Assembly (NCBI RefSeq): GCF_000696185.1 | Contig: NZ_KK853997.1 | Span: 4,010,410 to 4,074,409, forward strand | Length of the DNA: 64,000 nucleotides | Source of the DNA: Kitasatospora cheerisanensis KCTC 2395 | Lineage (GTDB): Bacteria; Actinomycetota; Actinomycetes; Streptomycetales; Streptomycetaceae | Direction of reading: 5' to 3' | In this document: positions 1 to 64,000 of the stretch, one piece after another | How the letters are laid out: each line of letters opens with the position of its first letter | Numbering within the stretch: position 1 is the first letter of the stretch | Translations under genes and position numbers: made by a program | Notes under the pieces: model-generated | Told to the model about the DNA's origin: nothing | Databases searched by the model: none | What the model saw: the letters and a program-made list of their open reading frames with translations, nothing else

Positions 1-361
1 CTCGGCCGGCCCGTTCCAGTACGCGGTCGCCGAGGCGCTGCGGCTGCCCGACGCGTACTACGCGGACTTCCGCGCCGACCTGCGGCGCAAGCGCGACCTG
101 CTGACCGAGGGGCTGGCCGAGGCGGGCTTCCGGGTGTTCGAGCCGCAGGGCACGTACTTCGTCACCACCGACATCACGCCGCTCGGCGAGAAGGACGGCG
201 TCGAGTTCTGCCGCGCGCTGCCCGGGCGCTGCGGCGTGGTGGCCATCCCCAACGCGGTCTTCTACGACCGCACCGAGCTCGGCCTCAGCCAGGTGCGGTT
301 CGCCTTCTGCAAGCGGGAGTCGGTGCTGCGGGAGGCCGTCGAGCGGCTGCGCCGCCTGTAG
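1..361 (+). CDS. PLP-dependent aminotransferase, class I/II (3' end only)
   Basis: Only the last ~119 residues are in the window; the frame enters at base 2 and ends at a TAG. The visible part is the C-terminal small domain of a fold-type I aminotransferase: SAGPFQYAVAEAL, then GTYFVTTD, then VRFAFCKRE, which carries the arginine that normally binds the substrate carboxylate. The pattern fits the kynurenine/methionine aminotransferase or DapC-like group that transfers amino groups to 2-oxo acids in the cytoplasm. The PLP lysine lies upstream of the window, so substrate cannot be assigned. It is followed by 378 bp without a gene that contains an inverted repeat. Confidence 0.85.
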   Translation, partial: SAGPFQYAVAEALRLPDAYYADFRADLRRKRDLLTEGLAEAGFRVFEPQGTYFVTTDITPLGEKDGVEFCRALPGRCGVVAIPNAVFYDRTELGLSQVRFAFCKRESVLREAVERLRRL

Positions 362-739
362 CGGCAGGGGCCGACGGACGCCCGGTGGCAGTGGATCGCT
401 GCCGGGCGTCCCGCCATGTCCGGACGCCGTGCACTCCACGTGCACTCCCGGAGTGCACGGCGCACGATACCGGCGTACGGGCGCTCGACGGACAGAGTGC
501 ATCCCGGGACCGATCACACCCAGTCGGACACAGGCCTCAGAACGGTGAATGAGTGCCAAACATGGGTAAATCCCCGACGGACACGGAGAATTCGTGCTTC
601 TCTGCTGCTGAATCTCCAGCCGGAATCCTTCCTTCCACGGTCGGCCGTGCCCTGGATCGGACAGTCTCGAACAACCTCACGCACGAGGAGTGGACTCCGA
701 CCGAAGGGGCGCGCACGGAGCTGAAACGCGGAGCCGAGC
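362..739. other. intergenic region without a convincing gene
   Basis: This 378-bp gap contains the inverted repeat at 425-462 and a less GC-rich part around 530-640. Short open frames exist, but none has a good ribosome binding site or codon use like its neighbours. The repeat may terminate the aminotransferase transcript or act as an operator for the downstream DUF2617 gene. Confidence 0.6.
425..462. repeat. inverted repeat built from GTGCACTCC units
   Basis: A perfect 13-bp inverted repeat has arms CGCCGTGCACTCC and GGAGTGCACGGCG separated by 12 bp. The spacer holds another direct copy of the 9-mer GTGCACTCC, so two direct copies (429-437, 440-448) and one inverted copy (450-458) lie side by side. 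A related GAGTGCATCCC follows at about 498. It could be a terminator stem or a multi-site operator. There is no T-run, and the repeated 9-mer inside the loop favours a protein-binding site. Confidence 0.6.
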
Positions 740-1339
740 ATGCTCACCACCCTGCAGACCTCCTACACGGACACCCGCGCCGGCGACCTGGCCTGGCAGC
801 TGGGCGGCGAGCCGCTGCCCGCACTTGCCGTCCGTGACCTCAGACTCGACGACGGAACCGGCCGGTCCGGCGCCCTCGGCGGCACCCTCCAACTGCGCCT
901 GCTGGGCGCCTCGCACCAGGTGATCCTGGCCGCCGGCCCGGGCGACTGCCTGGAGACCGTGGCCTGCCTGCCCGGCCGCCGCACCCCGCTGCCCGCCCGG
1001 GTCGCCGAGCAGGTGGCCGGCTGGGAGTACGAGTTCGCCGCCCGGATCGAGGAACTGCCGTCCCACGTGTTCGCGGCCCGCGCGCAGGAACTGCTCGCCC
1101 TGGTCGAGGGGCACCCGCGGGCGCTGGCCGGGATCTTCCCCGGCGACCCGAGCGCCTTCACCGCGCTGGTCGCCCACTGCGAGGAGCGCCGCGTGCACTG
1201 GCGCACCTGGCACGCCTACCCGCAGGAGGGCCGGCTGGTGTGCACCCGCTCCTCCCTCTCGCTGCGCGGCGCCGCCGCCCCGCCCCGCGACGACCGGCCG
1301 GGCGGCGACGGGCGGCCGGAACCGCAGGCCGGATGGTGA
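740..1339 (+). CDS. DUF2617 family protein
   Basis: A 199-residue soluble protein of the DUF2617 family, conserved in Streptomyces and related genera; its function is unknown. A GGAG ribosome binding site lies six bases before the ATG. The central part is a mixed alpha/beta fold (LQLRLLGASHQVILAAG, then a WEYEF segment), followed by a compact helical part and a charged, Gly/Pro-rich tail. No signal peptide or membrane segment is seen. It directly precedes the spermidine-synthase-like gene, an arrangement I recall from other Streptomyces, so the two may share a physiological context, but no reaction can be inferred. Confidence 0.8.
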   Translation: MLTTLQTSYTDTRAGDLAWQLGGEPLPALAVRDLRLDDGTGRSGALGGTLQLRLLGASHQVILAAGPGDCLETVACLPGRRTPLPARVAEQVAGWEYEFAARIEELPSHVFAARAQELLALVEGHPRALAGIFPGDPSAFTALVAHCEERRVHWRTWHAYPQEGRLVCTRSSLSLRGAAAPPRDDRPGGDGRPEPQAGW

Positions 1340-1406
1340 CCGGCCGTCAACCGGGAGCGGCCTGCAGTCCCCCGATTGGGCGCAGCCATTCACCCGGGCT
1401 CTCGCC

Positions 1407-1412
1407 TAGCGT
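1407..1412 (+). promoter_or_regulatory. -10 box, leaderless type
   Basis: TAGCGT lies six bases before the ATG of the spermidine-synthase-like gene, the spacing expected for a leaderless transcript. Confidence 0.45.
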
Positions 1413-1418
1413 TCATTC

Positions 1419-3080
1419 ATGATCAACCATCCGGTCGGACGGTCCGCGCAGCCGGGTCCGGACGCCCCGCCCCCCGCCCGAACTCCGGCCCACCGCCCCC
1501 GCACCGCGGGCCGCGGCGGCGCGGTCCGGGCCGGCGGCGCCATACCGCTGGCCCTGCCCGCGCGTCCGGCCCGGATCCTGGTGCTGCTGGCCGCGTTCGT
1601 CTGCGCGGCCTGCGGCCTGGTGTACGAACTCGAACTGGTCGCCCTCGGCGGCTACCTGCTGGGCGACTCCGTGACCCAGACCTCCGTGGTGCTGTCCGTG
1701 ATGGTCTTCGCGATGGGCATCGGCTCGCTGCTCGCCAAGGGCCTCACCCGCCGCCCCGCCACCTCCTTCGCCCTGGTCGAGTACGCGCTGTCGCTGACCG
1801 GAGGCCTCTCCGCGCTCGCCCTGTACTGCGGCTGGGCCTGGCTGCGCCAGCCGCACGCCACGCTGGTCGCGCTGATCGCCGCCACCGTGCTGATCGGGCT
1901 GCTGATCGGCGCGGAGATCCCGCTGCTGATGACGCTGATCCAGCGGATCCGGCGGCAGCACGCCGGCCGGGCCGTCGCCGACCTGTTCGCCGCCGACTAC
2001 GTGGGCGCGCTGATCGGCGGCCTGGCCTTCCCGTTCGTCCTGCTGCCCGCCTTCGGGCAGGCCGCCGGGCGCTGCTGACCGGCGCGGTCAACGCGGTCGC
2101 CGGGGCCGTGGTGGTGCTGTGGCTGTTCCGCGCCGAAGCCGCCCCGCGCACCCGCCTGCTGCTGTGGACCGGCTGCGGCCTGGTGCTCACCGTCCTCGCG
2201 CTGGCCGCCGCCTGCACCGGCGCGATCGAACGCGCCGCCCGGCACGCCCTGTACGGCGGGCCGATCCGGTTCGCCGCGCAGAGCCGCTACCAGGAGATCG
2301 TGCTGGCCGGCGGCCCGGTCGCCGCCGACATCCCCGCGCCGCGCGCCCCGCAGCCGCTGGAACTCTTCCTGGACGGTCGGCTCGCCGTCTGCGGCCCCGA
2401 CGAGTACCTCGACCACGAGGCGCTGGTGCACCCCGCCCTCGCCGAGGGCCCCAGCGGCCGGGTGCTGCTGCTCGGCGGGGACGGCCTCGCACTGCGCGAG
2501 GTGCTGCGCCACCGGGCGGTGCAGAGCGTGCTGGTGGTCGAACGCGACCCCGAGCTCCCCGCCCTGGCCCACCGCGACGCCGCCTACGGCACCCTCGTCG
2601 AGCACGCCTGGGACGACCCGCGGGTGCGCCTGGTGACCGCCGAGCCGCTGGGCTGGCTGCGCGGGGACGGCGCCCAGTTCGACGTGATCGTCTCCGACCT
2701 GGACGACCAGGCCGCGCACGGCAAGTACCGCTCCCGCGAGTTCTACGGCCTGGCCGCCCGGCGGCTCGCCCCCGGCGGTCGGCTGGCGGTGCGCGGCGGC
2801 GCCCCGGACGGCGCGCTGTGGAGCGCCGAGGCCGGCCTCGGCTCGGTCGGGCTGGACGCCGTGCCGTACCAGGGCGGCGCGCCGGCCGTCGAGCACTGCG
2901 GGCGGGCCGGGTCCGCCCCGACGTACCTGCTGGCCGCCCGCACCGCCCCGCGCTGGCGCTGGCCCCGGACGCGCCCGCGCCGCGCTCGCTCACCGTCGCC
3001 GCGCTGCGCGGCACGGCGTCCCGGCTGTCCGCCCGCCGGCCCTCGCCGACGCCCCGCCGCACTCGCTGATCGGCCCGTGA
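1419..3080 (+). pseudogene. speE: spermidine synthase-like membrane protein, frameshifted
   Basis: The N-terminal part (1419-2078) has four or five membrane segments and the C-terminal part is a Rossmann aminopropyltransferase domain (FLDGRLAVCGPDEYLDHEA, REFYGLAARRLAPGGRLAV). The frame is broken: one base appears missing at about 2061-2072, another at 2944-2954, and perhaps a third at 3003-3020 if the true end is the TGA at 3078-3080; with only two, the end is 3069. The domain also lacks expected residues: the GGGDG binding loop reads GGDG (2473-2485) and the catalytic DLPDPDD-type motif reads DLDDQ. Family members transfer aminopropyl groups to putrescine. The erosion of motifs favours a true pseudogene or a diverged non-catalytic paralogue; sequencing error explains the frameshifts but not the motif losses. 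Confidence 0.75.
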
Positions 3081-3087
3081 CGGGCCG
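3071..3087. terminator. short hairpin around the speE-like stop codon
   Basis: CGGCCCG and CGGGCCG pair around a TGA loop, which would be the stop codon of the spermidine-synthase-like gene in its third frame. It is short and has no T-run. Confidence 0.35.
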
Positions 3088-3195
3088 CCGCCCGGGCCGC
3101 CGCGGCGGCGGCGAACCGCCTTCCGCCGTACGCCCGTTCGCGGCACGCCCGGCCCGGCTTGCGGTGCGGGGCTCGGCACGGCGGCAGCCGGTCGG

Positions 3196-3201
3196 TAGGC
3201 T
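3196..3201 (+). promoter_or_regulatory. -10 box, leaderless type
   Basis: TAGGCT lies seven bases before the ATG of the SRPBCC gene, which lacks a ribosome binding site. Confidence 0.5.
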
Positions 3202-3208
3202 CGCCGGT

Positions 3209-4072
3209 ATGGAGCATGAGGTTGTCGTCCCGGTGCCCGCCGAGGTGGTCCGGGAAGCGCTGGTGGACCGCGAACTGGTGGCCCGCTGCGTGCCGGGGCT
3301 GAGCGCGGTCGCGTCCACGTCCGCGCCCTCGGCGGCGGACAGCCGGCTCAGGATCCGGATCGCCGGCTCCACCATCACCTTCGCCGGCCGGCTGTCCGTG
3401 GACGGCTGGCAGGACGGCACGCTGGAACTGCGGCTGACCGGCGAGGAGATCCGCGGTGCCGCCCCGGTGACCGCCGCGCTGCGGGTCACCCTGGAGGAGC
3501 GCCGGGGCGAGACCGCCCTGCGCTTCGCGACCGAGCTGACCGCCTCCGGCCGGCTCGCGGGCTTCGACGACCCGGTGCTGGAGACGACCGGCCGCCGGCT
3601 GATCGACCGCGCGGTGGCGGCCCTGGTGGCCGAGCTGTCCGGTCCCGCCGAGGACGCCGAGGACGACCCGGCGGACGGCGCGACCGTGGTGTTCCTGGAC
3701 GAGCGCGCCCAGGGCGCCGACCTGGACGACGACCTGTCCGACCTGATCGCGTTCAGCGAGGACGACCTGCCCGAGCCGGTGCCGGTGCCCCGCCCCGAGG
3801 CGGCGTACGAGCAGGAGAGCGCGCCGGTGCGGCGCAGCATCGTCGGCCGCTCCGCCGAGGAGGTCGACCACGCCCCGCCGCACGGCCGGTACGCGCCCGC
3901 CCCGCCCGCGCACAGCGCCCGGGCCCGGGCCGCCACCCGCTGGGGCGGCGCCGAGCCGGCCCTGCTGCCGGGCGGCGGCGGCGAGCGGAACGCCCTGCCG
4001 TGGGTGATCGGCGGCAGCGTGGCGCTGCTCGGCGGCGCGGTGGTGCTGGTCCGGGCGCTGCGGCGGCGCTGA
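3209..4072 (+). CDS. SRPBCC (CoxG-like) protein with C-terminal membrane anchor
   Basis: A 287-residue protein. Residues 1-145 form a START/SRPBCC lipid-pocket domain of the carbon-monoxide-dehydrogenase subunit G type (MEHEVVVPVPAEVVREAL; ASGRLAGFDDPVLETTGRRL). Then come an acidic stretch (about 148-195), a Pro/Ala-rich linker, and one C-terminal membrane helix (ALPWVIGGSVALLGGAVVL) ending in RRR, so the SRPBCC domain should face the cytoplasm. The start at 3209 follows a TAGGCT box by seven bases and leaves the domain complete; the frame runs open upstream, but that is only the high-GC shadow of the damaged upstream gene. CoxG proteins can help recruit or mature CO dehydrogenase-like enzymes; no such enzyme is nearby, so the ligand is unknown. 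Confidence 0.8.
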   Translation: MEHEVVVPVPAEVVREALVDRELVARCVPGLSAVASTSAPSAADSRLRIRIAGSTITFAGRLSVDGWQDGTLELRLTGEEIRGAAPVTAALRVTLEERRGETALRFATELTASGRLAGFDDPVLETTGRRLIDRAVAALVAELSGPAEDAEDDPADGATVVFLDERAQGADLDDDLSDLIAFSEDDLPEPVPVPRPEAAYEQESAPVRRSIVGRSAEEVDHAPPHGRYAPAPPAHSARARAATRWGGAEPALLPGGGGERNALPWVIGGSVALLGGAVVLVRALRRR

Positions 4073-4089
4073 GCCGCCCGGGCGGCCCG

Positions 4090-4095
4090 TAAAAT
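4090..4095 (+). promoter_or_regulatory. -10 box, leaderless type
   Basis: TAAAAT lies eight bases before the pyrE ATG and is one of the few A/T-rich hexamers in this stretch. Confidence 0.55.
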
Positions 4096-4103
4096 CGCTG
4101 ACC

Positions 4104-4640
4104 ATGAGCAACGACCGGGACGCCCTGCTGGCGCAGATCAAGGACAAGGCCGTCGTGCACGGCAAGGTCACCCTCTCCTCGGGCCTGGAGGCCGACTACT
4201 ACGTCGACCTGCGCCGGATCACCCTGGACGCGGAGGCGGCCCCGCTGGTCGGCAAGGTGATGCTGGACGCGGCGGCGGACCTGGAGTTCGACGCGGTGGG
4301 CGGCCTGACCCTGGGCGCCGACCCGGTGGCGGCGGCGATGCTGCACGCGGCGGCGGCCCGCGGCCGCAAGCTGGACGCCTTCGTGGTCCGCAAGGCGGGC
4401 AAGGCGCACGGCCTGCAGCGCCGGATCGAGGGCCCGGACGTGAAGGGCCGCCGGGTGCTGGCGGTGGAGGACACCTCGACCACCGGCGGTTCGGTGCTGA
4501 CCGCGGTGGAGGCGCTGCGCGAGGCTGGTGCCGAGGTGGTCGGCGTCGCGGTGATCGTGGAGCGCGGCGCCGCCCCGGCGATCGCGGAGACCGGCCTGCC
4601 GTACATCACCGCGTACACCCTGGACGACCTGGGCCTGTGA
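4104..4640 (+). CDS. pyrE: orotate phosphoribosyltransferase
   Basis: A 178-residue cytoplasmic enzyme that joins orotate to PRPP to give OMP, the fifth step of pyrimidine synthesis. The PRPP-binding loop VLAVEDTSTTGGSVL is intact near residues 116-130. The N-terminal substrate segment (HGKVTLSSGLEADYYVDLR) and the flexible-loop basic residues (VVRKAGKAHG) are typical of bacterial PyrE, and length is normal. The gene stands alone, probably leaderless, and is closed by a strong hairpin; a parS-like palindrome sits between stop and terminator. No other pyr gene is present in the window. Confidence 0.95.
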   Translation: MSNDRDALLAQIKDKAVVHGKVTLSSGLEADYYVDLRRITLDAEAAPLVGKVMLDAAADLEFDAVGGLTLGADPVAAAMLHAAAARGRKLDAFVVRKAGKAHGLQRRIEGPDVKGRRVLAVEDTSTTGGSVLTAVEALREAGAEVVGVAVIVERGAAPAIAETGLPYITAYTLDDLGL

Positions 4641-4669
4641 GCCCCGGGACCGGTCCGGGAACGGCGCCG

Positions 4670-4683
4670 GTTCCACGTGGAAC
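4670..4683. promoter_or_regulatory. parS-like palindrome
   Basis: GTTCCACGTGGAAC, a perfect 14-bp palindrome between pyrE and its terminator. The same sequence occurs at two other intergenic places in the window. It fits the ParB-binding pattern GTTNCACGTGNAAC. Confidence 0.7.
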
Positions 4684-4684
4684 A

Positions 4685-4726
4685 GCGAGAGGCCCCGGCC
4701 GCCCGAAGGCGGCCGGAGCCTCTCGC
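4685..4726. terminator. hairpin terminator between pyrE and dedA
   Basis: Arms GCGAGAGGC and GCCTCTCGC enclose an inner stem CCGGCCGCC/GGCGGCCGG with a CGAA loop. It lies between convergent genes and probably serves both. Confidence 0.8.
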
Positions 4727-4737
4727 GTCCCGCGGGC

Positions 4738-5463
4738 TCAGCTCTTGCGGTGGCGACCGCCGGCGACCGGGTCGGCGGCCGGGGCCTCGACGGCGCCGAG
4801 GGCGGCGGCGGCCTTCTTCTTCTTCCGCTCGCGCACCACCTCGACGATGATCGGCGAGATCGAGACCAGGATGATCAGCGCCATCGCGGGCAGCAGGAAC
4901 TTGTCGATCACCGGTGCGAGCTGGGCGCCGGTGAAGTAACCGATCAGCAGCATGGACTCGGTCCAGAGCACGCCGCCGACGACGTTCCAGAGCAGGAAGG
5001 TCCTGGCGGGCATCTGCAGGGTGCCGGCGACCGGGTTGAGGAAGGTCCGCACGATCGGGATGAAGCGGGCCAGCACCACGGCCTTGGCCGGACCGAACTT
5101 CTCGAAGTACTCCTCGGCCTTCTCCACGTACTCGGGCCGGAAGATCTTCGAGTTCGGCTTGTCGAACATCTTCGGGCCGACCTTCCGGCCGAGCAGGTGT
5201 CCGAGCTGGGCCCCGGCGATCGCGCAGAGCGGTGCGCCGATCAGCAGCAGGGCGATGTTCATCTGGGCACCGTCTCCGAGCACCGCGGGGGCGGCACTGG
5301 AGGCGGCGACACCGGCCAGGATGAGCATGGAGTCACCGGGGAAGAAGAACCCGACCAGCAGGCCGGTCTCGGCGAAGATGATCGCCAGGATCCCGATGGC
5401 GCCGACGGAGGCGACGAGCGATTTGGCGTCAAGGACGTTGACGGCGAGCTGGATGTGTTCCAC
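4738..5463 (-). CDS. DedA family membrane protein
   Basis: A 241-residue integral membrane protein of the DedA (SNARE-associated/VTT) family, proposed lipid scramblases or flippases in the cytoplasmic membrane. Visible family marks are GLLVGFFFPGDSML, the RFIPIVRTFLNPVAG segment whose arginine and proline are conserved, and about five hydrophobic helices. A basic cytoplasmic tail (RERKKKK) ends in GGRHRKS. The GTG start at 5463 gives MEHIQLAVNVLDAKS and lies six bases from a TATCCT box. The same frame stays open much further upstream through fba, but only as a high-GC shadow. Substrate lipid unknown. Confidence 0.9.
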   Translation of the reverse strand: MEHIQLAVNVLDAKSLVASVGAIGILAIIFAETGLLVGFFFPGDSMLILAGVAASSAAPAVLGDGAQMNIALLLIGAPLCAIAGAQLGHLLGRKVGPKMFDKPNSKIFRPEYVEKAEEYFEKFGPAKAVVLARFIPIVRTFLNPVAGTLQMPARTFLLWNVVGGVLWTESMLLIGYFTGAQLAPVIDKFLLPAMALIILVSISPIIVEVVRERKKKKAAAALGAVEAPAADPVAGGRHRKS

Positions 5464-5469
5464 GCGCGC

Positions 5470-5475
5470 AGGATA
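5470..5475 (-). promoter_or_regulatory. -10 box, leaderless type
   Basis: Read on the minus strand, TATCCT lies six bases before the GTG start of the DedA gene. Confidence 0.5.
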
Positions 5476-5727
5476 GCCCGACTCCCTTCGCAAAGCCTCA
5501 ACCGGCGGCCCGCGAACCGTTCGCCGGAGGGCCCGCCGGGGCGGCCGTCCCAAGTGGCGGGCCGCTGGGTGTGTCCGGGGGACGAGTCTGGGAAGATGAC
5601 CGAGGTGTCCGGCCCGCGGTCGAGCAACCACCCTCGTCGCTCGTATCGCATCCGTCGTGAACCACAGGCGTATCGAGCCTTCGGACAGCGTCGTCCGATC
5701 GCCCCACACCGACAGGAGCGGATTCGC

Positions 5728-6750
5728 ATGCCCATCGCAACTCCCGAGGCCTACAACGAGATGCTCGACCGGGCCAAGGCGGGCAAGTTCGCCTACCCGG
5801 CCATCAACGTCACCTCGTCGCAAACCCTGCACGCCGCGCTGCGCGGTTTCGCCGAGGCCGAGAGCGACGGCATCATCCAGATCTCCACCGGTGGTGCGGA
5901 GTTCCTGGGCGGCCAGCACAACAAGGACATGGTGACCGGCGCCGTCGCGCTGGCCGAGTTCGCGCACATCGTCGCGGCCAAGTACGACATCACCGTCGCC
6001 CTGCACACCGACCACTGTCCCAAGGACAAGCTGGACGGCTACGTCCGCCCGCTGCTGGCGGTCTCCGCCGAGCGCGTCGCCCGCGGCGAGAACCCGCTGT
6101 TCCAGTCGCACATGTGGGACGGCTCCGCCGAGACCCTGGCCGACAACCTGGCCATCGGCCAGGAGCTGCTGGCCCAGGCCGCCGCCGCCCGGATCATCCT
6201 CGAGGTCGAGATCACCCCGACCGGCGGCGAGGAGGACGGCGTCTCGCACGAGATCAACGACGAGCTGTACACCACCGTGAACGACGCGGTGCGCACCGCC
6301 GAGGCCCTCGGCCTGGGCGAGAAGGGCCGCTACCTGCTGGCCGCCTCCTTCGGCAACGTGCACGGCGTGTACAAGCCGGGCAACGTCGTGCTCCGCCCCG
6401 AGCTGCTCCGCGACCTGCAGGACGAGATCGGCAAGCAGTACGGCAAGAAGGACCCGTTCGACTTCGTCTTCCACGGCGGCTCCGGCTCCACCGCGGAGGA
6501 GATCGCCACCGCGCTGGAGAACGGCGTCGTGAAGATGAACCTCGACACCGACACCCAGTACGCCTTCACCCGCCCCGTCGTGGACCACATGTTCCGCAAC
6601 TACGACGGCGTGCTGAAGGTCGACGGCGAGGTCGGCAAGAAGAACACCTACGACCCCCGCACCTGGGGCAAGCTGGCCGAGGCCGGCATGGCCGCCCGCG
6701 TGCTGGAGGCCGCGCAGCAGCTGCGCTCGGCCGGCAAGCGCATGAAGTAA
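5728..6750 (+). CDS. fba: class II fructose-bisphosphate aldolase
   Basis: A 340-residue zinc enzyme that cleaves fructose 1,6-bisphosphate to DHAP and glyceraldehyde 3-phosphate in glycolysis and runs in reverse in gluconeogenesis. The zinc ligands and active-site segments are present: LHTDHCPKD, EVEITPTGGEEDGV, SFGNVHGVYKPG, FHGGSGS and MNLDTDTQYAF. Length and sequence match the long class IIA type of actinobacteria. An AGGAG ribosome binding site lies about nine bases before the ATG. It is divergent from the DedA gene across 264 bp and closed by a strong terminator, so it is probably monocistronic. Confidence 0.97.
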   Translation: MPIATPEAYNEMLDRAKAGKFAYPAINVTSSQTLHAALRGFAEAESDGIIQISTGGAEFLGGQHNKDMVTGAVALAEFAHIVAAKYDITVALHTDHCPKDKLDGYVRPLLAVSAERVARGENPLFQSHMWDGSAETLADNLAIGQELLAQAAAARIILEVEITPTGGEEDGVSHEINDELYTTVNDAVRTAEALGLGEKGRYLLAASFGNVHGVYKPGNVVLRPELLRDLQDEIGKQYGKKDPFDFVFHGGSGSTAEEIATALENGVVKMNLDTDTQYAFTRPVVDHMFRNYDGVLKVDGEVGKKNTYDPRTWGKLAEAGMAARVLEAAQQLRSAGKRMK

Positions 6751-6761
6751 CGGCGCTCCGC

Positions 6762-6800
6762 ACGGCGCCCCCGTACCCCGCCCGGGTACGGGGGCGCCGT
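6762..6800. terminator. fba terminator hairpin
   Basis: The arms ACGGCGCCCCCGTACCC and GGGTACGGGGGCGCCGT are perfect complements around a short loop, shortly after the fba stop. Confidence 0.85.
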
Positions 6801-6854
6801 CGTTCTCCCCGGGGACCGGGGACCGCGGCCGTCCGGGTGGCAGACTGGCACACC

Positions 6855-7274
6855 ATGGAGATGCACAAGAACCTGCTCGACGGACCGGAGCCGACCCTCC
6901 TGCCCGAGGAGGAGCAGCCGTACCGGATGCTGGCCGAGGAGTCCGCCTCCCCGACCCAGGTGGCGGCCGAGTACCCGGCGTTCTGCCTGGCCTGGGCGAT
7001 GCTCGCGGACGACTCCTTCGCGGCCGGCCGCACGGTCGAGTCGTACGCCTACGCCCGCACCGGCTACCACCGCGGCCTGGACGCACTGCGCCGCAGCGGC
7101 TGGCGCGGCCACGGCCCGGTGCCGTGGGAGCACCGCGGCAACCGCGGCTTCCTGCGCTGCCTGGCCGCGCTGGCCCGGGCCGCCGGCTCGATCGGCGAGA
7201 CCGAGGAGGAGTCCCGCTGCTGGCAGTTCCTGAAGGACAGCAGCGCCGAGGCGTACGCCGAACTCAAGCAGTGA
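6855..7274 (+). CDS. DUF3151 family protein
   Basis: A 139-residue soluble protein of the actinobacterial DUF3151 family; function unknown. It begins MEMHKNLLDGPEPTLLP and is largely helical, with the conserved segments WAMLADDSFAAG, YAYARTGYHRGLDALRR and ESRCWQFLKD. It has a TPR-like helical look (alternating Ala/Tyr/Trp), suggesting a protein-protein interaction role, but that is inference. A second ATG at 6861 is possible. A weak CAGACT box eight bases upstream suggests leaderless expression. Its place directly after fba recurs in Streptomyces from memory. Confidence 0.85.
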   Translation: MEMHKNLLDGPEPTLLPEEEQPYRMLAEESASPTQVAAEYPAFCLAWAMLADDSFAAGRTVESYAYARTGYHRGLDALRRSGWRGHGPVPWEHRGNRGFLRCLAALARAAGSIGETEEESRCWQFLKDSSAEAYAELKQ

Positions 7275-7280
7275 CCACCG

Positions 7281-7312
7281 GGCCGCCCGCGCCTCCCCCG
7301 GCGCGGGCGGCC
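7281..7312. terminator. hairpin terminator after DUF3151 gene
   Basis: GGCCGCCCGCGCC pairs perfectly with GGCGCGGGCGGCC across a six-base loop, just after the stop codon. The rest of the gap up to 7574 shows nothing I can name. Confidence 0.8.
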
Positions 7313-7574
7313 ACCCGAAGGACCACCGACCTCCCTGCGGGGCACGCCCACGGCCCGGCGCGCCGTCCGCACTCGGCCAGTCCCGGCCGCCTGCTCGGAC
7401 GAGGAGGGCCCCGGCCCCGCCGGGCACAGTACCGGGGCGTCTTCGCGTCCGGACCCGCCGCTCGCGGAACCATTCGGGGCCATACCGCGTATGTTCACGG
7501 TGCAGCACATTCGTGCGAACCGGGCCGCCCGGCGTCGCACGGAACGCCATGTCGCCGTCCCGAGGGAACACCAC

Positions 7575-8437
7575 ATGCCCCCAGCCCGCAGGTCCACCGG
7601 CAGGTCCGCCCGGCGCCGCGCCAGGCTGCGCCGCCGACGGCTGGCCCTGACGCTGGGCGGCACCGCGGCCGTGGCCGTGCTCGCGGTGGCCGGGCTCACC
7701 CGCATCGACCTGGGCGGCGCGCAGCCGCAGGACGCCGGCGCCACCACCCAGGCCCGGATCGTCCCCCCGATCTCCGACTCCCCACCCCCGACACCGGGTC
7801 TGACACCCCGGTCGCCCCGCCCGCGAGCAGCGCGCCGCCGCAGACCGCCCCGCCGGCCGCCGCGCAGATCGTGCAGCGCGGCAGCGGCACCTTCACCACC
7901 GCCGGCGCCTCCGGCGGCGCGGTCGGCACCGGCGGCACCCTGCGCCGCTACCGGGTCGAGGTGGAGAACGGCATCGGCATCGACCCGAAGGACGCCGCCG
8001 CCGCGGTCCAGGCCGTGCTGGCCGACAAGCGCAGCTGGACCGCCGACAAGCGCGACAGCTTCCAGCTGGTCTCCTCCGGCGCCTACGACTTCACCGTCAA
8101 GATCGCCTCCCCCGACACCACCGACCGGCTCTGCGGCGCGGGCGGGCTGAACACCCAGGGCGAGGTGAACTGCGACGTCGGCAAGCAGGTGGTGGTCAAC
8201 TCCAAGCGCTGGCTGACCGGTTCGCCGCAGTTCGACGGCACCCTGGACGACTACCGGGCACTGATCGTCAACCACGAGGTCGGCCACCGCATAGGCCACG
8301 GCCACGAGGGCTGCCCGGGCCCCGGCAAGCCCGCGCCCGCGATGATGCAGCAGATCTACGGCCTCAAGGGCTGCACCGCCAACGCCTGGCCGTACGACGC
8401 CGACGGCAGCTACCTGAGCGGCCCGTCCGTCCCCTGA
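7575..8437 (+). CDS. DUF3152 metalloprotease-like secreted protein (apparent frameshift)
   Basis: The product starts with a basic stretch (RRRARLRRRR) and a membrane/signal helix (LALTLGGTAAVAVLAVAGL), then a Pro/Ser/Thr linker, then a DUF3152 domain. The domain has the metzincin-like zinc motif HEVGHRIGHGH and a later MMQQIYGLKGC segment, with several cysteines suited to disulfides outside the cell. The ATG at 7575 follows a GAGGGA site. One base appears missing at about 7780-7790 in a run of C: the N-terminal helix and the catalytic domain are in different frames, and one added C joins them without loss. The intact domain beyond the break argues for a sequencing error. Predicted role: secreted zinc peptidase-like protein, substrate unknown. 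Confidence 0.8.
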
Positions 8438-8479
8438 TTCCCGATGGCAGGCGGTCCCGGACTCCCCTCTTCTCCCGGC

Positions 8480-8485
8480 TAGGCT
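8480..8485 (+). promoter_or_regulatory. -10 box, leaderless type
   Basis: TAGGCT lies seven bases before the ATG of the first SUKH-4-like gene. Confidence 0.5.
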
Positions 8486-8492
8486 GAACGAC

Positions 8493-9185
8493 ATGGCCCC
8501 CGCAGCACCGCAGTCGCCGCTCCACCGGGTCGGCCGCACCGAGTTGGAGCAGGTCTACGGGCCGGACCGCCTCCTCCGGGTGCCCGCCGCCGACCTGCCC
8601 GGCACGGTCACCGACCCCGCCGCCCGCGCCTTCCTCACCGGCACCGGCCTGCCCGACGCCCCCAGCGCCTTCATCGGCCCCGCGAAACCGCCGCTGCCGC
8701 CGCTGACCTCGCAGTACCCCGACGCCGCCGCGCTCTGGCCCGACCTGCCGGACGGCGGCGCCGCACTGGTCGTGCTCGGCTCCTGGGGCACGGTGTTCGC
8801 CCTGGACGGCGCCACCGGCGAGGTGTACGCCCTGCTGCCCCACCAGCCGGCCACCGTCGACGGCCGGCCCGCGCACCGCGACCTGCACTCCCTGATCCGC
8901 TGCCAACTCGCCTTCGGCGCAGCCGAACTGAACCTGCTCGGCGACCTGATGGACCCGGACACCGCCGACTGGTGCCGCGAGCACGTCCCCGGCTTCGCCG
9001 AACTGTTCCCCGTCGAGGATCCGGACGAGGACGGGTACCCGGCCGACGACGAGCCGGACTCCGATGCACCGGACCCCGACCAGGTGCTCGCCCACCTCTC
9101 CGACAAGCTGCGGCGGATCGAGCCCGAGCTGCTGCGCCACCCGGGCTGGGAGTCGATCCTCCAGCACTTCCGCTACGGCTACTGA
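8493..9185 (+). CDS. SUKH-4 family immunity-type protein
   Basis: A 230-residue acidic cytoplasmic protein. RLLRVPAADLPGTVTDPAAR, FLTGTGLPD and the GTVFALDGATGEVYAL strand pattern match the SUKH-4 (SMI1/KNR4-like) fold found in immunity proteins of polymorphic toxin systems. After residue ~165 comes a very acidic linker (DPDEDGYPADDEPDSD) and a short C-terminal helix. It is followed 18 bp later by a second SUKH-4-like gene, so the two are probably co-transcribed. No obvious toxin with secretion domains lies next to them. Many Streptomyces carry solitary SUKH-4 genes whose function is not shown, so an immunity role is inference from family only. Confidence 0.7.
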   Translation: MAPAAPQSPLHRVGRTELEQVYGPDRLLRVPAADLPGTVTDPAARAFLTGTGLPDAPSAFIGPAKPPLPPLTSQYPDAAALWPDLPDGGAALVVLGSWGTVFALDGATGEVYALLPHQPATVDGRPAHRDLHSLIRCQLAFGAAELNLLGDLMDPDTADWCREHVPGFAELFPVEDPDEDGYPADDEPDSDAPDPDQVLAHLSDKLRRIEPELLRHPGWESILQHFRYGY

Positions 9186-9203
9186 ACCGACCGACGGAGC
9201 ACC

Positions 9204-10067
9204 ATGACCACCGAACTCACCCAGCGCCTGCACGACCGCTTCGGCCCGGCCGGCCTGTACCGCCCCGACCCGGCCGCCCTCTCCGGCACCGCGGCCCCCG
9301 CCCGGACGGCGGCGCTGCTCGCCGCCGCCGGCCTGCCGCTGCAGGTCGGCCCGTACTTCGCCGCCAACCCCGGGCAGCCGCTCCGGCTCGCCGACTGGGC
9401 CCGCACGGCCGGGCTGTCCGCCGACGGCCGGCCCGAGGCCGGCTGGCTGCGGCTGGGCAGCGACCGCGGCGCCGAACTGTGCGTGGACGGAGACGGCCGG
9501 GTCCGCGCGGTGTACCTCGCCTTCCGCGGGCCGTCCGTCCCGGTCGACGACTCGCTCGACGCGTTCCTCGACAACCTGTGCACGCTGGACGAGAACCTGC
9601 GGGCGCTGGCCGCCGCCGAGCAGCCGGACGAGGTGTTCCGGCTGTTCTCGGCGGCGGAGAGCCGGATGCGCGGCACCGACCTGCGCGCCTTCGAGAGCGA
9701 CGAGCAGTGGTGGCCCCGGGTGCTGGAGGACGTCCGGCACACCCGGGGCGTGCCGGGCTACGCGGCGTTCAAGATCCGCGGCCGGGACGGCGAGCCGCAG
9801 ATCCTCACCGCCGACGGCTCGCTCGCCCTGCACCCCGAGGAGGCGCTCCGGGAGCGCCTGTCGGCGGCGGGCCTCGACCCGGACGAGGTGGTCGAGGTCT
9901 ACACCGAACTGCAGGCCTGCACCATGCCCGGTCACTACTGCGCGCTGTGGATGGCCCGGGCGTTCCCGAACGCCGAGTTCACCCACAGCCACGACTACGG
10001 CGACACGGCGGCCGAACGCGACGCGGGCATCCGGGAGTTGGCCGCCGCGCTGGCCGCCGGCGAGTGA
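9204..10067 (+). CDS. SUKH-4-like protein with C-terminal deaminase-like domain
   Basis: A 287-residue protein. Residues 1-140 again look SUKH-4-like (RFGPAGLYRPDPAAL, LAAAGLPLQVGPYFAAN, AVYLAFRGPSVPVDDSL). The C-terminal ~100 residues hold VYTELQACTMPGHYC followed by FPNAEFTHSHDYGDTAAERD. The glutamate plus two cysteines in ELxxCxxPGxYC recall the zinc motif of nucleic-acid/nucleotide deaminase domains of polymorphic toxin systems; the usual proline before the first cysteine is alanine here. It could be an immunity protein fused to an inactive or active deaminase fold. A GGAGC site precedes the ATG. Assignment of both domains rests on motif memory only. Confidence 0.6.
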   Translation: MTTELTQRLHDRFGPAGLYRPDPAALSGTAAPARTAALLAAAGLPLQVGPYFAANPGQPLRLADWARTAGLSADGRPEAGWLRLGSDRGAELCVDGDGRVRAVYLAFRGPSVPVDDSLDAFLDNLCTLDENLRALAAAEQPDEVFRLFSAAESRMRGTDLRAFESDEQWWPRVLEDVRHTRGVPGYAAFKIRGRDGEPQILTADGSLALHPEEALRERLSAAGLDPDEVVEVYTELQACTMPGHYCALWMARAFPNAEFTHSHDYGDTAAERDAGIRELAAALAAGE

Positions 10068-10070
10068 CCC

Positions 10071-10883
10071 TCAGCCCAGCACCGGCAGGTAACCGGACAG
10101 GTCGCTGCGCTCGCCGCTCGCGGTGAGCGCGGCGTCCACCGCGTCGGCCCAGGCGAGCCGGCCGGTGGCCAGCCGGATCCAGGTCAGCGGGTCGGTCTCG
10201 ACCACGTTCGGCGGGGTGCCCCGGGTGTGCCGCGGACCCTCCACGGCCTGCACCACCGCGTACGGCGGGATCCGCAACTCGACGGCGCCGCCCGGCACTT
10301 GGGCGGCGAAGGCGTCGGCCAGCAGCCGTGCGGCGGAGGCCAGCGCGAACGTGTCGTGCGGGAAGTCGGCGAGGCCCAGCGCGTCGGCCAGGTCGTCGGC
10401 GTGCACGACGGTCTCCACCAGCCGGGTGACCAGGAAGTCGGCCAGCAGCATCGGCCCGAAGCGCATCGGGAGCACGGCGCCCGGCCGCTGCCCGGCCTCG
10501 CTGTCCAGGGCGCGCCACAACTCGCCGATCTGGCGGTCGAGTTCGCCGGACACCTGGGCGGCGTCCCCGGCGAACTGCTCGGCCACCAGCTCCACCGCGG
10601 TGGAGTTGATCGCGGCGGCCGCGGTGCGGGTCTTCGAGGCCCAGTACAGCGGCGTGATCGGGGCCTGCGGCGGCAGCGGGTCGTGCAGGTGCAGCGGCAC
10701 CCAGCTGGCCACCATGCCGAGGTGGGCGACGAGTTCGCGCACCCGCCAGCCCCCCAGCCGGGTCGGCAGGGCGAGCTGCTCGTCGTCCAGCGAGCGGACG
10801 GCGGCGGAGATCGCGTCGAGCTGCCCGGTGAGCGCGGTACGCACCTTCACCGGGTCGTAGGTTCGGGTCTTCGCGGTGGGCAT
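10071..10883 (-). CDS. maleylpyruvate isomerase-type / sterol carrier family protein
   Basis: A 270-residue protein. The N-terminal half is a DinB-like helical bundle of the mycothiol-dependent maleylpyruvate isomerase type (TRLGGWRVRELVAHLGMVASW), with a later histidine in ETVVHADDLADALG. The C-terminal half (from about residue 190) looks like a small sterol-carrier-like domain (VELRIPPYAVVQAVEG, TDPLTWIRLATGRLAWADAV). Such proteins occur in actinobacteria that make mycothiol; true substrates are mostly unknown. It converges on the SUKH-4-like pair, with its stop four bases after theirs, and lies downstream of purL on the same strand, though a terminator separates them. A TACGCT box lies six bases before the ATG. 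Confidence 0.75.
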   Translation of the reverse strand: MPTAKTRTYDPVKVRTALTGQLDAISAAVRSLDDEQLALPTRLGGWRVRELVAHLGMVASWVPLHLHDPLPPQAPITPLYWASKTRTAAAAINSTAVELVAEQFAGDAAQVSGELDRQIGELWRALDSEAGQRPGAVLPMRFGPMLLADFLVTRLVETVVHADDLADALGLADFPHDTFALASAARLLADAFAAQVPGGAVELRIPPYAVVQAVEGPRHTRGTPPNVVETDPLTWIRLATGRLAWADAVDAALTASGERSDLSGYLPVLG

Positions 10884-10889
10884 GCCCGC

Positions 10890-10895
10890 AGCGTA
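10890..10895 (-). promoter_or_regulatory. -10 box, leaderless type
   Basis: TACGCT on the minus strand, six bases before the ATG of the sterol-carrier-type gene. Confidence 0.45.
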
Positions 10896-10901
10896 CAAAA
10901 G

Positions 10902-10946
10902 CCGGCGGGCGGCCGGTCCGGAAACTCCGAACCGACCGCCCGCCGG
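10902..10946. terminator. purL terminator hairpin
   Basis: CCGGCGGGCGG pairs with CCGCCCGCCGG (10936-10946), extended by GGTC/GACC with a small bulge. It lies directly downstream of purL on the minus strand. Confidence 0.7.
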
Positions 10947-10957
10947 GTGAGGCCGCG

Positions 10958-13212
<2,255 letters not shown>

Positions 13213-13213
<1 letters not shown>

Positions 13214-13890
13214 CAGGCGTTCACCAGCTGCTTCAGGACGGAAGTGAAGAAGCCCAGGCCCTCGGTGGTCGGACCGGTGAGCGGCTCCACGGCGTGCTCC
13301 GGGTGCGGCATCAGGCCGACGACATTGCCGGCGGCGTTGGTGATGCCGGCGATGTCGCGGTACGAACCGTTCGGGTTCACATCGAGGTAGCGGGCCACGA
13401 TGCGGCCCTCGCCCTCGAGTTCGTCCAGGACGTGCTCGTCGGCCACGAACCGGCCTTCGCCGTTCTTCAGCGGAACGACGATTTCCTGGCCGGCCGAGTA
13501 ATCCCGGGTCCAGGCGGTGTCGGCGTTCTCGATGCGGAGCTTCTGGTCGCGGCAGATGAAGTGCAGCGAGTCGTTCCGGGTGAGCGCGCCGGGCAGCAGG
13601 TGCGATTCGCACAGCACCTGGAAGCCGTTGCAGATACCGAGGACCGGCATTCCGAGCTTCGCCTGCTCGATGATGGTGTCCATCACCGGCGAGAAGCGGG
13701 AGATGGCACCGCAGCGCAGATAGTCGCCGTAAGAGAATCCGCCCGGCAGGACGACGGCGTCGACCTGGTGGAGATCCTTGTCACGGTGCCAGAGGGCGAC
13801 CGGCTCGGCGCCGGCCAGGCGGACCGCGCGCTGGGCGTCGCGGTCGTCGAGGGAACCGGGGAAAGTGACGACGCCGACTCGGGTGGTCAC
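13213..13890 (-). CDS. purQ: FGAM synthase, glutaminase subunit
   Basis: A 225-residue class I glutamine amidotransferase that releases ammonia for PurL. The nucleophile cysteine is in [14 protein letters not shown], and the His-Glu pair is in [11 protein letters not shown] near the C-terminus. The N-terminus ([17 protein letters not shown]) is typical. It begins with a GTG that overlaps the purS stop by four bases and ends in a one-base overlap with purL, so the three subunits are likely made in balance. Confidence 0.97.
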
Positions 13891-14147
13891 TTCCCCTCCT
13901 CCTCGACGCGGACGGTGAAGTCCTCGATCACGGTGTTGGCGAGGAAGGTCTCGGCGGCCTCGCGGATGCGGGCGAGCGCGGCGTCGTCGACCGGCCCCTC
14001 CAGCTCCAGCTCGAAACGCTTGCCCTGGCGGACGTCGGCGATCCCGGCGAATCCGAGACGTGGCAGTGCACGCTGCACCGCCTGTCCCTGCGGGTCGAGG
14101 ATCTCCGGCTTGAGCATGACGTCGACTACGACGCGTGCCACTGGCAC
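13887..14147 (-). CDS. purS: FGAM synthase, PurS subunit
   Basis: An 86-residue protein that bridges PurQ and PurL and helps ammonia channelling. The sequence [18 protein letters not shown] and [14 protein letters not shown] match the family, and the length is normal. It is the first gene of the purSQL operon and overlaps purQ by four bases. The 406-bp region upstream, shared with the divergent lsr2, should contain its promoter. Confidence 0.95.
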
Positions 14148-14553
14148 TCCCGGTGGTGATTGCGTGAAGGCGGGGGACCTTCAGCCTACCTGTGCCGGAA
14201 GGCCTTCTTGCGGCCCACCTGCGGCAACGCGCGTAGACCCATGCCCCTTACGCAACAAGGGTTCCGGGCCCCCGCGGCCGGGCCCCCGGCATCCGATTTC
14301 GTCGGTTTAATCCCGTCTGTAACGAGGCGGTATCGGCATCGGAGGGAACCCCGTGAATATCCGGAAAAAAGGAATCCCGAACTCTTCGATTTCGACTGCT
14401 TCCGGGTGCAGAATAGGGCGACCGGCAGCCGAACGCGCCGCATCTCGGCGTGGGCTCTCCCTGCCCGCCGACGGATGCCGTGATCCCGGCCCAGCGGACC
14501 GACGGGGCATCCGAGACCCCTGCCGGCCGAATTGCCCGAGAGGATTGACACCC
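14148..14553. other. divergent purS / lsr2 promoter region
   Basis: This 406-bp gap is clearly less GC-rich around 14310-14410 (AATATCCGGAAAAAAGG, CTTCGATTTCGACT), unlike the surrounding coding DNA. Lower-GC intergenic DNA is the preferred target of Lsr2, so autoregulation of the adjacent lsr2 is possible. I see no PurR box that I can name with confidence and no credible gene. Confidence 0.5.
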
Positions 14554-14871
14554 ATGGCTCAGCGTGTAGTCGTCACGCTCTCCGACGACCTGGACGGCGG
14601 CGCCGCCGCGGAAACCGTCCACTTCGGCGTGGACGGGAAGTCGTACGAGATCGACCTGTCCGCCGACAACGCGGAAAAGCTTCGGGAGGCCCTCGCGCCG
14701 TTCGTCGCCGCCGGCCGCCGGCAGAGCCGCAGCGGAAAGTCCTTCCGCCGCACCGCACTCACCCCCGACCCGGCCGCGGTGCGCGCCTGGGCGCAGTCGA
14801 ACGGCATGGAGCTGCCCGCCCGCGGCCGCATCCCCAAGCACGTCTACGAGGCGTTCTCCGAGAGCAACTGA
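14554..14871 (+). CDS. lsr2: Lsr2 nucleoid-associated silencer
   Basis: A 105-residue nucleoid protein that binds AT-rich DNA and silences horizontally acquired and secondary-metabolite genes. The N-terminal oligomerisation domain (VVVTLSDDLDGG, VHFGVDGKSYEIDLS) and the C-terminal DNA-binding domain with the AT-hook-like RGR in PARGRIPKHVYEAF are complete. The ATG at 14554 follows an AGAGGA site. Streptomyces usually have a second paralogue elsewhere. The low-GC stretch upstream fits self-regulation, which is inference. Confidence 0.95.
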   Translation: MAQRVVVTLSDDLDGGAAAETVHFGVDGKSYEIDLSADNAEKLREALAPFVAAGRRQSRSGKSFRRTALTPDPAAVRAWAQSNGMELPARGRIPKHVYEAFSESN

Positions 14872-14879
14872 CGCTCCCC

Positions 14880-14934
14880 GGCGGCCCGTTGCGGGCCGCC
14901 CACCCTTCCCCGGCCACGCCGCCGGGGAAGGGTG
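14880..14934. terminator. double hairpin after lsr2
   Basis: Two stems follow each other: GGCGGCCCG/CGGGCCGCC (14880-14900) and CACCCTTCCCCGGC/GCCGGGGAAGGGTG (14901-14934). Confidence 0.8.
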
Positions 14935-15025
14935 GGGCGAGCAGGCCGATTGATGTTGTAGAGTATTTCTCGTCGCCGCAACCGGGGGAACAACCCGAGC
15001 GGGGCGGCCGGTGCGCAAGCACCGT

Positions 15026-15098
15026 GCGGACGTGGCTCAGTTGGTAGAGCATCACCTTGCCAAGGTGAGGGTCGCGAGTTCGAATCTCGTCGTCCGCT
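15026..15098 (+). tRNA. tRNA-Gly (GCC), copy 1
   Basis: The 73-nt gene folds into a full cloverleaf: acceptor GCGGACG/CGTCCGC with discriminator T, anticodon stem TCACC/GGTGA and loop TTGCCAA giving anticodon GCC, and a T-loop GTTCGAATC. CCA is not encoded. It reads GGC and GGT codons, both very common here. An identical copy follows after 38 bp. Confidence 0.97.
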
Positions 15099-15136
15099 CG
15101 CAGCTAGCGTTAACAGCTGTCACAACTCAATATCAT

Positions 15137-15209
15137 GCGGACGTGGCTCAGTTGGTAGAGCATCACCTTGCCAAGGTGAGGGTCGCGAGTTCGAATCTCG
15201 TCGTCCGCT
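15137..15209 (+). tRNA. tRNA-Gly (GCC), copy 2
   Basis: This gene is base-for-base identical to the first tRNA-Gly over 73 nt, while the spacer and flanks differ. The two are probably co-transcribed and end at the hairpin seven bases downstream. Confidence 0.97.
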
Positions 15210-15215
15210 CCAGTT

Positions 15216-15247
15216 CCGAAGGCCCCCTCGACCGAGGGGGCCTTCGG
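15216..15247. terminator. tRNA operon terminator
   Basis: CCGAAGGCCCCCTCG and CGAGGGGGCCTTCGG pair perfectly around a two-base ACC/loop, close behind the second tRNA gene. Confidence 0.85.
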
Positions 15248-15365
15248 CGTTTCCGGCCCCGCCCGGCCGCCGATGACATTTGTCACCGCCGACCCGTGGA
15301 ACTCCACCGGCGCCCGATGACGGCCCGCACTACTGGACGGCCCGGCCCGGCGGAAGGCTGGAGCC

Positions 15366-16340
15366 ATGACCGACACCAGCCGTTCCCACCCCGCCGTCGA
15401 GGCCCGCGGCCTGCACCGCCGCTACGGACCGTCCGGCCCGTCCGGCTTCGAGGCCGTGCGCGGCCTGGACCTGACCGTCGCCCGCGGCGAGCTGTTCGCG
15501 CTGCTGGGCACCAACGGCGCCGGCAAGACCTCCACCCTGGAGGTGCTGGAGGGCCTGGCCGCGCCCACCGCCGGCGAGGTCCGGGTGCTCGGTCTGGACC
15601 CGGCCCGCGACCGGGCCGCGCTCCGGCCGCGGATCGGCATCATGCTCCAGGAGGGCGGCTTCCCCGGCGAACTGACCCTCGCCGAGACCGGCCGCTGCTG
15701 GGCCGGCCTGACCAGCGACGCCCGCACCGTCGACGAGGCCCTCGACCTGGTCGGCCTGCTGCCCAAGCGCACCGTCCGGGTCAAGCAGCTCTCCGGCGGC
15801 GAGCGCCGCCGCCTCGACCTGGCGATGGCCCTGCTCGGCCGCCCCGAGGTGCTGTTCCTCGACGAGCCGTCCACCGGCCTGGACCCGGAGGCCCGTGCCT
15901 CGGTGTGGCGGCTGATCCGCGACCTGCGCGCGGCCGGCACCACCGTGCTGCTCACCACGCACTACCTGGAGGAGGCCGAGGAGCTCGCCGACCGGCTCGC
16001 CATCATGCACGGCGGCCGGGTGGTGGCCGGCGGCACCGTCGACGAGGTGCTCGCCGACCACCCCGCCCGGATCAGCTTCGAACTGCCCGAGCGCACCGGC
16101 CCGCACGCCGCGCTCGACCTGCCCGCGCTGCCCGGCGCCGACCCGCGGATCGACGGCCGCCGGATCACCCTGCGCACCTCCGACCTGCAGGGCACCCTCA
16201 CCGAACTGCTCGGCTGGGCCGCCCGCCACCGGGTCGCGCTGGGCCGGCTGGACGCCCGCAGCGCCTCCCTCGAAGAGGCCTTCCTCGCCATCGCCGCGTC
16301 CGACGCGGCCACCCTGCCGCAGATCGGACGTGCCGCATGA
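15366..16340 (+). CDS. ABC transporter ATP-binding protein (DrrA/CcmA type)
   Basis: A 324-residue ATPase for export. All nucleotide-binding motifs are present: Walker A LLGTNGAGKTS, Q-loop IMLQEGG, signature LSGGERRR, Walker B VLFLDEPSTGLDP and H-loop TTHYLEE. The C-terminal extension (about residues 225-320) is the DUF4162-like region common in drug and polyketide exporters. It overlaps the permease gene by four bases and is followed by a DesKR-like two-component pair, an arrangement typical of regulated lipid or drug exporters. Substrate unknown. Confidence 0.92.
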   Translation: MTDTSRSHPAVEARGLHRRYGPSGPSGFEAVRGLDLTVARGELFALLGTNGAGKTSTLEVLEGLAAPTAGEVRVLGLDPARDRAALRPRIGIMLQEGGFPGELTLAETGRCWAGLTSDARTVDEALDLVGLLPKRTVRVKQLSGGERRRLDLAMALLGRPEVLFLDEPSTGLDPEARASVWRLIRDLRAAGTTVLLTTHYLEEAEELADRLAIMHGGRVVAGGTVDEVLADHPARISFELPERTGPHAALDLPALPGADPRIDGRRITLRTSDLQGTLTELLGWAARHRVALGRLDARSASLEEAFLAIAASDAATLPQIGRAA

Positions 16341-17140
16341 CCGCCGCGACCACCCCCGCCGGGCGCCTGCTCGCCCTCGGCCGCGCCGAGGCCACCCTGC
16401 TGCGCCGCAACCGCACCGCGATGTTCATGGCGCTGGCCCTGCCGCTGGTGCTGGTCGGCGCCCTCAGCTCGATCCTCGACCAGGCCGCCGAACGCACCCC
16501 GGGCCTGGACGTGGACGCCAACCTGATCGCCGGCTCGATGGGCGTGGTGCTGCTGATCGTCGTCTACTGCAACCTGACCACCGCCTACACCGCCCGGCGC
16601 AGCGAACTGGTGCTGAAGCGGCTGCGCACCGGCGAGGCCACCGACACCGAGATCCTGATCGGCACCGCCGCCCCGTCGATCGCGCTGGCCCTCGTCCAGT
16701 GCCTGCTGCTGGGCGTCGGCGGCGCGCTGCTGCTCGACCTGCCGGTGCCGGTCAACCCGCTGCTGATGCTGCTGGGCGTGGTCCTGACGACGGCTCTGCT
16801 GGCCGCGCTGGCCGCCGTGTCCAGCGCCGTCACCAAGACCGTGGAGAGCGCCGGCATCACCACCCTGCCGCTGCTGCTCGTCGCCCAGCTCGGCTCCGGC
16901 CTGATGGTCCCGCTGGAGTCGCTGCCGGACTCGGTGGCGGACGTCTGCCGGCTGCTGCCGACCACCCCGGCGCTGCAGCTGCTGCGGATCGGCTGGTTCG
17001 GCACCGACGGCTCCGCCCCGTCCGAGGGCTTCGCCGGGACGTGGGGCCAGGGCGCGGTGCCGCTGCTGCTGGCCGCGGTGTGGACGGCCGTCGCGGTCTG
17101 GGCCGCCCGCCGTTGGTTCCGCTGGGAGCCGCGCCGATAG
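16337..17140 (+). CDS. ABC-2 type transporter permease
   Basis: A 267-residue membrane protein with six hydrophobic segments (for example FMALALPLVLVGALSSI, GVVLLIVVYCNLTTAYTARR, LLLAAVWTAVAVWAARRWF). It matches ABC-2 permeases that pair with DrrA-like ATPases. Start and upstream stop overlap as ATGA, so synthesis is coupled to the ATPase. The segment LVLKRLRTGEATDTEIL is the conserved cytoplasmic loop thought to contact the ATPase. Confidence 0.9.
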   Translation: MTAATTPAGRLLALGRAEATLLRRNRTAMFMALALPLVLVGALSSILDQAAERTPGLDVDANLIAGSMGVVLLIVVYCNLTTAYTARRSELVLKRLRTGEATDTEILIGTAAPSIALALVQCLLLGVGGALLLDLPVPVNPLLMLLGVVLTTALLAALAAVSSAVTKTVESAGITTLPLLLVAQLGSGLMVPLESLPDSVADVCRLLPTTPALQLLRIGWFGTDGSAPSEGFAGTWGQGAVPLLLAAVWTAVAVWAARRWFRWEPRR

Positions 17141-17185
17141 ATTCGGCGACGTCGTCGAGAAGCTCGGGAAAGAGGGAACCACGCC

Positions 17186-18439
17186 GTGCGGGTGAGCAGG
17201 CCACGACCGATCCGCCGCTGGCAGGCGATGTCCAAACCGCAGCGCATCGAGCTGTACGTGCGGTGGTCGCTGTACATCGTGGCGGTGGCCCAGCCGCTGC
17301 TGGCGCTCGGCTCGGTGGCCGCCGCCGCCCAGCAGGACGAACTGCCGGCCGGCTTCCGGCTGGTGGTGCTCGGCATGCTGGTGGCGGGCGCGCTGAACAT
17401 CGTGCTGTTCCGCACCGGCCTGGCCGCGTACCTCGGCCGCCGCCCGCACCCGTACGGCTGGGCGGCGCTGTCGGCGGCGCTGTCGGTGGGCCTGACGCTG
17501 GCCGCGGTGCTGATGGGCCCCCCGAACGCGCCGGACGCCCCGGCCGCCGCGGCCGCCCCCGGCGTCATGGCCACCATGTCGGCGACCTGCTGGATCACCG
17601 CCGCGGCGATCGCCCTGCCGACCCGGTACGCGCTGTCCGGCGGGGTCGCGCTGGTGGCCGCGCTGACGGTGCTGCCGACCCTGGCGGGCTCCCCGGCGGC
17701 GGCGGTGGTCGGCATCGCCGTCGGCAGCGTGGTCGGCTCGGCGATGGCCGCGGCCGCCGCCCGCTGCTCGGCCTGGATGGCGAAGGTCGTCTGGGAACTG
17801 GACCGGGCCCGGGAGGCGCAGGCCCGGCTCGCGGTCGCCGAGGAGCGGCTGCGGTTCTCCCGCGACCTGCACGACGTGCTCGGCCGCAACCTCGCCACCA
17901 TCGCGCTGAAGAGCGAGCTGGCGGTGCAGCTGGCGCGCCGTCAGCGCCCGGAGGCGGTCGACCAGATGACCGAGGTCCAGCGGATCGCGCAGGACTCGCA
18001 GCGCGAGGTCCGCGAGGTGGTGCGCGGCTACCGCACCGTCGAGCTGCACACCGAACTGATCGGCGCGGCCTCGGTGCTGCGCGCCGCGAACGTCGACTGC
18101 CGGACCGAGCTGTCCGGCGCCGACGCGCTGCCCGCCGAGGCGCAGTCGGTGCTCGGCTGGGTGGTGCGGGAGGCCGCGACCAACGTGCTGCGGCACTCCG
18201 AGGCCGCCAACTGCACGTTCCGGCTGCGGGTGTCCGGCGGCGCCGCGGTGCTGGAGGTGGAGAACGACGGGGTGCCCGCCGTCCCGCCGGCCCGCACCGA
18301 GGGCGCGGGCAGCGGCCTGCGCGGCCTGCGCGAGCGACTCGCCGCCCACGGCGGCACCCTGACGGCGGCCGGTCCCGGCCCCGGGCGGTTCCGGGTGACC
18401 GCCGAACTACCGATGGCAGCAAGGGAGTCAGTGGCGTGA
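17186..18439 (+). CDS. sensor histidine kinase, DesK/NarL-partner type
   Basis: A 417-residue membrane kinase. Five or six N-terminal membrane segments (about residues 25-190) are followed by a short coiled linker (ELDRAREAQARLAVAEERL). The HisKA_3 phosphoacceptor is in RFSRDLHDVLGRNLATIALK. The HATPase_c domain has the N box REAATNVLRHS and G boxes VENDG and GSGLRGLRERL. The architecture resembles the membrane-fluidity sensor DesK; the adjacent ABC exporter is the likely target. Its stop overlaps the regulator start by GTGA. Confidence 0.92.
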   Translation: MRVSRPRPIRRWQAMSKPQRIELYVRWSLYIVAVAQPLLALGSVAAAAQQDELPAGFRLVVLGMLVAGALNIVLFRTGLAAYLGRRPHPYGWAALSAALSVGLTLAAVLMGPPNAPDAPAAAAAPGVMATMSATCWITAAAIALPTRYALSGGVALVAALTVLPTLAGSPAAAVVGIAVGSVVGSAMAAAAARCSAWMAKVVWELDRAREAQARLAVAEERLRFSRDLHDVLGRNLATIALKSELAVQLARRQRPEAVDQMTEVQRIAQDSQREVREVVRGYRTVELHTELIGAASVLRAANVDCRTELSGADALPAEAQSVLGWVVREAATNVLRHSEAANCTFRLRVSGGAAVLEVENDGVPAVPPARTEGAGSGLRGLRERLAAHGGTLTAAGPGPGRFRVTAELPMAARESVA

Positions 18440-19050
18440 CGGACCGGGTGCGGGTACTGCTCGCCGACGACGAGCATCTGATCCGGGGGGCGCTGGCCGC
18501 GCTGCTCGCCCTGGAGGACGACCTGACGGTGGTCGCCGAGGCGGCGTCCGGCCCGGAGGCGCTGGCGATGGCCGCCGCGCACCGCCCGGACGTGGCGGTG
18601 CTGGACCTGCAGATGCCGGGCCTGGACGGCCTGGAGGTGGCCGCCGAACTGCGGCACCGGCTGCCGGACTGCCGGGTGATGATCGTGACCGGCCACGGCC
18701 GGCCCGGCTACCTGAAGCGGGCCCTGGAGGTCGGGGTGCGCGGCTTCCTGCCGAAGACGGTGTCGGCCTCCGACCTGGCCGGGATCATCCGCACCGTCCG
18801 GGCCGGCGGCCGCTACGTGGACCCGGAGCTCGCCGCAGAGGCGATCAGCGCCGGCGACTCCCCGCTGACCCCGCGCGAGACGGACGTGCTGGAACTCGCC
18901 GCGGACGGCTCCTCGATCGCGGAGATAGCCGACCGGGCCTCGCTGTCCCAGGGCACCGTGCGCAACTACCTGTCCTCGGCGGCGGGCAAGCTCGGCGCGG
19001 AGAACCGCCACGCGGCGGTGCGGATCGCCCGCGAGCACGGCTGGCTGTGA
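18436..19050 (+). CDS. LuxR/NarL-family response regulator
   Basis: A 204-residue two-domain regulator, the partner of the preceding kinase. The receiver domain has the acidic pair (LLADDEHLIRG), the phosphoacceptor aspartate in VAVLDLQMPG, and the conserved lysine in GFLPKTV. The C-terminal LuxR helix-turn-helix reads LTPRETDVLELAADGSSIAE with IADRASLSQGTVRNYLSSA. It starts with a GTG overlapping the kinase stop. It probably controls the ABC exporter genes; no operator was identified. Confidence 0.93.
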   Translation: MTDRVRVLLADDEHLIRGALAALLALEDDLTVVAEAASGPEALAMAAAHRPDVAVLDLQMPGLDGLEVAAELRHRLPDCRVMIVTGHGRPGYLKRALEVGVRGFLPKTVSASDLAGIIRTVRAGGRYVDPELAAEAISAGDSPLTPRETDVLELAADGSSIAEIADRASLSQGTVRNYLSSAAGKLGAENRHAAVRIAREHGWL

Positions 19051-19063
19051 CGGCCCGTCACAG
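19045..19063. terminator. short hairpin between convergent genes
   Basis: CTGTGACG and CGTCACAG pair across three bases. The TGA stop of the regulator is inside the left arm, and purC ends 18 bp further on the other strand. Confidence 0.45.
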
Positions 19064-19080
19064 CCGGCCGCGGCGCGGCG

Positions 19081-19980
19081 TCACTTCCAGGCGAGACCGG
19101 TGAGCTTCTCGTACGCGTCGATGTAGCGCTGCCGGGTGTGCTCGACGATCTCGGCGGGCAGCGGCGGCGGCGGGTTCTCGCTCTTGCGGTCCCAGCCGGA
19201 GGCGGGCGAGGTCAGCCAGTCGCGGATGATCTGCTTGTCGAAGGACGGCTGGTCGCGGCCGGGCTGCCACTCGTCGGCCGGCCAGTAGCGGGACGAGTCG
19301 GGGGTCAGCACCTCGTCGCCGATGACCAGTTCGCCGTCCAGCAGGCCGAACTCGAACTTGGTGTCGGCGAGGATCAGGCCGCGCTCGCGGGCGATCTCGC
19401 GGGCCCGGGTGTACACGGCGAGGGTGGTCTGGCGCAGCGTCGCGGCGAGCTCGGCGCCGATCCGGCGGGCGGTCTCCTCGTAGGGGACGTTCTCGTCGTG
19501 CTCGCCGACCTCGGCCTTCAGCGCCGGGGTGTAGATCGGCGCGGGCAGCTCGGAGCCGTTGTCCAGGCCCTCCGGCAGCGCGATGCCGCACACCGTGCGG
19601 GCCGCCCGGTACTCCTCCAGGCCGGAGCCGGCCAGGTAGCCGCGGGCCACGCACTCCACCGGCGCCATCTCCAGGCTGCGGCAGATCAGGGTGCGGCCGG
19701 CCCAGTCGGCGGGGGCGCCCTCGGGCAGCTCGGTGGAGATCACGTGGTTGGGCACCAGGTCCGCGATCCGCTCGAACCACCACAGCGACAGCTGGGTGAG
19801 GATCCGGCCCTTGTCGGGGATCTCGTTGGGCAGCACCCAGTCGTAGGCGGAGGTCCGGTCGCTGGCCACCATCACCAGGTTGCCGTTGCCGTCCCGGTAC
19901 AGGTCGCGCACCTTGCCGGTGTGCAGGTGGACCAGGCCGGGCACCTGGACCGGCTCGGGCTTGGTGACGAATCCGCTCAC
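19081..19980 (-). CDS. purC: SAICAR synthase
   Basis: A 299-residue enzyme that joins aspartate to CAIR with ATP to give SAICAR, a later step in the purine pathway. HTGKVRDLYRDGNGNLVMVASDRTS is at the N-terminus in two adjoining blocks (HTGKVRDLY; VMVASDRTSAYD), followed by APVECVARGYLAGSG and LADTKFEFG; length is normal for the actinobacterial form. A GTG start (GTGAGCGGATTC) opens the frame. It is separated from purD by two unrelated membrane/hydrolase genes, so it probably has its own promoter. Confidence 0.96.
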   Translation of the reverse strand: MSGFVTKPEPVQVPGLVHLHTGKVRDLYRDGNGNLVMVASDRTSAYDWVLPNEIPDKGRILTQLSLWWFERIADLVPNHVISTELPEGAPADWAGRTLICRSLEMAPVECVARGYLAGSGLEEYRAARTVCGIALPEGLDNGSELPAPIYTPALKAEVGEHDENVPYEETARRIGAELAATLRQTTLAVYTRAREIARERGLILADTKFEFGLLDGELVIGDEVLTPDSSRYWPADEWQPGRDQPSFDKQIIRDWLTSPASGWDRKSENPPPPLPAEIVEHTRQRYIDAYEKLTGLAWK

Positions 19981-20040
19981 GGTCGTAACGTCCTCACAGC
20001 TGGGGGGCTCTGCTGCGGGGAGTCTTTCACGAGCCGCCGG

Positions 20041-21585
20041 TCAGGGGCCGGTGCGCCCCTCCTTGCACAGCTGGTCGAGCAGGTTGGCGGTGGCCCGCTG
20101 GATCCGCTCGTCGGTGTGCCCGGGCCGGTCCAGCGCGGGCGACCAGGCGAACGTCCCGGCCGCGAACACGTACGCGCCGCTGGGCGCCCGGTACAGCGAG
20201 GTCTCCTGGTGGGTGAGCCGGCCCAGGGCGTCCCGGTACGGCGAGTGCGCCAGCAGGGTGCGCTCGGTGTGGACCGGCAGCGCAACCTTCGGGTAGTAGC
20301 GGTCGGCCTCGCCGGCCACCAGGCCGGGCAGTTCCTCGCCCTCGGCGAGGCCCGTCCCCTGCCACAGCCAGTGCGCGGTGTTCCGGGCCACCAGCGGCAC
20401 CGGCGCGGGCACGCTGCCCGCGTACTGGATGCCCAGCAGGTGCTGCTCCGGCTCCCCCGCGTCCCGCCACAGCGCGCTGGCCGCGCCCGGCACCCCGGCG
20501 GCCGGGTGGTCGGCGGCGACCTTCTGCCGCTTGCGGCAGTTCAGCATCCGGGACGGCTCGCCGTTCGCCCCGGCGGTCAGCTCGACCCGCCAGTACAGCG
20601 AGTTCGCGGACAGGAACACCAGCGAGGTGCCGCCGTCCCGGGCCCGCTCCACGGCCCGCCGCATCGGCTCCGACCAGTACTCGTCGTGCCCGGGGAACAC
20701 CAGCGCCTTGTACTTCGCCGAGTCGACCAGCCCGGCGTGCAGGTCGGTCGCGGTGGCGTAGCCCAGGTCGTAGCCGTACCGCTCGGCCCACCGGATGAAG
20801 TCGTACGCGTGCCCGACGTGCAGCGGCAGCCCGGCCCCGGCGTGCGGCCGGTCGAAGGAGACGGTGACCGCCGCCTCCTCCTCGCCGACCAGCCGCCCCG
20901 CCGCGTCCCACGCGTGGTACAGGCTGGCCCCGACGTGCCCGTCCTCCGGGAACAGGTTGTACGCCTGCCAGGTCACGTCCGGCAGCACCAGCAGCAGGTC
21001 CGCCGGGTCGAAGCCCCGGACGGTGAACGGGATGTGGCTGCGGTGGCCGCCGTCGGCGGTGGTCAGCACCGCCACGTACGCGCCGGGCCGCCAGTCGTTC
21101 GGGATCTGCAGCCGCCAGGACTGCCACCAGTGGTGGCAGGAGACGGTCCGGTCGGCGACCATCGGGGCGGCCTGGGCGAGCCCGGCGATCAGCGGACTGG
21201 AGGAGACCTGGCGGGCGCCGTCGCCGCCGTCGTGGCCGATCCGGTACACGTCGACCTGGAACTCCTGCGGCGGGTGGACGGTCACCCGGAAGTCCACCGA
21301 CCCGCCGGGCCGCACGACGCCGCCCGAGGCGAACCCCTTGATCTGCCGGCGCACGTCGTCGGCGTTGCTCGGCCCGCTCACCTCGGGCCGCGGCGGCCGT
21401 GCCGCCCCTTCCAGCGGCTGCTGCCCGGGCGCGTCCACGCTGACGTACCAGGGCACCGCGCCCTCGCCGTCCGCCAGGTAGTGGTCCGGGCTGCGCAGCC
21501 ACGGCAGCGGGCCCTGGCCGAACGGGTCCGCTGCCCCGTGCGCCAGCGTGCCGGACTCCCACCGGCGGTTGGATTCCGTCCCCAC
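20041..21585 (-). CDS. N,N-dimethylformamidase large-subunit-like protein
   Basis: A 514-residue protein resembling the large (beta) subunit of N,N-dimethylformamidase. Typical segments are a beta-sandwich part (VDFRVTVHPPQEFQVDVYRI), LVLPDVTWQAYNLFP, FDRPH, the HVGHAYDFIRWAERYGYD stretch and VFPGHDEYWSEPMRRAV with the conserved HDEYW. The GTG at 21585 follows GGAGG; the frame is open further upstream but without a site. No small-subunit gene is adjacent. Most actinobacterial members are uncharacterised, so an amidohydrolase or carbohydrate-binding role is inferred. It lies between purC and the M48-like gene. Confidence 0.75.
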   Translation of the reverse strand: MGTESNRRWESGTLAHGAADPFGQGPLPWLRSPDHYLADGEGAVPWYVSVDAPGQQPLEGAARPPRPEVSGPSNADDVRRQIKGFASGGVVRPGGSVDFRVTVHPPQEFQVDVYRIGHDGGDGARQVSSSPLIAGLAQAAPMVADRTVSCHHWWQSWRLQIPNDWRPGAYVAVLTTADGGHRSHIPFTVRGFDPADLLLVLPDVTWQAYNLFPEDGHVGASLYHAWDAAGRLVGEEEAAVTVSFDRPHAGAGLPLHVGHAYDFIRWAERYGYDLGYATATDLHAGLVDSAKYKALVFPGHDEYWSEPMRRAVERARDGGTSLVFLSANSLYWRVELTAGANGEPSRMLNCRKRQKVAADHPAAGVPGAASALWRDAGEPEQHLLGIQYAGSVPAPVPLVARNTAHWLWQGTGLAEGEELPGLVAGEADRYYPKVALPVHTERTLLAHSPYRDALGRLTHQETSLYRAPSGAYVFAAGTFAWSPALDRPGHTDERIQRATANLLDQLCKEGRTGP

Positions 21586-21736
21586 ACGCCCTCCCCACCC
21601 GAGCCCATCCGCCGAGCCTGGCATTTGCCATGCGGATGTGCGTGCAAGCCAGCACACCACAGTCTGCTGGCGCAGTGTGACCCCACCGTAGCAATTGGTA
21701 CCGGAGAAACCGGGTTTCCCGGGATCTTTCGGAAAT

Positions 21737-23224
21737 TCAGCCGGAAAGCCGCACCGGGCGTTCCAGCCGCGCGCCCGCCCGTTCCAGCCAGGCCCGCAGC
21801 GGGCCGTCCTGCCCGGCCTCGGCGGCCGCCGCCACCGCCGGGGCCAGCTCCGCGCGGGGCGCCGCGCGGGACAGCAGGACCGGGCCGTCCAGCCAGTCCA
21901 GGCCGGGGCTCGCGGTGCCCGCGTCCACCGCGGCGCAGCAGACGGTGGCCGTGAGGTGCTCGACCAGCAGGTCGCGTCCGCCGCGCACTGGGGGCAGAGG
22001 GGGCGCGACCTCGGCGGCGCGCGCCACCCTCCCCGCCAGGGCGGCCGCCAGGGCCTCCGCCTCCCCCGCCGCCAGCCTGGCCAGCAGCTTGTCCAGCGCC
22101 GGGCCGGTGTGCGGGCGGTCGTCGCCGAGGGCGGCCTGCAGGGCGGCGGCGCTCTCCCGCCAGCCCCGGTCGACCACCTGCTCCGGGTAGTCCTCCCAGT
22201 CCAGCTGCTGCCAGCCGCCGGCCGGCTCCTCGTGCAGCAGCTCGGCGGCCAGCAGCGACACCCGGGTGTCGATCAGGCCGGGCTCCTCCAGCAGGTCGCA
22301 GGCGGGACGGTCGCCCAGCCGGTTCTCGTAGCCGTCGGCCAGCCGGTCGCGGCGGGAGAGCTCGGTGAGCGCGGCGACCACGCCCGCGTTCAGGTGCGAG
22401 GGGTGCCGGCCGAGCCGCCAGGCGGGCAGCGCGACCCGGGTGAGCAGCCGGTCCCAGCCGGCGTAGGCCAGGCCGACCTGCTGCTGGGCGGCGATCCGCA
22501 GCCCGTAGTCGACGGCCTTGGCCTGCTCGGAGGCCCACGCGGCGACGGCGTGCTCCAGCTCCGCCGAGTGCTCCCGGCAGCCGCCGAGCAGCCGCCGGTT
22601 GACCCGGTCGACCAGCGCGGCGGGGCCGCGGTGCCGGTCGCCGAGCGCCGCGTCCAGGGTGCGGATCCAGCGGCGGGCGGCGGCGATCTCCGGATCGGCC
22701 GCGGCCGCGGTGCCGGCCACCACGGGGGCCAGCAGGGCGCGCAGTTCACCGGCGCGCATCCACCACAGGAACGGGGAGCCGATCACCAGCACCGGCGCGC
22801 CGGGCTCGGCGCGCCCGCGGCGGTGCGGCTCCTCCAGCCAGCTGTCGCAGTCCGGCGTGAGCGCGATCGCGGCGGGCGCCGGGACCTCCAGCCGGTCGGC
22901 GAGCTCCTCGATCAGGCGGTACAGCTCCGGCGCGTCCGCCCTGGTCAGCGGCACGGCGGGGGTGACGGGCGGGACGGCCCGGCGGTGCGAGCGGGCCACC
23001 AGCGCGGCCAGCAGCAGCGTCAGCGCGGCGACCGCGCCGACCGCCCAGCGGATGCCGTCCCAGAGCGGGGCGTCCGGTGACCCGGCGGCGCCTATCCGTC
23101 CGGTGAACCGCCCGACCAGCAGCACCGCCGCACAGGCGGCGGGCAGCGCGGCGGCGGCCACGGCCCGCCCGCGAAGACGCAGGACGGCCCGGGCTCGTGC
23201 GCGTGCGGTGTCCACTGCAGCCAT
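21737..23224 (-). CDS. membrane protein resembling M48 peptidase without catalytic motif
   Basis: A 495-residue protein. Two N-terminal membrane helices (AALPAACAAVLLVG near 25-45 and IRWAVGAVAALTLLLAALVA near 60-80) precede a cytoplasmic or membrane-side domain. Residues about 100-180 follow the M48 layout: ELYRLIEELADRLEVPAP, a strand IALTPD, then VLVIGSPFLWWM and GELRALLAPVVAG. In true M48 proteases the last block reads like ELRAVLAHELAH; here both histidines and the glutamate of HExxH are gone. The C-terminal ~300 residues are helical and unassigned. It is probably a non-catalytic paralogue. Neighbours are the dimethylformamidase-like gene and, after 432 bp, purD. Confidence 0.65.
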   Translation of the reverse strand: MAAVDTARARARAVLRLRGRAVAAAALPAACAAVLLVGRFTGRIGAAGSPDAPLWDGIRWAVGAVAALTLLLAALVARSHRRAVPPVTPAVPLTRADAPELYRLIEELADRLEVPAPAAIALTPDCDSWLEEPHRRGRAEPGAPVLVIGSPFLWWMRAGELRALLAPVVAGTAAAADPEIAAARRWIRTLDAALGDRHRGPAALVDRVNRRLLGGCREHSAELEHAVAAWASEQAKAVDYGLRIAAQQQVGLAYAGWDRLLTRVALPAWRLGRHPSHLNAGVVAALTELSRRDRLADGYENRLGDRPACDLLEEPGLIDTRVSLLAAELLHEEPAGGWQQLDWEDYPEQVVDRGWRESAAALQAALGDDRPHTGPALDKLLARLAAGEAEALAAALAGRVARAAEVAPPLPPVRGGRDLLVEHLTATVCCAAVDAGTASPGLDWLDGPVLLSRAAPRAELAPAVAAAAEAGQDGPLRAWLERAGARLERPVRLSG

Positions 23225-23656
23225 CGCCGCGGCACCCCCTTCGCAGCCGACTCGACTCGATCAATTCCGGTACGGGAAGCGGCGGGTGCCGAACCCGGTG
23301 GTGCGACTCGCGTGGCGCTTTCCTGCCAGTCTCGACGCCCCGGTACGGGCGGGTGTTCCGGAACCCCGGGGATTCCACCCGTCCTGGTGACACCGCGGCG
23401 GGCGCGCCTCCGCAGCCAGCATCCCCCGGGCGCGTCGGTGGCGACGAGCCGCGCCCGCGCCGGCGCCCCCGCCCCTGCACGATGCAGCGCACCCTACGGC
23501 GCGGGCTCGCGCCCCGTCAGCAGGATGACCAACAGATCACCCGAAGGACTGGTTTTCCGACCTACCGCCCCCGCAGCCGCGACCTCGGGAAACGCCACGG
23601 GGCGCTGCGTCCGGACGGGTCGGTCCGGTCGCAGCGCCCCGTGGGGACGCGGTCCG
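23225..23656. other. intergenic region upstream of M48-like gene
   Basis: The 432-bp gap contains the promoter region of the M48-like gene and the purD terminator at its right end. The stretch 23500-23580 is less GC-rich (CAACAGATCACCCGAAGG). I see no credible gene or known RNA element in it. Confidence 0.5.
23595..23644. terminator. purD terminator hairpin
   Basis: CCACGGGGCGCTGCG pairs perfectly with CGCAGCGCCCCGTGG; the apical part can extend through CCGGAC/GTCCGG. It lies 12 bp after purD on the minus strand. Confidence 0.85.
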
Positions 23657-24901
23657 CTACTGCGCGGCCTTCGCGGCGATGTCGGTGCGGTGCTGGGCGC
23701 CCTTGAAGGAGATCTTCGCGACGCCCGCGTACGCCTTGCTCCGGGCCTCGGCGAGGTCCGCGCCGGTGGCGGTGACGGACAGCACCCGGCCGCCCGCGGT
23801 CAGCACCTCGCCGTCCGCGCCCTCCTTGGTGCCGGCGTGCAGCACGAACGCGGTGCCGTCGGCCTCCGCCGCGTCCAGGCCGTCGATCGGGTCGCCGGTG
23901 CGCGGGTTCGCCGGGTAGCCCTCGGAGGCCATCACCACGGTGACCGCGGCCTGCTCGGACCAGCGCAGCGGCTCCAGCTCGGCCAGCGTGCCGTTGGCGG
24001 CGGCCAGCAGGACGCCGGCCAGCGGGGTCAGCAGGCGGGCCAGCACGACCTGGGTCTCCGGGTCGCCGAACCGGGCGTTGAACTCGATCACCCGGGTGCC
24101 GCGCGAGGTCAGCGCCAGGCCCGCGTACAGCAGGCCGGAGAACGGGGTGCCGCGGCGGCGCAGCTCGTCGACGGTCGGCTGCAGGACGGTGGCCAGCACC
24201 TCGTCGACCAGGCCCTCGGGGGCCCACGGCAGCGGGGTGTAGGCGCCCATGCCGCCGGTGTTGGGGCCCTGGTCGCCGTCCAGCGCACGCTTGAAGTCCT
24301 GCGCGGGGACCAGCGGCAGCACCGTGGTGCCGTCGGTGATCGCGAACAGCGACACCTCCGGGCCGTCCAGGTACTCCTCGATCACCACCCGCTCGCACGC
24401 CTTGGCGTGCTCCAGCGCGACGGCGCGGTCCTCGGTGACCACCACGCCCTTGCCGGCCGCCAGGCCGTCGTCCTTCACCACGTAAGGGGCGCCGAACGCG
24501 TCGAGCGCCTCGGCGGCCTCCTGCTCGCCGGTGCACACGTAGGACCGCGCGGTCGGGACGCCGGCCGCGGCCATCACGTCCTTCGCGAAGGCCTTGGAGC
24601 CCTCCAGCTGCGCGGCCTCCACCCCGGGGCCGAACACCGGGAAGCCGGCCGCCCGCAGCGGCTCGGCGACGCCGGCCACCAGCGGGGCCTCCGGGCCGAC
24701 CACGACCAGGTCGGCGGCCAGTTCCCGGGCCAGCGCGGTGACCGCCGCGCCGTCCAACTGGTCGACCGGGTGCAGGGCGGCCACCCGCGCGATCCCGGCG
24801 TTGCCCGGGGCGCAGTGCAGCTCGGTGACAGCGGGATCTTGGGACAGGGAGCGGCACAGGGCGTGTTCGCGGGCGCCGCCGCCGATGACGAGGACCTTCA
24901 C
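23657..24901 (-). CDS. purD: phosphoribosylamine-glycine ligase (GARS)
   Basis: A 414-residue ATP-grasp ligase that joins glycine to phosphoribosylamine, the second step of purine synthesis. Starting residues VKVLVIGGGAREHALC, VVVGPEAPLVAG, the ATP-grasp segments YVVKDDGLAAGKGVVV and MGAYTPLPW, and FNARFGDPETQ are all present. The GTG at 24901 gives the standard N-terminus; an upstream in-frame ATG at 24991 would add 30 atypical residues. A TAGGCT box lies seven bases before the GTG, so expression is probably leaderless. Confidence 0.97.
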   Translation of the reverse strand: MKVLVIGGGAREHALCRSLSQDPAVTELHCAPGNAGIARVAALHPVDQLDGAAVTALARELAADLVVVGPEAPLVAGVAEPLRAAGFPVFGPGVEAAQLEGSKAFAKDVMAAAGVPTARSYVCTGEQEAAEALDAFGAPYVVKDDGLAAGKGVVVTEDRAVALEHAKACERVVIEEYLDGPEVSLFAITDGTTVLPLVPAQDFKRALDGDQGPNTGGMGAYTPLPWAPEGLVDEVLATVLQPTVDELRRRGTPFSGLLYAGLALTSRGTRVIEFNARFGDPETQVVLARLLTPLAGVLLAAANGTLAELEPLRWSEQAAVTVVMASEGYPANPRTGDPIDGLDAAEADGTAFVLHAGTKEGADGEVLTAGGRVLSVTATGADLAEARSKAYAGVAKISFKGAQHRTDIAAKAAQ

Positions 24902-25315
24902 GACCGGCAGCCTAGTCGGTGGCCGCTCCCGGACCGTCGGCGGCTCCGTGCGAAGCTCCAGGCGCCGGGCCGATCCGGGGCCCCCGTTCATGGGAATGCA
25001 CAGGGCCTTTCCCGGCCGTCCGCGCGGTCATGCCGACCGCCCCTGTGCACTTCGCTCGGACGGGTGAAATCCGGCCGGGCGGGGCAACCCTTCCCACCTC
25101 GGCTTCCGGAGGTGAAATCACATAACGATCACTGCGGAAGCGCCCCCACGGTCAGCCATTTGGCGGTAAGAAGTGCTGTTGGACAAGGACCCGGCCGCTC
25201 GCCGGGCACGGCAGCATGGGCGGCTCCGCCCCGCCCGCACCGACCGAAGTCCGTACCGTCAGTCCCGGTACCCCGCCGGGCCTCCGCAGTCACCCCGCCA
25301 CAGGGAGCGCCACAG
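24902..25315. other. divergent purD / SLATT promoter region
   Basis: A 414-bp gap between divergent genes. It contains a short purine-rich block with GGAGGTGAAATC near 25105 and less GC-rich DNA at 25110-25185 (CATAACGATCACTGCGG; TTTGGCGGTAAGAAGTGC). A promoter for the SLATT gene is expected here but no clear -35/-10 pair was found. Confidence 0.45.
24909..24914 (-). promoter_or_regulatory. -10 box, leaderless type
   Basis: TAGGCT on the minus strand, seven bases before the purD GTG. Confidence 0.55.
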
Positions 25316-26101
25316 GTGAGCCAGCCGGAAATGCAGCCCGAGGAGAGTCCTTGGGGCAAAGAGGTCGCCGATGACGACCAGCCCGTCCCCGGCTCCGGCG
25401 GGCGGATCCACACCCGCCGCCGCACCGACCTGAGCGCCCGTCAATTCCCGCTCGGCGACTGGGGAGAGCCCGCCGAACGCCTCGAAGAGCTCTACCGCTG
25501 GTCGGAGGAGCGCGCCGTCGAGGCCATCGAGTGGTACCGCCGCGACCGGGTCTGGAAGCGCCGCTGGGCCCGCCTGCTCCGGTTCACCGCCGGCGTGTTC
25601 GCCGTCGGCGGCGCCACCGCCCCGATCGTCTCCCTCACCGACCTGCTCCCGCACGCCCTGGAATGGGGTTACGCCGGACTCGCCCTGGCCGCCGCCTCGC
25701 TCGTCGCCGACCGCGCCTTCGGGCTCACCTCCGGCTGGATGCGCGACGTCTCCACCTCGCAGGCGCTCCAACGCCGCCTGGAGGCCTTCCAGTTCGACTG
25801 GGCCTCGGAGTGCGTCCGGGAGGTCCTGGGCCCCACCGAGGGCACCGCCGGCGAGGCCGCCGAACGCTGCCTCGGCGTGCTGCGGCGCTTCTGCGAGGAC
25901 GTCTCCGACCTGGTCCGCGCCGAGACCTCCGAGTGGATGCTCGAGTTCCGCGCCGGGATGAGCCAACTCCCCACCCAGGCACCGGGGATCTGGGGCGGCC
26001 GCAGCGAGGGCGGCACCGGGGCGCAGGTCCGCATCCTCCCCCCGCCGGGGACGCGGCCGACCATGCCGCGCCAGCGTCCCCCGGAGGGCCCGCTGCGCTG
26101 A
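25316..26101 (+). CDS. SLATT domain protein (two-helix membrane effector type)
   Basis: A 261-residue protein. An acidic N-terminus (residues 1-45) is followed by AERLEELYRWSEERAVEAIEW, two membrane helices (about 88-108 RFTAGVFAVGGATAPIVSL and 117-138 EWGYAGLALAAASLVADRAF), and a helical tail (TSQALQRRLEAFQFDWASE; FCEDVSDLVRAETSEW). This is the SLATT layout: two membrane helices followed by a soluble helical region. SLATT proteins are predicted pore-forming effectors of nucleotide-signal conflict systems, but no cyclase or sensor gene is next to it. The GTG start has GGGAG about nine bases upstream. The tail ends in a Pro/Arg-rich segment. I recall a similar gene next to purD in other Streptomyces, suggesting a housekeeping form. 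Confidence 0.7.
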   Translation: MSQPEMQPEESPWGKEVADDDQPVPGSGGRIHTRRRTDLSARQFPLGDWGEPAERLEELYRWSEERAVEAIEWYRRDRVWKRRWARLLRFTAGVFAVGGATAPIVSLTDLLPHALEWGYAGLALAAASLVADRAFGLTSGWMRDVSTSQALQRRLEAFQFDWASECVREVLGPTEGTAGEAAERCLGVLRRFCEDVSDLVRAETSEWMLEFRAGMSQLPTQAPGIWGGRSEGGTGAQVRILPPPGTRPTMPRQRPPEGPLR

Positions 26102-26173
26102 GGGCCCGCGCGAACAGGGGCGCGTGGAGGGCGCCTCCCGGCCCGCTCCCCGCGCCCCCGGCGGCAGCTCCCG

Positions 26174-26824
26174 CTACGCGAAGACGATCATCGAGCTCTG
26201 GGTGACGCTGCGGGTGGCCGCCGAGTAGAGGCCGGCCCAGGCGTGGCGCTCCCTCGCGTAGGGGTGCTGGAAGTCGTCGATCGGGGGACCGAAGGGCTGT
26301 TCCAGCGGGGTGGGGCCGAGCGGGCGGGTGGGGGCGGGCGGGTTGAGCGGGTCGATGCCCAACAGCGGTGCCACCGCCTGGAGTTCGCGGAGCAGGCCCT
26401 GCGAGGAGCCCAACGGCCCGCCCGCGGCGAGCAGTTCGTCGGCGACCAGCGGCACCGCGAAGTCCACCGGCACGTAGGCCCCGGCGTGGTCGAAGTGCCA
26501 GACCAGGTGCGACTGTTCGGCGGTGGCCTCGAACATCTCCAGGAGCTGTTCGTAGTCGCTGCCGAGCGCGTCCACCGGCGTCACCTCGAAGCCGGTGAGG
26601 CCCAACAGGTAGGCGCGGCGCAGGAAGTGGAGCGAGTCGTAGTCGAACGCGGCTATCGTCTCGACGTCGCCGGAGAAGCCGGGGACGTAGGGGTTGACCG
26701 GGACGGGCGGCAGCCCGTACTGGGCGAGCACCCCGTTGTAGCGGTCGAGGTCGTCCCGGAACGGGTTCTCGGGGCTGTGGGCGAGCACGTCCACGAGCGG
26801 GACGAGCCAGAGGTCGCAGGCCAT
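26174..26824 (-). CDS. conserved hypothetical protein
   Basis: I do not recognise a named family. The 216-residue protein (start MACDLWLVPLVDVLAHSPE) is acidic, has no signal peptide or membrane helix, and is rich in Tyr/Phe/Leu. Distinct segments are PFRDDLDRYNGVLAQYGLPP, FDYDSLHFLRRAYLLG, HLVWHFDHAGAYVPVDF and VADELLAAGGPLGSSQGLL. ATG starts at 26824 or 26836 are possible; an AGAGG site lies upstream of both. It looks like a cytoplasmic adaptor or an uncharacterised enzyme. It is followed on the same strand by no close gene; the GntR gene ends 46 bp upstream of its start, so the two may be co-transcribed. Confidence 0.6.
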   Translation of the reverse strand: MACDLWLVPLVDVLAHSPENPFRDDLDRYNGVLAQYGLPPVPVNPYVPGFSGDVETIAAFDYDSLHFLRRAYLLGLTGFEVTPVDALGSDYEQLLEMFEATAEQSHLVWHFDHAGAYVPVDFAVPLVADELLAAGGPLGSSQGLLRELQAVAPLLGIDPLNPPAPTRPLGPTPLEQPFGPPIDDFQHPYARERHAWAGLYSAATRSVTQSSMIVFA

Positions 26825-26866
26825 GGGCCGGCTCATCCTCTCGGGTGGGCGGGGCAACGGGCCCCA

Positions 26867-26872
26867 ACCCTA
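26867..26872 (-). promoter_or_regulatory. possible -10 box
   Basis: TAGGGT on the minus strand, about 42 bases before the ATG of the hypothetical gene, within the last codons of the upstream GntR gene. Leader length would be normal rather than leaderless. Confidence 0.3.
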
Positions 26873-27775
26873 CCGGCCCGTGGCGGGCTCCCCGCGCCCC
26901 GGCCGGAACGACCGGGTGAAGCGGCCGGGCGGCACGAACCTGGGCAGCGGCACCCGTCCCAACCCGACGGCGGCGGGCTGCTGTTGGGCCGCGCCCCGGT
27001 CGGCGGGCGCGGGGGGACCGGCCGACGGTGCGTCAGGTTCGGGCTGGTCCTCGCGCAGCAGTCGCAGGATGGAGAGCCCGTCGAGGGAACGGCCGAGCAG
27101 GCCGGCGAGGAGCTCGACGGTGAACAGGTTGTAGTGGTTGACGACCCGTCGGGCGCCGTCGTGGTCGCGGGCCTCGATCCGGTCGACGAGTTCGCCGTGC
27201 CGGTCCCAGCAGGTGCCGCCGAGTTCGCCGGCGGCCCGCAGGTGCGGGGCGGCGAACATCCAGGACTGGACGCGCAGCCAGCCGAGGTAGTCGGCGATCC
27301 GCTCGTTGCACAGGATGGCCGCGGCCTCCTGCCAGAACCGCAGGTCGCAGCCGACCAGCACGTCGAGGTGCCCGGCCCGGGCGGCGCGGGTGGCGGCGTC
27401 GCCGCGGCGGCGCAGCGAGGCCGTCCGGGACCAGTCGTACGGGTGGACCCGGTTGCCGAGGTGCCGCAGCGCGTTGTCGGTGAGCAGGGCCCGGGCCTCG
27501 AAGATCTCCAGGAAGTCGTCCCAGGTGAACTCGGGGACGGTGAAGCCGCGGTGGGGTTCGCTGACCAGCAGGCCCTGGGCGGCGAGGTCGACCAGGGCCT
27601 CCCGGGCGGGGGTGGCGGAGACGCCGTAGATCTCGGCGATCTCCTTGACGGTGAAGTTGCGGCCGGCGGGCAGCCGGCCGGCCATCATCTCGTCGCGCAG
27701 GGCGTCGGAGATCTGTTCGCGGAGGCTGTTGCGGCGGATCAGGGCGCGCCCGCTCCCGGCTCCCGCAGCGTTCAT
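26870..27775 (-). CDS. GntR family regulator, FadR type
   Basis: A 301-residue transcription factor. The N-terminal winged helix reads LREQISDALRDEMMAGRLPA, FTVKEIAEIYGVSATPAREAL and GLLVSEPHRGFTV. The C-terminal FCD-like helical ligand domain (about residues 90-240) includes EIFEARALLTDNALRHLG and HGELVDRIEARDHDGARRVVNHY, whose acidic and histidine residues usually bind a metal and a carboxylate ligand. A Pro/Arg-rich tail of ~50 residues is extra. The ATG at 27775 leaves a normal N-terminus; longer in-frame versions are not supported. It may regulate the adjacent nitrilase-type hydrolase gene, 114 bp away on the same strand. Confidence 0.88.
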   Translation of the reverse strand: MNAAGAGSGRALIRRNSLREQISDALRDEMMAGRLPAGRNFTVKEIAEIYGVSATPAREALVDLAAQGLLVSEPHRGFTVPEFTWDDFLEIFEARALLTDNALRHLGNRVHPYDWSRTASLRRRGDAATRAARAGHLDVLVGCDLRFWQEAAAILCNERIADYLGWLRVQSWMFAAPHLRAAGELGGTCWDRHGELVDRIEARDHDGARRVVNHYNLFTVELLAGLLGRSLDGLSILRLLREDQPEPDAPSAGPPAPADRGAAQQQPAAVGLGRVPLPRFVPPGRFTRSFRPGRGEPATGR

Positions 27776-27889
27776 CGCCGCCCCCCTCTCCGGGCCGTGC
27801 CGTTGTCGGCCGGTCCCAGCTCCCGAAACGCGCACAGAGTACCCCGGAATGGTCAATCCGGACCAAGGTACGGCGAGGTCGGCCAAATG

Positions 27890-28702
27890 TCAGCGCTGGA
27901 CCGGTGCCGGGATGCCCAGCAGCCGGTCCCGGTGGACCGGGAACTCGGCCCGGCACTTGGCGACCTCGGCCGGGTCGAACTCGACGGTGAGCACCTGCTC
28001 GTCCGGCCCGGCCTCGGCGAGCACCCGCCCCCACGGGTCGACGACCAGGCTGCGGCCGGCCTGCTCCACCCCGCCGTGGGTGCCGGCGGTGTTGCAGGCC
28101 AGCACGAACGCCTGCTCCTCGACGGCGCGGGCGCGGGCCAGCAGGTTCCAGTGCTCGGCCCGCCGGGCCGGCCAGGCGGCCGGGACAACCAGCAGTTCGG
28201 CGCCGGCGTCCAGCAGGGCCCGGAACAGCTCGGGGAAGCGCAGGTCGTAGCAGGTGGCCAGGCCCAGGGTGGCGGAGCCGGCGTCTGCGGTGACGATCTC
28301 CTGGCCGGCGCCCATCACGACGGCCTCGCCGGTGTCGAAGCCGAAGCGGTGGATCTTCCGGTAGGTGCGGACGAGTTCGCCGTCGGGCGCGAACAGCAGC
28401 GAGGTGTTGTAGATCGGCCCGTCGGGATCGCGTTCGACGATCGAACCGGCGTGCAGCCAGCAGCCGACCGCGCGGGCGGCGGCCGACATCGTCTCGGCGG
28501 TCGGCCCGTCGAGCGGTTCGGCGCCGTCCGACCAGGCGTCGTAGGCGAAGCCGCCGACCGGCCACAGCTCGGGCAGCACCACCAGGTCGGCGCCGTTCTG
28601 GGCGCGGACCAGCGCCGCGGCCCTGGCCCGCCGCTCGGCGGCCGGCTCGGAGTCCGAGACCGCGAGTTGGATCAATGAAGCGCGCACAGTACCACCGTCC
28701 AC
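27890..28702 (-). CDS. carbon-nitrogen hydrolase (nitrilase superfamily)
   Basis: A 270-residue enzyme with the complete Glu-Lys-Cys triad: E45 in VVLPELWP, K116 in YRKIHRFG and C151 in LATCYDLRFPELF. The sequence is close to the omega-amidase/Nit-like branch (C-N hydrolases acting on deaminated glutamine derivatives or amides). The GTG at 28702 follows AGGA by eight bases; a second GTG at 28687 would give MRASLIQLAV and is also possible. It is divergent from the maleylpyruvate isomerase-type gene across 140 bp. Confidence 0.88.
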   Translation of the reverse strand: MDGGTVRASLIQLAVSDSEPAAERRARAAALVRAQNGADLVVLPELWPVGGFAYDAWSDGAEPLDGPTAETMSAAARAVGCWLHAGSIVERDPDGPIYNTSLLFAPDGELVRTYRKIHRFGFDTGEAVVMGAGQEIVTADAGSATLGLATCYDLRFPELFRALLDAGAELLVVPAAWPARRAEHWNLLARARAVEEQAFVLACNTAGTHGGVEQAGRSLVVDPWGRVLAEAGPDEQVLTVEFDPAEVAKCRAEFPVHRDRLLGIPAPVQR

Positions 28703-28842
28703 GACAAGAGTCCTACGATCGTCACCCGAAAGCGCTGCCCTGCTCTCACCCGGCAGCGTAACGTGCCGTATGCGCGTCCGTGCGGAGGTCTTGGCAGCTC
28801 GGGCGGCGTGGGACGCAAGCTGACGGAGGGCCGGAGATACCC

Positions 28843-29670
28843 GTGACGGACAACCAGACCGTGCAGGCGTACACCGATGCGTGGACGCAGTCGATCGAGT
28901 CCATATCCGAGCTGCTCGCCCCGTTGCCGACCGACGCGTGGAACCGGGCCACCGAGTGCCCGGGCTGGTCGGTGCGCGACGTGGTGTCGCACATCATCGG
29001 CGTCGAGTCGGAGCTGCTGGGCGACCCCCGGCCGATCCACGCCCTGCCGCGCGACCTGCGGCACGTCACCAACGAGTTCACCCGGTACATGGAACTGCCG
29101 GTGGACAAGCGCCGCTGCCACACCCCGATCGAGCTGACCAGCGAGCTGGAGTACACGGTCATCCGGCGCTCCCGGGCGCTGCGCAACGCCCGCTACGGCC
29201 CGACCGACCTGGTGCGCTGGCCGGCCGGCCCGCTCTCCCGGGAGGTCCCGTACGCCACACTGCTGCTGCTCCGGGCCTTCGACGTCTGGGTGCACGAGCA
29301 GGACCTGCGGCGGGCGCTGCAGGAGCCGGGCAACCTGGACTCGCCGGCCGCGGTGGTGACCAGGGACTGGCTGATCAAGTCGCTGCCGCAGCAGGTCGCC
29401 AAGGAGGCGGGCGCGCCGATCGGCAGCACCGTGGTGTTCGACGTGTCCGGCGCGCTGCCGTTCGAGCGCACCGTCCGGATCGGCGCGGACGGCACCGGCA
29501 GCATGGACGAGTCGGCGGCGGCGGACCCGGACGTGAAGCTGTCGATGGACTGGCAGACCTTCGTCCGGCTGTGCTGCGGCCGGGTCCACCCGGAGACCGC
29601 GCTGGTGAACGTGGTCGGCGACCAGGAGCTCGGCCTCCGGGTGCTCGCCCACCTGTCCAGCACCCCCTGA
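28843..29670 (+). CDS. mycothiol-dependent maleylpyruvate isomerase-type protein
   Basis: A 275-residue protein of the TIGR03083/MDMPI family: ECPGWSVRDVVSHIIGVESELLG at the N-terminus holds the histidine of the putative metal site, and LLRAFDVWVHEQDLRRAL has the second one. The C-terminal domain (about 190-275; IGSTVVFDVSGALPFERTV, DVKLSMDWQTFVRLCCGR) is of the SCP2-like type. GGAG lies six bases before the GTG start. Reaction unknown; mycothiol as thiol partner is inferred from the family and phylum. Confidence 0.85.
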   Translation: MTDNQTVQAYTDAWTQSIESISELLAPLPTDAWNRATECPGWSVRDVVSHIIGVESELLGDPRPIHALPRDLRHVTNEFTRYMELPVDKRRCHTPIELTSELEYTVIRRSRALRNARYGPTDLVRWPAGPLSREVPYATLLLLRAFDVWVHEQDLRRALQEPGNLDSPAAVVTRDWLIKSLPQQVAKEAGAPIGSTVVFDVSGALPFERTVRIGADGTGSMDESAAADPDVKLSMDWQTFVRLCCGRVHPETALVNVVGDQELGLRVLAHLSSTP

Positions 29671-29681
29671 CGCCCCGTCAG
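29667..29681. terminator. short hairpin between convergent genes
   Basis: CTGACG pairs with CGTCAG across three bases; the left arm contains the TGA stop of the isomerase-type gene and the right arm contains the stop of the MFS gene on the other strand. Confidence 0.4.
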
Positions 29682-31036
29682 CCGCCGGCCGCGGCCACCT
29701 TCCGCCGCAGCCGGAGGATCATCGCCGTCCCGAGCAGCAGCGGCAGCAACTGGAAGCAGAACGCCAACTGGTAGGCGTGCGCGCCGTAGCTGTCGCTGCC
29801 CGGGTCGGCCAGCGCGTCCAGCAGGACGCCGATGCCGAGCAGGGTGATCATCGCGCCGATGAAGCCGCCCATGTTGGCGATGCCGGACGCGGTGCCCATC
29901 CGCTCGGCCGGGTTGTGGGCACGGGCGTAGTCGAGGCCGATCAGCGAGGCCGGGCCGTTGCTGCCCATCACCAGCACCAGCACCACCAGCAGCCACAGCG
30001 GCGGACGGCCCTGCGGCCAGGCCAGGGTGACGGTCCAGCAGAGCGCGGTGGCGGCCAGCACGGTGAAGGTGACCGGCAGCCGCAGCGCGGCCGAGCGGGA
30101 GATCAGCCGGCCGAACAGCAGGCCGAACGCCATGCTGCTGAGCACCAGCAGGCTGAGCAGCCCGCCCGCGCCGGCCCGGGACATGCCCTGGCCCTCGACC
30201 AGGTAGGGCAGCCCCCACAGCAGTCCGAACGCGGACGCCGGGAACGCCGTGGTGAAGTGCACCCACATGCCGAGCCGGGTGCCGGGCTCGGACCAGGCGG
30301 CGCGGATCTGCCGCCCCACCGGCAGCCGGCCGCCCTGCGGCGGCACCGGCACGGACGCGGGCGCCCCGGGCGGGGCCTCCCGCAGCAGCGCCAGCACGGC
30401 GACGAACACCAGCACGCCGGTGGCCGCGATGGCGCCGAAGGTGGTGCTCCACCCGGCCGTGTGCAGGGCCTGCGCGAGGACCACGGTGGTGAACAGGTTG
30501 CCGCCGGTGCCGACCAGGCCGGTGAGCTGGGCGACGAACGGGTTGCGGGCGGCCGGGAACCAGCGGGCGGCGATCCGCAGCACGCTGATGAAGGTCATCG
30601 CGTCGCCGCAGCCGAGCACCGCCCGGGACGCCAGCGCGGGCGCGAACGCGGTGGAGAACGCGAACGCCAGCTGCCCCGCGCTCATCAGGGCCACGCCCAG
30701 CAGCAGCACCCGGCGCGGGCCGATCCGGTCGACCAGCAGGCCGACCGGGATCTGCATCCCGGCGTACACCAGGACCTGCAGGATCGAGAAGGTGGACAGC
30801 GCGGACGCGCCGATCCCGAACCGGGCGGCGGCGTCCAGCCCGGCCACCCCGAGGCTGGTGCGGTGCACCACGGCGAGGACGTAGACGCTGACGCCGACCG
30901 CCCAGGCGAACCAGGCGGCCCGCCCGCCGGGCGGGTGCGGGACGGCGGCCCGGAGCTCGGCGGTGCGGAGCCCGGCGGCGGCGCGGGGAGCGGGTACGGA
31001 CAGGGACGGTGCTGCGGGGGCGGGGTCCACGCTCAT
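29678..31036 (-). CDS. MFS transporter
   Basis: A 452-residue membrane protein with 12 predicted helices. The loop after helix 2 has VGLLVDRIGPRRVLLLGVAL, matching the MFS motif A (GxxxDRxGRR). A long cytoplasmic loop in the middle (about residues 225-255, Pro/Gly-rich) splits it into two six-helix halves; the second has RLISRSAALRLP and GLDYARAHNPAERMGTASGI. It resembles nitrate/nitrite or sugar-phosphate type MFS proteins (UhpT-like) but substrate is not clear. A TAGCCT box lies nine bases before the ATG. Confidence 0.88.
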   Translation of the reverse strand: MSVDPAPAAPSLSVPAPRAAAGLRTAELRAAVPHPPGGRAAWFAWAVGVSVYVLAVVHRTSLGVAGLDAAARFGIGASALSTFSILQVLVYAGMQIPVGLLVDRIGPRRVLLLGVALMSAGQLAFAFSTAFAPALASRAVLGCGDAMTFISVLRIAARWFPAARNPFVAQLTGLVGTGGNLFTTVVLAQALHTAGWSTTFGAIAATGVLVFVAVLALLREAPPGAPASVPVPPQGGRLPVGRQIRAAWSEPGTRLGMWVHFTTAFPASAFGLLWGLPYLVEGQGMSRAGAGGLLSLLVLSSMAFGLLFGRLISRSAALRLPVTFTVLAATALCWTVTLAWPQGRPPLWLLVVLVLVMGSNGPASLIGLDYARAHNPAERMGTASGIANMGGFIGAMITLLGIGVLLDALADPGSDSYGAHAYQLAFCFQLLPLLLGTAMILRLRRKVAAAGG

Positions 31037-31045
31037 AGTGGAACC

Positions 31046-31051
31046 AGGCTA
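31046..31051 (-). promoter_or_regulatory. -10 box, leaderless type
   Basis: TAGCCT on the minus strand, nine bases before the MFS start codon. Confidence 0.45.
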
Positions 31052-31094
31052 GTCATCCCATGACCTGATCTTTCCGCCAGGGTGCCGGACCGCC

Positions 31095-32320
31095 TCAGCC
31101 GCTGATCGTCCAGCTCGCCGTCCGGGTCATGTACTGGGCCCGGAAGGCCTCGTCGCGCACCCAGTCGGTGGTGTCCTGGACGGTCGCGGTCACGGTGTGC
31201 CGGCGGCCGGGCGCCAGCGCGAGCGCGGCGGTGTCCAGCCAGGTGCCGTCCGCGGTGCCGGCCTCCACCGGCCGGCCGTCCACCGTCCACTCGATCCGCA
31301 GCTGGCGCGCCCCGGTCAGCGCCAGCGGGCGCACGTGCAGCTTGGGCCGGCCCGCCACCTGCCCGGGAGCCGGCTCGGGCTCGTCCGCGGGCCTCACCTG
31401 GCGGTACAGCTGCTCGACGATCGCCTCCCGGGACGGCAGGTTGTACGTCCCGCCGAGGGTCCGCATCACCGAGTCCTCGGTCGGCCGGTACAGCCCGTTG
31501 GCGCTGCGGTACGCGCCCACCGGGCCGCCGCCGTCCGGGGAGACGGCGCCCAGCCAGCGCCACCACTTGACCTTGTCCCGCGCCATCTCCTCGGCGTCCA
31601 CCGCGGACAGGTTCGGGTAGTCCGGGTCGCCGGGGGCGCTGTCGTACTCGTCGCCGAGCGCGCCCACGGTGTGGCCGATCTCGTGCTGGATGATCCGCCC
31701 GGCGTCCGGGCTGCCGCCGGCCAGCGTGGTCACCCCGGTGCCGCCGGCCCCGCCGTACTCGGTCGAGTTGGCCAGCGCGATCAGGTACTGCGGGCCCTCG
31801 CCCTGCCCGGCCCAGCGGGCGGTGGCGGCCTCGTCCGCGCACAGCAGGCGGGCGGTGCCCTCGCACCAGAAGTGCATGCCCAGCGGGGTGGAGAGCGACC
31901 GGCCGGCGCTCTCGCTCTCGGCGATCCCCGGCACCGGGGAGACCACGTCCACCCGCCGTATGTTGAACAGCCCCTGGTAGGTGCGGAACGGCTCGATCTC
32001 CAGCAGCGCGTGCCAGGCCCGGTCCGCCTGCTCCCGGAACAGCTGCTGCTGGTCGGCGGTGTAGCCGTCGCCCAGCAGCACCAGGGTGATCCGGTTGGCC
32101 GGGTCGCCGGTCATCCGCAGGTCGACGGCGGGCGCCCCGGGGCCCGCAGGTCCGGCCGGGAGGCGGGCGGCGCGGCCCGGTCCGGCCCCGGCAGCGGCGG
32201 TCCTATCGCGGTGGACGGCGAGGGCGAGGCCAGCTCCACCACGGCGGGCAGCACGGCGGCGGCGGCCAGCAGCAGAGCGGCCGCGGAGCGCATCACGGGG
32301 CCGGGAGCACCAGGCGGCAT
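31095..32320 (-). CDS. secreted M64 (IgA-peptidase-like) metallopeptidase (apparent frameshift)
   Basis: The N-terminal signal peptide (MRSAAALLLAAAAVLPAVVE at 32293) lies in one frame, and the peptidase in another. One base appears missing at about 32134-32146 in a CCCC/GGGG run; restoring it joins PDLRAP to GAPAVDLRMTGD. The catalytic domain has LVLLGDGYTADQQQLF near its start, ALANSTEYGGAGG, and the M64 zinc motif HEIGHTVGALGDEY. The ATG at 32320 follows GAGGA by eight bases. Family members are exported zinc proteases; many Streptomyces have such a protein of unknown target. The last ~110 residues form a beta-rich C-terminal domain. Confidence 0.85.
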
Positions 32321-32555
32321 ACGCGGGGTCCTCGCTGCGACGACACCCGGCCTGGCTGCGCGGGTGGCTGGTCGCACAGACGTACCCATCGCCGTCCCGG
32401 GAGCGGCGGGGCCGGCCCGAAACTCCCTCGGGCGGCGCAATGCGCGGCGCGCCCGCCGAAGGCGTCGACAATCACCGGCCCGGACCGACCGGCGCTGCCA
32501 ATTCCGAATGCCCGCAATGCAGTTGGAACGGCGAACGGGCCGCCGCCCGGCGGGA

Positions 32556-32561
32556 TACCCT
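32556..32561 (+). promoter_or_regulatory. -10 box, leaderless type
   Basis: TACCCT lies seven bases before a GTG that opens the XRE gene, which decides that start over the downstream ATG at 32599. Confidence 0.5.
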
Positions 32562-32568
32562 GCCGGAC

Positions 32569-32862
32569 GTGAATCACCAGGGGGGAAAGGCGGCTGACAT
32601 GGAGAACGGGCCGGAGACGGACCCGCGCAGGGCATTCGGACAGGCCCTGCGAACACTGCGGCAGGGGGCCCGGCTGACCCAGCAGGAACTCGCCCACAAG
32701 GCGGGCCTGGGCATCCGCACGCTGTCCGACCTGGAACGCGGCACGGCCGGCCCGCGCCCGGCCACCGCCGCACTGCTGGCCGGCGCGCTCGGCCTGGACC
32801 GGCCCGGCACCGAGGGCTTCCACGCCCTGGCCCACGCCGCCTGGCGGACCGCCCGCGGCTGA
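32569..32862 (+). CDS. small XRE-family HTH regulator
   Basis: A 97-residue protein consisting almost only of one Cro/C1-type helix-turn-helix: FGQALRTLRQGARLTQQELAHKAG followed by GIRTLSDLERGTAGPRP, shown here in two blocks. The domain is complete; the start is taken at GTG 32569 because of the leaderless spacing to TACCCT, and ATG 32599 with AAAGG would give 87 residues. It resembles the N-terminal domain of the large multi-domain AfsR-type or SARP-like XRE proteins but stops after it. It is divergent from the M64 gene across about 250 bp and convergent on the 2-oxoacid dehydrogenase operon. Confidence 0.8.
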   Translation: MNHQGGKAADMENGPETDPRRAFGQALRTLRQGARLTQQELAHKAGLGIRTLSDLERGTAGPRPATAALLAGALGLDRPGTEGFHALAHAAWRTARG

Positions 32863-32877
32863 CCCGTCGCGGGAACG

Positions 32878-32912
32878 CGCCGGGCCCGCTCCGCGGAGGA
32901 GCGGGCCCGGCG
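32878..32912. terminator. bidirectional terminator
   Basis: CGCCGGGCCCGCTCC and GGAGCGGGCCCGGCG pair perfectly around a five-base loop, between the convergent XRE gene and the E2 gene. Confidence 0.85.
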
Positions 32913-32924
32913 GGCCGGGGCCGG

Positions 32925-34354
32925 TCAGCCCCAGGTGATCAGGCGCTTCGGGAACTCCAGGATCGCGGCGACGTCCGCCAGCACCTTGGAGCCGAGCTCG
33001 CCGTCGACCAGCCGGTGGTCGAAGGACAGCGCCAGCGTGGTGACCTGCCGCGGCACCACCTTGCCCTTGTGCACCCAGGGCAGCTCCCGCACCGCGCCGA
33101 AGGCCAGGATGGCGGCCTCGCCGGGGTTGAGGATCGGGGTGCCGGTGTCGACGCCGAACACGCCGACGTTGGTGATGGTGACGCTGCCGCCGGACATGTC
33201 CGCCGGGGAGGTCTTGCCCTGCCGCGCGGTCTCCACCAGCTCGCCGAGCGAGACGGCCAGCTGGGAGAGCGTCTTGGAGCCGGCGTCCTTGATGTTCGGG
33301 ACGATCAGCCCGCGCGGGGTGGCCGCGGCGATGCCGAGGTTCACCGCGCCCCTGATGACGATCTCCTGGGCGCCCTCGTCCCAGCTCGCGTTGATCTCCG
33401 GGTGCCGCTTGATCGCGGTCAGCAGCGCCTTGGCGACCAGCAGCAGCGGGCTGACCCGCACCCCGGCGCCCAGTTCGCCGCTCTCCTTGAGCTTGCGCAC
33501 CAGCTTCATCGTCCGGGTCACGTCGACCTGGACGAACTCGGTGACGTGCGGCGCGGTGAACGCCGAGGCCACCATCGCCTGCGCGGTGGCCTTCCGGACG
33601 CCCTTGACCGGCACCCGGACGTCCCCGGCCGCGGTCGTCGCCGGCAGCGCGGGCTGCTCGGCCACCGGGGCGGCGGCCTGCGGGGCGACCGGCGCGGCGG
33701 CCGGCTCGACGACGGCCTCGGCGGCGGTGGCCGCCGCGGCGTGCACGTCCTCGCGGGTGATCACGCCGTTCGGGCCGGTCGGCAGCACGGTGCGCAGGTC
33801 GATGCCGAGGTCCTTGGCGAGCTTGCGCACCGGCGGCTTGGCCAGCGGGCGCTCCCCCTCCGCGACGACGACCGGCGCGGCCTGGGCGACCGGAGCGACC
33901 GGAGCGGGCTGGGCGACCGGCGCGGCGGGCGCGACCGGGGCCGCCGGGCCGCGCCGTTGGTGCGGCGGGCCCGGCGCTGCACCGAGCCGGTGCGCGGGCC
34001 GTAGCCGACCAGCACCTCGCGGCGCTCCGGCTCGGTCTCCGCCGCGGCGGGCGCGGCCGCCGGAGCGGCGGCCGGGGCCGGGGCGGCCTCGGCCGGCGCG
34101 GCGCCCTCGACGGCCACCGCGATGATCGCGGTGCCCACGTCGACGGTGGTGCCCGCCGGGAAGTGCAGCGCCTCGACCACGCCGGTGAACGGGATCGGCA
34201 GCTCGACCGCGGCCTTGGCGGTCTCCACCTCGCAGACCACCTGCCCGTCGGTGACGGTGTCGCCCGGCTTGACGTACCAGGTGAGGATCTCGGCCTCGGT
34301 GAGTCCCTCGCCCACGTCGGGCATCTTGAACTCGCGGAGCGTTCCGTTGCTCAT
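32925..34354 (-). CDS. bkdC: 2-oxoacid dehydrogenase E2, acyltransferase (apparent frameshift)
   Basis: The core of a branched-chain 2-oxoacid (or pyruvate) dehydrogenase complex. The N-terminal lipoyl domain (MPDVGEGLTEAEILTWYV; lipoyl lysine in VETAKAAVEL) and an Ala/Pro linker lie in one frame; the peripheral-subunit-binding domain (PPVRKLAKDLGIDLRTVLP) and catalytic domain with SFDHRLVDG lie in another. One base appears missing in a G/C run at about 33937-33952, inside the Ala/Pro linker. All functional parts are otherwise intact, so this is more likely a sequencing error than a pseudogene. It follows E1b by 12 bp. No E3 gene is present; lipoamide dehydrogenase is expected elsewhere. Confidence 0.9.
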
Positions 34355-34366
34355 GTTCGTCCCCGC

Positions 34367-35341
34367 TCAGTACGCGAGCGCGCGGTCGACAGCGTCGAGC
34401 ACACGGTCGAGGTCGGGCAGGTAGGTCTCCTCGACCCGCGACGGCGGGTACGGGGCGTGGTAGCCGCCGACCCGCAGGATCGGCGCCTCCAGGTGGTAGA
34501 AGCAGCGCTCGGTGAGCCGGGCGGCGAGCTCCGCGCCCAGGCCGAGGAAGACCGGGGCCTCGTGCACCACGATGCCGCGGCCGGTGCGCTTGACGGACTC
34601 CTCCAGGGTGATGAAGTCGATCGGCGACAGCGAGCGCAGGTCGACCACCTCCAGCCGGCGGCCGTCCTCCTCGGCGGCCTTGGCGGCCTCCTGGCAGACC
34701 TTCACCATCGGCCCGTAGGCGATCAGCGTGGCGTCGGTGCCGGGCCGGACGATGCGCGCCGAGTGCAGCGGCAGCATCGGGTCCTCGCCGACCTCGCCCT
34801 TGTCCCAGTAGCGGCGCTTGGGCTCCAGGAAGATCACCGGGTCGTCCGACTCGATGGCCTGGCGCAGCATCCAGTGCGCGTCGTGCGCGTTGGACGGGCT
34901 GACCACCCGCAGGCCGGCGGTGTGCGCGAAGTACGCCTCGTGCGACTCGCTGTGGTGCTCCACCGCGCCGATGCCGCCGCCGAACGGGATGCGGACGGTG
35001 ACCGGCATCTTGACGTGGCCGAGCGCGCGGGCGTGCATCTTGGCGAGCTGGGAGACGATCTGGTCGAAGGCCGGGTACACGAAGCCGTCGAACTGGATCT
35101 CCACCACCGGGCGGTAGCCGCGCAGCGCGAGGCCGATCGCGGTGCCCATGATGCCGGACTCGGCGAGCGGGGTGTCGATGACCCGGTCGTCGCCGAAGTC
35201 CTTCTGAAGGCCGTCGGTGATCCGGAAGACGCCGCCGAGCTTGCCGATGTCCTCGCCCATCAGGACGGTCTTCGGGTCGTTCTCCAGCGACTTGCGCAGC
35301 GCTTCGTTGAGCGCCTTGGCGATGCTGAGCTGGCCGGCCAT
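34367..35341 (-). CDS. bkdB: 2-oxoacid dehydrogenase E1 beta subunit
   Basis: A 324-residue subunit that forms the E1 heterotetramer with the upstream alpha subunit and binds thiamine diphosphate. Typical segments: SIAKALNEALRKSL, VLMGEDIGKLGGVFR, PLAESGIMGTAIGLAL, QIVSQLAKMHARAL and GRGIVVHEAPVFLG. The ATG shares one base with the stop of the alpha gene (TGATG). Sequence alone does not separate branched-chain from pyruvate specificity; I favour the bkd type from context (NarL/DevR regulator upstream, as I recall from Streptomyces). Confidence 0.9.
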   Translation of the reverse strand: MAGQLSIAKALNEALRKSLENDPKTVLMGEDIGKLGGVFRITDGLQKDFGDDRVIDTPLAESGIMGTAIGLALRGYRPVVEIQFDGFVYPAFDQIVSQLAKMHARALGHVKMPVTVRIPFGGGIGAVEHHSESHEAYFAHTAGLRVVSPSNAHDAHWMLRQAIESDDPVIFLEPKRRYWDKGEVGEDPMLPLHSARIVRPGTDATLIAYGPMVKVCQEAAKAAEEDGRRLEVVDLRSLSPIDFITLEESVKRTGRGIVVHEAPVFLGLGAELAARLTERCFYHLEAPILRVGGYHAPYPPSRVEETYLPDLDRVLDAVDRALAY

Positions 35342-36486
35342 CAGTGCTGCTCCCCCTCGAAGGAGGCGGCGTACGCCTCGTACTCGGCGCGTTCCTCGTC
35401 CACCAGCGGGTGCGGCTCGGTGTAGACGTGGTCGAAGATCAGGGTCGGGTCGGGGTCGGGCATCGACCGGACGCCCTCGCGGACGCGCAGGCCCAGCTTC
35501 TCGCTCTCGGCCTCGACCTCGGCGAAGAACGCCTCGTCGGCGAGGCCCTCCTTCTCCAGGTGCGCCTTCAGCCGCAGGATCGGGTCCTTGGCCTTCCAGG
35601 CCTCGGTCTCCTCGGTCTGCCGGTAGCGGGTCGGGTCGTCGGAGGTGGTGTGCGCGCCCATCCGGTAGGTGAACGCCTCCACCAGCACCGGGCCCTGGCC
35701 GGTACGGGCGTGGTCCAGCGCCCAGCGGGTGACCGCGAGGCAGGCCAGCACGTCGTTGCCGTCGACCCGGACGCCGGGGAAGCCGAAGCCGGAGGCGCGG
35801 CGGAACAGCGGGATGCGGGTCTGGACGGTGGTGGGCTCGGAGATCGCCCACTGGTTGTTCTGGCAGAAGAACACCACCGGCGAGTTGTAGACCGAGGCGA
35901 AGGTGAAGGCCTCGTTGACGTCGCCCTGGCTGGAGGCGCCGTCGCCGAAGTAGGCGATCACCGCGTCGTCCGCGCCGTCCTTGGTGATGCCCATCGCGTA
36001 GCCGGTGGCGTGCAGGGTCTGCGCGCCGATCACGATGGTGTAGAGGTGGAAGTTCTTCTCGTTCGGGTCCCAGCCGCCGTTGTTCACGCCGCGGAACATG
36101 CCGAGCAGGTTCAGCGGGTCGACGTCACGGCACCAGGCGACGCCGTGCTCGCGGTAGGTGGGGAAGGCGTAGTCGCCCGGGCGCATCGCCCGGCCGGAGC
36201 CGACCTGGGCGGCCTCCTGGCCCAGCAGCGAGGCCCACAGGCCGAGTTCGCCCTGACGCTGGAGAGACGTGGCCTCCGCGTCGAAGCGGCGGACCAGCAC
36301 CAGGTCGCGGTAGAGCGCGCGCAGCTCCTCGGGCGTCACGGTGAGCGGGAAGTCCGGGTGCTCGACCCGGTCGCCCTCCGGAGTGAGCAGCTGTACGAGC
36401 TCCGGCGCGGCGGAGCCGGCGCTGGTTTTGTCAGGGACGCCGGGGGCGGCCTTCTTGCGCGCCCTCGTCGTGCTTTTGACGGTCAC
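35341..36486 (-). CDS. bkdA: 2-oxoacid dehydrogenase E1 alpha subunit
   Basis: About 381 residues; decarboxylates 2-oxo acids from Val, Leu and Ile, giving starter units for branched fatty acids, or acts on pyruvate. The ThDP motif GDGASSQGDVNEAF extends to CQNNQWAIS. DYAFPTYREHGVAWCRDVDP and HTTSDDPTRYR are also typical, the latter being the phosphorylation-loop region. An N-terminal extension rich in Lys/Arg/Ala (TRARKKAAPG) precedes the domain. Of two in-frame GTG codons, 36486 is preferred because GAGGA lies six bases upstream; the one at 36492 leaves no spacing. First gene of the E1a-E1b-E2 operon. Confidence 0.9.
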   Translation of the reverse strand: MTVKSTTRARKKAAPGVPDKTSAGSAAPELVQLLTPEGDRVEHPDFPLTVTPEELRALYRDLVLVRRFDAEATSLQRQGELGLWASLLGQEAAQVGSGRAMRPGDYAFPTYREHGVAWCRDVDPLNLLGMFRGVNNGGWDPNEKNFHLYTIVIGAQTLHATGYAMGITKDGADDAVIAYFGDGASSQGDVNEAFTFASVYNSPVVFFCQNNQWAISEPTTVQTRIPLFRRASGFGFPGVRVDGNDVLACLAVTRWALDHARTGQGPVLVEAFTYRMGAHTTSDDPTRYRQTEETEAWKAKDPILRLKAHLEKEGLADEAFFAEVEAESEKLGLRVREGVRSMPDPDPTLIFDHVYTEPHPLVDEERAEYEAYAASFEGEQH

Positions 36487-36652
36487 GTTCACTCCTCGGT
36501 CTGTCCGGCCGCCCGGGGTCGCCGGTGGCCGGTCCGGTCGCCTCCCGGCTCGCGCGCGTGGGTGTGCGCGCCAGTCGCGGCAGGCGGTGTTCCCTTTCCG
36601 ACGGCGTCCCTCACGAGAACGTTACCCAGCGACACCCCTTGGCGCTCTTGCG

Positions 36653-36666
36653 CTAGGACGTCCTAG
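36653..36666. promoter_or_regulatory. 14-bp palindrome in divergent promoter region
   Basis: CTAGGACGTCCTAG, a perfect palindrome in the 309-bp gap between the E1a gene and the divergent response regulator. It is the most A/T-containing symmetric site of the gap and a plausible operator for the adjacent NarL/DevR-type regulator, which also act on near-palindromes. No other feature is recognised in the gap. Confidence 0.55.
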
Positions 36667-36795
36667 TTGTTCTCCGGTGGGGAAACCGACGATGTGACGC
36701 GGCTTACCTTCCCGTCAGGACACCAGCGCACGGTATCCGGGCGCGGCCCGCTGCGAAAGGGGGTAACGCCCATCGATTTGTGCGAGGCTTTGCAA

Positions 36796-37455
36796 ATGAC
36801 AGATAACGGACATATCCGGGTGTTTCTCCTCGATGATCACGAAGTGGTCCGTCGGGGCGTGCACGACCTGCTCTCGACGGAGGGCGACATCGAGGTGGTC
36901 GGAGAGGCCGGAACGGCCGCCGAGGCACTGACCCGGATCCCCGCGGTCCACCCGGACGTGGCGGTGCTGGACGTCCGACTGCCCGACGGGAACGGGGTCG
37001 AGGTGTGCCGGGAGATCCGCTCCCACCACCCGTCGGTGAAATGCCTGATGCTCACCTCCTTCTCGGACGACGAGGCGCTGTTCGACTCGATCATGGCGGG
37101 GGCCTCCGGATATGTCCTGAAAGCGATCCGCGGCACCGACCTGCTCTCCGCGGTGCGCGACGTCGCCGCCGGTAAATCGCTGCTCGACCCGGTCGCCACC
37201 AGTCGGGTGCTCGCACGGCTGCGCGACGGGGGCGAGAAGGAGGACGAGCGGATCGCGGAGTTGACGAAACAGGAGCGCCGCATCCTCGATCTGATCGGCG
37301 AGGGGATGACGAATCGGCAGATCGGCAATGAGCTGCACCTGGCTGAAAAAACCGTAAAAAACTACGTCAGCAGCCTGTTGGCGAAGATGGGAATGGCGCG
37401 CCGGACCCAGGTCGCCGCGTACGTGGCCCGCCGTCAGGCCGACCAGCATCACTGA
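36796..37455 (+). CDS. NarL/DevR-family response regulator
   Basis: A 219-residue regulator. Receiver domain: acidic pair in FLLDDHEVVRRGVHDLL, phosphoacceptor aspartate in VAVLDVRLPDGNG, switch Ser/Thr in MLTSFSDD and lysine in GYVLKAIRG. The LuxR-type HTH reads LTKQERRILDLIGEGMTNRQ with EKTVKNYVSSLLAKMG. It closely resembles DevR/DosR (hypoxia and redox response). No kinase gene is beside it, so it is an orphan. A GAGG site precedes the ATG by eight bases. It shares the promoter region with the 2-oxoacid dehydrogenase operon and may control it. Confidence 0.92.
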   Translation: MTDNGHIRVFLLDDHEVVRRGVHDLLSTEGDIEVVGEAGTAAEALTRIPAVHPDVAVLDVRLPDGNGVEVCREIRSHHPSVKCLMLTSFSDDEALFDSIMAGASGYVLKAIRGTDLLSAVRDVAAGKSLLDPVATSRVLARLRDGGEKEDERIAELTKQERRILDLIGEGMTNRQIGNELHLAEKTVKNYVSSLLAKMGMARRTQVAAYVARRQADQHH

Positions 37456-37500
37456 GATCACCTCGGGCACGCTCTGTCAAGTCACCATCACGCCGAGTAA

Positions 37501-37506
37501 TACGCT
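37501..37506 (+). promoter_or_regulatory. -10 box, leaderless type
   Basis: TACGCT lies seven bases before the GTG of the phosphotransferase gene. Confidence 0.5.
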
Positions 37507-37513
37507 CTGCTCC

Positions 37514-38602
37514 GTGACGGACGGTCAGACCATCTCCCTCGCGCCGGCCCGCCCGGACGCCACCGCTCCCCCCGTAGGCACCCTCAGCCCCCCGGTCGCG
37601 CACGCCGCCGTGGCCGGGGTGCTGCGCGCGTACCGCACCGCACCGCCCGACGAGGTGGTGCCGGTCGCCGAAGGGCTGCTCAACCGCGGCTACCGGATCG
37701 CCGCCTCCGACGGCGCCAGGTACTTCCTGAAGTGCTACGTCGACCCGGCCACCGCCAACCGGTCGGCGATCCTGCGGCAGCACCGCGCGACCGCCGCGCT
37801 GGCCGGCCTCGGCCTGCCGGTGCCGCCGCCGATCGCCGACCGGGACGGCCGGACGGTCACCGCGTACGGCGGCCGACTGTTCGCGCTGTACCCGTGGGTG
37901 CCCGGAAGCCACCGGCACGGCACCGAGCTCGACCCCGCCCGGTGCGGCGAACTCGGCACCCTGCTGGGGTCATTGCACGGCGCGCTCCGCGAAGTGTGCG
38001 CCCCGCTGCGGCAGCCGGACGGGGTGCTCAGCGCCGAGGTCGAGGAGACCGGGCGGATCGTCGCCGAACTCCGCGCCCGGGCCCGCGCGCACCGCCCCTA
38101 CGGGCCGTTCGACCGGCTCGCCGAGCAGCGCCTGACCGAGCGGCTGGACCTGCTCGCCGCGCACCGCCACCGCCGCCCCGGCCCGGCCGACGCCCCGCCG
38201 ACCGGCTGGACCCACGGCGACTTCCACGGCCTGAACGTGCTCTACCGGGGCGAGGCCGTCAGCGCCGTCCTGGACTGGGACAAGCTCGCCCCGCACCCGG
38301 TCGCCGAGGAGGCCGTACGGGCCGCCACGCTGCTGTTCAACGACCGCACCAGCGGTGTCCTGGACCTGGTCCGGGTCCGGCACTGGGCGCGCGCCTACCG
38401 GGCCACCGGAGCCGCGAGCGCCGAGCAGGTCGCCGCCGCCGTGCACCGGGTGTGGTGGGAGCGGCTGAACGACCTGTGGATGCTCCAGTGGCACTACCAG
38501 CGCCACGACCACCGGGCCGACCCGCTGTTCCCGGCCTCCGCCGGGCAGCTCACCTGGTGGTGCCAGGACTACGAGCAGGTCATGGACGCGTTCGCCAACT
38601 GA
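37514..38602 (+). CDS. APH-family phosphotransferase (small-molecule kinase-like)
   Basis: A 362-residue protein with the aminoglycoside/homoserine-kinase-like fold. The catalytic loop THGDFHGLNVLY (HGDxxxxN) and the metal-binding DWD in VLDWDKLAPHP are intact; the N-lobe lysine is in ARYFLKCYV and the start has EGLLNRGYRI. It is closer to HSK2/choline-kinase-type members than to resistance enzymes. Substrate unknown. It lies 59 bp after the response regulator and converges on the Ser/Thr kinase gene 21 bp away. Confidence 0.85.
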   Translation: MTDGQTISLAPARPDATAPPVGTLSPPVAHAAVAGVLRAYRTAPPDEVVPVAEGLLNRGYRIAASDGARYFLKCYVDPATANRSAILRQHRATAALAGLGLPVPPPIADRDGRTVTAYGGRLFALYPWVPGSHRHGTELDPARCGELGTLLGSLHGALREVCAPLRQPDGVLSAEVEETGRIVAELRARARAHRPYGPFDRLAEQRLTERLDLLAAHRHRRPGPADAPPTGWTHGDFHGLNVLYRGEAVSAVLDWDKLAPHPVAEEAVRAATLLFNDRTSGVLDLVRVRHWARAYRATGAASAEQVAAAVHRVWWERLNDLWMLQWHYQRHDHRADPLFPASAGQLTWWCQDYEQVMDAFAN

Positions 38603-38623
38603 CCTGCCCGTAGCCCCCGGAGC

Positions 38624-40312
38624 TCAGTGGCCCGCCGGCGGCGCCACCGCGTCGCCGCTGGGCGTCGGCGGCTTGGTCGCCCCGCCGCTGGCGTTGTCCG
38701 ACGGGGTGGGCTTCGTCGGGCTCTTCTCGCCGGTCGGACTGGCCGGGGCGGACGGCTTCGCCGAGCGCGAGGCGCTGGCCGAGGCGGACGCGGACGGGCT
38801 GGCGGAGGCGGACGCGCTGGGCGAGGGCGTCCAGTTCGGCGCCTCGGTCTGATGGTTGGTGCTCTGGCTGCGCGAGGGCGCGGCGCTGGTGGGCCGCTCC
38901 TCCTCCGGGCCGGCGCTCGGGCTGCCGGTGCTGTGCACCGGCGCCTTCGGGTGCGGGTCGTTGGTCTTGTGGTCCTGGTTGGCCGTCAGCGCCAGCGCCA
39001 CGCCGACCGTGGCGGCCAGCACCAGCGCGACCGCGCCCAGCACCCAGCCCCACGGGTTGCGGCGCGGCCGCTCCTCCGGGTCCTCTCCGTCGTCGCCGCC
39101 CTCCCCGCCGACGCCCGGGTAGGGGCGGGCGGGCGTCTGGTAGCCCGAAGCCATCGGGTACGGCAGGGCCTCGGTCCGGCCGGTCCCGTCGGCGACCGCG
39201 CCCAGCGGCTCGGTCAGCGCGGTGGAGCCGCTCGCCGGGCCGCCCTCCCAGCCGCCGGCCGCGCCGGCCGCCAGGCCCGCGACCGCGGCCGGGTGGCCCG
39301 CGCCGACCGCGCCGTGCATCTGCCGCAGCGCGTGCTGCACGTGGGCGCGGAACTCGTCGGCGCTCTGGAACCGGTCGTCCGGGTTCTTCTCCAGCGCCCG
39401 CAGCACCAGCGCGTCCAGCTGCGGCGGCACCCGGTCGTTCACCTGCGACGGCGGCACCGGCGCGTCCTGCACGTGCTGGTACACCACGGCGAGCGGGGTC
39501 TCGCCGACGAACGGCGGCCGCAGGGTGAGCAGTTCGTACAGCATGCAGCCGGCCGCGTACAGGTCGGAGCGGTGGTCGACGGCCTTGCCGAGGGCCTGCT
39601 CCGGCGACAGGTACTGCGGGGTGCCCATCACCATGCCGGTCTGCGTCATGGTGGTGGCCGCGCCGGTCAGCGCCCGGGCGATGCCGAAGTCCATCACCTT
39701 GACCGCGCCGCCGTTGGTGATGATCACGTTGGCGGGCTTGATGTCCCGGTGCACGATCCCGTGCTGGTGGCTGTAGGCCAGCGCCTCCAGCACCCCGGCG
39801 GTGATGATCAGCGCCTGGTCGACCGGCGGCGCCTCCTCGTCCACCAGCAGCTCGCGCACCGTCCGGCCCTCGACCAGCTCCATGACGATGTACGGGGTGG
39901 ACTCCGCGCCGTGCTGCTCCTCGCCGGTGTCGTAGACCGCGACGATCGAGTGGTGGTTGAGCGCCGCGACCGAGTGCGCCTCGCGGGTGAAGCGCAGCCT
40001 GGCGGTGTCGTCCTCGGCGAGCTCGGAGCGCAGCAGCTTGACCGCCACGGTGCGGCCCAGCCGGATGTCCTGGGCGGCGAAGACCTCGGCCATGCCGCCG
40101 CGGCCCAGCCGGCCGGTCAGCCGGTACCGGCCGTCGCCGATGGTGGGGAAGGGAACCGCGCTGCCCCGCCCGGGAGTTGCCGCCCCGACCGGGAGCACCT
40201 CGGTGGGCCCGGTGACCTCGGGGGTCCGGCCGTCGTCCTCGTTCCGGCCGTGCTGCGCGGGTACGTCCCGCTGGTCCGCCCCGCCGTCGTCCGGTCGTTC
40301 GCTCTGACCCAT
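38624..40312 (-). CDS. transmembrane Ser/Thr protein kinase
   Basis: A 562-residue Hanks-type kinase. Glycine loop GRLGRGGMAEVF, lysine VAVKLL, catalytic HRDIKPANV, DFG in VMDFGIA, and the activation segment GTPQYLSPEQALG (kinase domain about residues 60-335). A cytoplasmic Gly/Pro-rich linker follows, then one membrane helix (WGWVLGAVALVLAATVGVAL, about 430-450) and a Ser/Pro/Ala-rich outer tail with the repeated SASASASPS pattern. There are no PASTA repeats, so the ligand, if any, is not lipid II by this route. It lies just downstream of a second, similar kinase on the same strand, about 110 bp apart. Confidence 0.9.
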   Translation of the reverse strand: MGQSERPDDGGADQRDVPAQHGRNEDDGRTPEVTGPTEVLPVGAATPGRGSAVPFPTIGDGRYRLTGRLGRGGMAEVFAAQDIRLGRTVAVKLLRSELAEDDTARLRFTREAHSVAALNHHSIVAVYDTGEEQHGAESTPYIVMELVEGRTVRELLVDEEAPPVDQALIITAGVLEALAYSHQHGIVHRDIKPANVIITNGGAVKVMDFGIARALTGAATTMTQTGMVMGTPQYLSPEQALGKAVDHRSDLYAAGCMLYELLTLRPPFVGETPLAVVYQHVQDAPVPPSQVNDRVPPQLDALVLRALEKNPDDRFQSADEFRAHVQHALRQMHGAVGAGHPAAVAGLAAGAAGGWEGGPASGSTALTEPLGAVADGTGRTEALPYPMASGYQTPARPYPGVGGEGGDDGEDPEERPRRNPWGWVLGAVALVLAATVGVALALTANQDHKTNDPHPKAPVHSTGSPSAGPEEERPTSAAPSRSQSTNHQTEAPNWTPSPSASASASPSASASASASRSAKPSAPASPTGEKSPTKPTPSDNASGGATKPPTPSGDAVAPPAGH

Positions 40313-40422
40313 CGCTCCTCGCCCCGGGCATTCGCTCGGCGCGCGTTCGCCCTGTCGGTTCCGTCGTCAGAACGCTACCGTCTCGCGCCCTCGGACGTGG
40401 CACGGGACGGCGCGCGTGGGGC

Positions 40423-41828
<1,406 letters not shown>

Positions 41829-41885
41829 GGTCCCAGCTCCCCCTCGGCGCGCGGTACTTCCGGACAGGGGTCAGGGTAGCGGTTC

Positions 41886-41909
41886 GGGGCCGCGCCGCAG
41901 CGCGGCCCC
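41886..41909. terminator. hairpin downstream of Bpa
   Basis: GGGGCCGCGC pairs with GCGCGGCCCC around a CGCA loop, between bpa and the kinase genes on the minus strand. Confidence 0.7.
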
Positions 41910-41941
41910 CGCGGCACCGTCCGGGGACCGGTCGGGCCGGA

Positions 41942-42565
41942 CTACAGGTACGGTCCGGACCGCAGGCCGCGGCCCGGACCCGGCTCCTCCGCGTCGCCCT
42001 CCATGCCGTGCAGGCCCGGGGGCAGCGCCCGCCGCATCTGCTCCAGCTGCGCCCGCGCCGCCATCTGCTGCGCGAACAGCGCGGTCTGGATGCCGTGGAA
42101 CAGGCCCTCCAGCCAGCCCACCAACTGCGCCTGCGCGATCCGCAGTTCGGCCTCGGTCGGGATCACGTCCTCGGCGAACGGCAGCGACAGCCGCTCCAGC
42201 TCCTCGACCAGCTCGGGCGCCAGGCCCAGCTCCAGCTCCTTGATCGAACTGGCGTGGATCTCCTTCAACCGGGCCCGGCTGGCCTCGTCCAGAGGCGCCG
42301 CCCGCACTTCCTCCAGCAGCTGCTTGATCATGCTGCCGATCCGCATCACCTTGGCCGGCTGCTCGACCATCTCGGTCACCGGCAGCTCGCGCGGCTCGTC
42401 GCCGTCGTCCGCGCCGCGGCCGAGCCCGCCGACCGGGGCGGTGCCCACCGCCATCCCGTCCGGTCCGACGATCAGCACCTTCGGGCTGTCCTCGCCCTTC
42501 CCGCTCGACGCCTGTGACGCCTGGAAAGGCTCCTGCTGCGACCGCTCGTTCATCGGGTTGGTCAT
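41942..42565 (-). CDS. bpa: bacterial proteasome activator
   Basis: A 207-residue helical ring-forming activator that opens the 20S proteasome gate without ATP in actinobacteria. The N-terminal 60 residues are disordered; then come VTEMVEQPAKVMRIGSMIKQ, LKEIHASSIKELELGLAPEL and the long helix ELRIAQAQLVGWLEGLFHGI. The C-terminus is GPYL, with the conserved penultimate Tyr-Leu that docks in the 20S alpha-ring pockets (GQYL in Mycobacterium). The ATG at 42565 follows AAGGAG closely; an in-frame alternative at 42553 is possible. Neighbouring kinases suggest phosphorylation control, which is inference. Confidence 0.9.
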   Translation of the reverse strand: MTNPMNERSQQEPFQASQASSGKGEDSPKVLIVGPDGMAVGTAPVGGLGRGADDGDEPRELPVTEMVEQPAKVMRIGSMIKQLLEEVRAAPLDEASRARLKEIHASSIKELELGLAPELVEELERLSLPFAEDVIPTEAELRIAQAQLVGWLEGLFHGIQTALFAQQMAARAQLEQMRRALPPGLHGMEGDAEEPGPGRGLRSGPYL

Positions 42566-42653
42566 AGCTCCTTCATATGCTTCGTCCACCGCGGAGGTCA
42601 ACGAACCTGGTACCCGGATCGTCCCACCCCGCGGCTACCCGCATCCTGCGGTC

Positions 42654-43563
42654 TCACCGCCGGCGGAGCTTCATTCCGACCAGGCCGAGGCCCAGTCCGA
42701 TCATGCCCAGTCCGACGCCCAACGGCAGCTGCATCGCCGACGGGTCGTCCAGGTGCAGCGGCCCCGCCGGCAGCACCGGGCCGGCCACCGGCACGCCCGC
42801 CGCCACCGTCGAGTCGTCCTGGTCCGGCGCGGGCTCGACCGCGTCCTCGTCGCCCCCGGCCTCCGGTACCGCCGCGTCCGGCGCCGACTGCTGCCCGCCG
42901 TGGCGGCCGCCGGTGTCCGCCGACGGCGCGGCCGGGCCGGGGCGGGCGGCACCACCGGCTGCTGCTGGTGGTGCGGACGCGGGTGCGCGGGCCGGTCCTG
43001 CGCCCCCGACGGTCCGCCGCTCGGGGACGCCGAGGCCTCGGCGGACGGCGACGGCCCCGCGGTGACGACGGCCCCGGCGGACGGCGCGGCCGAGGCGGCG
43101 GGCGAGGCGGACGGCGAAGGGGAGGGCGTCGGTGTGCCGGACGGCGAGGGCCCGCCGACCGGGGAGGCGCTCGGGAAGACGGAGGCCCCGGCCGCGCTCG
43201 GCGAGGCGGGCACGGGCACCGGCACCGGCACCGGCACCGGGACGGCCGCGGGAACGGTCGGGGTGGCCCGGGCGCTCGCGGATATCGCGCCGTCGGTCGG
43301 CAGGGCCGCCGCCGCGCCGGCGAACAGCTCGGCCGCCCGCTCGCGCGCCGCGTCGATCTCCTGCTGCGCCTGCTGCCGGGCGGCGTCCAGCTGCGCCTGG
43401 GCCTGCTGGCGGGCCCCGGACGCCGGATCGACGGCGAAGACGGGGGCGGTCAGCAGCAGCGGCAGCGCCACACCGGCCAGCGCGGCCCTGCGGAGCAGCG
43501 CGGACGGGTGGGCGGTGGAGGTGCGGCGCGGGGCCGGGGCACGGGGCGGCGGCGAGCGTCCAT
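42654..43563 (-). CDS. secreted/anchored coiled-coil, Pro/Ser-rich protein (two apparent frameshifts)
   Basis: No named family recognised. With two single bases restored (about 43525-43545 and 42930-42945) one product of about 300 residues results: a basic start, a signal helix (RRAALAGVALPLLLTAPVFA), a coiled-coil ARQQAQAQLDAARQQAQQEI with DAARERAAELF, a VP-repeat (encoded by a GGCACC tandem), a Ser/Pro/Ala-rich stalk, and a C-terminal helix LPLGVGLGMIGLGLGLVG ending KLRRR. It reads as an envelope-anchored stalk protein. The ATG at 43563 has GGAGGA ten bases upstream, and a strong hairpin lies in its leader. Both breaks lie in G/C runs and are probably sequencing errors. Confidence 0.55.
43208..43241. 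repeat. GGCACC tandem hexamer (VP repeat)
   Basis: About five near-perfect copies of the 6-mer GGCACC encode alternating Val-Pro on the minus strand, inside the stalk region of the envelope protein. Confidence 0.7.
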
Positions 43564-43585
43564 GGAAAGCAGGTCCTCCCGACGG

Positions 43586-43608
43586 CCGTCCGCACCAGGT
43601 GCGGACGG
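43586..43608. promoter_or_regulatory. hairpin in leader of envelope protein gene
   Basis: CCGTCCGCACC pairs perfectly with GGTGCGGACGG around a single base, 22 bases before the ATG. It may be a regulatory leader hairpin, or the terminator of the upstream quinone oxidoreductase gene, whose stop lies 73 bases away on the same strand. Confidence 0.45.
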
Positions 43609-43680
43609 AGGCGGAACAGCTTGTGACCAGCCTCACATACCCGGACACTCCGGGCATTTCCGCCGCCCGGCGCCCACCCC

Positions 43681-44649
43681 TCAGACCTCCAGGACGACCT
43701 TCCCGACCTGGGCCCCGGCCTCGACCACCCGGTGCGCCTCGGCGGCGTCCGCGAGCGGCAGCACCCGGTCGACCACCGGCCGGACCACCCCGGCCTCGAC
43801 CAGCGGCCACACGTGCTCGCGCACCGCGGCGACGATCGCGGCCTTCTCCGCGAGCGGTCGCCCGCGCAGGTTGGTGGCGACCAGCGCGGCACGCTTGGTG
43901 AGCAGCGTGGCCAGGTTGAGCTCCGCCTTGCTGCCGCCCTGCATGCCGATCACCACCAGCCGGCCGTTGACCGCGAGGGCGTCCACGTTCCGCTGCAGGT
44001 ACTTGGCGCCGACGATGTCGAGGATGACGTCCGCCCCGCCGAGCGCGGCGACCTCGGTGACGAAGTCCTGCTGCCGGTAGTCGATCAGCACGTCCGCGCC
44101 GAGCTCGGCGCAGCGGGCGAGCTTCTCCGGGCTGCCCGCGGTGACCACCACCCGGGCGCCGACCGCCTTCGCCAGCTGGATCGCCATGGTCCCGATGCCG
44201 CTCGCCCCGCCGTGCAGCAGCACCGTCTCGCCGGGGTGCAGGTGCGCGACCTGGAAGACGTTCGACCACACCGTGCACGCCACCTCGGGCAGCGCCGCCG
44301 CCTGGGCCGGTGTCAGCCCCTTCGGCACCGGGAGCAGTTGCCCGGCCGGCACGGCGACCCGCTCGGCGTAGCCGCCGCCCGCGAGCAGCGCGCACACCTC
44401 GTCGCCCACCGCCCAGCCCGCCACGCCCGGGCCGAGCGCGACGATCCGGCCCGCGCACTCCAGACCGGGATAGGGCGAACTGCCGGGCGGCGGGTCGTAG
44501 AAGCCCTGACGCTGGAGCAGATCGGCGCGGTTGACCGCGGTCGCGGCGACCTCGACCAGCACTTCGCCGGCCGCCGGAACGGGATCGGGAACCTCGGCCC
44601 AGACCAGCCGCTCGGGGCCGCCGGGCTCGGGAATCGTGATGGCTCGCAT
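43681..44649 (-). CDS. NAD(P)H quinone oxidoreductase (zeta-crystallin type MDR)
   Basis: A 322-residue zinc-free medium-chain dehydrogenase/reductase: AATAVNRADLLQRQGFYDPP (substrate side), LLHGGASGIGTMAIQLAKAV (NADPH-binding Rossmann loop), LDIVGAKYLQRNVDALA and NGRLVVIGMQGGSKAELNL. Family members reduce quinones or act on enoyl-type substrates (PIG3-like). The ATG at 44649 follows a TAGCGT box by seven bases. The gene is divergent from the potassium channel. Confidence 0.88.
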   Translation of the reverse strand: MRAITIPEPGGPERLVWAEVPDPVPAAGEVLVEVAATAVNRADLLQRQGFYDPPPGSSPYPGLECAGRIVALGPGVAGWAVGDEVCALLAGGGYAERVAVPAGQLLPVPKGLTPAQAAALPEVACTVWSNVFQVAHLHPGETVLLHGGASGIGTMAIQLAKAVGARVVVTAGSPEKLARCAELGADVLIDYRQQDFVTEVAALGGADVILDIVGAKYLQRNVDALAVNGRLVVIGMQGGSKAELNLATLLTKRAALVATNLRGRPLAEKAAIVAAVREHVWPLVEAGVVRPVVDRVLPLADAAEAHRVVEAGAQVGKVVLEV

Positions 44650-44656
44650 GGCCGCC

Positions 44657-44662
44657 ACGCTA
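44657..44662 (-). promoter_or_regulatory. -10 box, leaderless type
   Basis: TAGCGT on the minus strand, seven bases before the quinone oxidoreductase ATG. Confidence 0.45.
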
Positions 44663-44794
44663 CGCCCCCGCCCACCGGACACCCGTGCCACCCGCCGTCA
44701 ACAGACAGTCCGTCAGCGCCGGCCGCCTCCACCGAACAGGGTGGCGACACTCCGCCCCCGGGGTCGGACGGCGACCGGTCGACCCCCCATCCTT

Positions 44795-45907
44795 GTGCCT
44801 GTGCCGAACTCCAATCCGCCCGACGACACGGGTGCCCGGCCGTCCCGTCTGACGCTCAGTCGCTTCCGGGACTCCGGCACCGAAGACACCGACCCCGCCC
44901 GCCGGATCGCGCTGCCCGCCCGGCGGACCCGTCCACCCACGCGCCAGGTCGCCCGCCGGCTGCTGCTGGCCCTCGGCGTGCTGGTGGCGACCACGCTGAT
45001 CGTGTACGCCGATGCGGCGGGCTACAACGACAACGCGGACACCTCGGTCAGCTTCCTCGACGCGGCGTACTACGCCACCGTCACCCTCTCCACCACCGGG
45101 TACGGCGACATCACCCCGGTGAGCGACAGCGCCCGGCTGGTGAACATCTTCGTGATCACGCCGCTGCGCGTGGTCTTCCTGATCATCCTGGTCGGCACGA
45201 CTCTCGAAGTGCTCACCGAACGCACCCGCCTGCAGTGGCGGATCGAACGCTGGAGGCACACCGTGCGGGACCACACCGTCGTCATCGGCTACGGCACCAA
45301 GGGCCGCAGCGCCGTCGACACCCTGCTCGGCCAGGGCGTCCCGAAGGACTCCATCGTGGTCGTCGACCCGCAGGCCCGGGCCATCGACCAGGCCACCCAC
45401 GACGGACTGGTCGGCGTGCTCGGCGACGCCACCCGCACCGCGACCCTGATGCGCGCCGAACTGCCGCGCGCCGCCCAGGTGGTGGTCGCCCCCGAACGGG
45501 ACGACACCGCCGCCCTGATCACCCTGACGGCCCGTCAGCTCAACCGGGGCGCCACCGTGGTCGCCGCCGTCCGCGAGGACGAGAACGCCCCGCTGCTGCG
45601 GCAGAGCGGCGCCGACGTGGTCGTCACCTCCTCCAGCTCGGCCGGCCGCCTGCTCGGCATGTCGATGCTCAGCCCCAACGCGGGCGCCGTGATGGAGGAC
45701 TTGCTGACCTACGGCAACGGCCTGGACGTCGCCGAACGGCCCGTCACCAAGGCCGAGGCCGGACTGAACCCGCGCGAACTGCCCGACCTGGTGGTGGCCG
45801 TGGTGCGCGGCCGGCGGGTGCTCAACTACACCGAGCCGGAGGCGGCGGTGCTCCAGCTCACCGACCGGCTGATCGTCATCAAGCCGGGCACGCCGATCGC
45901 CCACTGA
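44795..45907 (+). CDS. two-helix potassium channel with RCK domain
   Basis: A 370-residue channel. A cytoplasmic N-terminus (about 55 residues) is followed by helix 1 (LLLALGVLVATTLIVYADAA), the pore with the selectivity filter STTGYGD, helix 2 (IFVITPLRVVFLIILVGTTL), and a TrkA-N/RCK domain with the nucleotide loop VVIGYGTKGRSAVDTL plus a second RCK-C region. This is an MthK-like architecture, gated by intracellular ligands. GTG starts at 44795 or 44801 are both possible. The stop is followed by a parS-like palindrome. Confidence 0.9.
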   Translation: MPVPNSNPPDDTGARPSRLTLSRFRDSGTEDTDPARRIALPARRTRPPTRQVARRLLLALGVLVATTLIVYADAAGYNDNADTSVSFLDAAYYATVTLSTTGYGDITPVSDSARLVNIFVITPLRVVFLIILVGTTLEVLTERTRLQWRIERWRHTVRDHTVVIGYGTKGRSAVDTLLGQGVPKDSIVVVDPQARAIDQATHDGLVGVLGDATRTATLMRAELPRAAQVVVAPERDDTAALITLTARQLNRGATVVAAVREDENAPLLRQSGADVVVTSSSSAGRLLGMSMLSPNAGAVMEDLLTYGNGLDVAERPVTKAEAGLNPRELPDLVVAVVRGRRVLNYTEPEAAVLQLTDRLIVIKPGTPIAH

Positions 45908-45929
45908 CCGGCCGTCCCGGCGTCCCGCT

Positions 45930-45943
45930 GTTCCACGTGGAAC
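45930..45943. promoter_or_regulatory. parS-like palindrome
   Basis: GTTCCACGTGGAAC, flanked by T and A to give a 16-bp palindrome, in the gap between the convergent channel and moeA genes. Identical to the sites at 4670 and 57510. Confidence 0.75.
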
Positions 45944-45957
45944 ATCCGCCCGGCCGG

Positions 45958-47174
45958 TCAGGGCAGCGGCAGCACCTCGGCACGCTCCCCCGCCGCCAGG
46001 CCGCCGGGCGGCACCACGGCCAGCGCCTCCGCACGGGCCAGGCCGCGCAGCATCGCCGGGCCGTCGTGCGGCAGCGGGACGAGCCCGGCGGCGGTGCGGC
46101 GCACCGGGTGCAGCCGGGTGTCCGCCGGATGCCCCGGCAGTGCGGCGGCCAGCGCCCCGGCCGGCCCGGCGGCCTCGGCGGCCCGCCCGGACAGCGCGTG
46201 CAGCAGCGGCAGGGCGAGCGTGACGACGCCCGCCACCGCCGCCAGCGGATTGCCCGGCAGGCCCACCAGGTGCCGCCCGCCGGGCAGCGCGGCCAGCAGC
46301 ATCGGATGCCCGGGCCGTACCGCCACCCCGTCCACCAGCCGGTGGCCGCCGGTGGCGTCCAGGGCGGCGTGCAGGTGGTCCACCGGGCCGGCGGCGGTGC
46401 CGCCGGTGGTGAGCACCAGGTCGGCGGGCGAGTGCCGGATCGCGTCCCGCAGCAGCCCGAAGTCGTCCCGGACGTGCCGGCTGCCGATCAGCTCGGCCCC
46501 GGCGGCGGCCAGCCACGGCGGCAGCAGCGGGCCCAGCGCGTCCCGCACCAGCCCCGGCCCGGGCCGCCCCGAGGTGAGCAACTCGTCGCCCAGCAGCAGC
46601 AGTTCGACGGTCGGCCGGCGGTGCACCGCCAGCAGGTCGTGCCCGGCCGCGGCCGCCAGGCCGAGCACTGCGGGCGTCACCGGCAGGCCGGCGGGCAGCA
46701 GTTCCTCGCCCCGCCCGCACTCCTGCCCGCGCGGCCTGACGTCCTGCCCCGGACCGACCTCGCCATGCAACTGAAAAGCGCCGTCCGGCAGTTCGGCCGA
46801 GCGGCCGTGTTCGCGGCGGAGCACCCCGGTGGCTCCCGGCGGCAGTTCGGCGCCGGTGGCGATCTCCACCGCCGCACCGTCCGCCAGCGGCCCGCTCCGC
46901 CGGCCCGCCAGCACCCGCCCGGACAGCCGCCACGGCCCCGGCCCGGCCACCGCCCAACCGTCCATCGCCGACGTGTCGAAGGCGGGCAGGTCGGTGAGCG
47001 CGACCAGCGGCTCCGCCAGGGTCCGCCCCGCGGCGGCCGCCAACGGCACCCGCTCCACCGGCAGCGGCCCGCCGCCGCCCGCGCGGTCCGCCGGGCCAGC
47101 GGCCACGGACAGCCGCGCGGCGCGGCGGCGCCCGGAGTCAGCCGCACCTCGCCGGACGGATCCACCGTTCCCAT
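45958..47174 (-). CDS. moeA: molybdopterin molybdenumtransferase (apparent frameshift)
   Basis: Inserts molybdate into adenylylated molybdopterin in the last step of Moco synthesis. Typical segments: PAFDTSAMDGWAVAG, ATGAELPPGATGVLRRE, LTTGGTAAGPVDHLHAAL, and GLPGNPLAAVAGVVTL. The first ~35 residues (MGTVDPSGEVRLTPGAAAPR, then WPLARRTARAAAG) lie in another frame; one base appears missing at about 47066-47080 in a GGCCCGCCGCC run. Adding one base gives the usual AAAG-PLPVERVPLAAAAGR junction. The rest is intact, so a sequencing error is likely. An alternative GTG at 47106 in the downstream frame would make a slightly short but complete core. Confidence 0.88.
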
Positions 47175-47188
47175 GCCCGCCCCGCCAC

Positions 47189-47455
47189 TCACTGCCCGGC
47201 CGCGCCGTCCGCCTCGGCGGCCCAGCGCTCCGCCAGCGCGGTCGCCTTCGCGGTCGCCTCGGCCACCGCCTCCGCCCCGCCCCCGTTCGCGGCCGCCGCG
47301 TACCCGACCAGGAAAGCCGTCAGCGGCGCCGCCGGGCGCTCCACCCCGTGCGCCACCACCCGGGTCATGTCCAGCAACCCCCGGACGTCCACCGCCAGGT
47401 CCAGCCCCAGTTCGGCAGCGGCCGCGGCCATCCACTCGTCCAATGTGCGCTCCAT
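47189..47455 (-). CDS. DUF6457 family protein
   Basis: An 88-residue helical protein (MERTLDEWMAAAAAELGLDL, then AVDVRGLLDMTRVVAHGV, TAFLVGYAAAANGGG). It is found in actinobacteria between molybdenum-cofactor genes and is annotated DUF6457; function unknown. Its place 14 bp upstream of moeA and downstream of a mobA-like gene suggests a role in Moco synthesis or insertion. ATG 47464 is an alternative start. Confidence 0.7.
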   Translation of the reverse strand: MERTLDEWMAAAAAELGLDLAVDVRGLLDMTRVVAHGVERPAAPLTAFLVGYAAAANGGGAEAVAEATAKATALAERWAAEADGAAGQ

Positions 47456-47575
47456 GACGCCCATGCTGCCCGATCCGGGCCGCCCCGGGCCGCTTCCGCG
47501 ATGAGCGCCACGCGTCGATTCCCTCACCGCGGCCCGCCCGCCCCGGTGAGGCGCCGGAGGATCCGCGCCGCTCCC

Positions 47576-48151
47576 TCAGCGCTCCCCCGCCGCCCGCCGC
47601 CGGGCCGCCGCCAGCTCCTCCGGGGTGTCGCAGTCGAAGGACGCGCCCGCCGGATCCGGCACCCGGACCAGGCGGAGACCGGCGGTGAGGGCCCGCAGCG
47701 GCCGGCCGGCCGGGGCGGGCAGGGCGGCGAGCGCGGTGCGCAGCGCGGCGGTGCGGTACGCGGCGGCCAGCGGCTGGTCACGGCCCTCGGCGTCCACCAG
47801 CAGCGCCCCGTCCGCGTCGCCGACCCGGGCCACCAGCCGGGCCACCGTCGCGGCGTCCAGGAACGGCAGGTCGGCGGCCAGCAGCAGCACCAGCGGCGCC
47901 GACACCTGGGGCAGCGCGGCGGCCACCGCCGCCAGCGGGCCGCCGCCGGGCGGGTCCTCGCGCAGCCAGTGCACTCCGGGATGCCCGGTGGGCCGCCGCG
48001 GGCCGACCACCAGGACGCGGCGGGCGCCCGCACAGGCCGTCAGCACCCGGTCCAGCAGCGGCCGCCCACCGACCGTCAGGGCGGGCTTGTCGGCCCCGCC
48101 GAGCCGCCGGCCCGCACCGCCGGCCGCCACCACCGCGTCGTACTGCGTCAT
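47576..48151 (-). CDS. mobA: MobA-like nucleotidyltransferase
   Basis: A 191-residue GT-A-fold enzyme: AVVAAGGAGRRLGGADKPAL is the nucleotide-binding loop, and LLAADLPFLDAATVARLV carries the DxP motif for metal binding, as in MobA, which links GMP to molybdopterin. AAYRTAALRTAL also fits. Some homologues are generic molybdenum cofactor guanylyltransferases, and the nearby moeA supports that. A GATACT box lies six bases before the ATG. Confidence 0.82.
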   Translation of the reverse strand: MTQYDAVVAAGGAGRRLGGADKPALTVGGRPLLDRVLTACAGARRVLVVGPRRPTGHPGVHWLREDPPGGGPLAAVAAALPQVSAPLVLLLAADLPFLDAATVARLVARVGDADGALLVDAEGRDQPLAAAYRTAALRTALAALPAPAGRPLRALTAGLRLVRVPDPAGASFDCDTPEELAAARRRAAGER

Positions 48152-48157
48152 CCGCGC

Positions 48158-48163
48158 AGTATC
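48158..48163 (-). promoter_or_regulatory. -10 box, leaderless type
   Basis: GATACT on the minus strand, six bases before the mobA-like ATG. Confidence 0.4.
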
Positions 48164-48178
48164 ACCGCTCGCGGGGGC

Positions 48179-49120
48179 TCACCGCTCGTCCCGCTCGTCG
48201 TCCCGGTCGTCGACGATCTCCGCGTCGATGATGCCGTTGTCCTCCTGCTGCGGGACCTCCTGGCGGGCGACGTTCGCGGCGGCGCCGAGTTCCAGGATGG
48301 CCGGCAGGGTCAGGCCGCCGTAGCGCTCGTTCACCGCGGTGGCCAGCGCCTCGGCGTCCTGCGGGTGGTCGGCGAGCGCCTCGTCGAAGTCCCGCAGGTA
48401 CTCGGCGGTGAAGCCCAGTACCCGGTGCGCGGCGTCGTCCATGCCGGGGGCGCGGTGGCCGGCGATCACCCGGTCCACGCCGAGGTCGGCGATCCGGCTC
48501 AGGTTGTGCGACCACTGCCGGCGGGCGGGCGGGTCGGTGTCGGCCGTCCACACGTGGGTGCCGTTGTAGACGAAGTCGCCCGCGACCACGGTGCGGACGG
48601 TCGGCAGGTGGACCACCGTCGAACCGGCGCAGTCGGCCTGGCCGAGCGGCAGCACCCGGATCAGCTGGTTGTCGACCATCAGCGGCTGCGGCAGCAGCGG
48701 GGCGGGCAGCAGCGGCTGGTCCGGGATGTCGTCGCCGTACACCGGCTTCCACTGCGCCACCTTCGCCGCCGCGGTCCGCGAGATGCCCTCCACCACCGGC
48801 GGCGCGGCCAGCAGCCGCGCGCCCGGGAACAGCCGCAGCACCTCCTCGGCGCCGAAGTAGTGGTCCGGGTGCTGGTGGGTGACCACGATGGCCAGCAGCT
48901 GCCGGCCCTTGCCCGCGATCCACTCGGCGAGCTCCCGGCCGGCGCTGCGGGTCAGCTGGGCGTCCACCAGGATCGCCGCCTGCTCGCCCATGATCAGGCT
49001 GGACGTGGCGAAGAACGCGCTCTCCGGCCCGGTGAAGACCTCGACCTCCAGCGGGCGGAACGGCGGCGCGGCGCCCGCCCCACGGCCCTCGGCGCTCTCG
49101 TCGGGCGGTGACGCGGTCAC
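48179..49120 (-). CDS. MBL-fold metallo-hydrolase
   Basis: A 313-residue hydrolase with the metal motif THQHPDHYFG (HxHxDH), the bridging aspartate in VVAGDFVYNGTHVW and a late histidine in VIAGHRAPGMDD. The fold start reads SSLIMGEQAAILVDAQ. It resembles the beta-lactamase-like subgroup with a C-terminal helical cap; the last ~30 residues are very acidic (EDNGIIDAEIVDDRDDERD). The GTG at 49120 has GGAG six bases upstream. Substrate unknown. It ends 27 bp before the mobA-like start, so the two may share a transcript. Confidence 0.85.
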   Translation of the reverse strand: MTASPPDESAEGRGAGAAPPFRPLEVEVFTGPESAFFATSSLIMGEQAAILVDAQLTRSAGRELAEWIAGKGRQLLAIVVTHQHPDHYFGAEEVLRLFPGARLLAAPPVVEGISRTAAAKVAQWKPVYGDDIPDQPLLPAPLLPQPLMVDNQLIRVLPLGQADCAGSTVVHLPTVRTVVAGDFVYNGTHVWTADTDPPARRQWSHNLSRIADLGVDRVIAGHRAPGMDDAAHRVLGFTAEYLRDFDEALADHPQDAEALATAVNERYGGLTLPAILELGAAANVARQEVPQQEDNGIIDAEIVDDRDDERDER

Positions 49121-49332
49121 GGCTGCTCCCCTGCTCGGTGTCGGTGGCGGGCCCGATCGGCCCGCGGTCACCCTCCAGCCTCGCCGGAACACCCCGCCGA
49201 TGCCGGGTAGGCACGCCCAGGAGAGTGATCACCTGGCACCGTCGGGCCGCCTTGTGCGTCGGCTATTGTCGGTGGTCCTCGCGCACCGGCCACCGCAGCG
49301 CACGCATGCCCGCACGCCTCTGGGAGTACTTG

Positions 49333-50526
49333 ATGGACCGGCTCGACAACACCGTCCGCGACTATGCCTGGGGTTCGGCCACCGCCATCCCCGAGTTGCT
49401 CGGCCGGACCGCCACCGGCGAGCCGCAGGCCGAGCTGTGGATGGGAGCCCACCCCGGCGCGCCGTCGCTGGTCGACCGCGGCGAGGGCCCGGTCCCGCTC
49501 GACCGGGTGATCGCCGCCGACCCCGCGGCCGAACTGGGCGCCGCCGCCGTCGAGCAGTTCGGGCCGGCGCTGCCGTTCCTGGTCAAGGTGCTGGCCGCCG
49601 CCACCCCGCTGTCCATCCAGGCCCACCCCACCCGCGCCGAGGCCCGGGCCGGCTTCGCCGACGAGGAACGGCGCGGCATCCCGGTCGACGCCCCGCACCG
49701 CAACTACAAGGACGACAACCACAAGCCCGAACTGATCTGCGCGCTCAGCGAGTTCGAGGGCCTCTGCGGCTTCCGGGCGCCCGCCGACGCGGCCGACCTG
49801 ATGGCCTCCCTGGAGGTGCCCGGCCTGCAGCCGCTGATCGACCTGCTGCGCTCCAAGCCGGAGGCCGAGGCGCTGTCCGGTGCGCTCGCCGAGGCGCTCG
49901 CCCTGACCGGCGAAGAGGGCCGCGCCACCGTGGACGCGGTGGCCCGCGCCGTCACCGCCGCCGCCCCGTCCGACCCGAGCGGCGCGCTGGCCGGGTACGC
50001 CTTCGCCGCCGCCGAGTACCCCGGCGACCCCGGCCTGGTCGCCGCCCTGCTGCTCAACTTCGTCCGCCTGCAGCCCGGCGAGGCGCTCTACCTCGGCGCC
50101 GGCCTGCCGCACGCCTACCTGCGCGGCACCGGCGTGGAGATCATGGCCAACTCCGACAACGTGCTGCGCTGCGGGTTCACCCCGAAGCACGTGGACGTCC
50201 CGGAGCTGCTGAAGGTGGTGGGCTTCCACGGGGGCAGCCCGGAGATCCTGCGCCCCGAGGCCGGCGCGGACGGCGAGCGGCTCTACCCGGTGCCGATCGA
50301 CGAGTTCCGGCTCTCCCGCTACGACCTCGCCGAGCAGTCCGTGGCGCTGCCGGGCGACGCCCCGCAGATCCTGCTGTGCACCGCCGGAACCGTCGAACTC
50401 GCCTCCGAAGGCGAGACGTTGACGCTCCGGCAGGGCGAGTCGGCGTTCCTGCCGGCGAACGGCGCCGGGACGGCGCTGACCGGCCCCGGGGCGACCGTCT
50501 TCCGCAGCACCGTCACCCTCTCCTAG
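49333..50526 (+). CDS. manA: mannose-6-phosphate isomerase, class I
   Basis: A 397-residue zinc enzyme that interconverts mannose 6-phosphate and fructose 6-phosphate, feeding GDP-mannose for cell-wall mannans. Zinc ligands: LSIQAHPTR (Gln, His), DDNHKPELICAL (Glu) and GLPHAYLRGTG (His). RDYAWGSATAIPELLG at the N-terminus is typical. A GGGAG site precedes the ATG by seven bases. It is followed by a strong terminator. Confidence 0.94.
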   Translation: MDRLDNTVRDYAWGSATAIPELLGRTATGEPQAELWMGAHPGAPSLVDRGEGPVPLDRVIAADPAAELGAAAVEQFGPALPFLVKVLAAATPLSIQAHPTRAEARAGFADEERRGIPVDAPHRNYKDDNHKPELICALSEFEGLCGFRAPADAADLMASLEVPGLQPLIDLLRSKPEAEALSGALAEALALTGEEGRATVDAVARAVTAAAPSDPSGALAGYAFAAAEYPGDPGLVAALLLNFVRLQPGEALYLGAGLPHAYLRGTGVEIMANSDNVLRCGFTPKHVDVPELLKVVGFHGGSPEILRPEAGADGERLYPVPIDEFRLSRYDLAEQSVALPGDAPQILLCTAGTVELASEGETLTLRQGESAFLPANGAGTALTGPGATVFRSTVTLS

Positions 50527-50533
50527 CCGATCG

Positions 50534-50571
50534 GGCGGAGGAGCGCCCGGTGGGCCGGGCGCTCCTCCGCC
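50534..50571. terminator. manA terminator hairpin
   Basis: GGCGGAGGAGCGCCCGG and CCGGGCGCTCCTCCGCC are perfect complements around a four-base loop, eight bases after the stop. Confidence 0.9.
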
Positions 50572-50773
50572 ACCGTGTCACCGCCCGCCGCTCGCCGGCG
50601 CCGACTCGCGCAGCAGCAGCGTCACTTCGTCCGGCAGCAGGCCGAGTCGACGGTCGTCCCGATCGGCCACGGCGGGCGGTGGGCGGCGGCCGCAAAATCG
50701 CTTGACCCGGCGGCGGGCCGCCGATTGCACTGGGCGGCAAACGGGTCGGCGACTGCGGGGAGACAGCACAGCC

Positions 50774-51985
50774 ATGGAGATACGTTCCACCAGCGAGAAG
50801 GACCTCGACGTCTTCGTCGACACCGTGTTCGCCGCCTTCGGGAAGCACCCGACGCCGCCGGACGAGGACGGCAGCGGCGTCTGGTGGTCGGCACTCGAAC
50901 CCGAGCGCGGCCTGCTCGCCGTCAGCGACCAGGGGCGGCCGATCGGCACCGCGTGCGCGTACTCGTTCGAACTCACCCTGCCCGGCGGGGCGACCGTCCC
51001 GGTGCCCGGGATCAGCTGCGTCGGCGTGCTGCCCTCGCACCGGCGGCAGGGCGTGCTCACCGCGATGATGCGCCGTCAACTCGCCGACCTGCGCGAGCGC
51101 GGGGAGATCATGGCGGTGCTGCTGGCCTCCGAGGCGGTCATCTACCGGCGCTTCGGCTACGGCCCCGCCACCTACACCCGGCGCCTCACCGTCCCCCGGC
51201 ACCGCGCCGCGCTCACCCCGCCGCGGGCCGGCCAGGAACCCACCGGCTCGGTCGAGTTGCTCCGGCTCAGCGACTGCCGCGACCTGGTCGAGCAGCTCTA
51301 CGACCGCTACCGCCGCGCCCAGCCCGGCGCGATCTCCCGCCCGCCGCTCTGGTGGACCCGACAGGCCGGGCACCCCCCGACCGCCCCCACCCAGCGGTAC
51401 ATCGCCCTCCACCGGGACGCCGACAGCACCCCGACCGGGTACGCCTGCTACTCCCTCGACGACTCCCTCGCCATGCTGGTCGACGAGATCGTCAGCCTCG
51501 ACGACGCCGCGTACACCGCGCTGGCCCGCTACCTGCTCGGCCACGACCTGGTCACCGAGATCGCCTTCCGGCACTTCCCGACCGGCAACCCGCTGCGCTG
51601 GCAGCTGGCCGACTTCAACGCCGGCTCGCTCACCGGCGAGACCGACTGGCTCTGGGTGCGGCTGCTGGACATCCCGCGCGCCCTCACCTCGCGCAGCTGG
51701 TCCGCGGACGGCGAGCTGGTGCTGGACGTCGACGACCCGTTCCTCGGCGAGCGCACCCGCCACCTGCTGACCGTCCGCGACGGCCGCGCCGAGTGCACCC
51801 CCACCGACCGCGAGCCCGACCTGTCGCTGGACGTCAGCGACCTCGGCTCCGTCTACCTGGGCGGCACCGCCCCCAGCACCCTGGTCCGGGCCGGCCACAT
51901 CCGGGCGCACCGGCCGGACGCGGCGGCCCGCGCCGACGCGATGTTCCGCTCCGAGCGCGAACCGCACTGCCTGCACTGGTTCTGA
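50774..51985 (+). CDS. Eis-type GNAT acetyltransferase
   Basis: A 403-residue protein with Eis architecture: an N-terminal GNAT domain with the acetyl-CoA loop VGVLPSHRRQGVLTAMM and ASEAVIYRRFGYG, a second GNAT-like domain in the middle (ARYLLGHDLVTEIAFRHFPT), and a C-terminal SCP-like domain (DGELVLDVDDPFLGE). In Eis the terminal carboxylate (here Phe403, ending HCLHWF) serves in catalysis, and it is intact. Members acetylate aminoglycosides, polyamines or protein lysines; the true substrate here is unknown. Long upstream region (50585-50773) has no clear box. Confidence 0.88.
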   Translation: MEIRSTSEKDLDVFVDTVFAAFGKHPTPPDEDGSGVWWSALEPERGLLAVSDQGRPIGTACAYSFELTLPGGATVPVPGISCVGVLPSHRRQGVLTAMMRRQLADLRERGEIMAVLLASEAVIYRRFGYGPATYTRRLTVPRHRAALTPPRAGQEPTGSVELLRLSDCRDLVEQLYDRYRRAQPGAISRPPLWWTRQAGHPPTAPTQRYIALHRDADSTPTGYACYSLDDSLAMLVDEIVSLDDAAYTALARYLLGHDLVTEIAFRHFPTGNPLRWQLADFNAGSLTGETDWLWVRLLDIPRALTSRSWSADGELVLDVDDPFLGERTRHLLTVRDGRAECTPTDREPDLSLDVSDLGSVYLGGTAPSTLVRAGHIRAHRPDAAARADAMFRSEREPHCLHWF

Positions 51986-52049
51986 CGGCACGTCACCCCG
52001 CGCCGCGGCGGTCCGTCCGCGTGGCGCCGGCGCACGGAAGGCTGGCACC

Positions 52050-52613
52050 ATGCGGAGACTGATCTACGGCATGAACGTGTCCCTGGACGGCTACATCGCC
52101 GCGCCCGGCGACGACCTCGGCTGGAGCGTGCCGAGCGAGGAGCTGTTCCGGTTCTGGTCCGACCTGCTGGCGGAGACCGGCGTCTCGCTGTACGGCCGCA
52201 AGCTGTGGCGGACGATGAGCTCCCACTGGCCGACCGCCGACCGGCAGCCCGGCGCGACCCCGGCCGACATCGAGTACGCGCGGCGCTGGCGGGCCATGTC
52301 CAAGGTGGTGTTCTCCTCGACCGTCGACGAGGTCGACTGGAACACCCGCCTGGTCCGCGGCGACGCCGTCGCCGAGATCGCCCGGCTCAAGGCCGAGGAC
52401 GGCGGCCCGATGGTCATCGGCGGCGCGACCCTGGCCGGGGCCGCCGTGCGCGCCGGGCTGGTCGACGAGTACCTGCTGGCCACCGCGCCCGTCCTGGTGG
52501 GCGGCGGCACGCCGTTCTTCACCGCGCTGGACGACCGGGTGGAGCTGGAGCTGCTGGAGACCCGGCCGTTCCCCGGCGGCGTGCTGCTGACCAGGTACGG
52601 GACGAGGCGCTGA
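52050..52613 (+). CDS. dihydrofolate reductase family (RibD C-terminal-like) protein
   Basis: A 187-residue reductase-like protein: MRRLIYGMNVSLDGYIAAPG, SLYGRKLWRTMSSHWP and MVIGGATLAGAAVRAGLVDE match the RibD-C/DHFR-like superfamily. It may reduce a pteridine- or flavin-related substrate with NADPH; it is not the folate-dedicated DHFR. An AAGGCT box with GG lies six bases before the ATG. It is convergent with dnaB, 17 bp apart. Confidence 0.85.
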   Translation: MRRLIYGMNVSLDGYIAAPGDDLGWSVPSEELFRFWSDLLAETGVSLYGRKLWRTMSSHWPTADRQPGATPADIEYARRWRAMSKVVFSSTVDEVDWNTRLVRGDAVAEIARLKAEDGGPMVIGGATLAGAAVRAGLVDEYLLATAPVLVGGGTPFFTALDDRVELELLETRPFPGGVLLTRYGTRR

Positions 52614-52630
52614 GGCGACCCCTGGCGCCG

Positions 52631-54232
52631 TCAGGTCACGTCGCGGGTCATGTCCACGAAGCGCGAGTAGTGGCCCTGGAAGGCGACGGTGATGGTGGCG
52701 GTCGGGCCGTTACGGTGCTTGGCGACGATCAGGTCCGCCTCGCCGGCGCGCGGGGACTCCTTCTCGTAGGCGTCCTCGCGGTGCAGCAGGATGACCATGT
52801 CGGCGTCCTGCTCGATCGAGCCGGACTCGCGCAGGTCGGAGACCATCGGCTTCTTGTCGGTGCGCTGCTCGGGGCCACGGTTCAGCTGGGAGAGCGCGAT
52901 CACCGGGATCTCCAGCTCCTTCGCCAGCAGCTTGAGGTTACGGGACATGTCCGAGACCTCCTGCTGCCGGCTCTCGGCCCGCCGCGAGCCGCCGGCCTGC
53001 ATCAGCTGGAGGTAGTCGATGACCACCAGCCGCAGGTCGTTGCGCTGCTTCAGGCGGCGGCACTTGGCGCGGATCTCCATCATCGACAGGTTCGGCGAGT
53101 CGTCGATGTACAGCGGCGCGGCACTGACCTCGGGCATCCGCCGGGCCACCCGCGTCCAGTCGTCGTCGGTCATGCTGCCGGAGCGCATGTGGTGCAGCGC
53201 CACCCGGGCCTCGGCCGACAGCAGGCGCATGGCGATCTCGTTGCGGCCCATTTCGAGCGAGAAGATCACGCTCGGCAGGTTGTTGTGGATCGAGCAGGCC
53301 CGCGCGAAGTCCAGCGCCAGGGTGGACTTACCCATCGCGGGACGGGCCGCGATGACGATCATCTGGCCGGGGTGCAGGCCGTTGGTGAGGGCGTCGAAGT
53401 CGGCGAAGCCGGTGGGGACGCCGGACATCTGGCCGGAGCGGGAGCCGATCGCCTCGATCTCGTCGAGGGCGCCCTCCATGATGTCGGCCAGCGGCGCGTA
53501 GTCCTCGTTGGTGCGCTGCTCGGTGACCGCGTAGATCTCCGCCTGGGCCTGGTTGACGATGTCGTCGACGTCGCCCTCGGCGGCGTAGCCCATGCCGGCG
53601 ATCCGGGTCCCGGCCTCCACCAGGCGGCGCAGCACGGCCCGCTCGTGGACGATCTCCGCGTAGTACTCGGCGTTGGCCGCGGTGGGAACGGAGTTGACCA
53701 GGGTGTGCAGGTAGGAGGCGCCGCCGACCCGGACCAGCTCGCCGCGCTTGGTGAGCTCGCCGGCCACGGTGATCGGGTCGGCCGGCTCGCCGCGGGCGTA
53801 CAGGTCGAGGATCGCGCCGTGGATCAGCTCGTGGGCGGGCCGGTAGTAGTCGGCCGGCTTGAGCACCTCGACCACGTCGGCGATGGCGTCCTTGGACAGC
53901 AGCATGCCGCCGAGCACGGACTGCTCCGCCGCCAGGTCCTGCGGGGGGACGCGCTCGAAGCCCTCGCCGCCGAAGCCGGTCTCGCCGTCGCGGTCGCGGC
54001 GCTCGCCCTTGGCGGGGAAGCGGTCGCCCTTGCCGCCCTCGCGGCGCTGGAAGCCACCGCCGCCGCCCTGGCCGCCGGAGCCGTTGACGGCGCTGTTCGA
54101 ACGGCGGGTGACGGGAAGGCGGTCGCCGGGGACGTCGGGGAAGGCGTCGAGCGGGAAGGCGTCGTCGGACGGCTGCCAGTCGTCCTCCGGGGGCGGAGGG
54201 GCGTCGTGGTCGTCGTACTGGGGGCCGGTCAC
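52631..54232 (-). CDS. dnaB: replicative DNA helicase
   Basis: A 533-residue hexameric helicase of the replication fork. After a ~100-residue Gly/Arg-rich disordered N-terminus comes the DnaB N-domain (VPPQDLAAEQSVLGGMLLS), then the linker helix and the RecA-like ATPase domain: Walker A ARPAMGKSTLALDFA, Walker B RLVVIDYLQLMQAGG, and the R-finger region REQSGSIEQ-like RESGSIEQDADMV. Many actinobacterial dnaB genes carry inteins at the Walker A or later; none is seen here. The GTG at 54232 opens the frame. The 464 bp upstream contain a DnaA-box cluster. Confidence 0.95.
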   Translation of the reverse strand: MTGPQYDDHDAPPPPEDDWQPSDDAFPLDAFPDVPGDRLPVTRRSNSAVNGSGGQGGGGGFQRREGGKGDRFPAKGERRDRDGETGFGGEGFERVPPQDLAAEQSVLGGMLLSKDAIADVVEVLKPADYYRPAHELIHGAILDLYARGEPADPITVAGELTKRGELVRVGGASYLHTLVNSVPTAANAEYYAEIVHERAVLRRLVEAGTRIAGMGYAAEGDVDDIVNQAQAEIYAVTEQRTNEDYAPLADIMEGALDEIEAIGSRSGQMSGVPTGFADFDALTNGLHPGQMIVIAARPAMGKSTLALDFARACSIHNNLPSVIFSLEMGRNEIAMRLLSAEARVALHHMRSGSMTDDDWTRVARRMPEVSAAPLYIDDSPNLSMMEIRAKCRRLKQRNDLRLVVIDYLQLMQAGGSRRAESRQQEVSDMSRNLKLLAKELEIPVIALSQLNRGPEQRTDKKPMVSDLRESGSIEQDADMVILLHREDAYEKESPRAGEADLIVAKHRNGPTATITVAFQGHYSRFVDMTRDVT

Positions 54233-54409
54233 GCGTGTTCCCCGATCAGCGGTTGGTGCGAGTTGGAGCGGACCTGTCCGATGGTGGCGCACTGTCTTTC
54301 TTACGCCACCGAGCCGACAGTTCCGGCCGTGTGCGGGGCGGTGTCGCGCGGCCACCGGGGTCGGGTCCGCAGCCACGGTACGGGGGGGCGGGCGGTTCCT
54401 CCAAGACGG

Positions 54410-54498
54410 TTATCCACAGGCGGTGTGGATAAGTGTCCGAAGGCTGTGGAGAACCCCCGGAAAGCTGTGCACAACCCTGTGGACACCGCTGTGGATAA
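54410..54498. promoter_or_regulatory. DnaA-box cluster upstream of dnaB
   Basis: Within 90 bp there are three perfect TTATCCACA sites (54410-54418 on plus; 54424-54432 and 54490-54498 on minus) and three near matches (54445-54453 TTCTCCACA, 54466-54474 TTGTGCACA, 54478-54486 GTGTCCACA, minus strand). A further near match TCATCCACA lies at 54674-54682. The Streptomyces consensus is TTGTCCACA and the E. coli one TTATNCACA. The cluster lies between divergent dnaB and the MATE gene, far from the classical dnaA-dnaN oriC. Confidence 0.7.
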
Positions 54499-54683
54499 CC
54501 ACACGATCGCCCTGGTGTCAACTCGCTGACCTGGGATTACCCCTTCCACTGCCTGTGCATGAGAAATTCTTCACACAGCCGCGAGCGAGGTCGTTCAGCT
54601 GTTCGATCGGCCGTTCGACCCACCGTCCATCCACAGGTCGAGTAAGTGCTGAAATGGCCTAGCGCTCATTACCTGTGGATGAG

Positions 54684-54689
54684 TAGGGT
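54684..54689 (+). promoter_or_regulatory. -10 box, leaderless type
   Basis: TAGGGT lies seven bases before the ATG of the MATE gene. Confidence 0.5.
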
Positions 54690-54696
54690 GGACCCC

Positions 54697-56034
54697 ATGC
54701 CCGCCAGATCCGCCACCGCCGCCGAACGCCGCCGCCACGACCGCGAGATCCTCGCGCTGGCCGTCCCGGCGTTCGGCGCCCTGGTCGCCGAACCGCTCTT
54801 CCTGATGGCCGACTCCGCGATCGTCGGCCACCTCGGCACCGCCCAACTGGCCGGCCTGGGCATCGCCTCCGCCGCGCTCACCACCGCCGCCGGCGTGTTC
54901 GTCTTCCTCGCCTACGCCACCACCGCCGCGGTCGCCCGCCGGATCGGCGCCGGCGACCGCCGGGCCGCCGTCCAGCAGGGAATCGACGGGATCTGGCTGG
55001 CCCTGATCCTGTCCGCCGGCATGGTCGCGCTCACCCTGGCCCTCGCCCCGCAGGCCGCCCGACTGCTCGGCGCCTCCGCCACCGCCGCCCCGTACGCGAT
55101 CACCTACCTGCGGATCAGCGCCTTCGGCATACCCGCGATGCTGCTGGTGCTGGCCGCCACCGGCGTGCTCCGCGGCTTCCAGGACACCCGCACCCCGCTG
55201 CTGGTCGCGATCGGCGGGTTCACCGCCAACCTGCTGCTCAACCTGGGCCTGGTGTACGGGGCCGGCCTCGGGGTGGCCGGCTCCGCCTGGGGCACCGTGA
55301 TCGCGCAGAACGCGATGGCCGCCGTGTACGTGGCCGTGGTGGTCCGCGGCGCCCGCCGGGAGGGCGCCGGCCTGCGGCCCGACCTCCCCGGGATCAAGGC
55401 CTCCGCCCGGGCCGGCGGCCCGCTGGTGGTGCGCACCCTGAGCCTGCGCGCCGCCCTGCTGATCGCCACCGCGGTCGCCGCCCACCTGGGCGACGCCGAG
55501 GTGGCGGCCCATCAGATCACCATGACCATCTGGTCGTTCATGGCCTTCGCGCTGGACGCCGTGGCGATCGCCGGGCAGGCCATCATCGGCCGCTACCTGG
55601 GCGCCGGCGACCTCCCGGGCACCCGGGCGGCAACCCGCCGGATGATCGAGTGGGGCATCGGCGCGGGCGTGCTGCTCGGCCTGCTGATGGTGCTGGCCCG
55701 GCCGCTGTACGTCCCGCTGTTCACCACCGACCCGTCGGTCCGGGGCCAGTTGTCCACGGTGCTGCTGCTGGCCGCGCTGACCCAGCCGATCGGCGGCCTG
55801 GTGTTCGTGCTGGACGGCGTGCTGATGGGCGCGGGCGACGGCGGCTACCTGGCCTGGGCGATGCTGGCCACCCTGCTGGTGTTCGCCCCGGCCGCCCTCG
55901 CGGTGCCCGCGCTGGGCCTCGGCCTGGCCGGGCTGTGGTGGGCGATGAACCTGTTCATGCTGACCCGGGCCGCGTTCCTGGCCGGCCGGGTGCGCACCGG
56001 CCGCTGGATGGTGACCGGCGCCGTCCGGGCCTGA
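54697..56034 (+). CDS. MATE family efflux transporter (DinF-like)
   Basis: A 445-residue membrane protein with 12 predicted helices. Typical MATE segments: ALAVPAFGALVAEPLFLMAD, SAIVGHLGTAQLAGLGIASA, GVLRGFQDTRTPLLVAIGG, AHQITMTIWSFMAFALDA, and AGQAIIGRYLGAGD. DinF-like members export drugs or organic cations using Na+ or H+. An ATG at 54679 is in frame but the leaderless TAGGGT spacing favours 54697. It faces away from dnaB. Confidence 0.9.
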   Translation: MPARSATAAERRRHDREILALAVPAFGALVAEPLFLMADSAIVGHLGTAQLAGLGIASAALTTAAGVFVFLAYATTAAVARRIGAGDRRAAVQQGIDGIWLALILSAGMVALTLALAPQAARLLGASATAAPYAITYLRISAFGIPAMLLVLAATGVLRGFQDTRTPLLVAIGGFTANLLLNLGLVYGAGLGVAGSAWGTVIAQNAMAAVYVAVVVRGARREGAGLRPDLPGIKASARAGGPLVVRTLSLRAALLIATAVAAHLGDAEVAAHQITMTIWSFMAFALDAVAIAGQAIIGRYLGAGDLPGTRAATRRMIEWGIGAGVLLGLLMVLARPLYVPLFTTDPSVRGQLSTVLLLAALTQPIGGLVFVLDGVLMGAGDGGYLAWAMLATLLVFAPAALAVPALGLGLAGLWWAMNLFMLTRAAFLAGRVRTGRWMVTGAVRA

Positions 56035-56050
56035 CCCGCGGGCGCACGGC

Positions 56051-56086
56051 GAAGGGGCCGGACTCCGAGTGGAGTCCGGCCCCTTC
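56051..56086. terminator. bidirectional terminator
   Basis: GAAGGGGCCGGACTCC and GGAGTCCGGCCCCTTC pair perfectly around a four-base loop, between the convergent MATE and rplI genes. Confidence 0.9.
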
Positions 56087-56105
56087 GTCAGCTCAGCGGC
56101 TTCGC

Positions 56106-56552
56106 TCAGGCAGCGACGACGGCGACGTCGAGGTTGGCCTGGACGTCCGAGTGCAGCTTGACCGAGACCTTGTGGGTGCCCACGGTCTTGATCGGCGAGG
56201 CGATCGCAACGGCGCGCTTGTCCACGGCCGGGCCGTTGGCGGCCTTGATGGCCTCCACGACGTCGGCCTGGGTCACGGAGCCGAACAGGCGGCCGGCGTC
56301 GCCGGAGCGAACGGCCAGCTTGACCTGCAGGCCCTCGAGCTTGGCCTTGACCTCGTTGGCGGCCTCGAGGGTCTGGATGGCGTGGATCTTCCGGGCGCGA
56401 CGGATGGCGTCGACGTCCTTCTGACCGCCCTTGGTCCAGCGGATGGCGAAGCCACGCGGGACCAGGAAGTTGCGGGCGTACCCGTCCTTGACCTCGACGA
56501 CCTCGCCGGCGCTGCCGAGACCGGGGACCTCGTGAGTGAGGATGATCTTCAT
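56106..56552 (-). CDS. rplI: 50S ribosomal protein L9
   Basis: A 148-residue protein that binds 23S rRNA domain V near the L1 stalk. [37 protein letters not shown] and the connecting alpha helix are typical, followed by the C-terminal domain ([15 protein letters not shown]). It is the last gene of rpsF-ssb-rpsR-rplI. Confidence 0.96.
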
Positions 56553-56569
56553 TCTTCGGTCACCCTCTC

Positions 56570-56806
56570 TTAGCGCGTGGTGGAGGTGTAGGGCAGCAGG
56601 GCCATCTCACGGCTGTTCTTCACGGCCGTGGCGACGTCACGCTGGTGCTGGGTGCAGTTGCCGGTGACCCGGCGGGCACGGATCTTGCCGCGGTCGGAAA
56701 TGAACTTCCGCAGCAGGTTCGTGTCCTTGTAGTCCACGTAAGTGGCCTTGTCCTTGCAGAAGACGCAAACCTTCTTCTTCGGCTTGCGAGCAGGCGGCTT
56801 CGCCAT
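56570..56806 (-). CDS. rpsR: 30S ribosomal protein S18 (zinc-ribbon form)
   Basis: A 78-residue S18. The N-terminus has [15 protein letters not shown] and the middle has [19 protein letters not shown]: two cysteines in CxxC plus a third in NC give the metal-binding (C+) form. Actinobacteria often have a zinc-independent paralogue elsewhere for zinc starvation; none is in this window. Confidence 0.95.
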
Positions 56807-56873
56807 TGTGTGCTCCGTTAAGTACGAGATCTGTCAGCGTTGCCGGACCCTCGACGGGCCCGGCAAGCACCGC

Positions 56874-57461
56874 TTAGAACGGGGGCTCTTCCGAGTAGCC
56901 GCCACCGGACGGGGCACCCCAGCCGCCGCCCTGCTGGCCGCCGGACGGGGCGCTGGACGCCCACGGGTCGTCGGACGGGCCGGACTGGCCGCCACCGGAG
57001 TTGCCACCCCAGTTGCCGCCGCCCTGCTGGCCGCCGCCGTACCCGCCGCCCTGCTGGCCGCCACCGAAGCCACCGCCGCCGCCGGGACCGCCGGAGCGGT
57101 TGGCGCGGGTGACCTTGGCGGTCGCCGAACGGAGGCTCGGGCCGACCTCATCGACCTCGACCTCGAAGACCGTCCGCTTCTCGCCTTCCTTGGTCTCGTA
57201 AGACCGCTGGCGCAGTCGGCCCTGCACGATGACGCGCATGCCGCGCTGCAGCGACTCGGCCACGTTCTCCGCCGGCTGACGCCAGACGTTGCACGTGAGG
57301 AAGAGGCTCTCGCCGTCCTTCCACTCGTTCGTCTGACGGTCGAAGGTGCGCGGGGTGGACGCGATGCGGAACTTGGCCACCGCGGCACCCGACGGGGTGA
57401 AGCGCAGCTCGGGGTCGTCGACGAGGTTGCCGACGAGGGTGATGACGGTCTCGCCTGCCAT
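56874..57461 (-). CDS. ssb: single-stranded DNA-binding protein
   Basis: A 195-residue SSB: OB fold with [35 protein letters not shown] and [14 protein letters not shown], then a long Gly/Gln/Asn-rich linker of [12 protein letters not shown] type, and the acidic tip SEEPPF that recruits partner proteins. It lies between rpsF and rpsR, the standard order; the parS-like site sits in the gap upstream of its start. Confidence 0.96.
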
Positions 57462-57509
57462 GTGGTGATGACCTCTCGGAAAGAAGTTCTGCGGTGCTCG
57501 TCAGCGGTG

Positions 57510-57523
57510 TTCCACGTGGAACA
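57510..57523. promoter_or_regulatory. parS-like palindrome
   Basis: GTTCCACGTGGAAC with flanking T/A (16-bp palindrome), in the ssb-rpsF intergenic space, 39 bp downstream of the rpsF stop. Identical to the sites at 4670 and 45930. Confidence 0.75.
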
Positions 57524-57562
57524 CCGGACGCGAGCCCTCCGGCGCGGACGCCGGAAGTGGGC

Positions 57563-57853
57563 TCAGTGGGTGTCCGGGCGCAGGACCTTGGTCCGCAGAA
57601 CCGACTCGCTCAGGCTGAGCTGGCGGTCGAGCTCCTTGACGACCTCGGGCGTGGCCTTGAGGTCGATGACCGAGTAGATGCCCTCGGACTGCTTGTTGAT
57701 CTCGTACGCCAGGCGACGACGGCCCCAGGTGTCGATCTTCTCAACCTTGCCGCCGCCGGTGCGGACGACGTTGAGGAAACCTTCGATCAGGGGGGCGACA
57801 GCGCGCTCCTCGACCGACGGGTCCAGGATCACCATCAGTTCGTAGTGACGCAT
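57563..57853 (-). CDS. rpsF: 30S ribosomal protein S6
   Basis: A 96-residue protein: [39 protein letters not shown] and [20 protein letters not shown] are typical. S6 pairs with S18 in the 30S platform. The ATG at 57853 has the strongest ribosome binding site of the window, AAAGGAGGTGG (57861-57871). It leads the rpsF-ssb-rpsR-rplI operon; the parS-like site lies between it and ssb. Confidence 0.97.
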
Positions 57854-58092
57854 GTGTAACCCACCTCCTTTGGACTCAACGGCCACGGTCTCTCCGTGGC
57901 AGGAGGGTTGTGCGCGTCAGCACCGGCGGGTCAGGGCACTGCGAACACGCCCCTACACCAGTGCAGAGGGGCCAGCCTACCGGGTGAGCCGACCGACGGA
58001 CAAAACACCGGGATTCCGGGGTTGTCACTTCGGTCACATCGGTCGCAATCTGGACAGAACGAACGTTCCCTCCACCACGGGAGGTGGGTCCT

Positions 58093-58398
58093 ATGGCGCA
58101 GAACGTCCACCGGCCGCAGTTCACCCTCAACACCGACGGCAATCCGCACCCGCGGGAGAACGCCCTCGTCGGTGTGACCTGCATCCTCGGCGCGATCGCC
58201 TTCGTCACCTCGTTCTTCTACCACCTGCACCTGCTCAGCTCCTGGACCGGACTGGCCGGGATCATCACCGGAATGATCGGCCTGTTCGTCTCGGTGACCA
58301 CCGCCGAGCGCTTCCTGGTGGTGATCGGCACCGGCGCCGCCGCGTTCGGCCTCTTCCTGGGAGTGGCGCACGGCGGGCTCTTCGGGGGCGTGTGGTGA
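58093..58398 (+). CDS. small membrane protein
   Basis: A 101-residue protein with three hydrophobic helices: VGVTCILGAIAFVTSFFYH, WTGLAGIITGMIGLFVSV and FLVVIGTGAAAFGLFLGVAH, after a polar N-terminus (MAQNVHRPQFTLNTDGNPHP). I do not assign a family name. A GAGGTG site lies six bases before the ATG. It is divergent from rpsF and precedes femX by 185 bp, a position I recall as conserved in Streptomyces. Confidence 0.75.
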   Translation: MAQNVHRPQFTLNTDGNPHPRENALVGVTCILGAIAFVTSFFYHLHLLSSWTGLAGIITGMIGLFVSVTTAERFLVVIGTGAAAFGLFLGVAHGGLFGGVW

Positions 58399-58541
58399 CC
58401 CCCGCGCGCGGGGTCGGGTGAGCCCGCCCGCGAACGCACCACCTCCGCCGCCCTCCCGGTCAGCACCTGTGTCAGCAGGTCCGATCGGGAGGGCATCACC
58501 ATGTCGGACCGCGTCCCGGCCGAATCGGACCATTCGGGCGA

Positions 58542-58547
58542 TAGGGT
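58542..58547 (+). promoter_or_regulatory. possible -10 box of femX
   Basis: TAGGGT lies 36 bases before the femX ATG, giving a short leader that contains an AGGAGGAGC ribosome binding site. Confidence 0.4.
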
Positions 58548-58583
58548 CACCCTGGGTAAGTCTGACGAGGAGGAGCACGGAGC

Positions 58584-59702
58584 ATGAGCCTGCGTCTGCG
58601 GACGATCACGCGTGAGGAACACCTGGCCTTCGTGCAGAGCCGGCCGTCGGCCAGCCACATGCAGGTGCCGTCCTGGGCGGACGTCAAGGCGGAGTGGCGC
58701 GCCGAGAGCCTGGGCTGGTTCGACGCCTCCGGCGAGCTGGTCGGCGCCGGGCTGGTGCTCTACCGCCAGCTGCCCAAGGTGAAGCGCTACCTGGCGTACC
58801 TGCCGGAGGGACCGGTCATCGACTGGTTCGACCCGGACCTGGACCGCTGGCTGAAGCCGATGCTGGCGCACCTGAAGTCGCAGGGCGCGTTCTCGGTGAA
58901 GATGGGCCCGCCGGTGGTGGTCCGCCGCTGGGAGGCCTCCACCATCAAGGAGGCGATCGCCTCCAAGGAGGCCAAGCGGCTGCGCGACGTCGAACCCGAC
59001 TGGTCCGAGCCGCGCGCCCTGGAGGCCGCCGAGCGCCTGCGCCGCTCCGGCTGGCTGCAGGGCGAGGACGGCGGCGCCGGCTTCGGCGACGTCCAGCCCC
59101 GCTACGTGTTCCAGGTCCCGCTCGGCGGCCGCTCGCTGGACGACGTGCAGCGCGGCTTCAACCAGCTGTGGCGGCGCAACATCAAGAAGGCCGAGAAGAG
59201 CGGCGTCGAGGTCGTCCAGGGCAGCTACGAGGACCTCGCGGTCTTCCACAAGCTGTACGTGGTCACCGCCGAGCGCGACCACTTCACCCCCCGGCCGCTG
59301 TCCTACTTCCAGCGGATGTGGAAGGCGCTCACCGCCGAGGACCCCAACCGGATGCGGCTGTACATCGCGTACCACGAGGGCGAGGCGCTGGCCGCCACCA
59401 CGATGCTCACCGTCGGTGAGCACGTCTGGTACTCCTACGGCGCCTCCGCCAACCACAAGCGCGAGGTGAAGCCGTCCAACGCCGTCCAGTGGCGGATGAT
59501 CCGGGACTCCTACGCGCTCGGCGCCAGCGTCTACGACCTGCGCGGCATCAGCGACACCCTCGACGAGGACGACCACCTGTTCGGCCTGATCCAGTTCAAG
59601 GTCGGCACCGGCGGACAGGCCGCGGAGTACCTCGGCGAGTGGGACTACCCGCTCAACAAGCTGCTGCACAAGGCACTCGACCTCTACATGTCGCGCCGCT
59701 GA
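58584..59702 (+). CDS. femX: FemX-type peptidyltransferase (peptidoglycan bridge)
   Basis: A 372-residue Fem/MurM-family enzyme with two GNAT-like subdomains and no coiled-coil insertion. It adds the first amino acid (glycine in Streptomyces) to the peptidoglycan stem from aminoacyl-tRNA. Segments: SRPSASHMQVPSWADVK, GFNQLWRRNIKKAEKSGVEV, SNAVQWRMIRDSYALGA and VYDLRGISDTLDEDD with the FemABX tail GLIQFKVGTGG. AGGAGGAGC precedes the ATG. The alanine-racemase-like gene follows after 32 bp, so both probably act in cell-wall synthesis. Confidence 0.93.
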   Translation: MSLRLRTITREEHLAFVQSRPSASHMQVPSWADVKAEWRAESLGWFDASGELVGAGLVLYRQLPKVKRYLAYLPEGPVIDWFDPDLDRWLKPMLAHLKSQGAFSVKMGPPVVVRRWEASTIKEAIASKEAKRLRDVEPDWSEPRALEAAERLRRSGWLQGEDGGAGFGDVQPRYVFQVPLGGRSLDDVQRGFNQLWRRNIKKAEKSGVEVVQGSYEDLAVFHKLYVVTAERDHFTPRPLSYFQRMWKALTAEDPNRMRLYIAYHEGEALAATTMLTVGEHVWYSYGASANHKREVKPSNAVQWRMIRDSYALGASVYDLRGISDTLDEDDHLFGLIQFKVGTGGQAAEYLGEWDYPLNKLLHKALDLYMSRR

Positions 59703-59734
59703 GCACACGTCGGAACTCTTACGGGGAGAACGCG

Positions 59735-60766
59735 ATGACCTTGACGATGTACGTGGACGGCGGCCGCTGGCGGGCGCACCAGCGCGGGCTGCTGGCCGAG
59801 TTCCCCGGGCTGGTCCCGGTCGCCAAGGGCAACGGCTACGGCTTCGGGAACCGTCGGCTCGCCGAGGAGGCCGACCGGCTGGGCAGCCCGCTGCTGGCCG
59901 TCGGCACCGTGGACGAGGCGGCGGCGGTGGCCGACGCCTTCCCCGGCGACCTGCTGGTGCTCACCCCGTGCCGGGTCGGCGAGCCCGAGGTCGAGCTGCC
60001 GGCCGGCCGGGTGGTCCGCACCGTCGCCCACCCCGAGGCGCTGGCCGCGCTGCCGGCCGGCACCCGGGTGGTGGTGGAGTGCATGACCAGCATGCGGCGG
60101 CACGGCATCCGGGCCGTCGACCTGCCCGAACTGCCGGTCGGCCACCTGGAGCTGGAGGGCTTCGCGCTGCACCTGCCGCTGGACCGGCCGGACGGCTCCG
60201 ACCCGGTGGACGAGGTGTCCGATTGGGTCCGGGCGATCGGCGCGGCCGGGCACCCGGACCGCACCGTCTACCTCAGCCACCTGGCCGCCAAGGACGTGCT
60301 GCGGCTGGGCGGGCGCCACCCCGGCACCGAGTTCCGCTCCCGGATCGGCACCCGGCTGTGGCTCGGCGACGTGGCGGCGCTGTCCTCCCGGGCCACCGTC
60401 CTGGACGTCACCCCGATCGGCCGCGGCGAGCGCTACGGCTACCGGCAGCACAAGGCCCCGTCCGACGGCCACCTGCTGGTGGTCACCGGCGGCACCGCGC
60501 ACGGCGTCGGCCTGGAGGCCCCCAAGTACGTGCACGGGATACTGCCGCGCGCCAAGGGGCTGGCCCGGGCCGGCCTGGCCACCGTGAACCGGACCCTCTC
60601 CCCGTACTCCTGGCAGGGCAAGCAGCTCTGGTTCGCCGAGCCGCCGCACATGCAGGTGTCGATCCTGTTCCTGCCCGGCGAGCTCAAGCCGCCCGCGGTC
60701 GGCGACGAGCTCCCGCTGACGGTCCGTCACACCACCACCCACTTCGACCGGGTGGTGGAACGCTGA
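59735..60766 (+). CDS. alanine racemase-like PLP enzyme
   Basis: A 343-residue PLP-binding protein with the alanine racemase N-terminal TIM-barrel motif LVPVAKGNGYGFGNRRLAEE, whose lysine binds PLP. ECMTSMRRHGIRAVD and GYRQHKAPSDGHLLVV follow. The C-terminal beta domain is shorter than in canonical Alr and the typical catalytic tyrosine motif is not clear, so racemase activity is uncertain. Its place after femX suggests a cell-wall or D-amino-acid role. GGGGAG precedes the ATG by six bases. Confidence 0.8.
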   Translation: MTLTMYVDGGRWRAHQRGLLAEFPGLVPVAKGNGYGFGNRRLAEEADRLGSPLLAVGTVDEAAAVADAFPGDLLVLTPCRVGEPEVELPAGRVVRTVAHPEALAALPAGTRVVVECMTSMRRHGIRAVDLPELPVGHLELEGFALHLPLDRPDGSDPVDEVSDWVRAIGAAGHPDRTVYLSHLAAKDVLRLGGRHPGTEFRSRIGTRLWLGDVAALSSRATVLDVTPIGRGERYGYRQHKAPSDGHLLVVTGGTAHGVGLEAPKYVHGILPRAKGLARAGLATVNRTLSPYSWQGKQLWFAEPPHMQVSILFLPGELKPPAVGDELPLTVRHTTTHFDRVVER

Positions 60767-60779
60767 GGCGCCGCCGTTG

Positions 60780-60824
60780 AACGGCGAAGCCCGACCACCG
60801 GAGAGGTGGGCGGGCTTCGCCGTT
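60780..60824. terminator. terminator between alr-like and GT87 genes
   Basis: AACGGCGAAGCCCG pairs with CGGGCTTCGCCGTT; an inner CCACC/GGTGG stem extends it. It separates convergent genes. Confidence 0.85.
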
Positions 60825-60840
60825 CGCGGGGCGGGGCTGG

Positions 60841-62400
60841 CTACTTGGCCTGCGGGTGCGCCTCGGGCTCGGGATCGGGGTCGGGCGCCAGCCAGTCGAC
60901 CTCGCTGTGCGGGGCGTACTCGGCGTAGCCGGCGTCCTCGCGCAGGCCGCGGGCGGAGCCGAGCACGAACCGGTCCGGGGCGCCGTCCAGCACGCCGCCC
61001 GACGGGTCGTCACTTCCGTCCCAGCGCACCGGGTCGCGGTCCGGGTAGAGGATGTCGCGGACCACCAGGTAGCAGATGTACAGGGTGCCGACCAGGTGCA
61101 GGGCGATCGCGAAGTGGTACCACTGCTGGTCGATGCCGTGGTGCTTGCCGTCGCTGATGTTGGCCAGGTACGACCAGACGCCGAGGAAGTACAGCACCTC
61201 GCAGGCCTGCCAGATCAGGAAGTCCCGCCAGCGCGGCCGGGCCAGCACCGCCAGCGGGATCAGCCAGAGCACGTACTGCGGCGAGTACACCTTGTTGGTC
61301 AGCACGAACGCGGCGACCACCAGGAAGGCCAGCTGCGCGAAGCGCGGGCGGCGCGGGGCGCTGATCGCCAGCCAGCCGACCGCCAGGCAGCAGCCCACCA
61401 GCAGGAAGGCGATCCAGGTGTTCAGGGACTCCAGGTGCTGCCCGTTGCGGACGGCCTGCATCAGGATCAGCCAGAACGAGCCGTAGTCCTCGGTGCGGAC
61501 CTGGCTGAAGCTGTAGAAGGTCAGCCAGCCCTTCCAGTTGGCCAGCATGATCGGCACGTTGACCACCAGCCAGGCGCCGGCCGTGCCGCCGAACACCATC
61601 CCGAGCTCCCGCCACTTGCCGGCCCGCAGGCACAGCACCAGCAGCGGGCCGAGCAACAGCACCGGGTACAGCTTGGCGGCGGTGGCCAGTCCGATGAACA
61701 CACCCGCCCAGACCGGCCGGGAACCCGACCAGTACGCCATCGCCACCGCGGTCAGCGCCACCGCCAGCAGGTCCCAGTTGATGGTGGCGTTCAGCGCCAG
61801 GCAGGGCGCGAGGGCGAACAGCAGCGCGTCCCACGGGCGCCTGCGCTGGGCGCGCGAGGTGGCGACCACCGCGATCACCGCGCAGATCATCAGCATTCCG
61901 GCGTTGACCAGCCAGAACCACTGCTCACGGCTCATCAGGTCGCCGTTGTGGGTGGTCAGCCAGGCCGCGATCTGCATGAACAGACCGGTCAGCACCGGGT
62001 ACTCCAGGTACTGCATGTCCGGCGAGCCCTGCGGAATCGGATCCAGGTACGGGCGGCCGCCGTCCGCGAAGCCGCGACCCGAGAACAGGTGCGGGATGTC
62101 GCTGTAACAGGCCTTCGTGTACTGGGTGGTGGCCCCGTGGAACCAGCCGTCGGCGTAGCACGGCGCCTTCTGGAACAGGCCCACCAGGTACGTGGCGATG
62201 ACGACCAGCGCCAGGAACTTGGCCGGCGTCCACCAGGACACCCCGAGCAGCGCCCGCCGCCCGGGCGGACCGCCCAGCAGCTCGCTGCCGGCCTCCGAGA
62301 CCGGGTCCTCGTCCGCGGGCACCACCACGGTGTTCGGCAGCGGACCGGGCGCCGGGGCCGGACCGGGCGGAGAGGTCTCGTCACGCAGGCTGGACGTCAT
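60841..62400 (-). CDS. GT87 family polyprenol-linked glycosyltransferase
   Basis: A 519-residue membrane protein with about ten helices, e.g. FLALVVIATYLVGLFQKAP, GMLMICAVIAVVATSR, ALFVLAL-like AFVLTNKVYSPQYVLWLIPL. DMQYLEYPVLTGLF and NATINWDLLAVAL carry the conserved acidic residues of GT-C enzymes. GT87 members (e.g. PimE) transfer mannose from polyprenyl phosphate to lipomannans. ATGs at 62400 and 62409 are possible. The basic cytoplasmic tail is Asp/Pro-rich. Precise acceptor unknown. Confidence 0.85.
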   Translation of the reverse strand: MTSSLRDETSPPGPAPAPGPLPNTVVVPADEDPVSEAGSELLGGPPGRRALLGVSWWTPAKFLALVVIATYLVGLFQKAPCYADGWFHGATTQYTKACYSDIPHLFSGRGFADGGRPYLDPIPQGSPDMQYLEYPVLTGLFMQIAAWLTTHNGDLMSREQWFWLVNAGMLMICAVIAVVATSRAQRRRPWDALLFALAPCLALNATINWDLLAVALTAVAMAYWSGSRPVWAGVFIGLATAAKLYPVLLLGPLLVLCLRAGKWRELGMVFGGTAGAWLVVNVPIMLANWKGWLTFYSFSQVRTEDYGSFWLILMQAVRNGQHLESLNTWIAFLLVGCCLAVGWLAISAPRRPRFAQLAFLVVAAFVLTNKVYSPQYVLWLIPLAVLARPRWRDFLIWQACEVLYFLGVWSYLANISDGKHHGIDQQWYHFAIALHLVGTLYICYLVVRDILYPDRDPVRWDGSDDPSGGVLDGAPDRFVLGSARGLREDAGYAEYAPHSEVDWLAPDPDPEPEAHPQAK

Positions 62401-62508
62401 GGCGCACATACTGCCGCACCCTCGGCCCCAACCGAAGAGGGGCACGAGATCGCCTTCGCGATCGCGCGCCCCTCTGTGGTGATTCCGCCGGGATTCGGTC
62501 GGTGCGGG

Positions 62509-64000
62509 CTACTGGCCGGTGACCCCGGCCAGGTTGCCGCCGCCCCCGCCACCGCCTCCGCCGCCGCCCGTGCCCGGGCTGCCGCTCGCGCTCTCGCTCG
62601 GGCTCTTGCTCGGCCGGCCCGGACTCTTGCTCGGCCCGCAGTAGTTGAAGATGCAGGTCGAGCTGGTGCTCGGGTGCGGCGAGGCCGGACCCTCCGGGGA
62701 CTTCGAGGCGGTGGGCTCGGCCGGCGCACTCGGCTGCTCCGCCGAGGCCGAGGCCGAGGCCGACGCGGACGGGCTGATCGGCGCACCGGAGGAGTCGACC
62801 TCCTGGCCCCACGGCTCCGGGTTCGGGAAGTCCTGCACCGGGGTGTCCTTCAGCGCCGCCTTCATGTAGCGGGTGAAGATGTCGGTCGGGAAGTCACCAC
62901 CGTGCACGGACTCGTGGTTCGCGGTGCCGTTCAGCGACAGCAGCTTGGGGTTGCCGGCCTCCTCGCGCCACATGCCGACCGCGGTGGACAGCTGCGGGGT
63001 GTACCCCACCCACCAGGCCGAGGTGCCGGCGTCGGTGGTGCCGGTCTTGCCGGCCACCGGCCGTCCCAGCGCGTTGGTCTTGTTGCCGGTGCCGTTCTTG
63101 GCCACGTTCTCCAGCACGTCGGTGATGTTGTCGGCGACCGCCTGCTCCAGCACCTTCTTCGGCTGGCTCTTGGTGAAGTTCGGCTGCTCGGTGCCGTTGT
63201 AGACCAGCTTCGCCACCGAGTACGGGTCGTTCTGCTGACCGCGGGCCGCGAACACTGAGTAGGCCGAGGCCATCCGGATCGAGCTCGGGTGCGAGGTGCC
63301 CAGCGGGAAGGTGATGGTCGAGGACGGCTCCAGGCTGCTCGGCAGCAGACCCATCGCGGTGACCATGTTCTCCACGTTCTTGCCGCCCACGTCCTGGCCG
63401 AGCTGCACGAACGGGACGTTGTACGACCACTGCATGGCCTTCTTCAGCGTCACGTAGCCGGGCTTGCCCGGGCTGTCGTTGCGCTGCTTGTACGGCTTGC
63501 CGTCGTCGCCCATCAGCGGCTTGCCGTCCTTGGAGTAGATCGGCGACAGGTTGTCCGCCAGGTACAGCGAGTCCTGGTTGATCTGGGTCGGCTGGCCGTT
63601 CGCGCCGGTCTTGGTCAGCACGCCGGTCTGCATCGCGGTGGCGAGCACGAACGGCTTGAAGGTCGAGCCGACCGGGACCTTGGAGTCCGCGTTGTTGCTG
63701 TAGTGGCCGTTCTCGATGCCGTCGCCGCCGTAGATCGCCACGATCGCGCCGTCACCGGGCACCACCGAGGCGGCGCCGACCTGCACGAACTTGTCCGCCT
63801 CGCGCTTGCTCGGGTCCAGCGACTCGGACTTGACCTGGTCCACGGCCGTCTTCAGGGCGTCCACCTTGTCCTTCTGGAAGGTGGTGTAGATCTGGTAGCC
63901 GCCACGGGCCAGCTTGGCCTCGGTGATCGTCTTGTCCTTGGCCATGATGAACTGCGTGGCGGTGTCGACCAGGTAGGAGACCTCGCCGTTCATGCTCGCC
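62509..64000 (-). CDS. class A penicillin-binding protein (3' end only)
   Basis: The C-terminal ~497 residues of a bifunctional PBP1a-type protein; the N-terminal transglycosylase and membrane anchor lie beyond the window. Transpeptidase motifs are intact: SxxK in VPVGSTFKPFVLATA, SxN in MQWSYNVPFVQL, and KTG in VAGKTGTTDAGTSAWWVG. The tail is long, Ser/Pro/Ala-rich with SASASASASA stretches and ends in poly-Gly then NLAGVTGQ. It makes and crosslinks peptidoglycan; near the femX block it fits a cell-wall cluster. Confidence 0.92.
   Translation of the reverse strand, partial: ASMNGEVSYLVDTATQFIMAKDKTITEAKLARGGYQIYTTFQKDKVDALKTAVDQVKSESLDPSKREADKFVQVGAASVVPGDGAIVAIYGGDGIENGHYSNNADSKVPVGSTFKPFVLATAMQTGVLTKTGANGQPTQINQDSLYLADNLSPIYSKDGKPLMGDDGKPYKQRNDSPGKPGYVTLKKAMQWSYNVPFVQLGQDVGGKNVENMVTAMGLLPSSLEPSSTITFPLGTSHPSSIRMASAYSVFAARGQQNDPYSVAKLVYNGTEQPNFTKSQPKKVLEQAVADNITDVLENVAKNGTGNKTNALGRPVAGKTGTTDAGTSAWWVGYTPQLSTAVGMWREEAGNPKLLSLNGTANHESVHGGDFPTDIFTRYMKAALKDTPVQDFPNPEPWGQEVDSSGAPISPSASASASASAEQPSAPAEPTASKSPEGPASPHPSTSSTCIFNYCGPSKSPGRPSKSPSESASGSPGTGGGGGGGGGGGNLAGVTGQ

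Follow-up and report, generated by a model that had tools for sequence, protein, structure and literature searches.

The dnaB-MATE intergenic region

The window (the whole 64 kb stretch of DNA that was analysed, C1:4010410-4074409 of the 8.17 Mb genome) contains dnaB, the gene for the replicative helicase, and a divergently transcribed gene for a MATE family transporter; the two are separated, start to start, by 464 bp. Profile search places rplI, ssb, and rpsF among the upstream neighbours in the window. The closest named DnaB is that of Kitasatospora sp. MBT63, which marks the host as Kitasatospora-like and not as a Streptomyces in the narrow sense. Between the two genes lies an array of three perfect and three one-mismatch DnaA boxes in 89 bp (54410-54498), together with a seventh, outlying box at 54674 and predicted promoter elements (one-mismatch boxes were counted relative to TTATCCACA or TTGTCCACA):

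52631-54232, minus strand: dnaB, replicative helicase (GTG start at 54232; profiles PF00772, PF03796, TIGR00665)
54375-54404, minus strand: predicted dnaB promoter, TTGGAG-N18-TACCGT (consensus TTGGCT-N17/18-TASCGT), from family conservation
54410-54418, plus strand: TTATCCACA, perfect; the inverted box nearest to dnaB, without variation in Streptomycetaceae, separated by 5 nt from the predicted dnaB -35
54424-54432, minus strand: TTATCCACA, perfect; TCRTCCACA in most relatives
54445-54453, minus strand: TTCTCCACA, one-mismatch box; conserved
54466-54474, minus strand: TTGTGCACA, one-mismatch box
54478-54486, minus strand: GTGTCCACA, one-mismatch box; conserved best in the Kitasatospora group
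54490-54498, minus strand: TTATCCACA, perfect, distal array box; TTGTCCACA or TTGTTCACA in most relatives
54674-54682, minus strand: TCATCCACA, outlying box; conserved, inside the predicted MATE promoter
54684-54689, plus strand: predicted MATE -10, TAGGGT, 7 nt before the ATG in a leaderless arrangement
54697-56034, plus strand: MATE family transporter gene, divergent from dnaB (ATG start at 54697; profiles PF01554, TIGR00797)

A preliminary description of this DNA had reported three perfect and several one-mismatch boxes within about 90 bp between dnaB and the MATE gene, and the motif search agrees; the additional near match that it listed at 54674 is TCATCCACA, which has one mismatch and lies on the minus strand. 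It had also set the cluster apart from the classical origin, and indeed the array is 39 kb away from the oriC of the same genome, which has numerous boxes in the dnaA-dnaN interval (about C1:4103276-4103847). (The dnaA gene itself reads in two frames, at about 2380-2470 of L143, with the change falling in the linker region; because dnaA is essential, this is probably an assembly or sequencing error.) In many relatives (e.g. G003, G010, G019, G022, and G106), a long insertion that keeps the reading frame interrupts dnaB, at a point corresponding to about residue 301-309 of the window's DnaB, as expected for a DnaB intein; the window's dnaB is without such an intein-like insertion.

Layout and statistics of the array

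Read along the dnaB strand, the first five boxes of the array point in the same direction, with spacings of 12, 12, 21, and 21 bp, and the last, beside dnaB, is inverted. Matches to TTATCCACA with at most one mismatch number five in the 64 kb window, every one of them within the array stretch; shuffled versions of the whole window yield a mean of 1.05 and a maximum of 3. The exact sequence TTRTCCACA occurs three times in the window, each time as an array box, when 0.14 occurrences are expected, and there are 42 copies in the 8.17 Mb genome. A further candidate, CCATCCACA at 54627, was dropped when the alignment showed no conservation.

Conservation within Streptomycetaceae

The array recurs in named Streptomyces and Kitasatospora loci, where the boxes hold the same distances (counted from the distal box, +45 and +66, with the inverted box at +80), a conserved geometry that comes mostly from one family, whose sequences are not independent. 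The inverted TTATCCACA is present in all 66 family loci examined. In an alignment of 64 distinct Streptomycetaceae sequences (window included), the box columns carry 1.72 bits versus 0.88 for the remaining intergenic region, and when the box mask is shifted circularly, 1 of 456 shifts scores as well as the true position. The inverted box itself has 2.00 bits, a value owed partly to its use as the anchor of the alignment; the anchor requirement lost no locus. The outlying box is exact in 40 of the 66 loci, where its offset from the invariant box is -254 (35 loci), -253 (2), -264 (2), or -263 (1); the two offset classes differ by about one helical turn.

Conservation in relatives was the test by which the preliminary description proposed that its own idea might fall; with the test run, the boxes of the array prove to be kept, and the idea survives. 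Its remark that the boxes have the E. coli-type spelling is correct for this genome. As a general trait it does not hold, the spelling being partly lineage-specific: relatives usually have TTGTCCACA or TTGTTCACA as the distal box and TCRTCCACA at others, and among them only the dnaB-proximal inverted box is always spelled TTATCCACA. By comparative measures, the array can be considered functional.

One other element in the alignment, CAGGTCA on the dnaB strand (54527-54533 in the window), is nearly invariant in the 64 family sequences. It is no DnaA box and is perhaps the site for another regulator.

Promoter-like elements beside the boxes

A generic promoter scan of the intergenic region gave no match, and the promoters were consequently predicted from conservation. 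A TTGGCT-N17/18-TASCGT pair faces dnaB in all 64 family sequences, and in 62 of these it begins exactly 5 nt past the invariant box; the hexamers of the predicted dnaB promoter resemble the consensus weakly. Towards the MATE gene, TTACCTGTGGA followed by a short spacer and TANNNT is found shortly before the MATE start codon in 59 of the 64 sequences, an arrangement that puts the outlying box inside a likely leaderless MATE promoter. A TTGACA at 54512-54517 (minus strand), upstream of the box at 54490 and with a -10 over that box, seemed promising in this genome but was rejected: even as a loose pattern it is present in only 22 of the 64 sequences, and its columns are unconserved.

Conservation across Actinomycetes

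For the class as a whole, the 900 bp that precede the core of dnaB were searched in 90 Actinomycetes genomes from 28 families. Boxes with at most one mismatch number 331, compared with 16.4 expected from dinucleotide shuffles, and perfect boxes number 102, compared with 0.75. At least one box is present in 89 of the 90 genomes and at least two in 84; the spacing of the boxes in other families is not that of Streptomycetaceae. The surroundings of pheA, used as a comparison, hold two weak boxes in total in 19 non-Streptomycetaceae genomes, under a box definition somewhat stricter than that of the dnaB count. With this somewhat stricter definition for pheA, the enrichment appears to be specific to the dnaB locus. 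Two features expected of a DnaA-regulated promoter are found here: the position upstream of dnaB is conserved in relatives, and boxes occur beyond chance at the predicted promoter.

Probable DnaA control of dnaB

The possibility, raised at the outset, that DnaA controls dnaB has good support from the position of the boxes, their conservation throughout the class, a fixed geometry relative to a conserved promoter-like element, and published mycobacterial binding. The sites, their conservation, their fixed spacing, and their fixed distance to the conserved promoter-like element were all computed here. Because the invariant box abuts that element, control of dnaB transcription by a DnaA oligomer on the array is the simplest account. 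Probably, then, DnaA binds cooperatively to 54410-54498, and this array serves as the upstream regulatory region of the predicted dnaB promoter. Since mycobacterial DnaA binds upstream of dnaB too, the likeliest reading is that of a dnaB promoter under DnaA control, inherited from an ancestor.

In the proposed mechanism, a DnaA oligomer would load on the array, with the invariant inverted box as its edge. A gap of 5 bp separates this box from the predicted dnaB -35, and the centre of the box would be at about -46 from the predicted start. DnaA occupancy would then set the level of dnaB transcription and so tie the supply of helicase to the activity of the initiator. The same complex would probably affect the divergent MATE gene as well, by way of the outlying box within the predicted promoter of that gene.

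The closest parallel is found in mycobacteria. Through IDAP-seq with M. tuberculosis DnaA and ChIP-seq in M. smegmatis, five DnaA regions have been described, one of which is upstream of dnaB; the DnaA I282T variant binds this region more weakly, and dnaB is under-expressed (PMC7738170). The mycobacterial site (in M. tuberculosis the Rv0057 region, with a homologue in M. smegmatis) is the same in having DnaA sites directly upstream of dnaB, but binding has been demonstrated there, both in vitro and in vivo, whereas for the Kitasatospora array it is predicted (PMC7738170). Unlike at the mycobacterial site, the geometry of the array and a conserved promoter-like element are resolved here, and the divergent gene encodes a MATE transporter. 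For this organism, we infer DnaA binding, a real dnaB promoter, and the sign of the effect; as to the last, activation would be slightly favoured because of the two effects of the I282T substitution.

Hottes et al. 2005, as cited in PMC8203912, reportedly placed the dnaB of Caulobacter crescentus in the DnaA regulon. Like the array, this dnaB has predicted DnaA boxes upstream, and its transcription responds to DnaA, but C. crescentus belongs to a distant phylum (PMC8203912). DnaA control at dnaB is of a kind already known; new here are the rigid geometry between array and predicted promoter and a connection to mycobacterial sites. The array provides a precise, testable regulatory element that would connect the initiator with the gene of the replicative helicase in streptomycetes, bacteria that make antibiotics, carry linear chromosomes, and have an unusual cell cycle.

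Alternative explanations

The most substantial alternative is that the array is mainly a site for DnaA titration or timing, of the datA or Streptomyces cluster type, and that its place at dnaB is secondary. DnaA would be bound near oriC, and the doubling of the array early in replication would delay re-initiation. Clusters of DnaA boxes near oriC do repress untimely initiation in S. coelicolor and B. subtilis (PMC4585315, PMC5742627), and a titration role has been reported for them (PMC4585315, PMC5742627, PMC10950094). The array, at 39 kb, counts as a near-oriC cluster, and the same genome has further clusters near oriC, by crgA and between pheA and serS. The S. coelicolor clusters resemble the array in being DnaA boxes outside but close to oriC in a streptomycete; they differ in being cited for the repression of untimely initiation. 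(A 2006 report by Smulczyk-Krawczyszyn et al., J Bacteriol 188:6184, is said to describe such clusters near the S. coelicolor oriC.) The E. coli sites datA, DARS1, and DARS2 are also DnaA-box clusters outside oriC, but they change the nucleotide state of DnaA, with the help of IHF or Fis, whereas the array sits at a predicted promoter. A pure titration site need not remain upstream of dnaB across 28 families, nor hold a distance of 5 nt to a promoter-like element, and titration as the main role is accordingly judged unlikely. As an addition to promoter control, with which it is compatible, a titration role may exist.

Other readings are much less probable. That the array mainly serves the divergent MATE gene would fit the conserved box in the spacer of the predicted MATE promoter, but only one of the seven boxes lies in that spacer, the array borders on the side of dnaB, and across families the box enrichment tracks dnaB; this reading is very doubtful. 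Still less credit can be given to an accessory or relic replication origin, which the preliminary description had also entertained. Several DnaA boxes do lie beside a helicase gene, and the GC content of the stretch is lower than that of the DNA around it, but the DnaA-trio pattern, searched for at the array, is absent there and present in the same genome's oriC (as TAGTAGTAG). A relic would not show such strong constraint, an ordinary oriC lies 39 kb away, and the suggestion was given up. A strand-composition switch was also looked for at the array and none was seen, the skew being weak throughout the sequence examined, oriC included. Finally, nothing was found that favours a chance cluster, which is refuted by the shuffle controls and by the cross-family conservation; its likelihood is negligible. 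DnaA control of dnaB remains the preferred reading.

Other DnaA-box clusters and a possible ancestral network

A cluster of three boxes lies just downstream of crgA (L144:2441-2492; G000:C1:4119940-4119991), 16 kb from oriC on the side opposite the dnaB array, and a counterpart is present in 66 of 68 Actinomycetes genomes. Boxes with at most one mismatch number 181 in the 300 bp downstream of crgA and 3 in the 300 bp before its stop codon, a comparison made with that coding stretch and not with shuffles. In many families the layout consists of two boxes 13 bp apart, with an inverted box 10 bp further on. Rv0011c of M. tuberculosis is crgA, and the DnaA site in Rv0010c-Rv0011c is on that side of crgA where the boxes are found. 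M. tuberculosis DnaA binds at Rv0010c-Rv0011c, and the authors could see no counterpart of this site in other species (PMC7738170). These results suggest that the two mycobacterial DnaA-binding sites are ancestral in Actinomycetes, in which case the mycobacterial crgA-side site could be studied in streptomycetes, which are harmless model organisms.

Whether the two belong to one ancestral network of DnaA sites outside oriC, comprising the dnaB promoter and the region downstream of crgA and linking the initiator to helicase supply and to division or DnaA recycling, is a proposition that we hold to be evenly balanced. Both sites coincide with mycobacterial DnaA-binding sites. In such a network, the dnaB site would be the one with a fixed array-to-promoter geometry in Streptomycetaceae, and the crgA site, where many families show the three-box layout, may be an element dedicated to the modulation of DnaA and not a promoter site. 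The crgA-side cluster may even be of more importance than the dnaB array.

A third cluster, between pheA and serS (L145:2345-2693; G000:C1:4233344 onward), was considered as a class-wide element and rejected, since in the sample it is confined to Streptomycetaceae (11 of 11 genomes, and 0 of 19 others examined). Its side of oriC differs between genomes, being that of crgA in this one and that of dnaB in the relative G054. In S. coelicolor, the crgA, dnaB, and pheA-serS regions are, we assume, on cosmids H69, H24, and D78. A 2006 S. coelicolor study reportedly used H69, H24, and D78 as cluster names, and the dnaB cluster may be H24. If this naming is true, the streptomycete clusters are already catalogued, and the class-wide conservation and the mycobacterial match are what is new.

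Three two-box pairs are found far from oriC (L141:2500-2525, L142:2546-2571, and L147:2580-2605); in each pair the two boxes point the same way, at a spacing of 17 bp. By eye, the neighbour of the L141 pair is a ComEA-like gene and that of the L142 pair a septum-site-determining-like gene.
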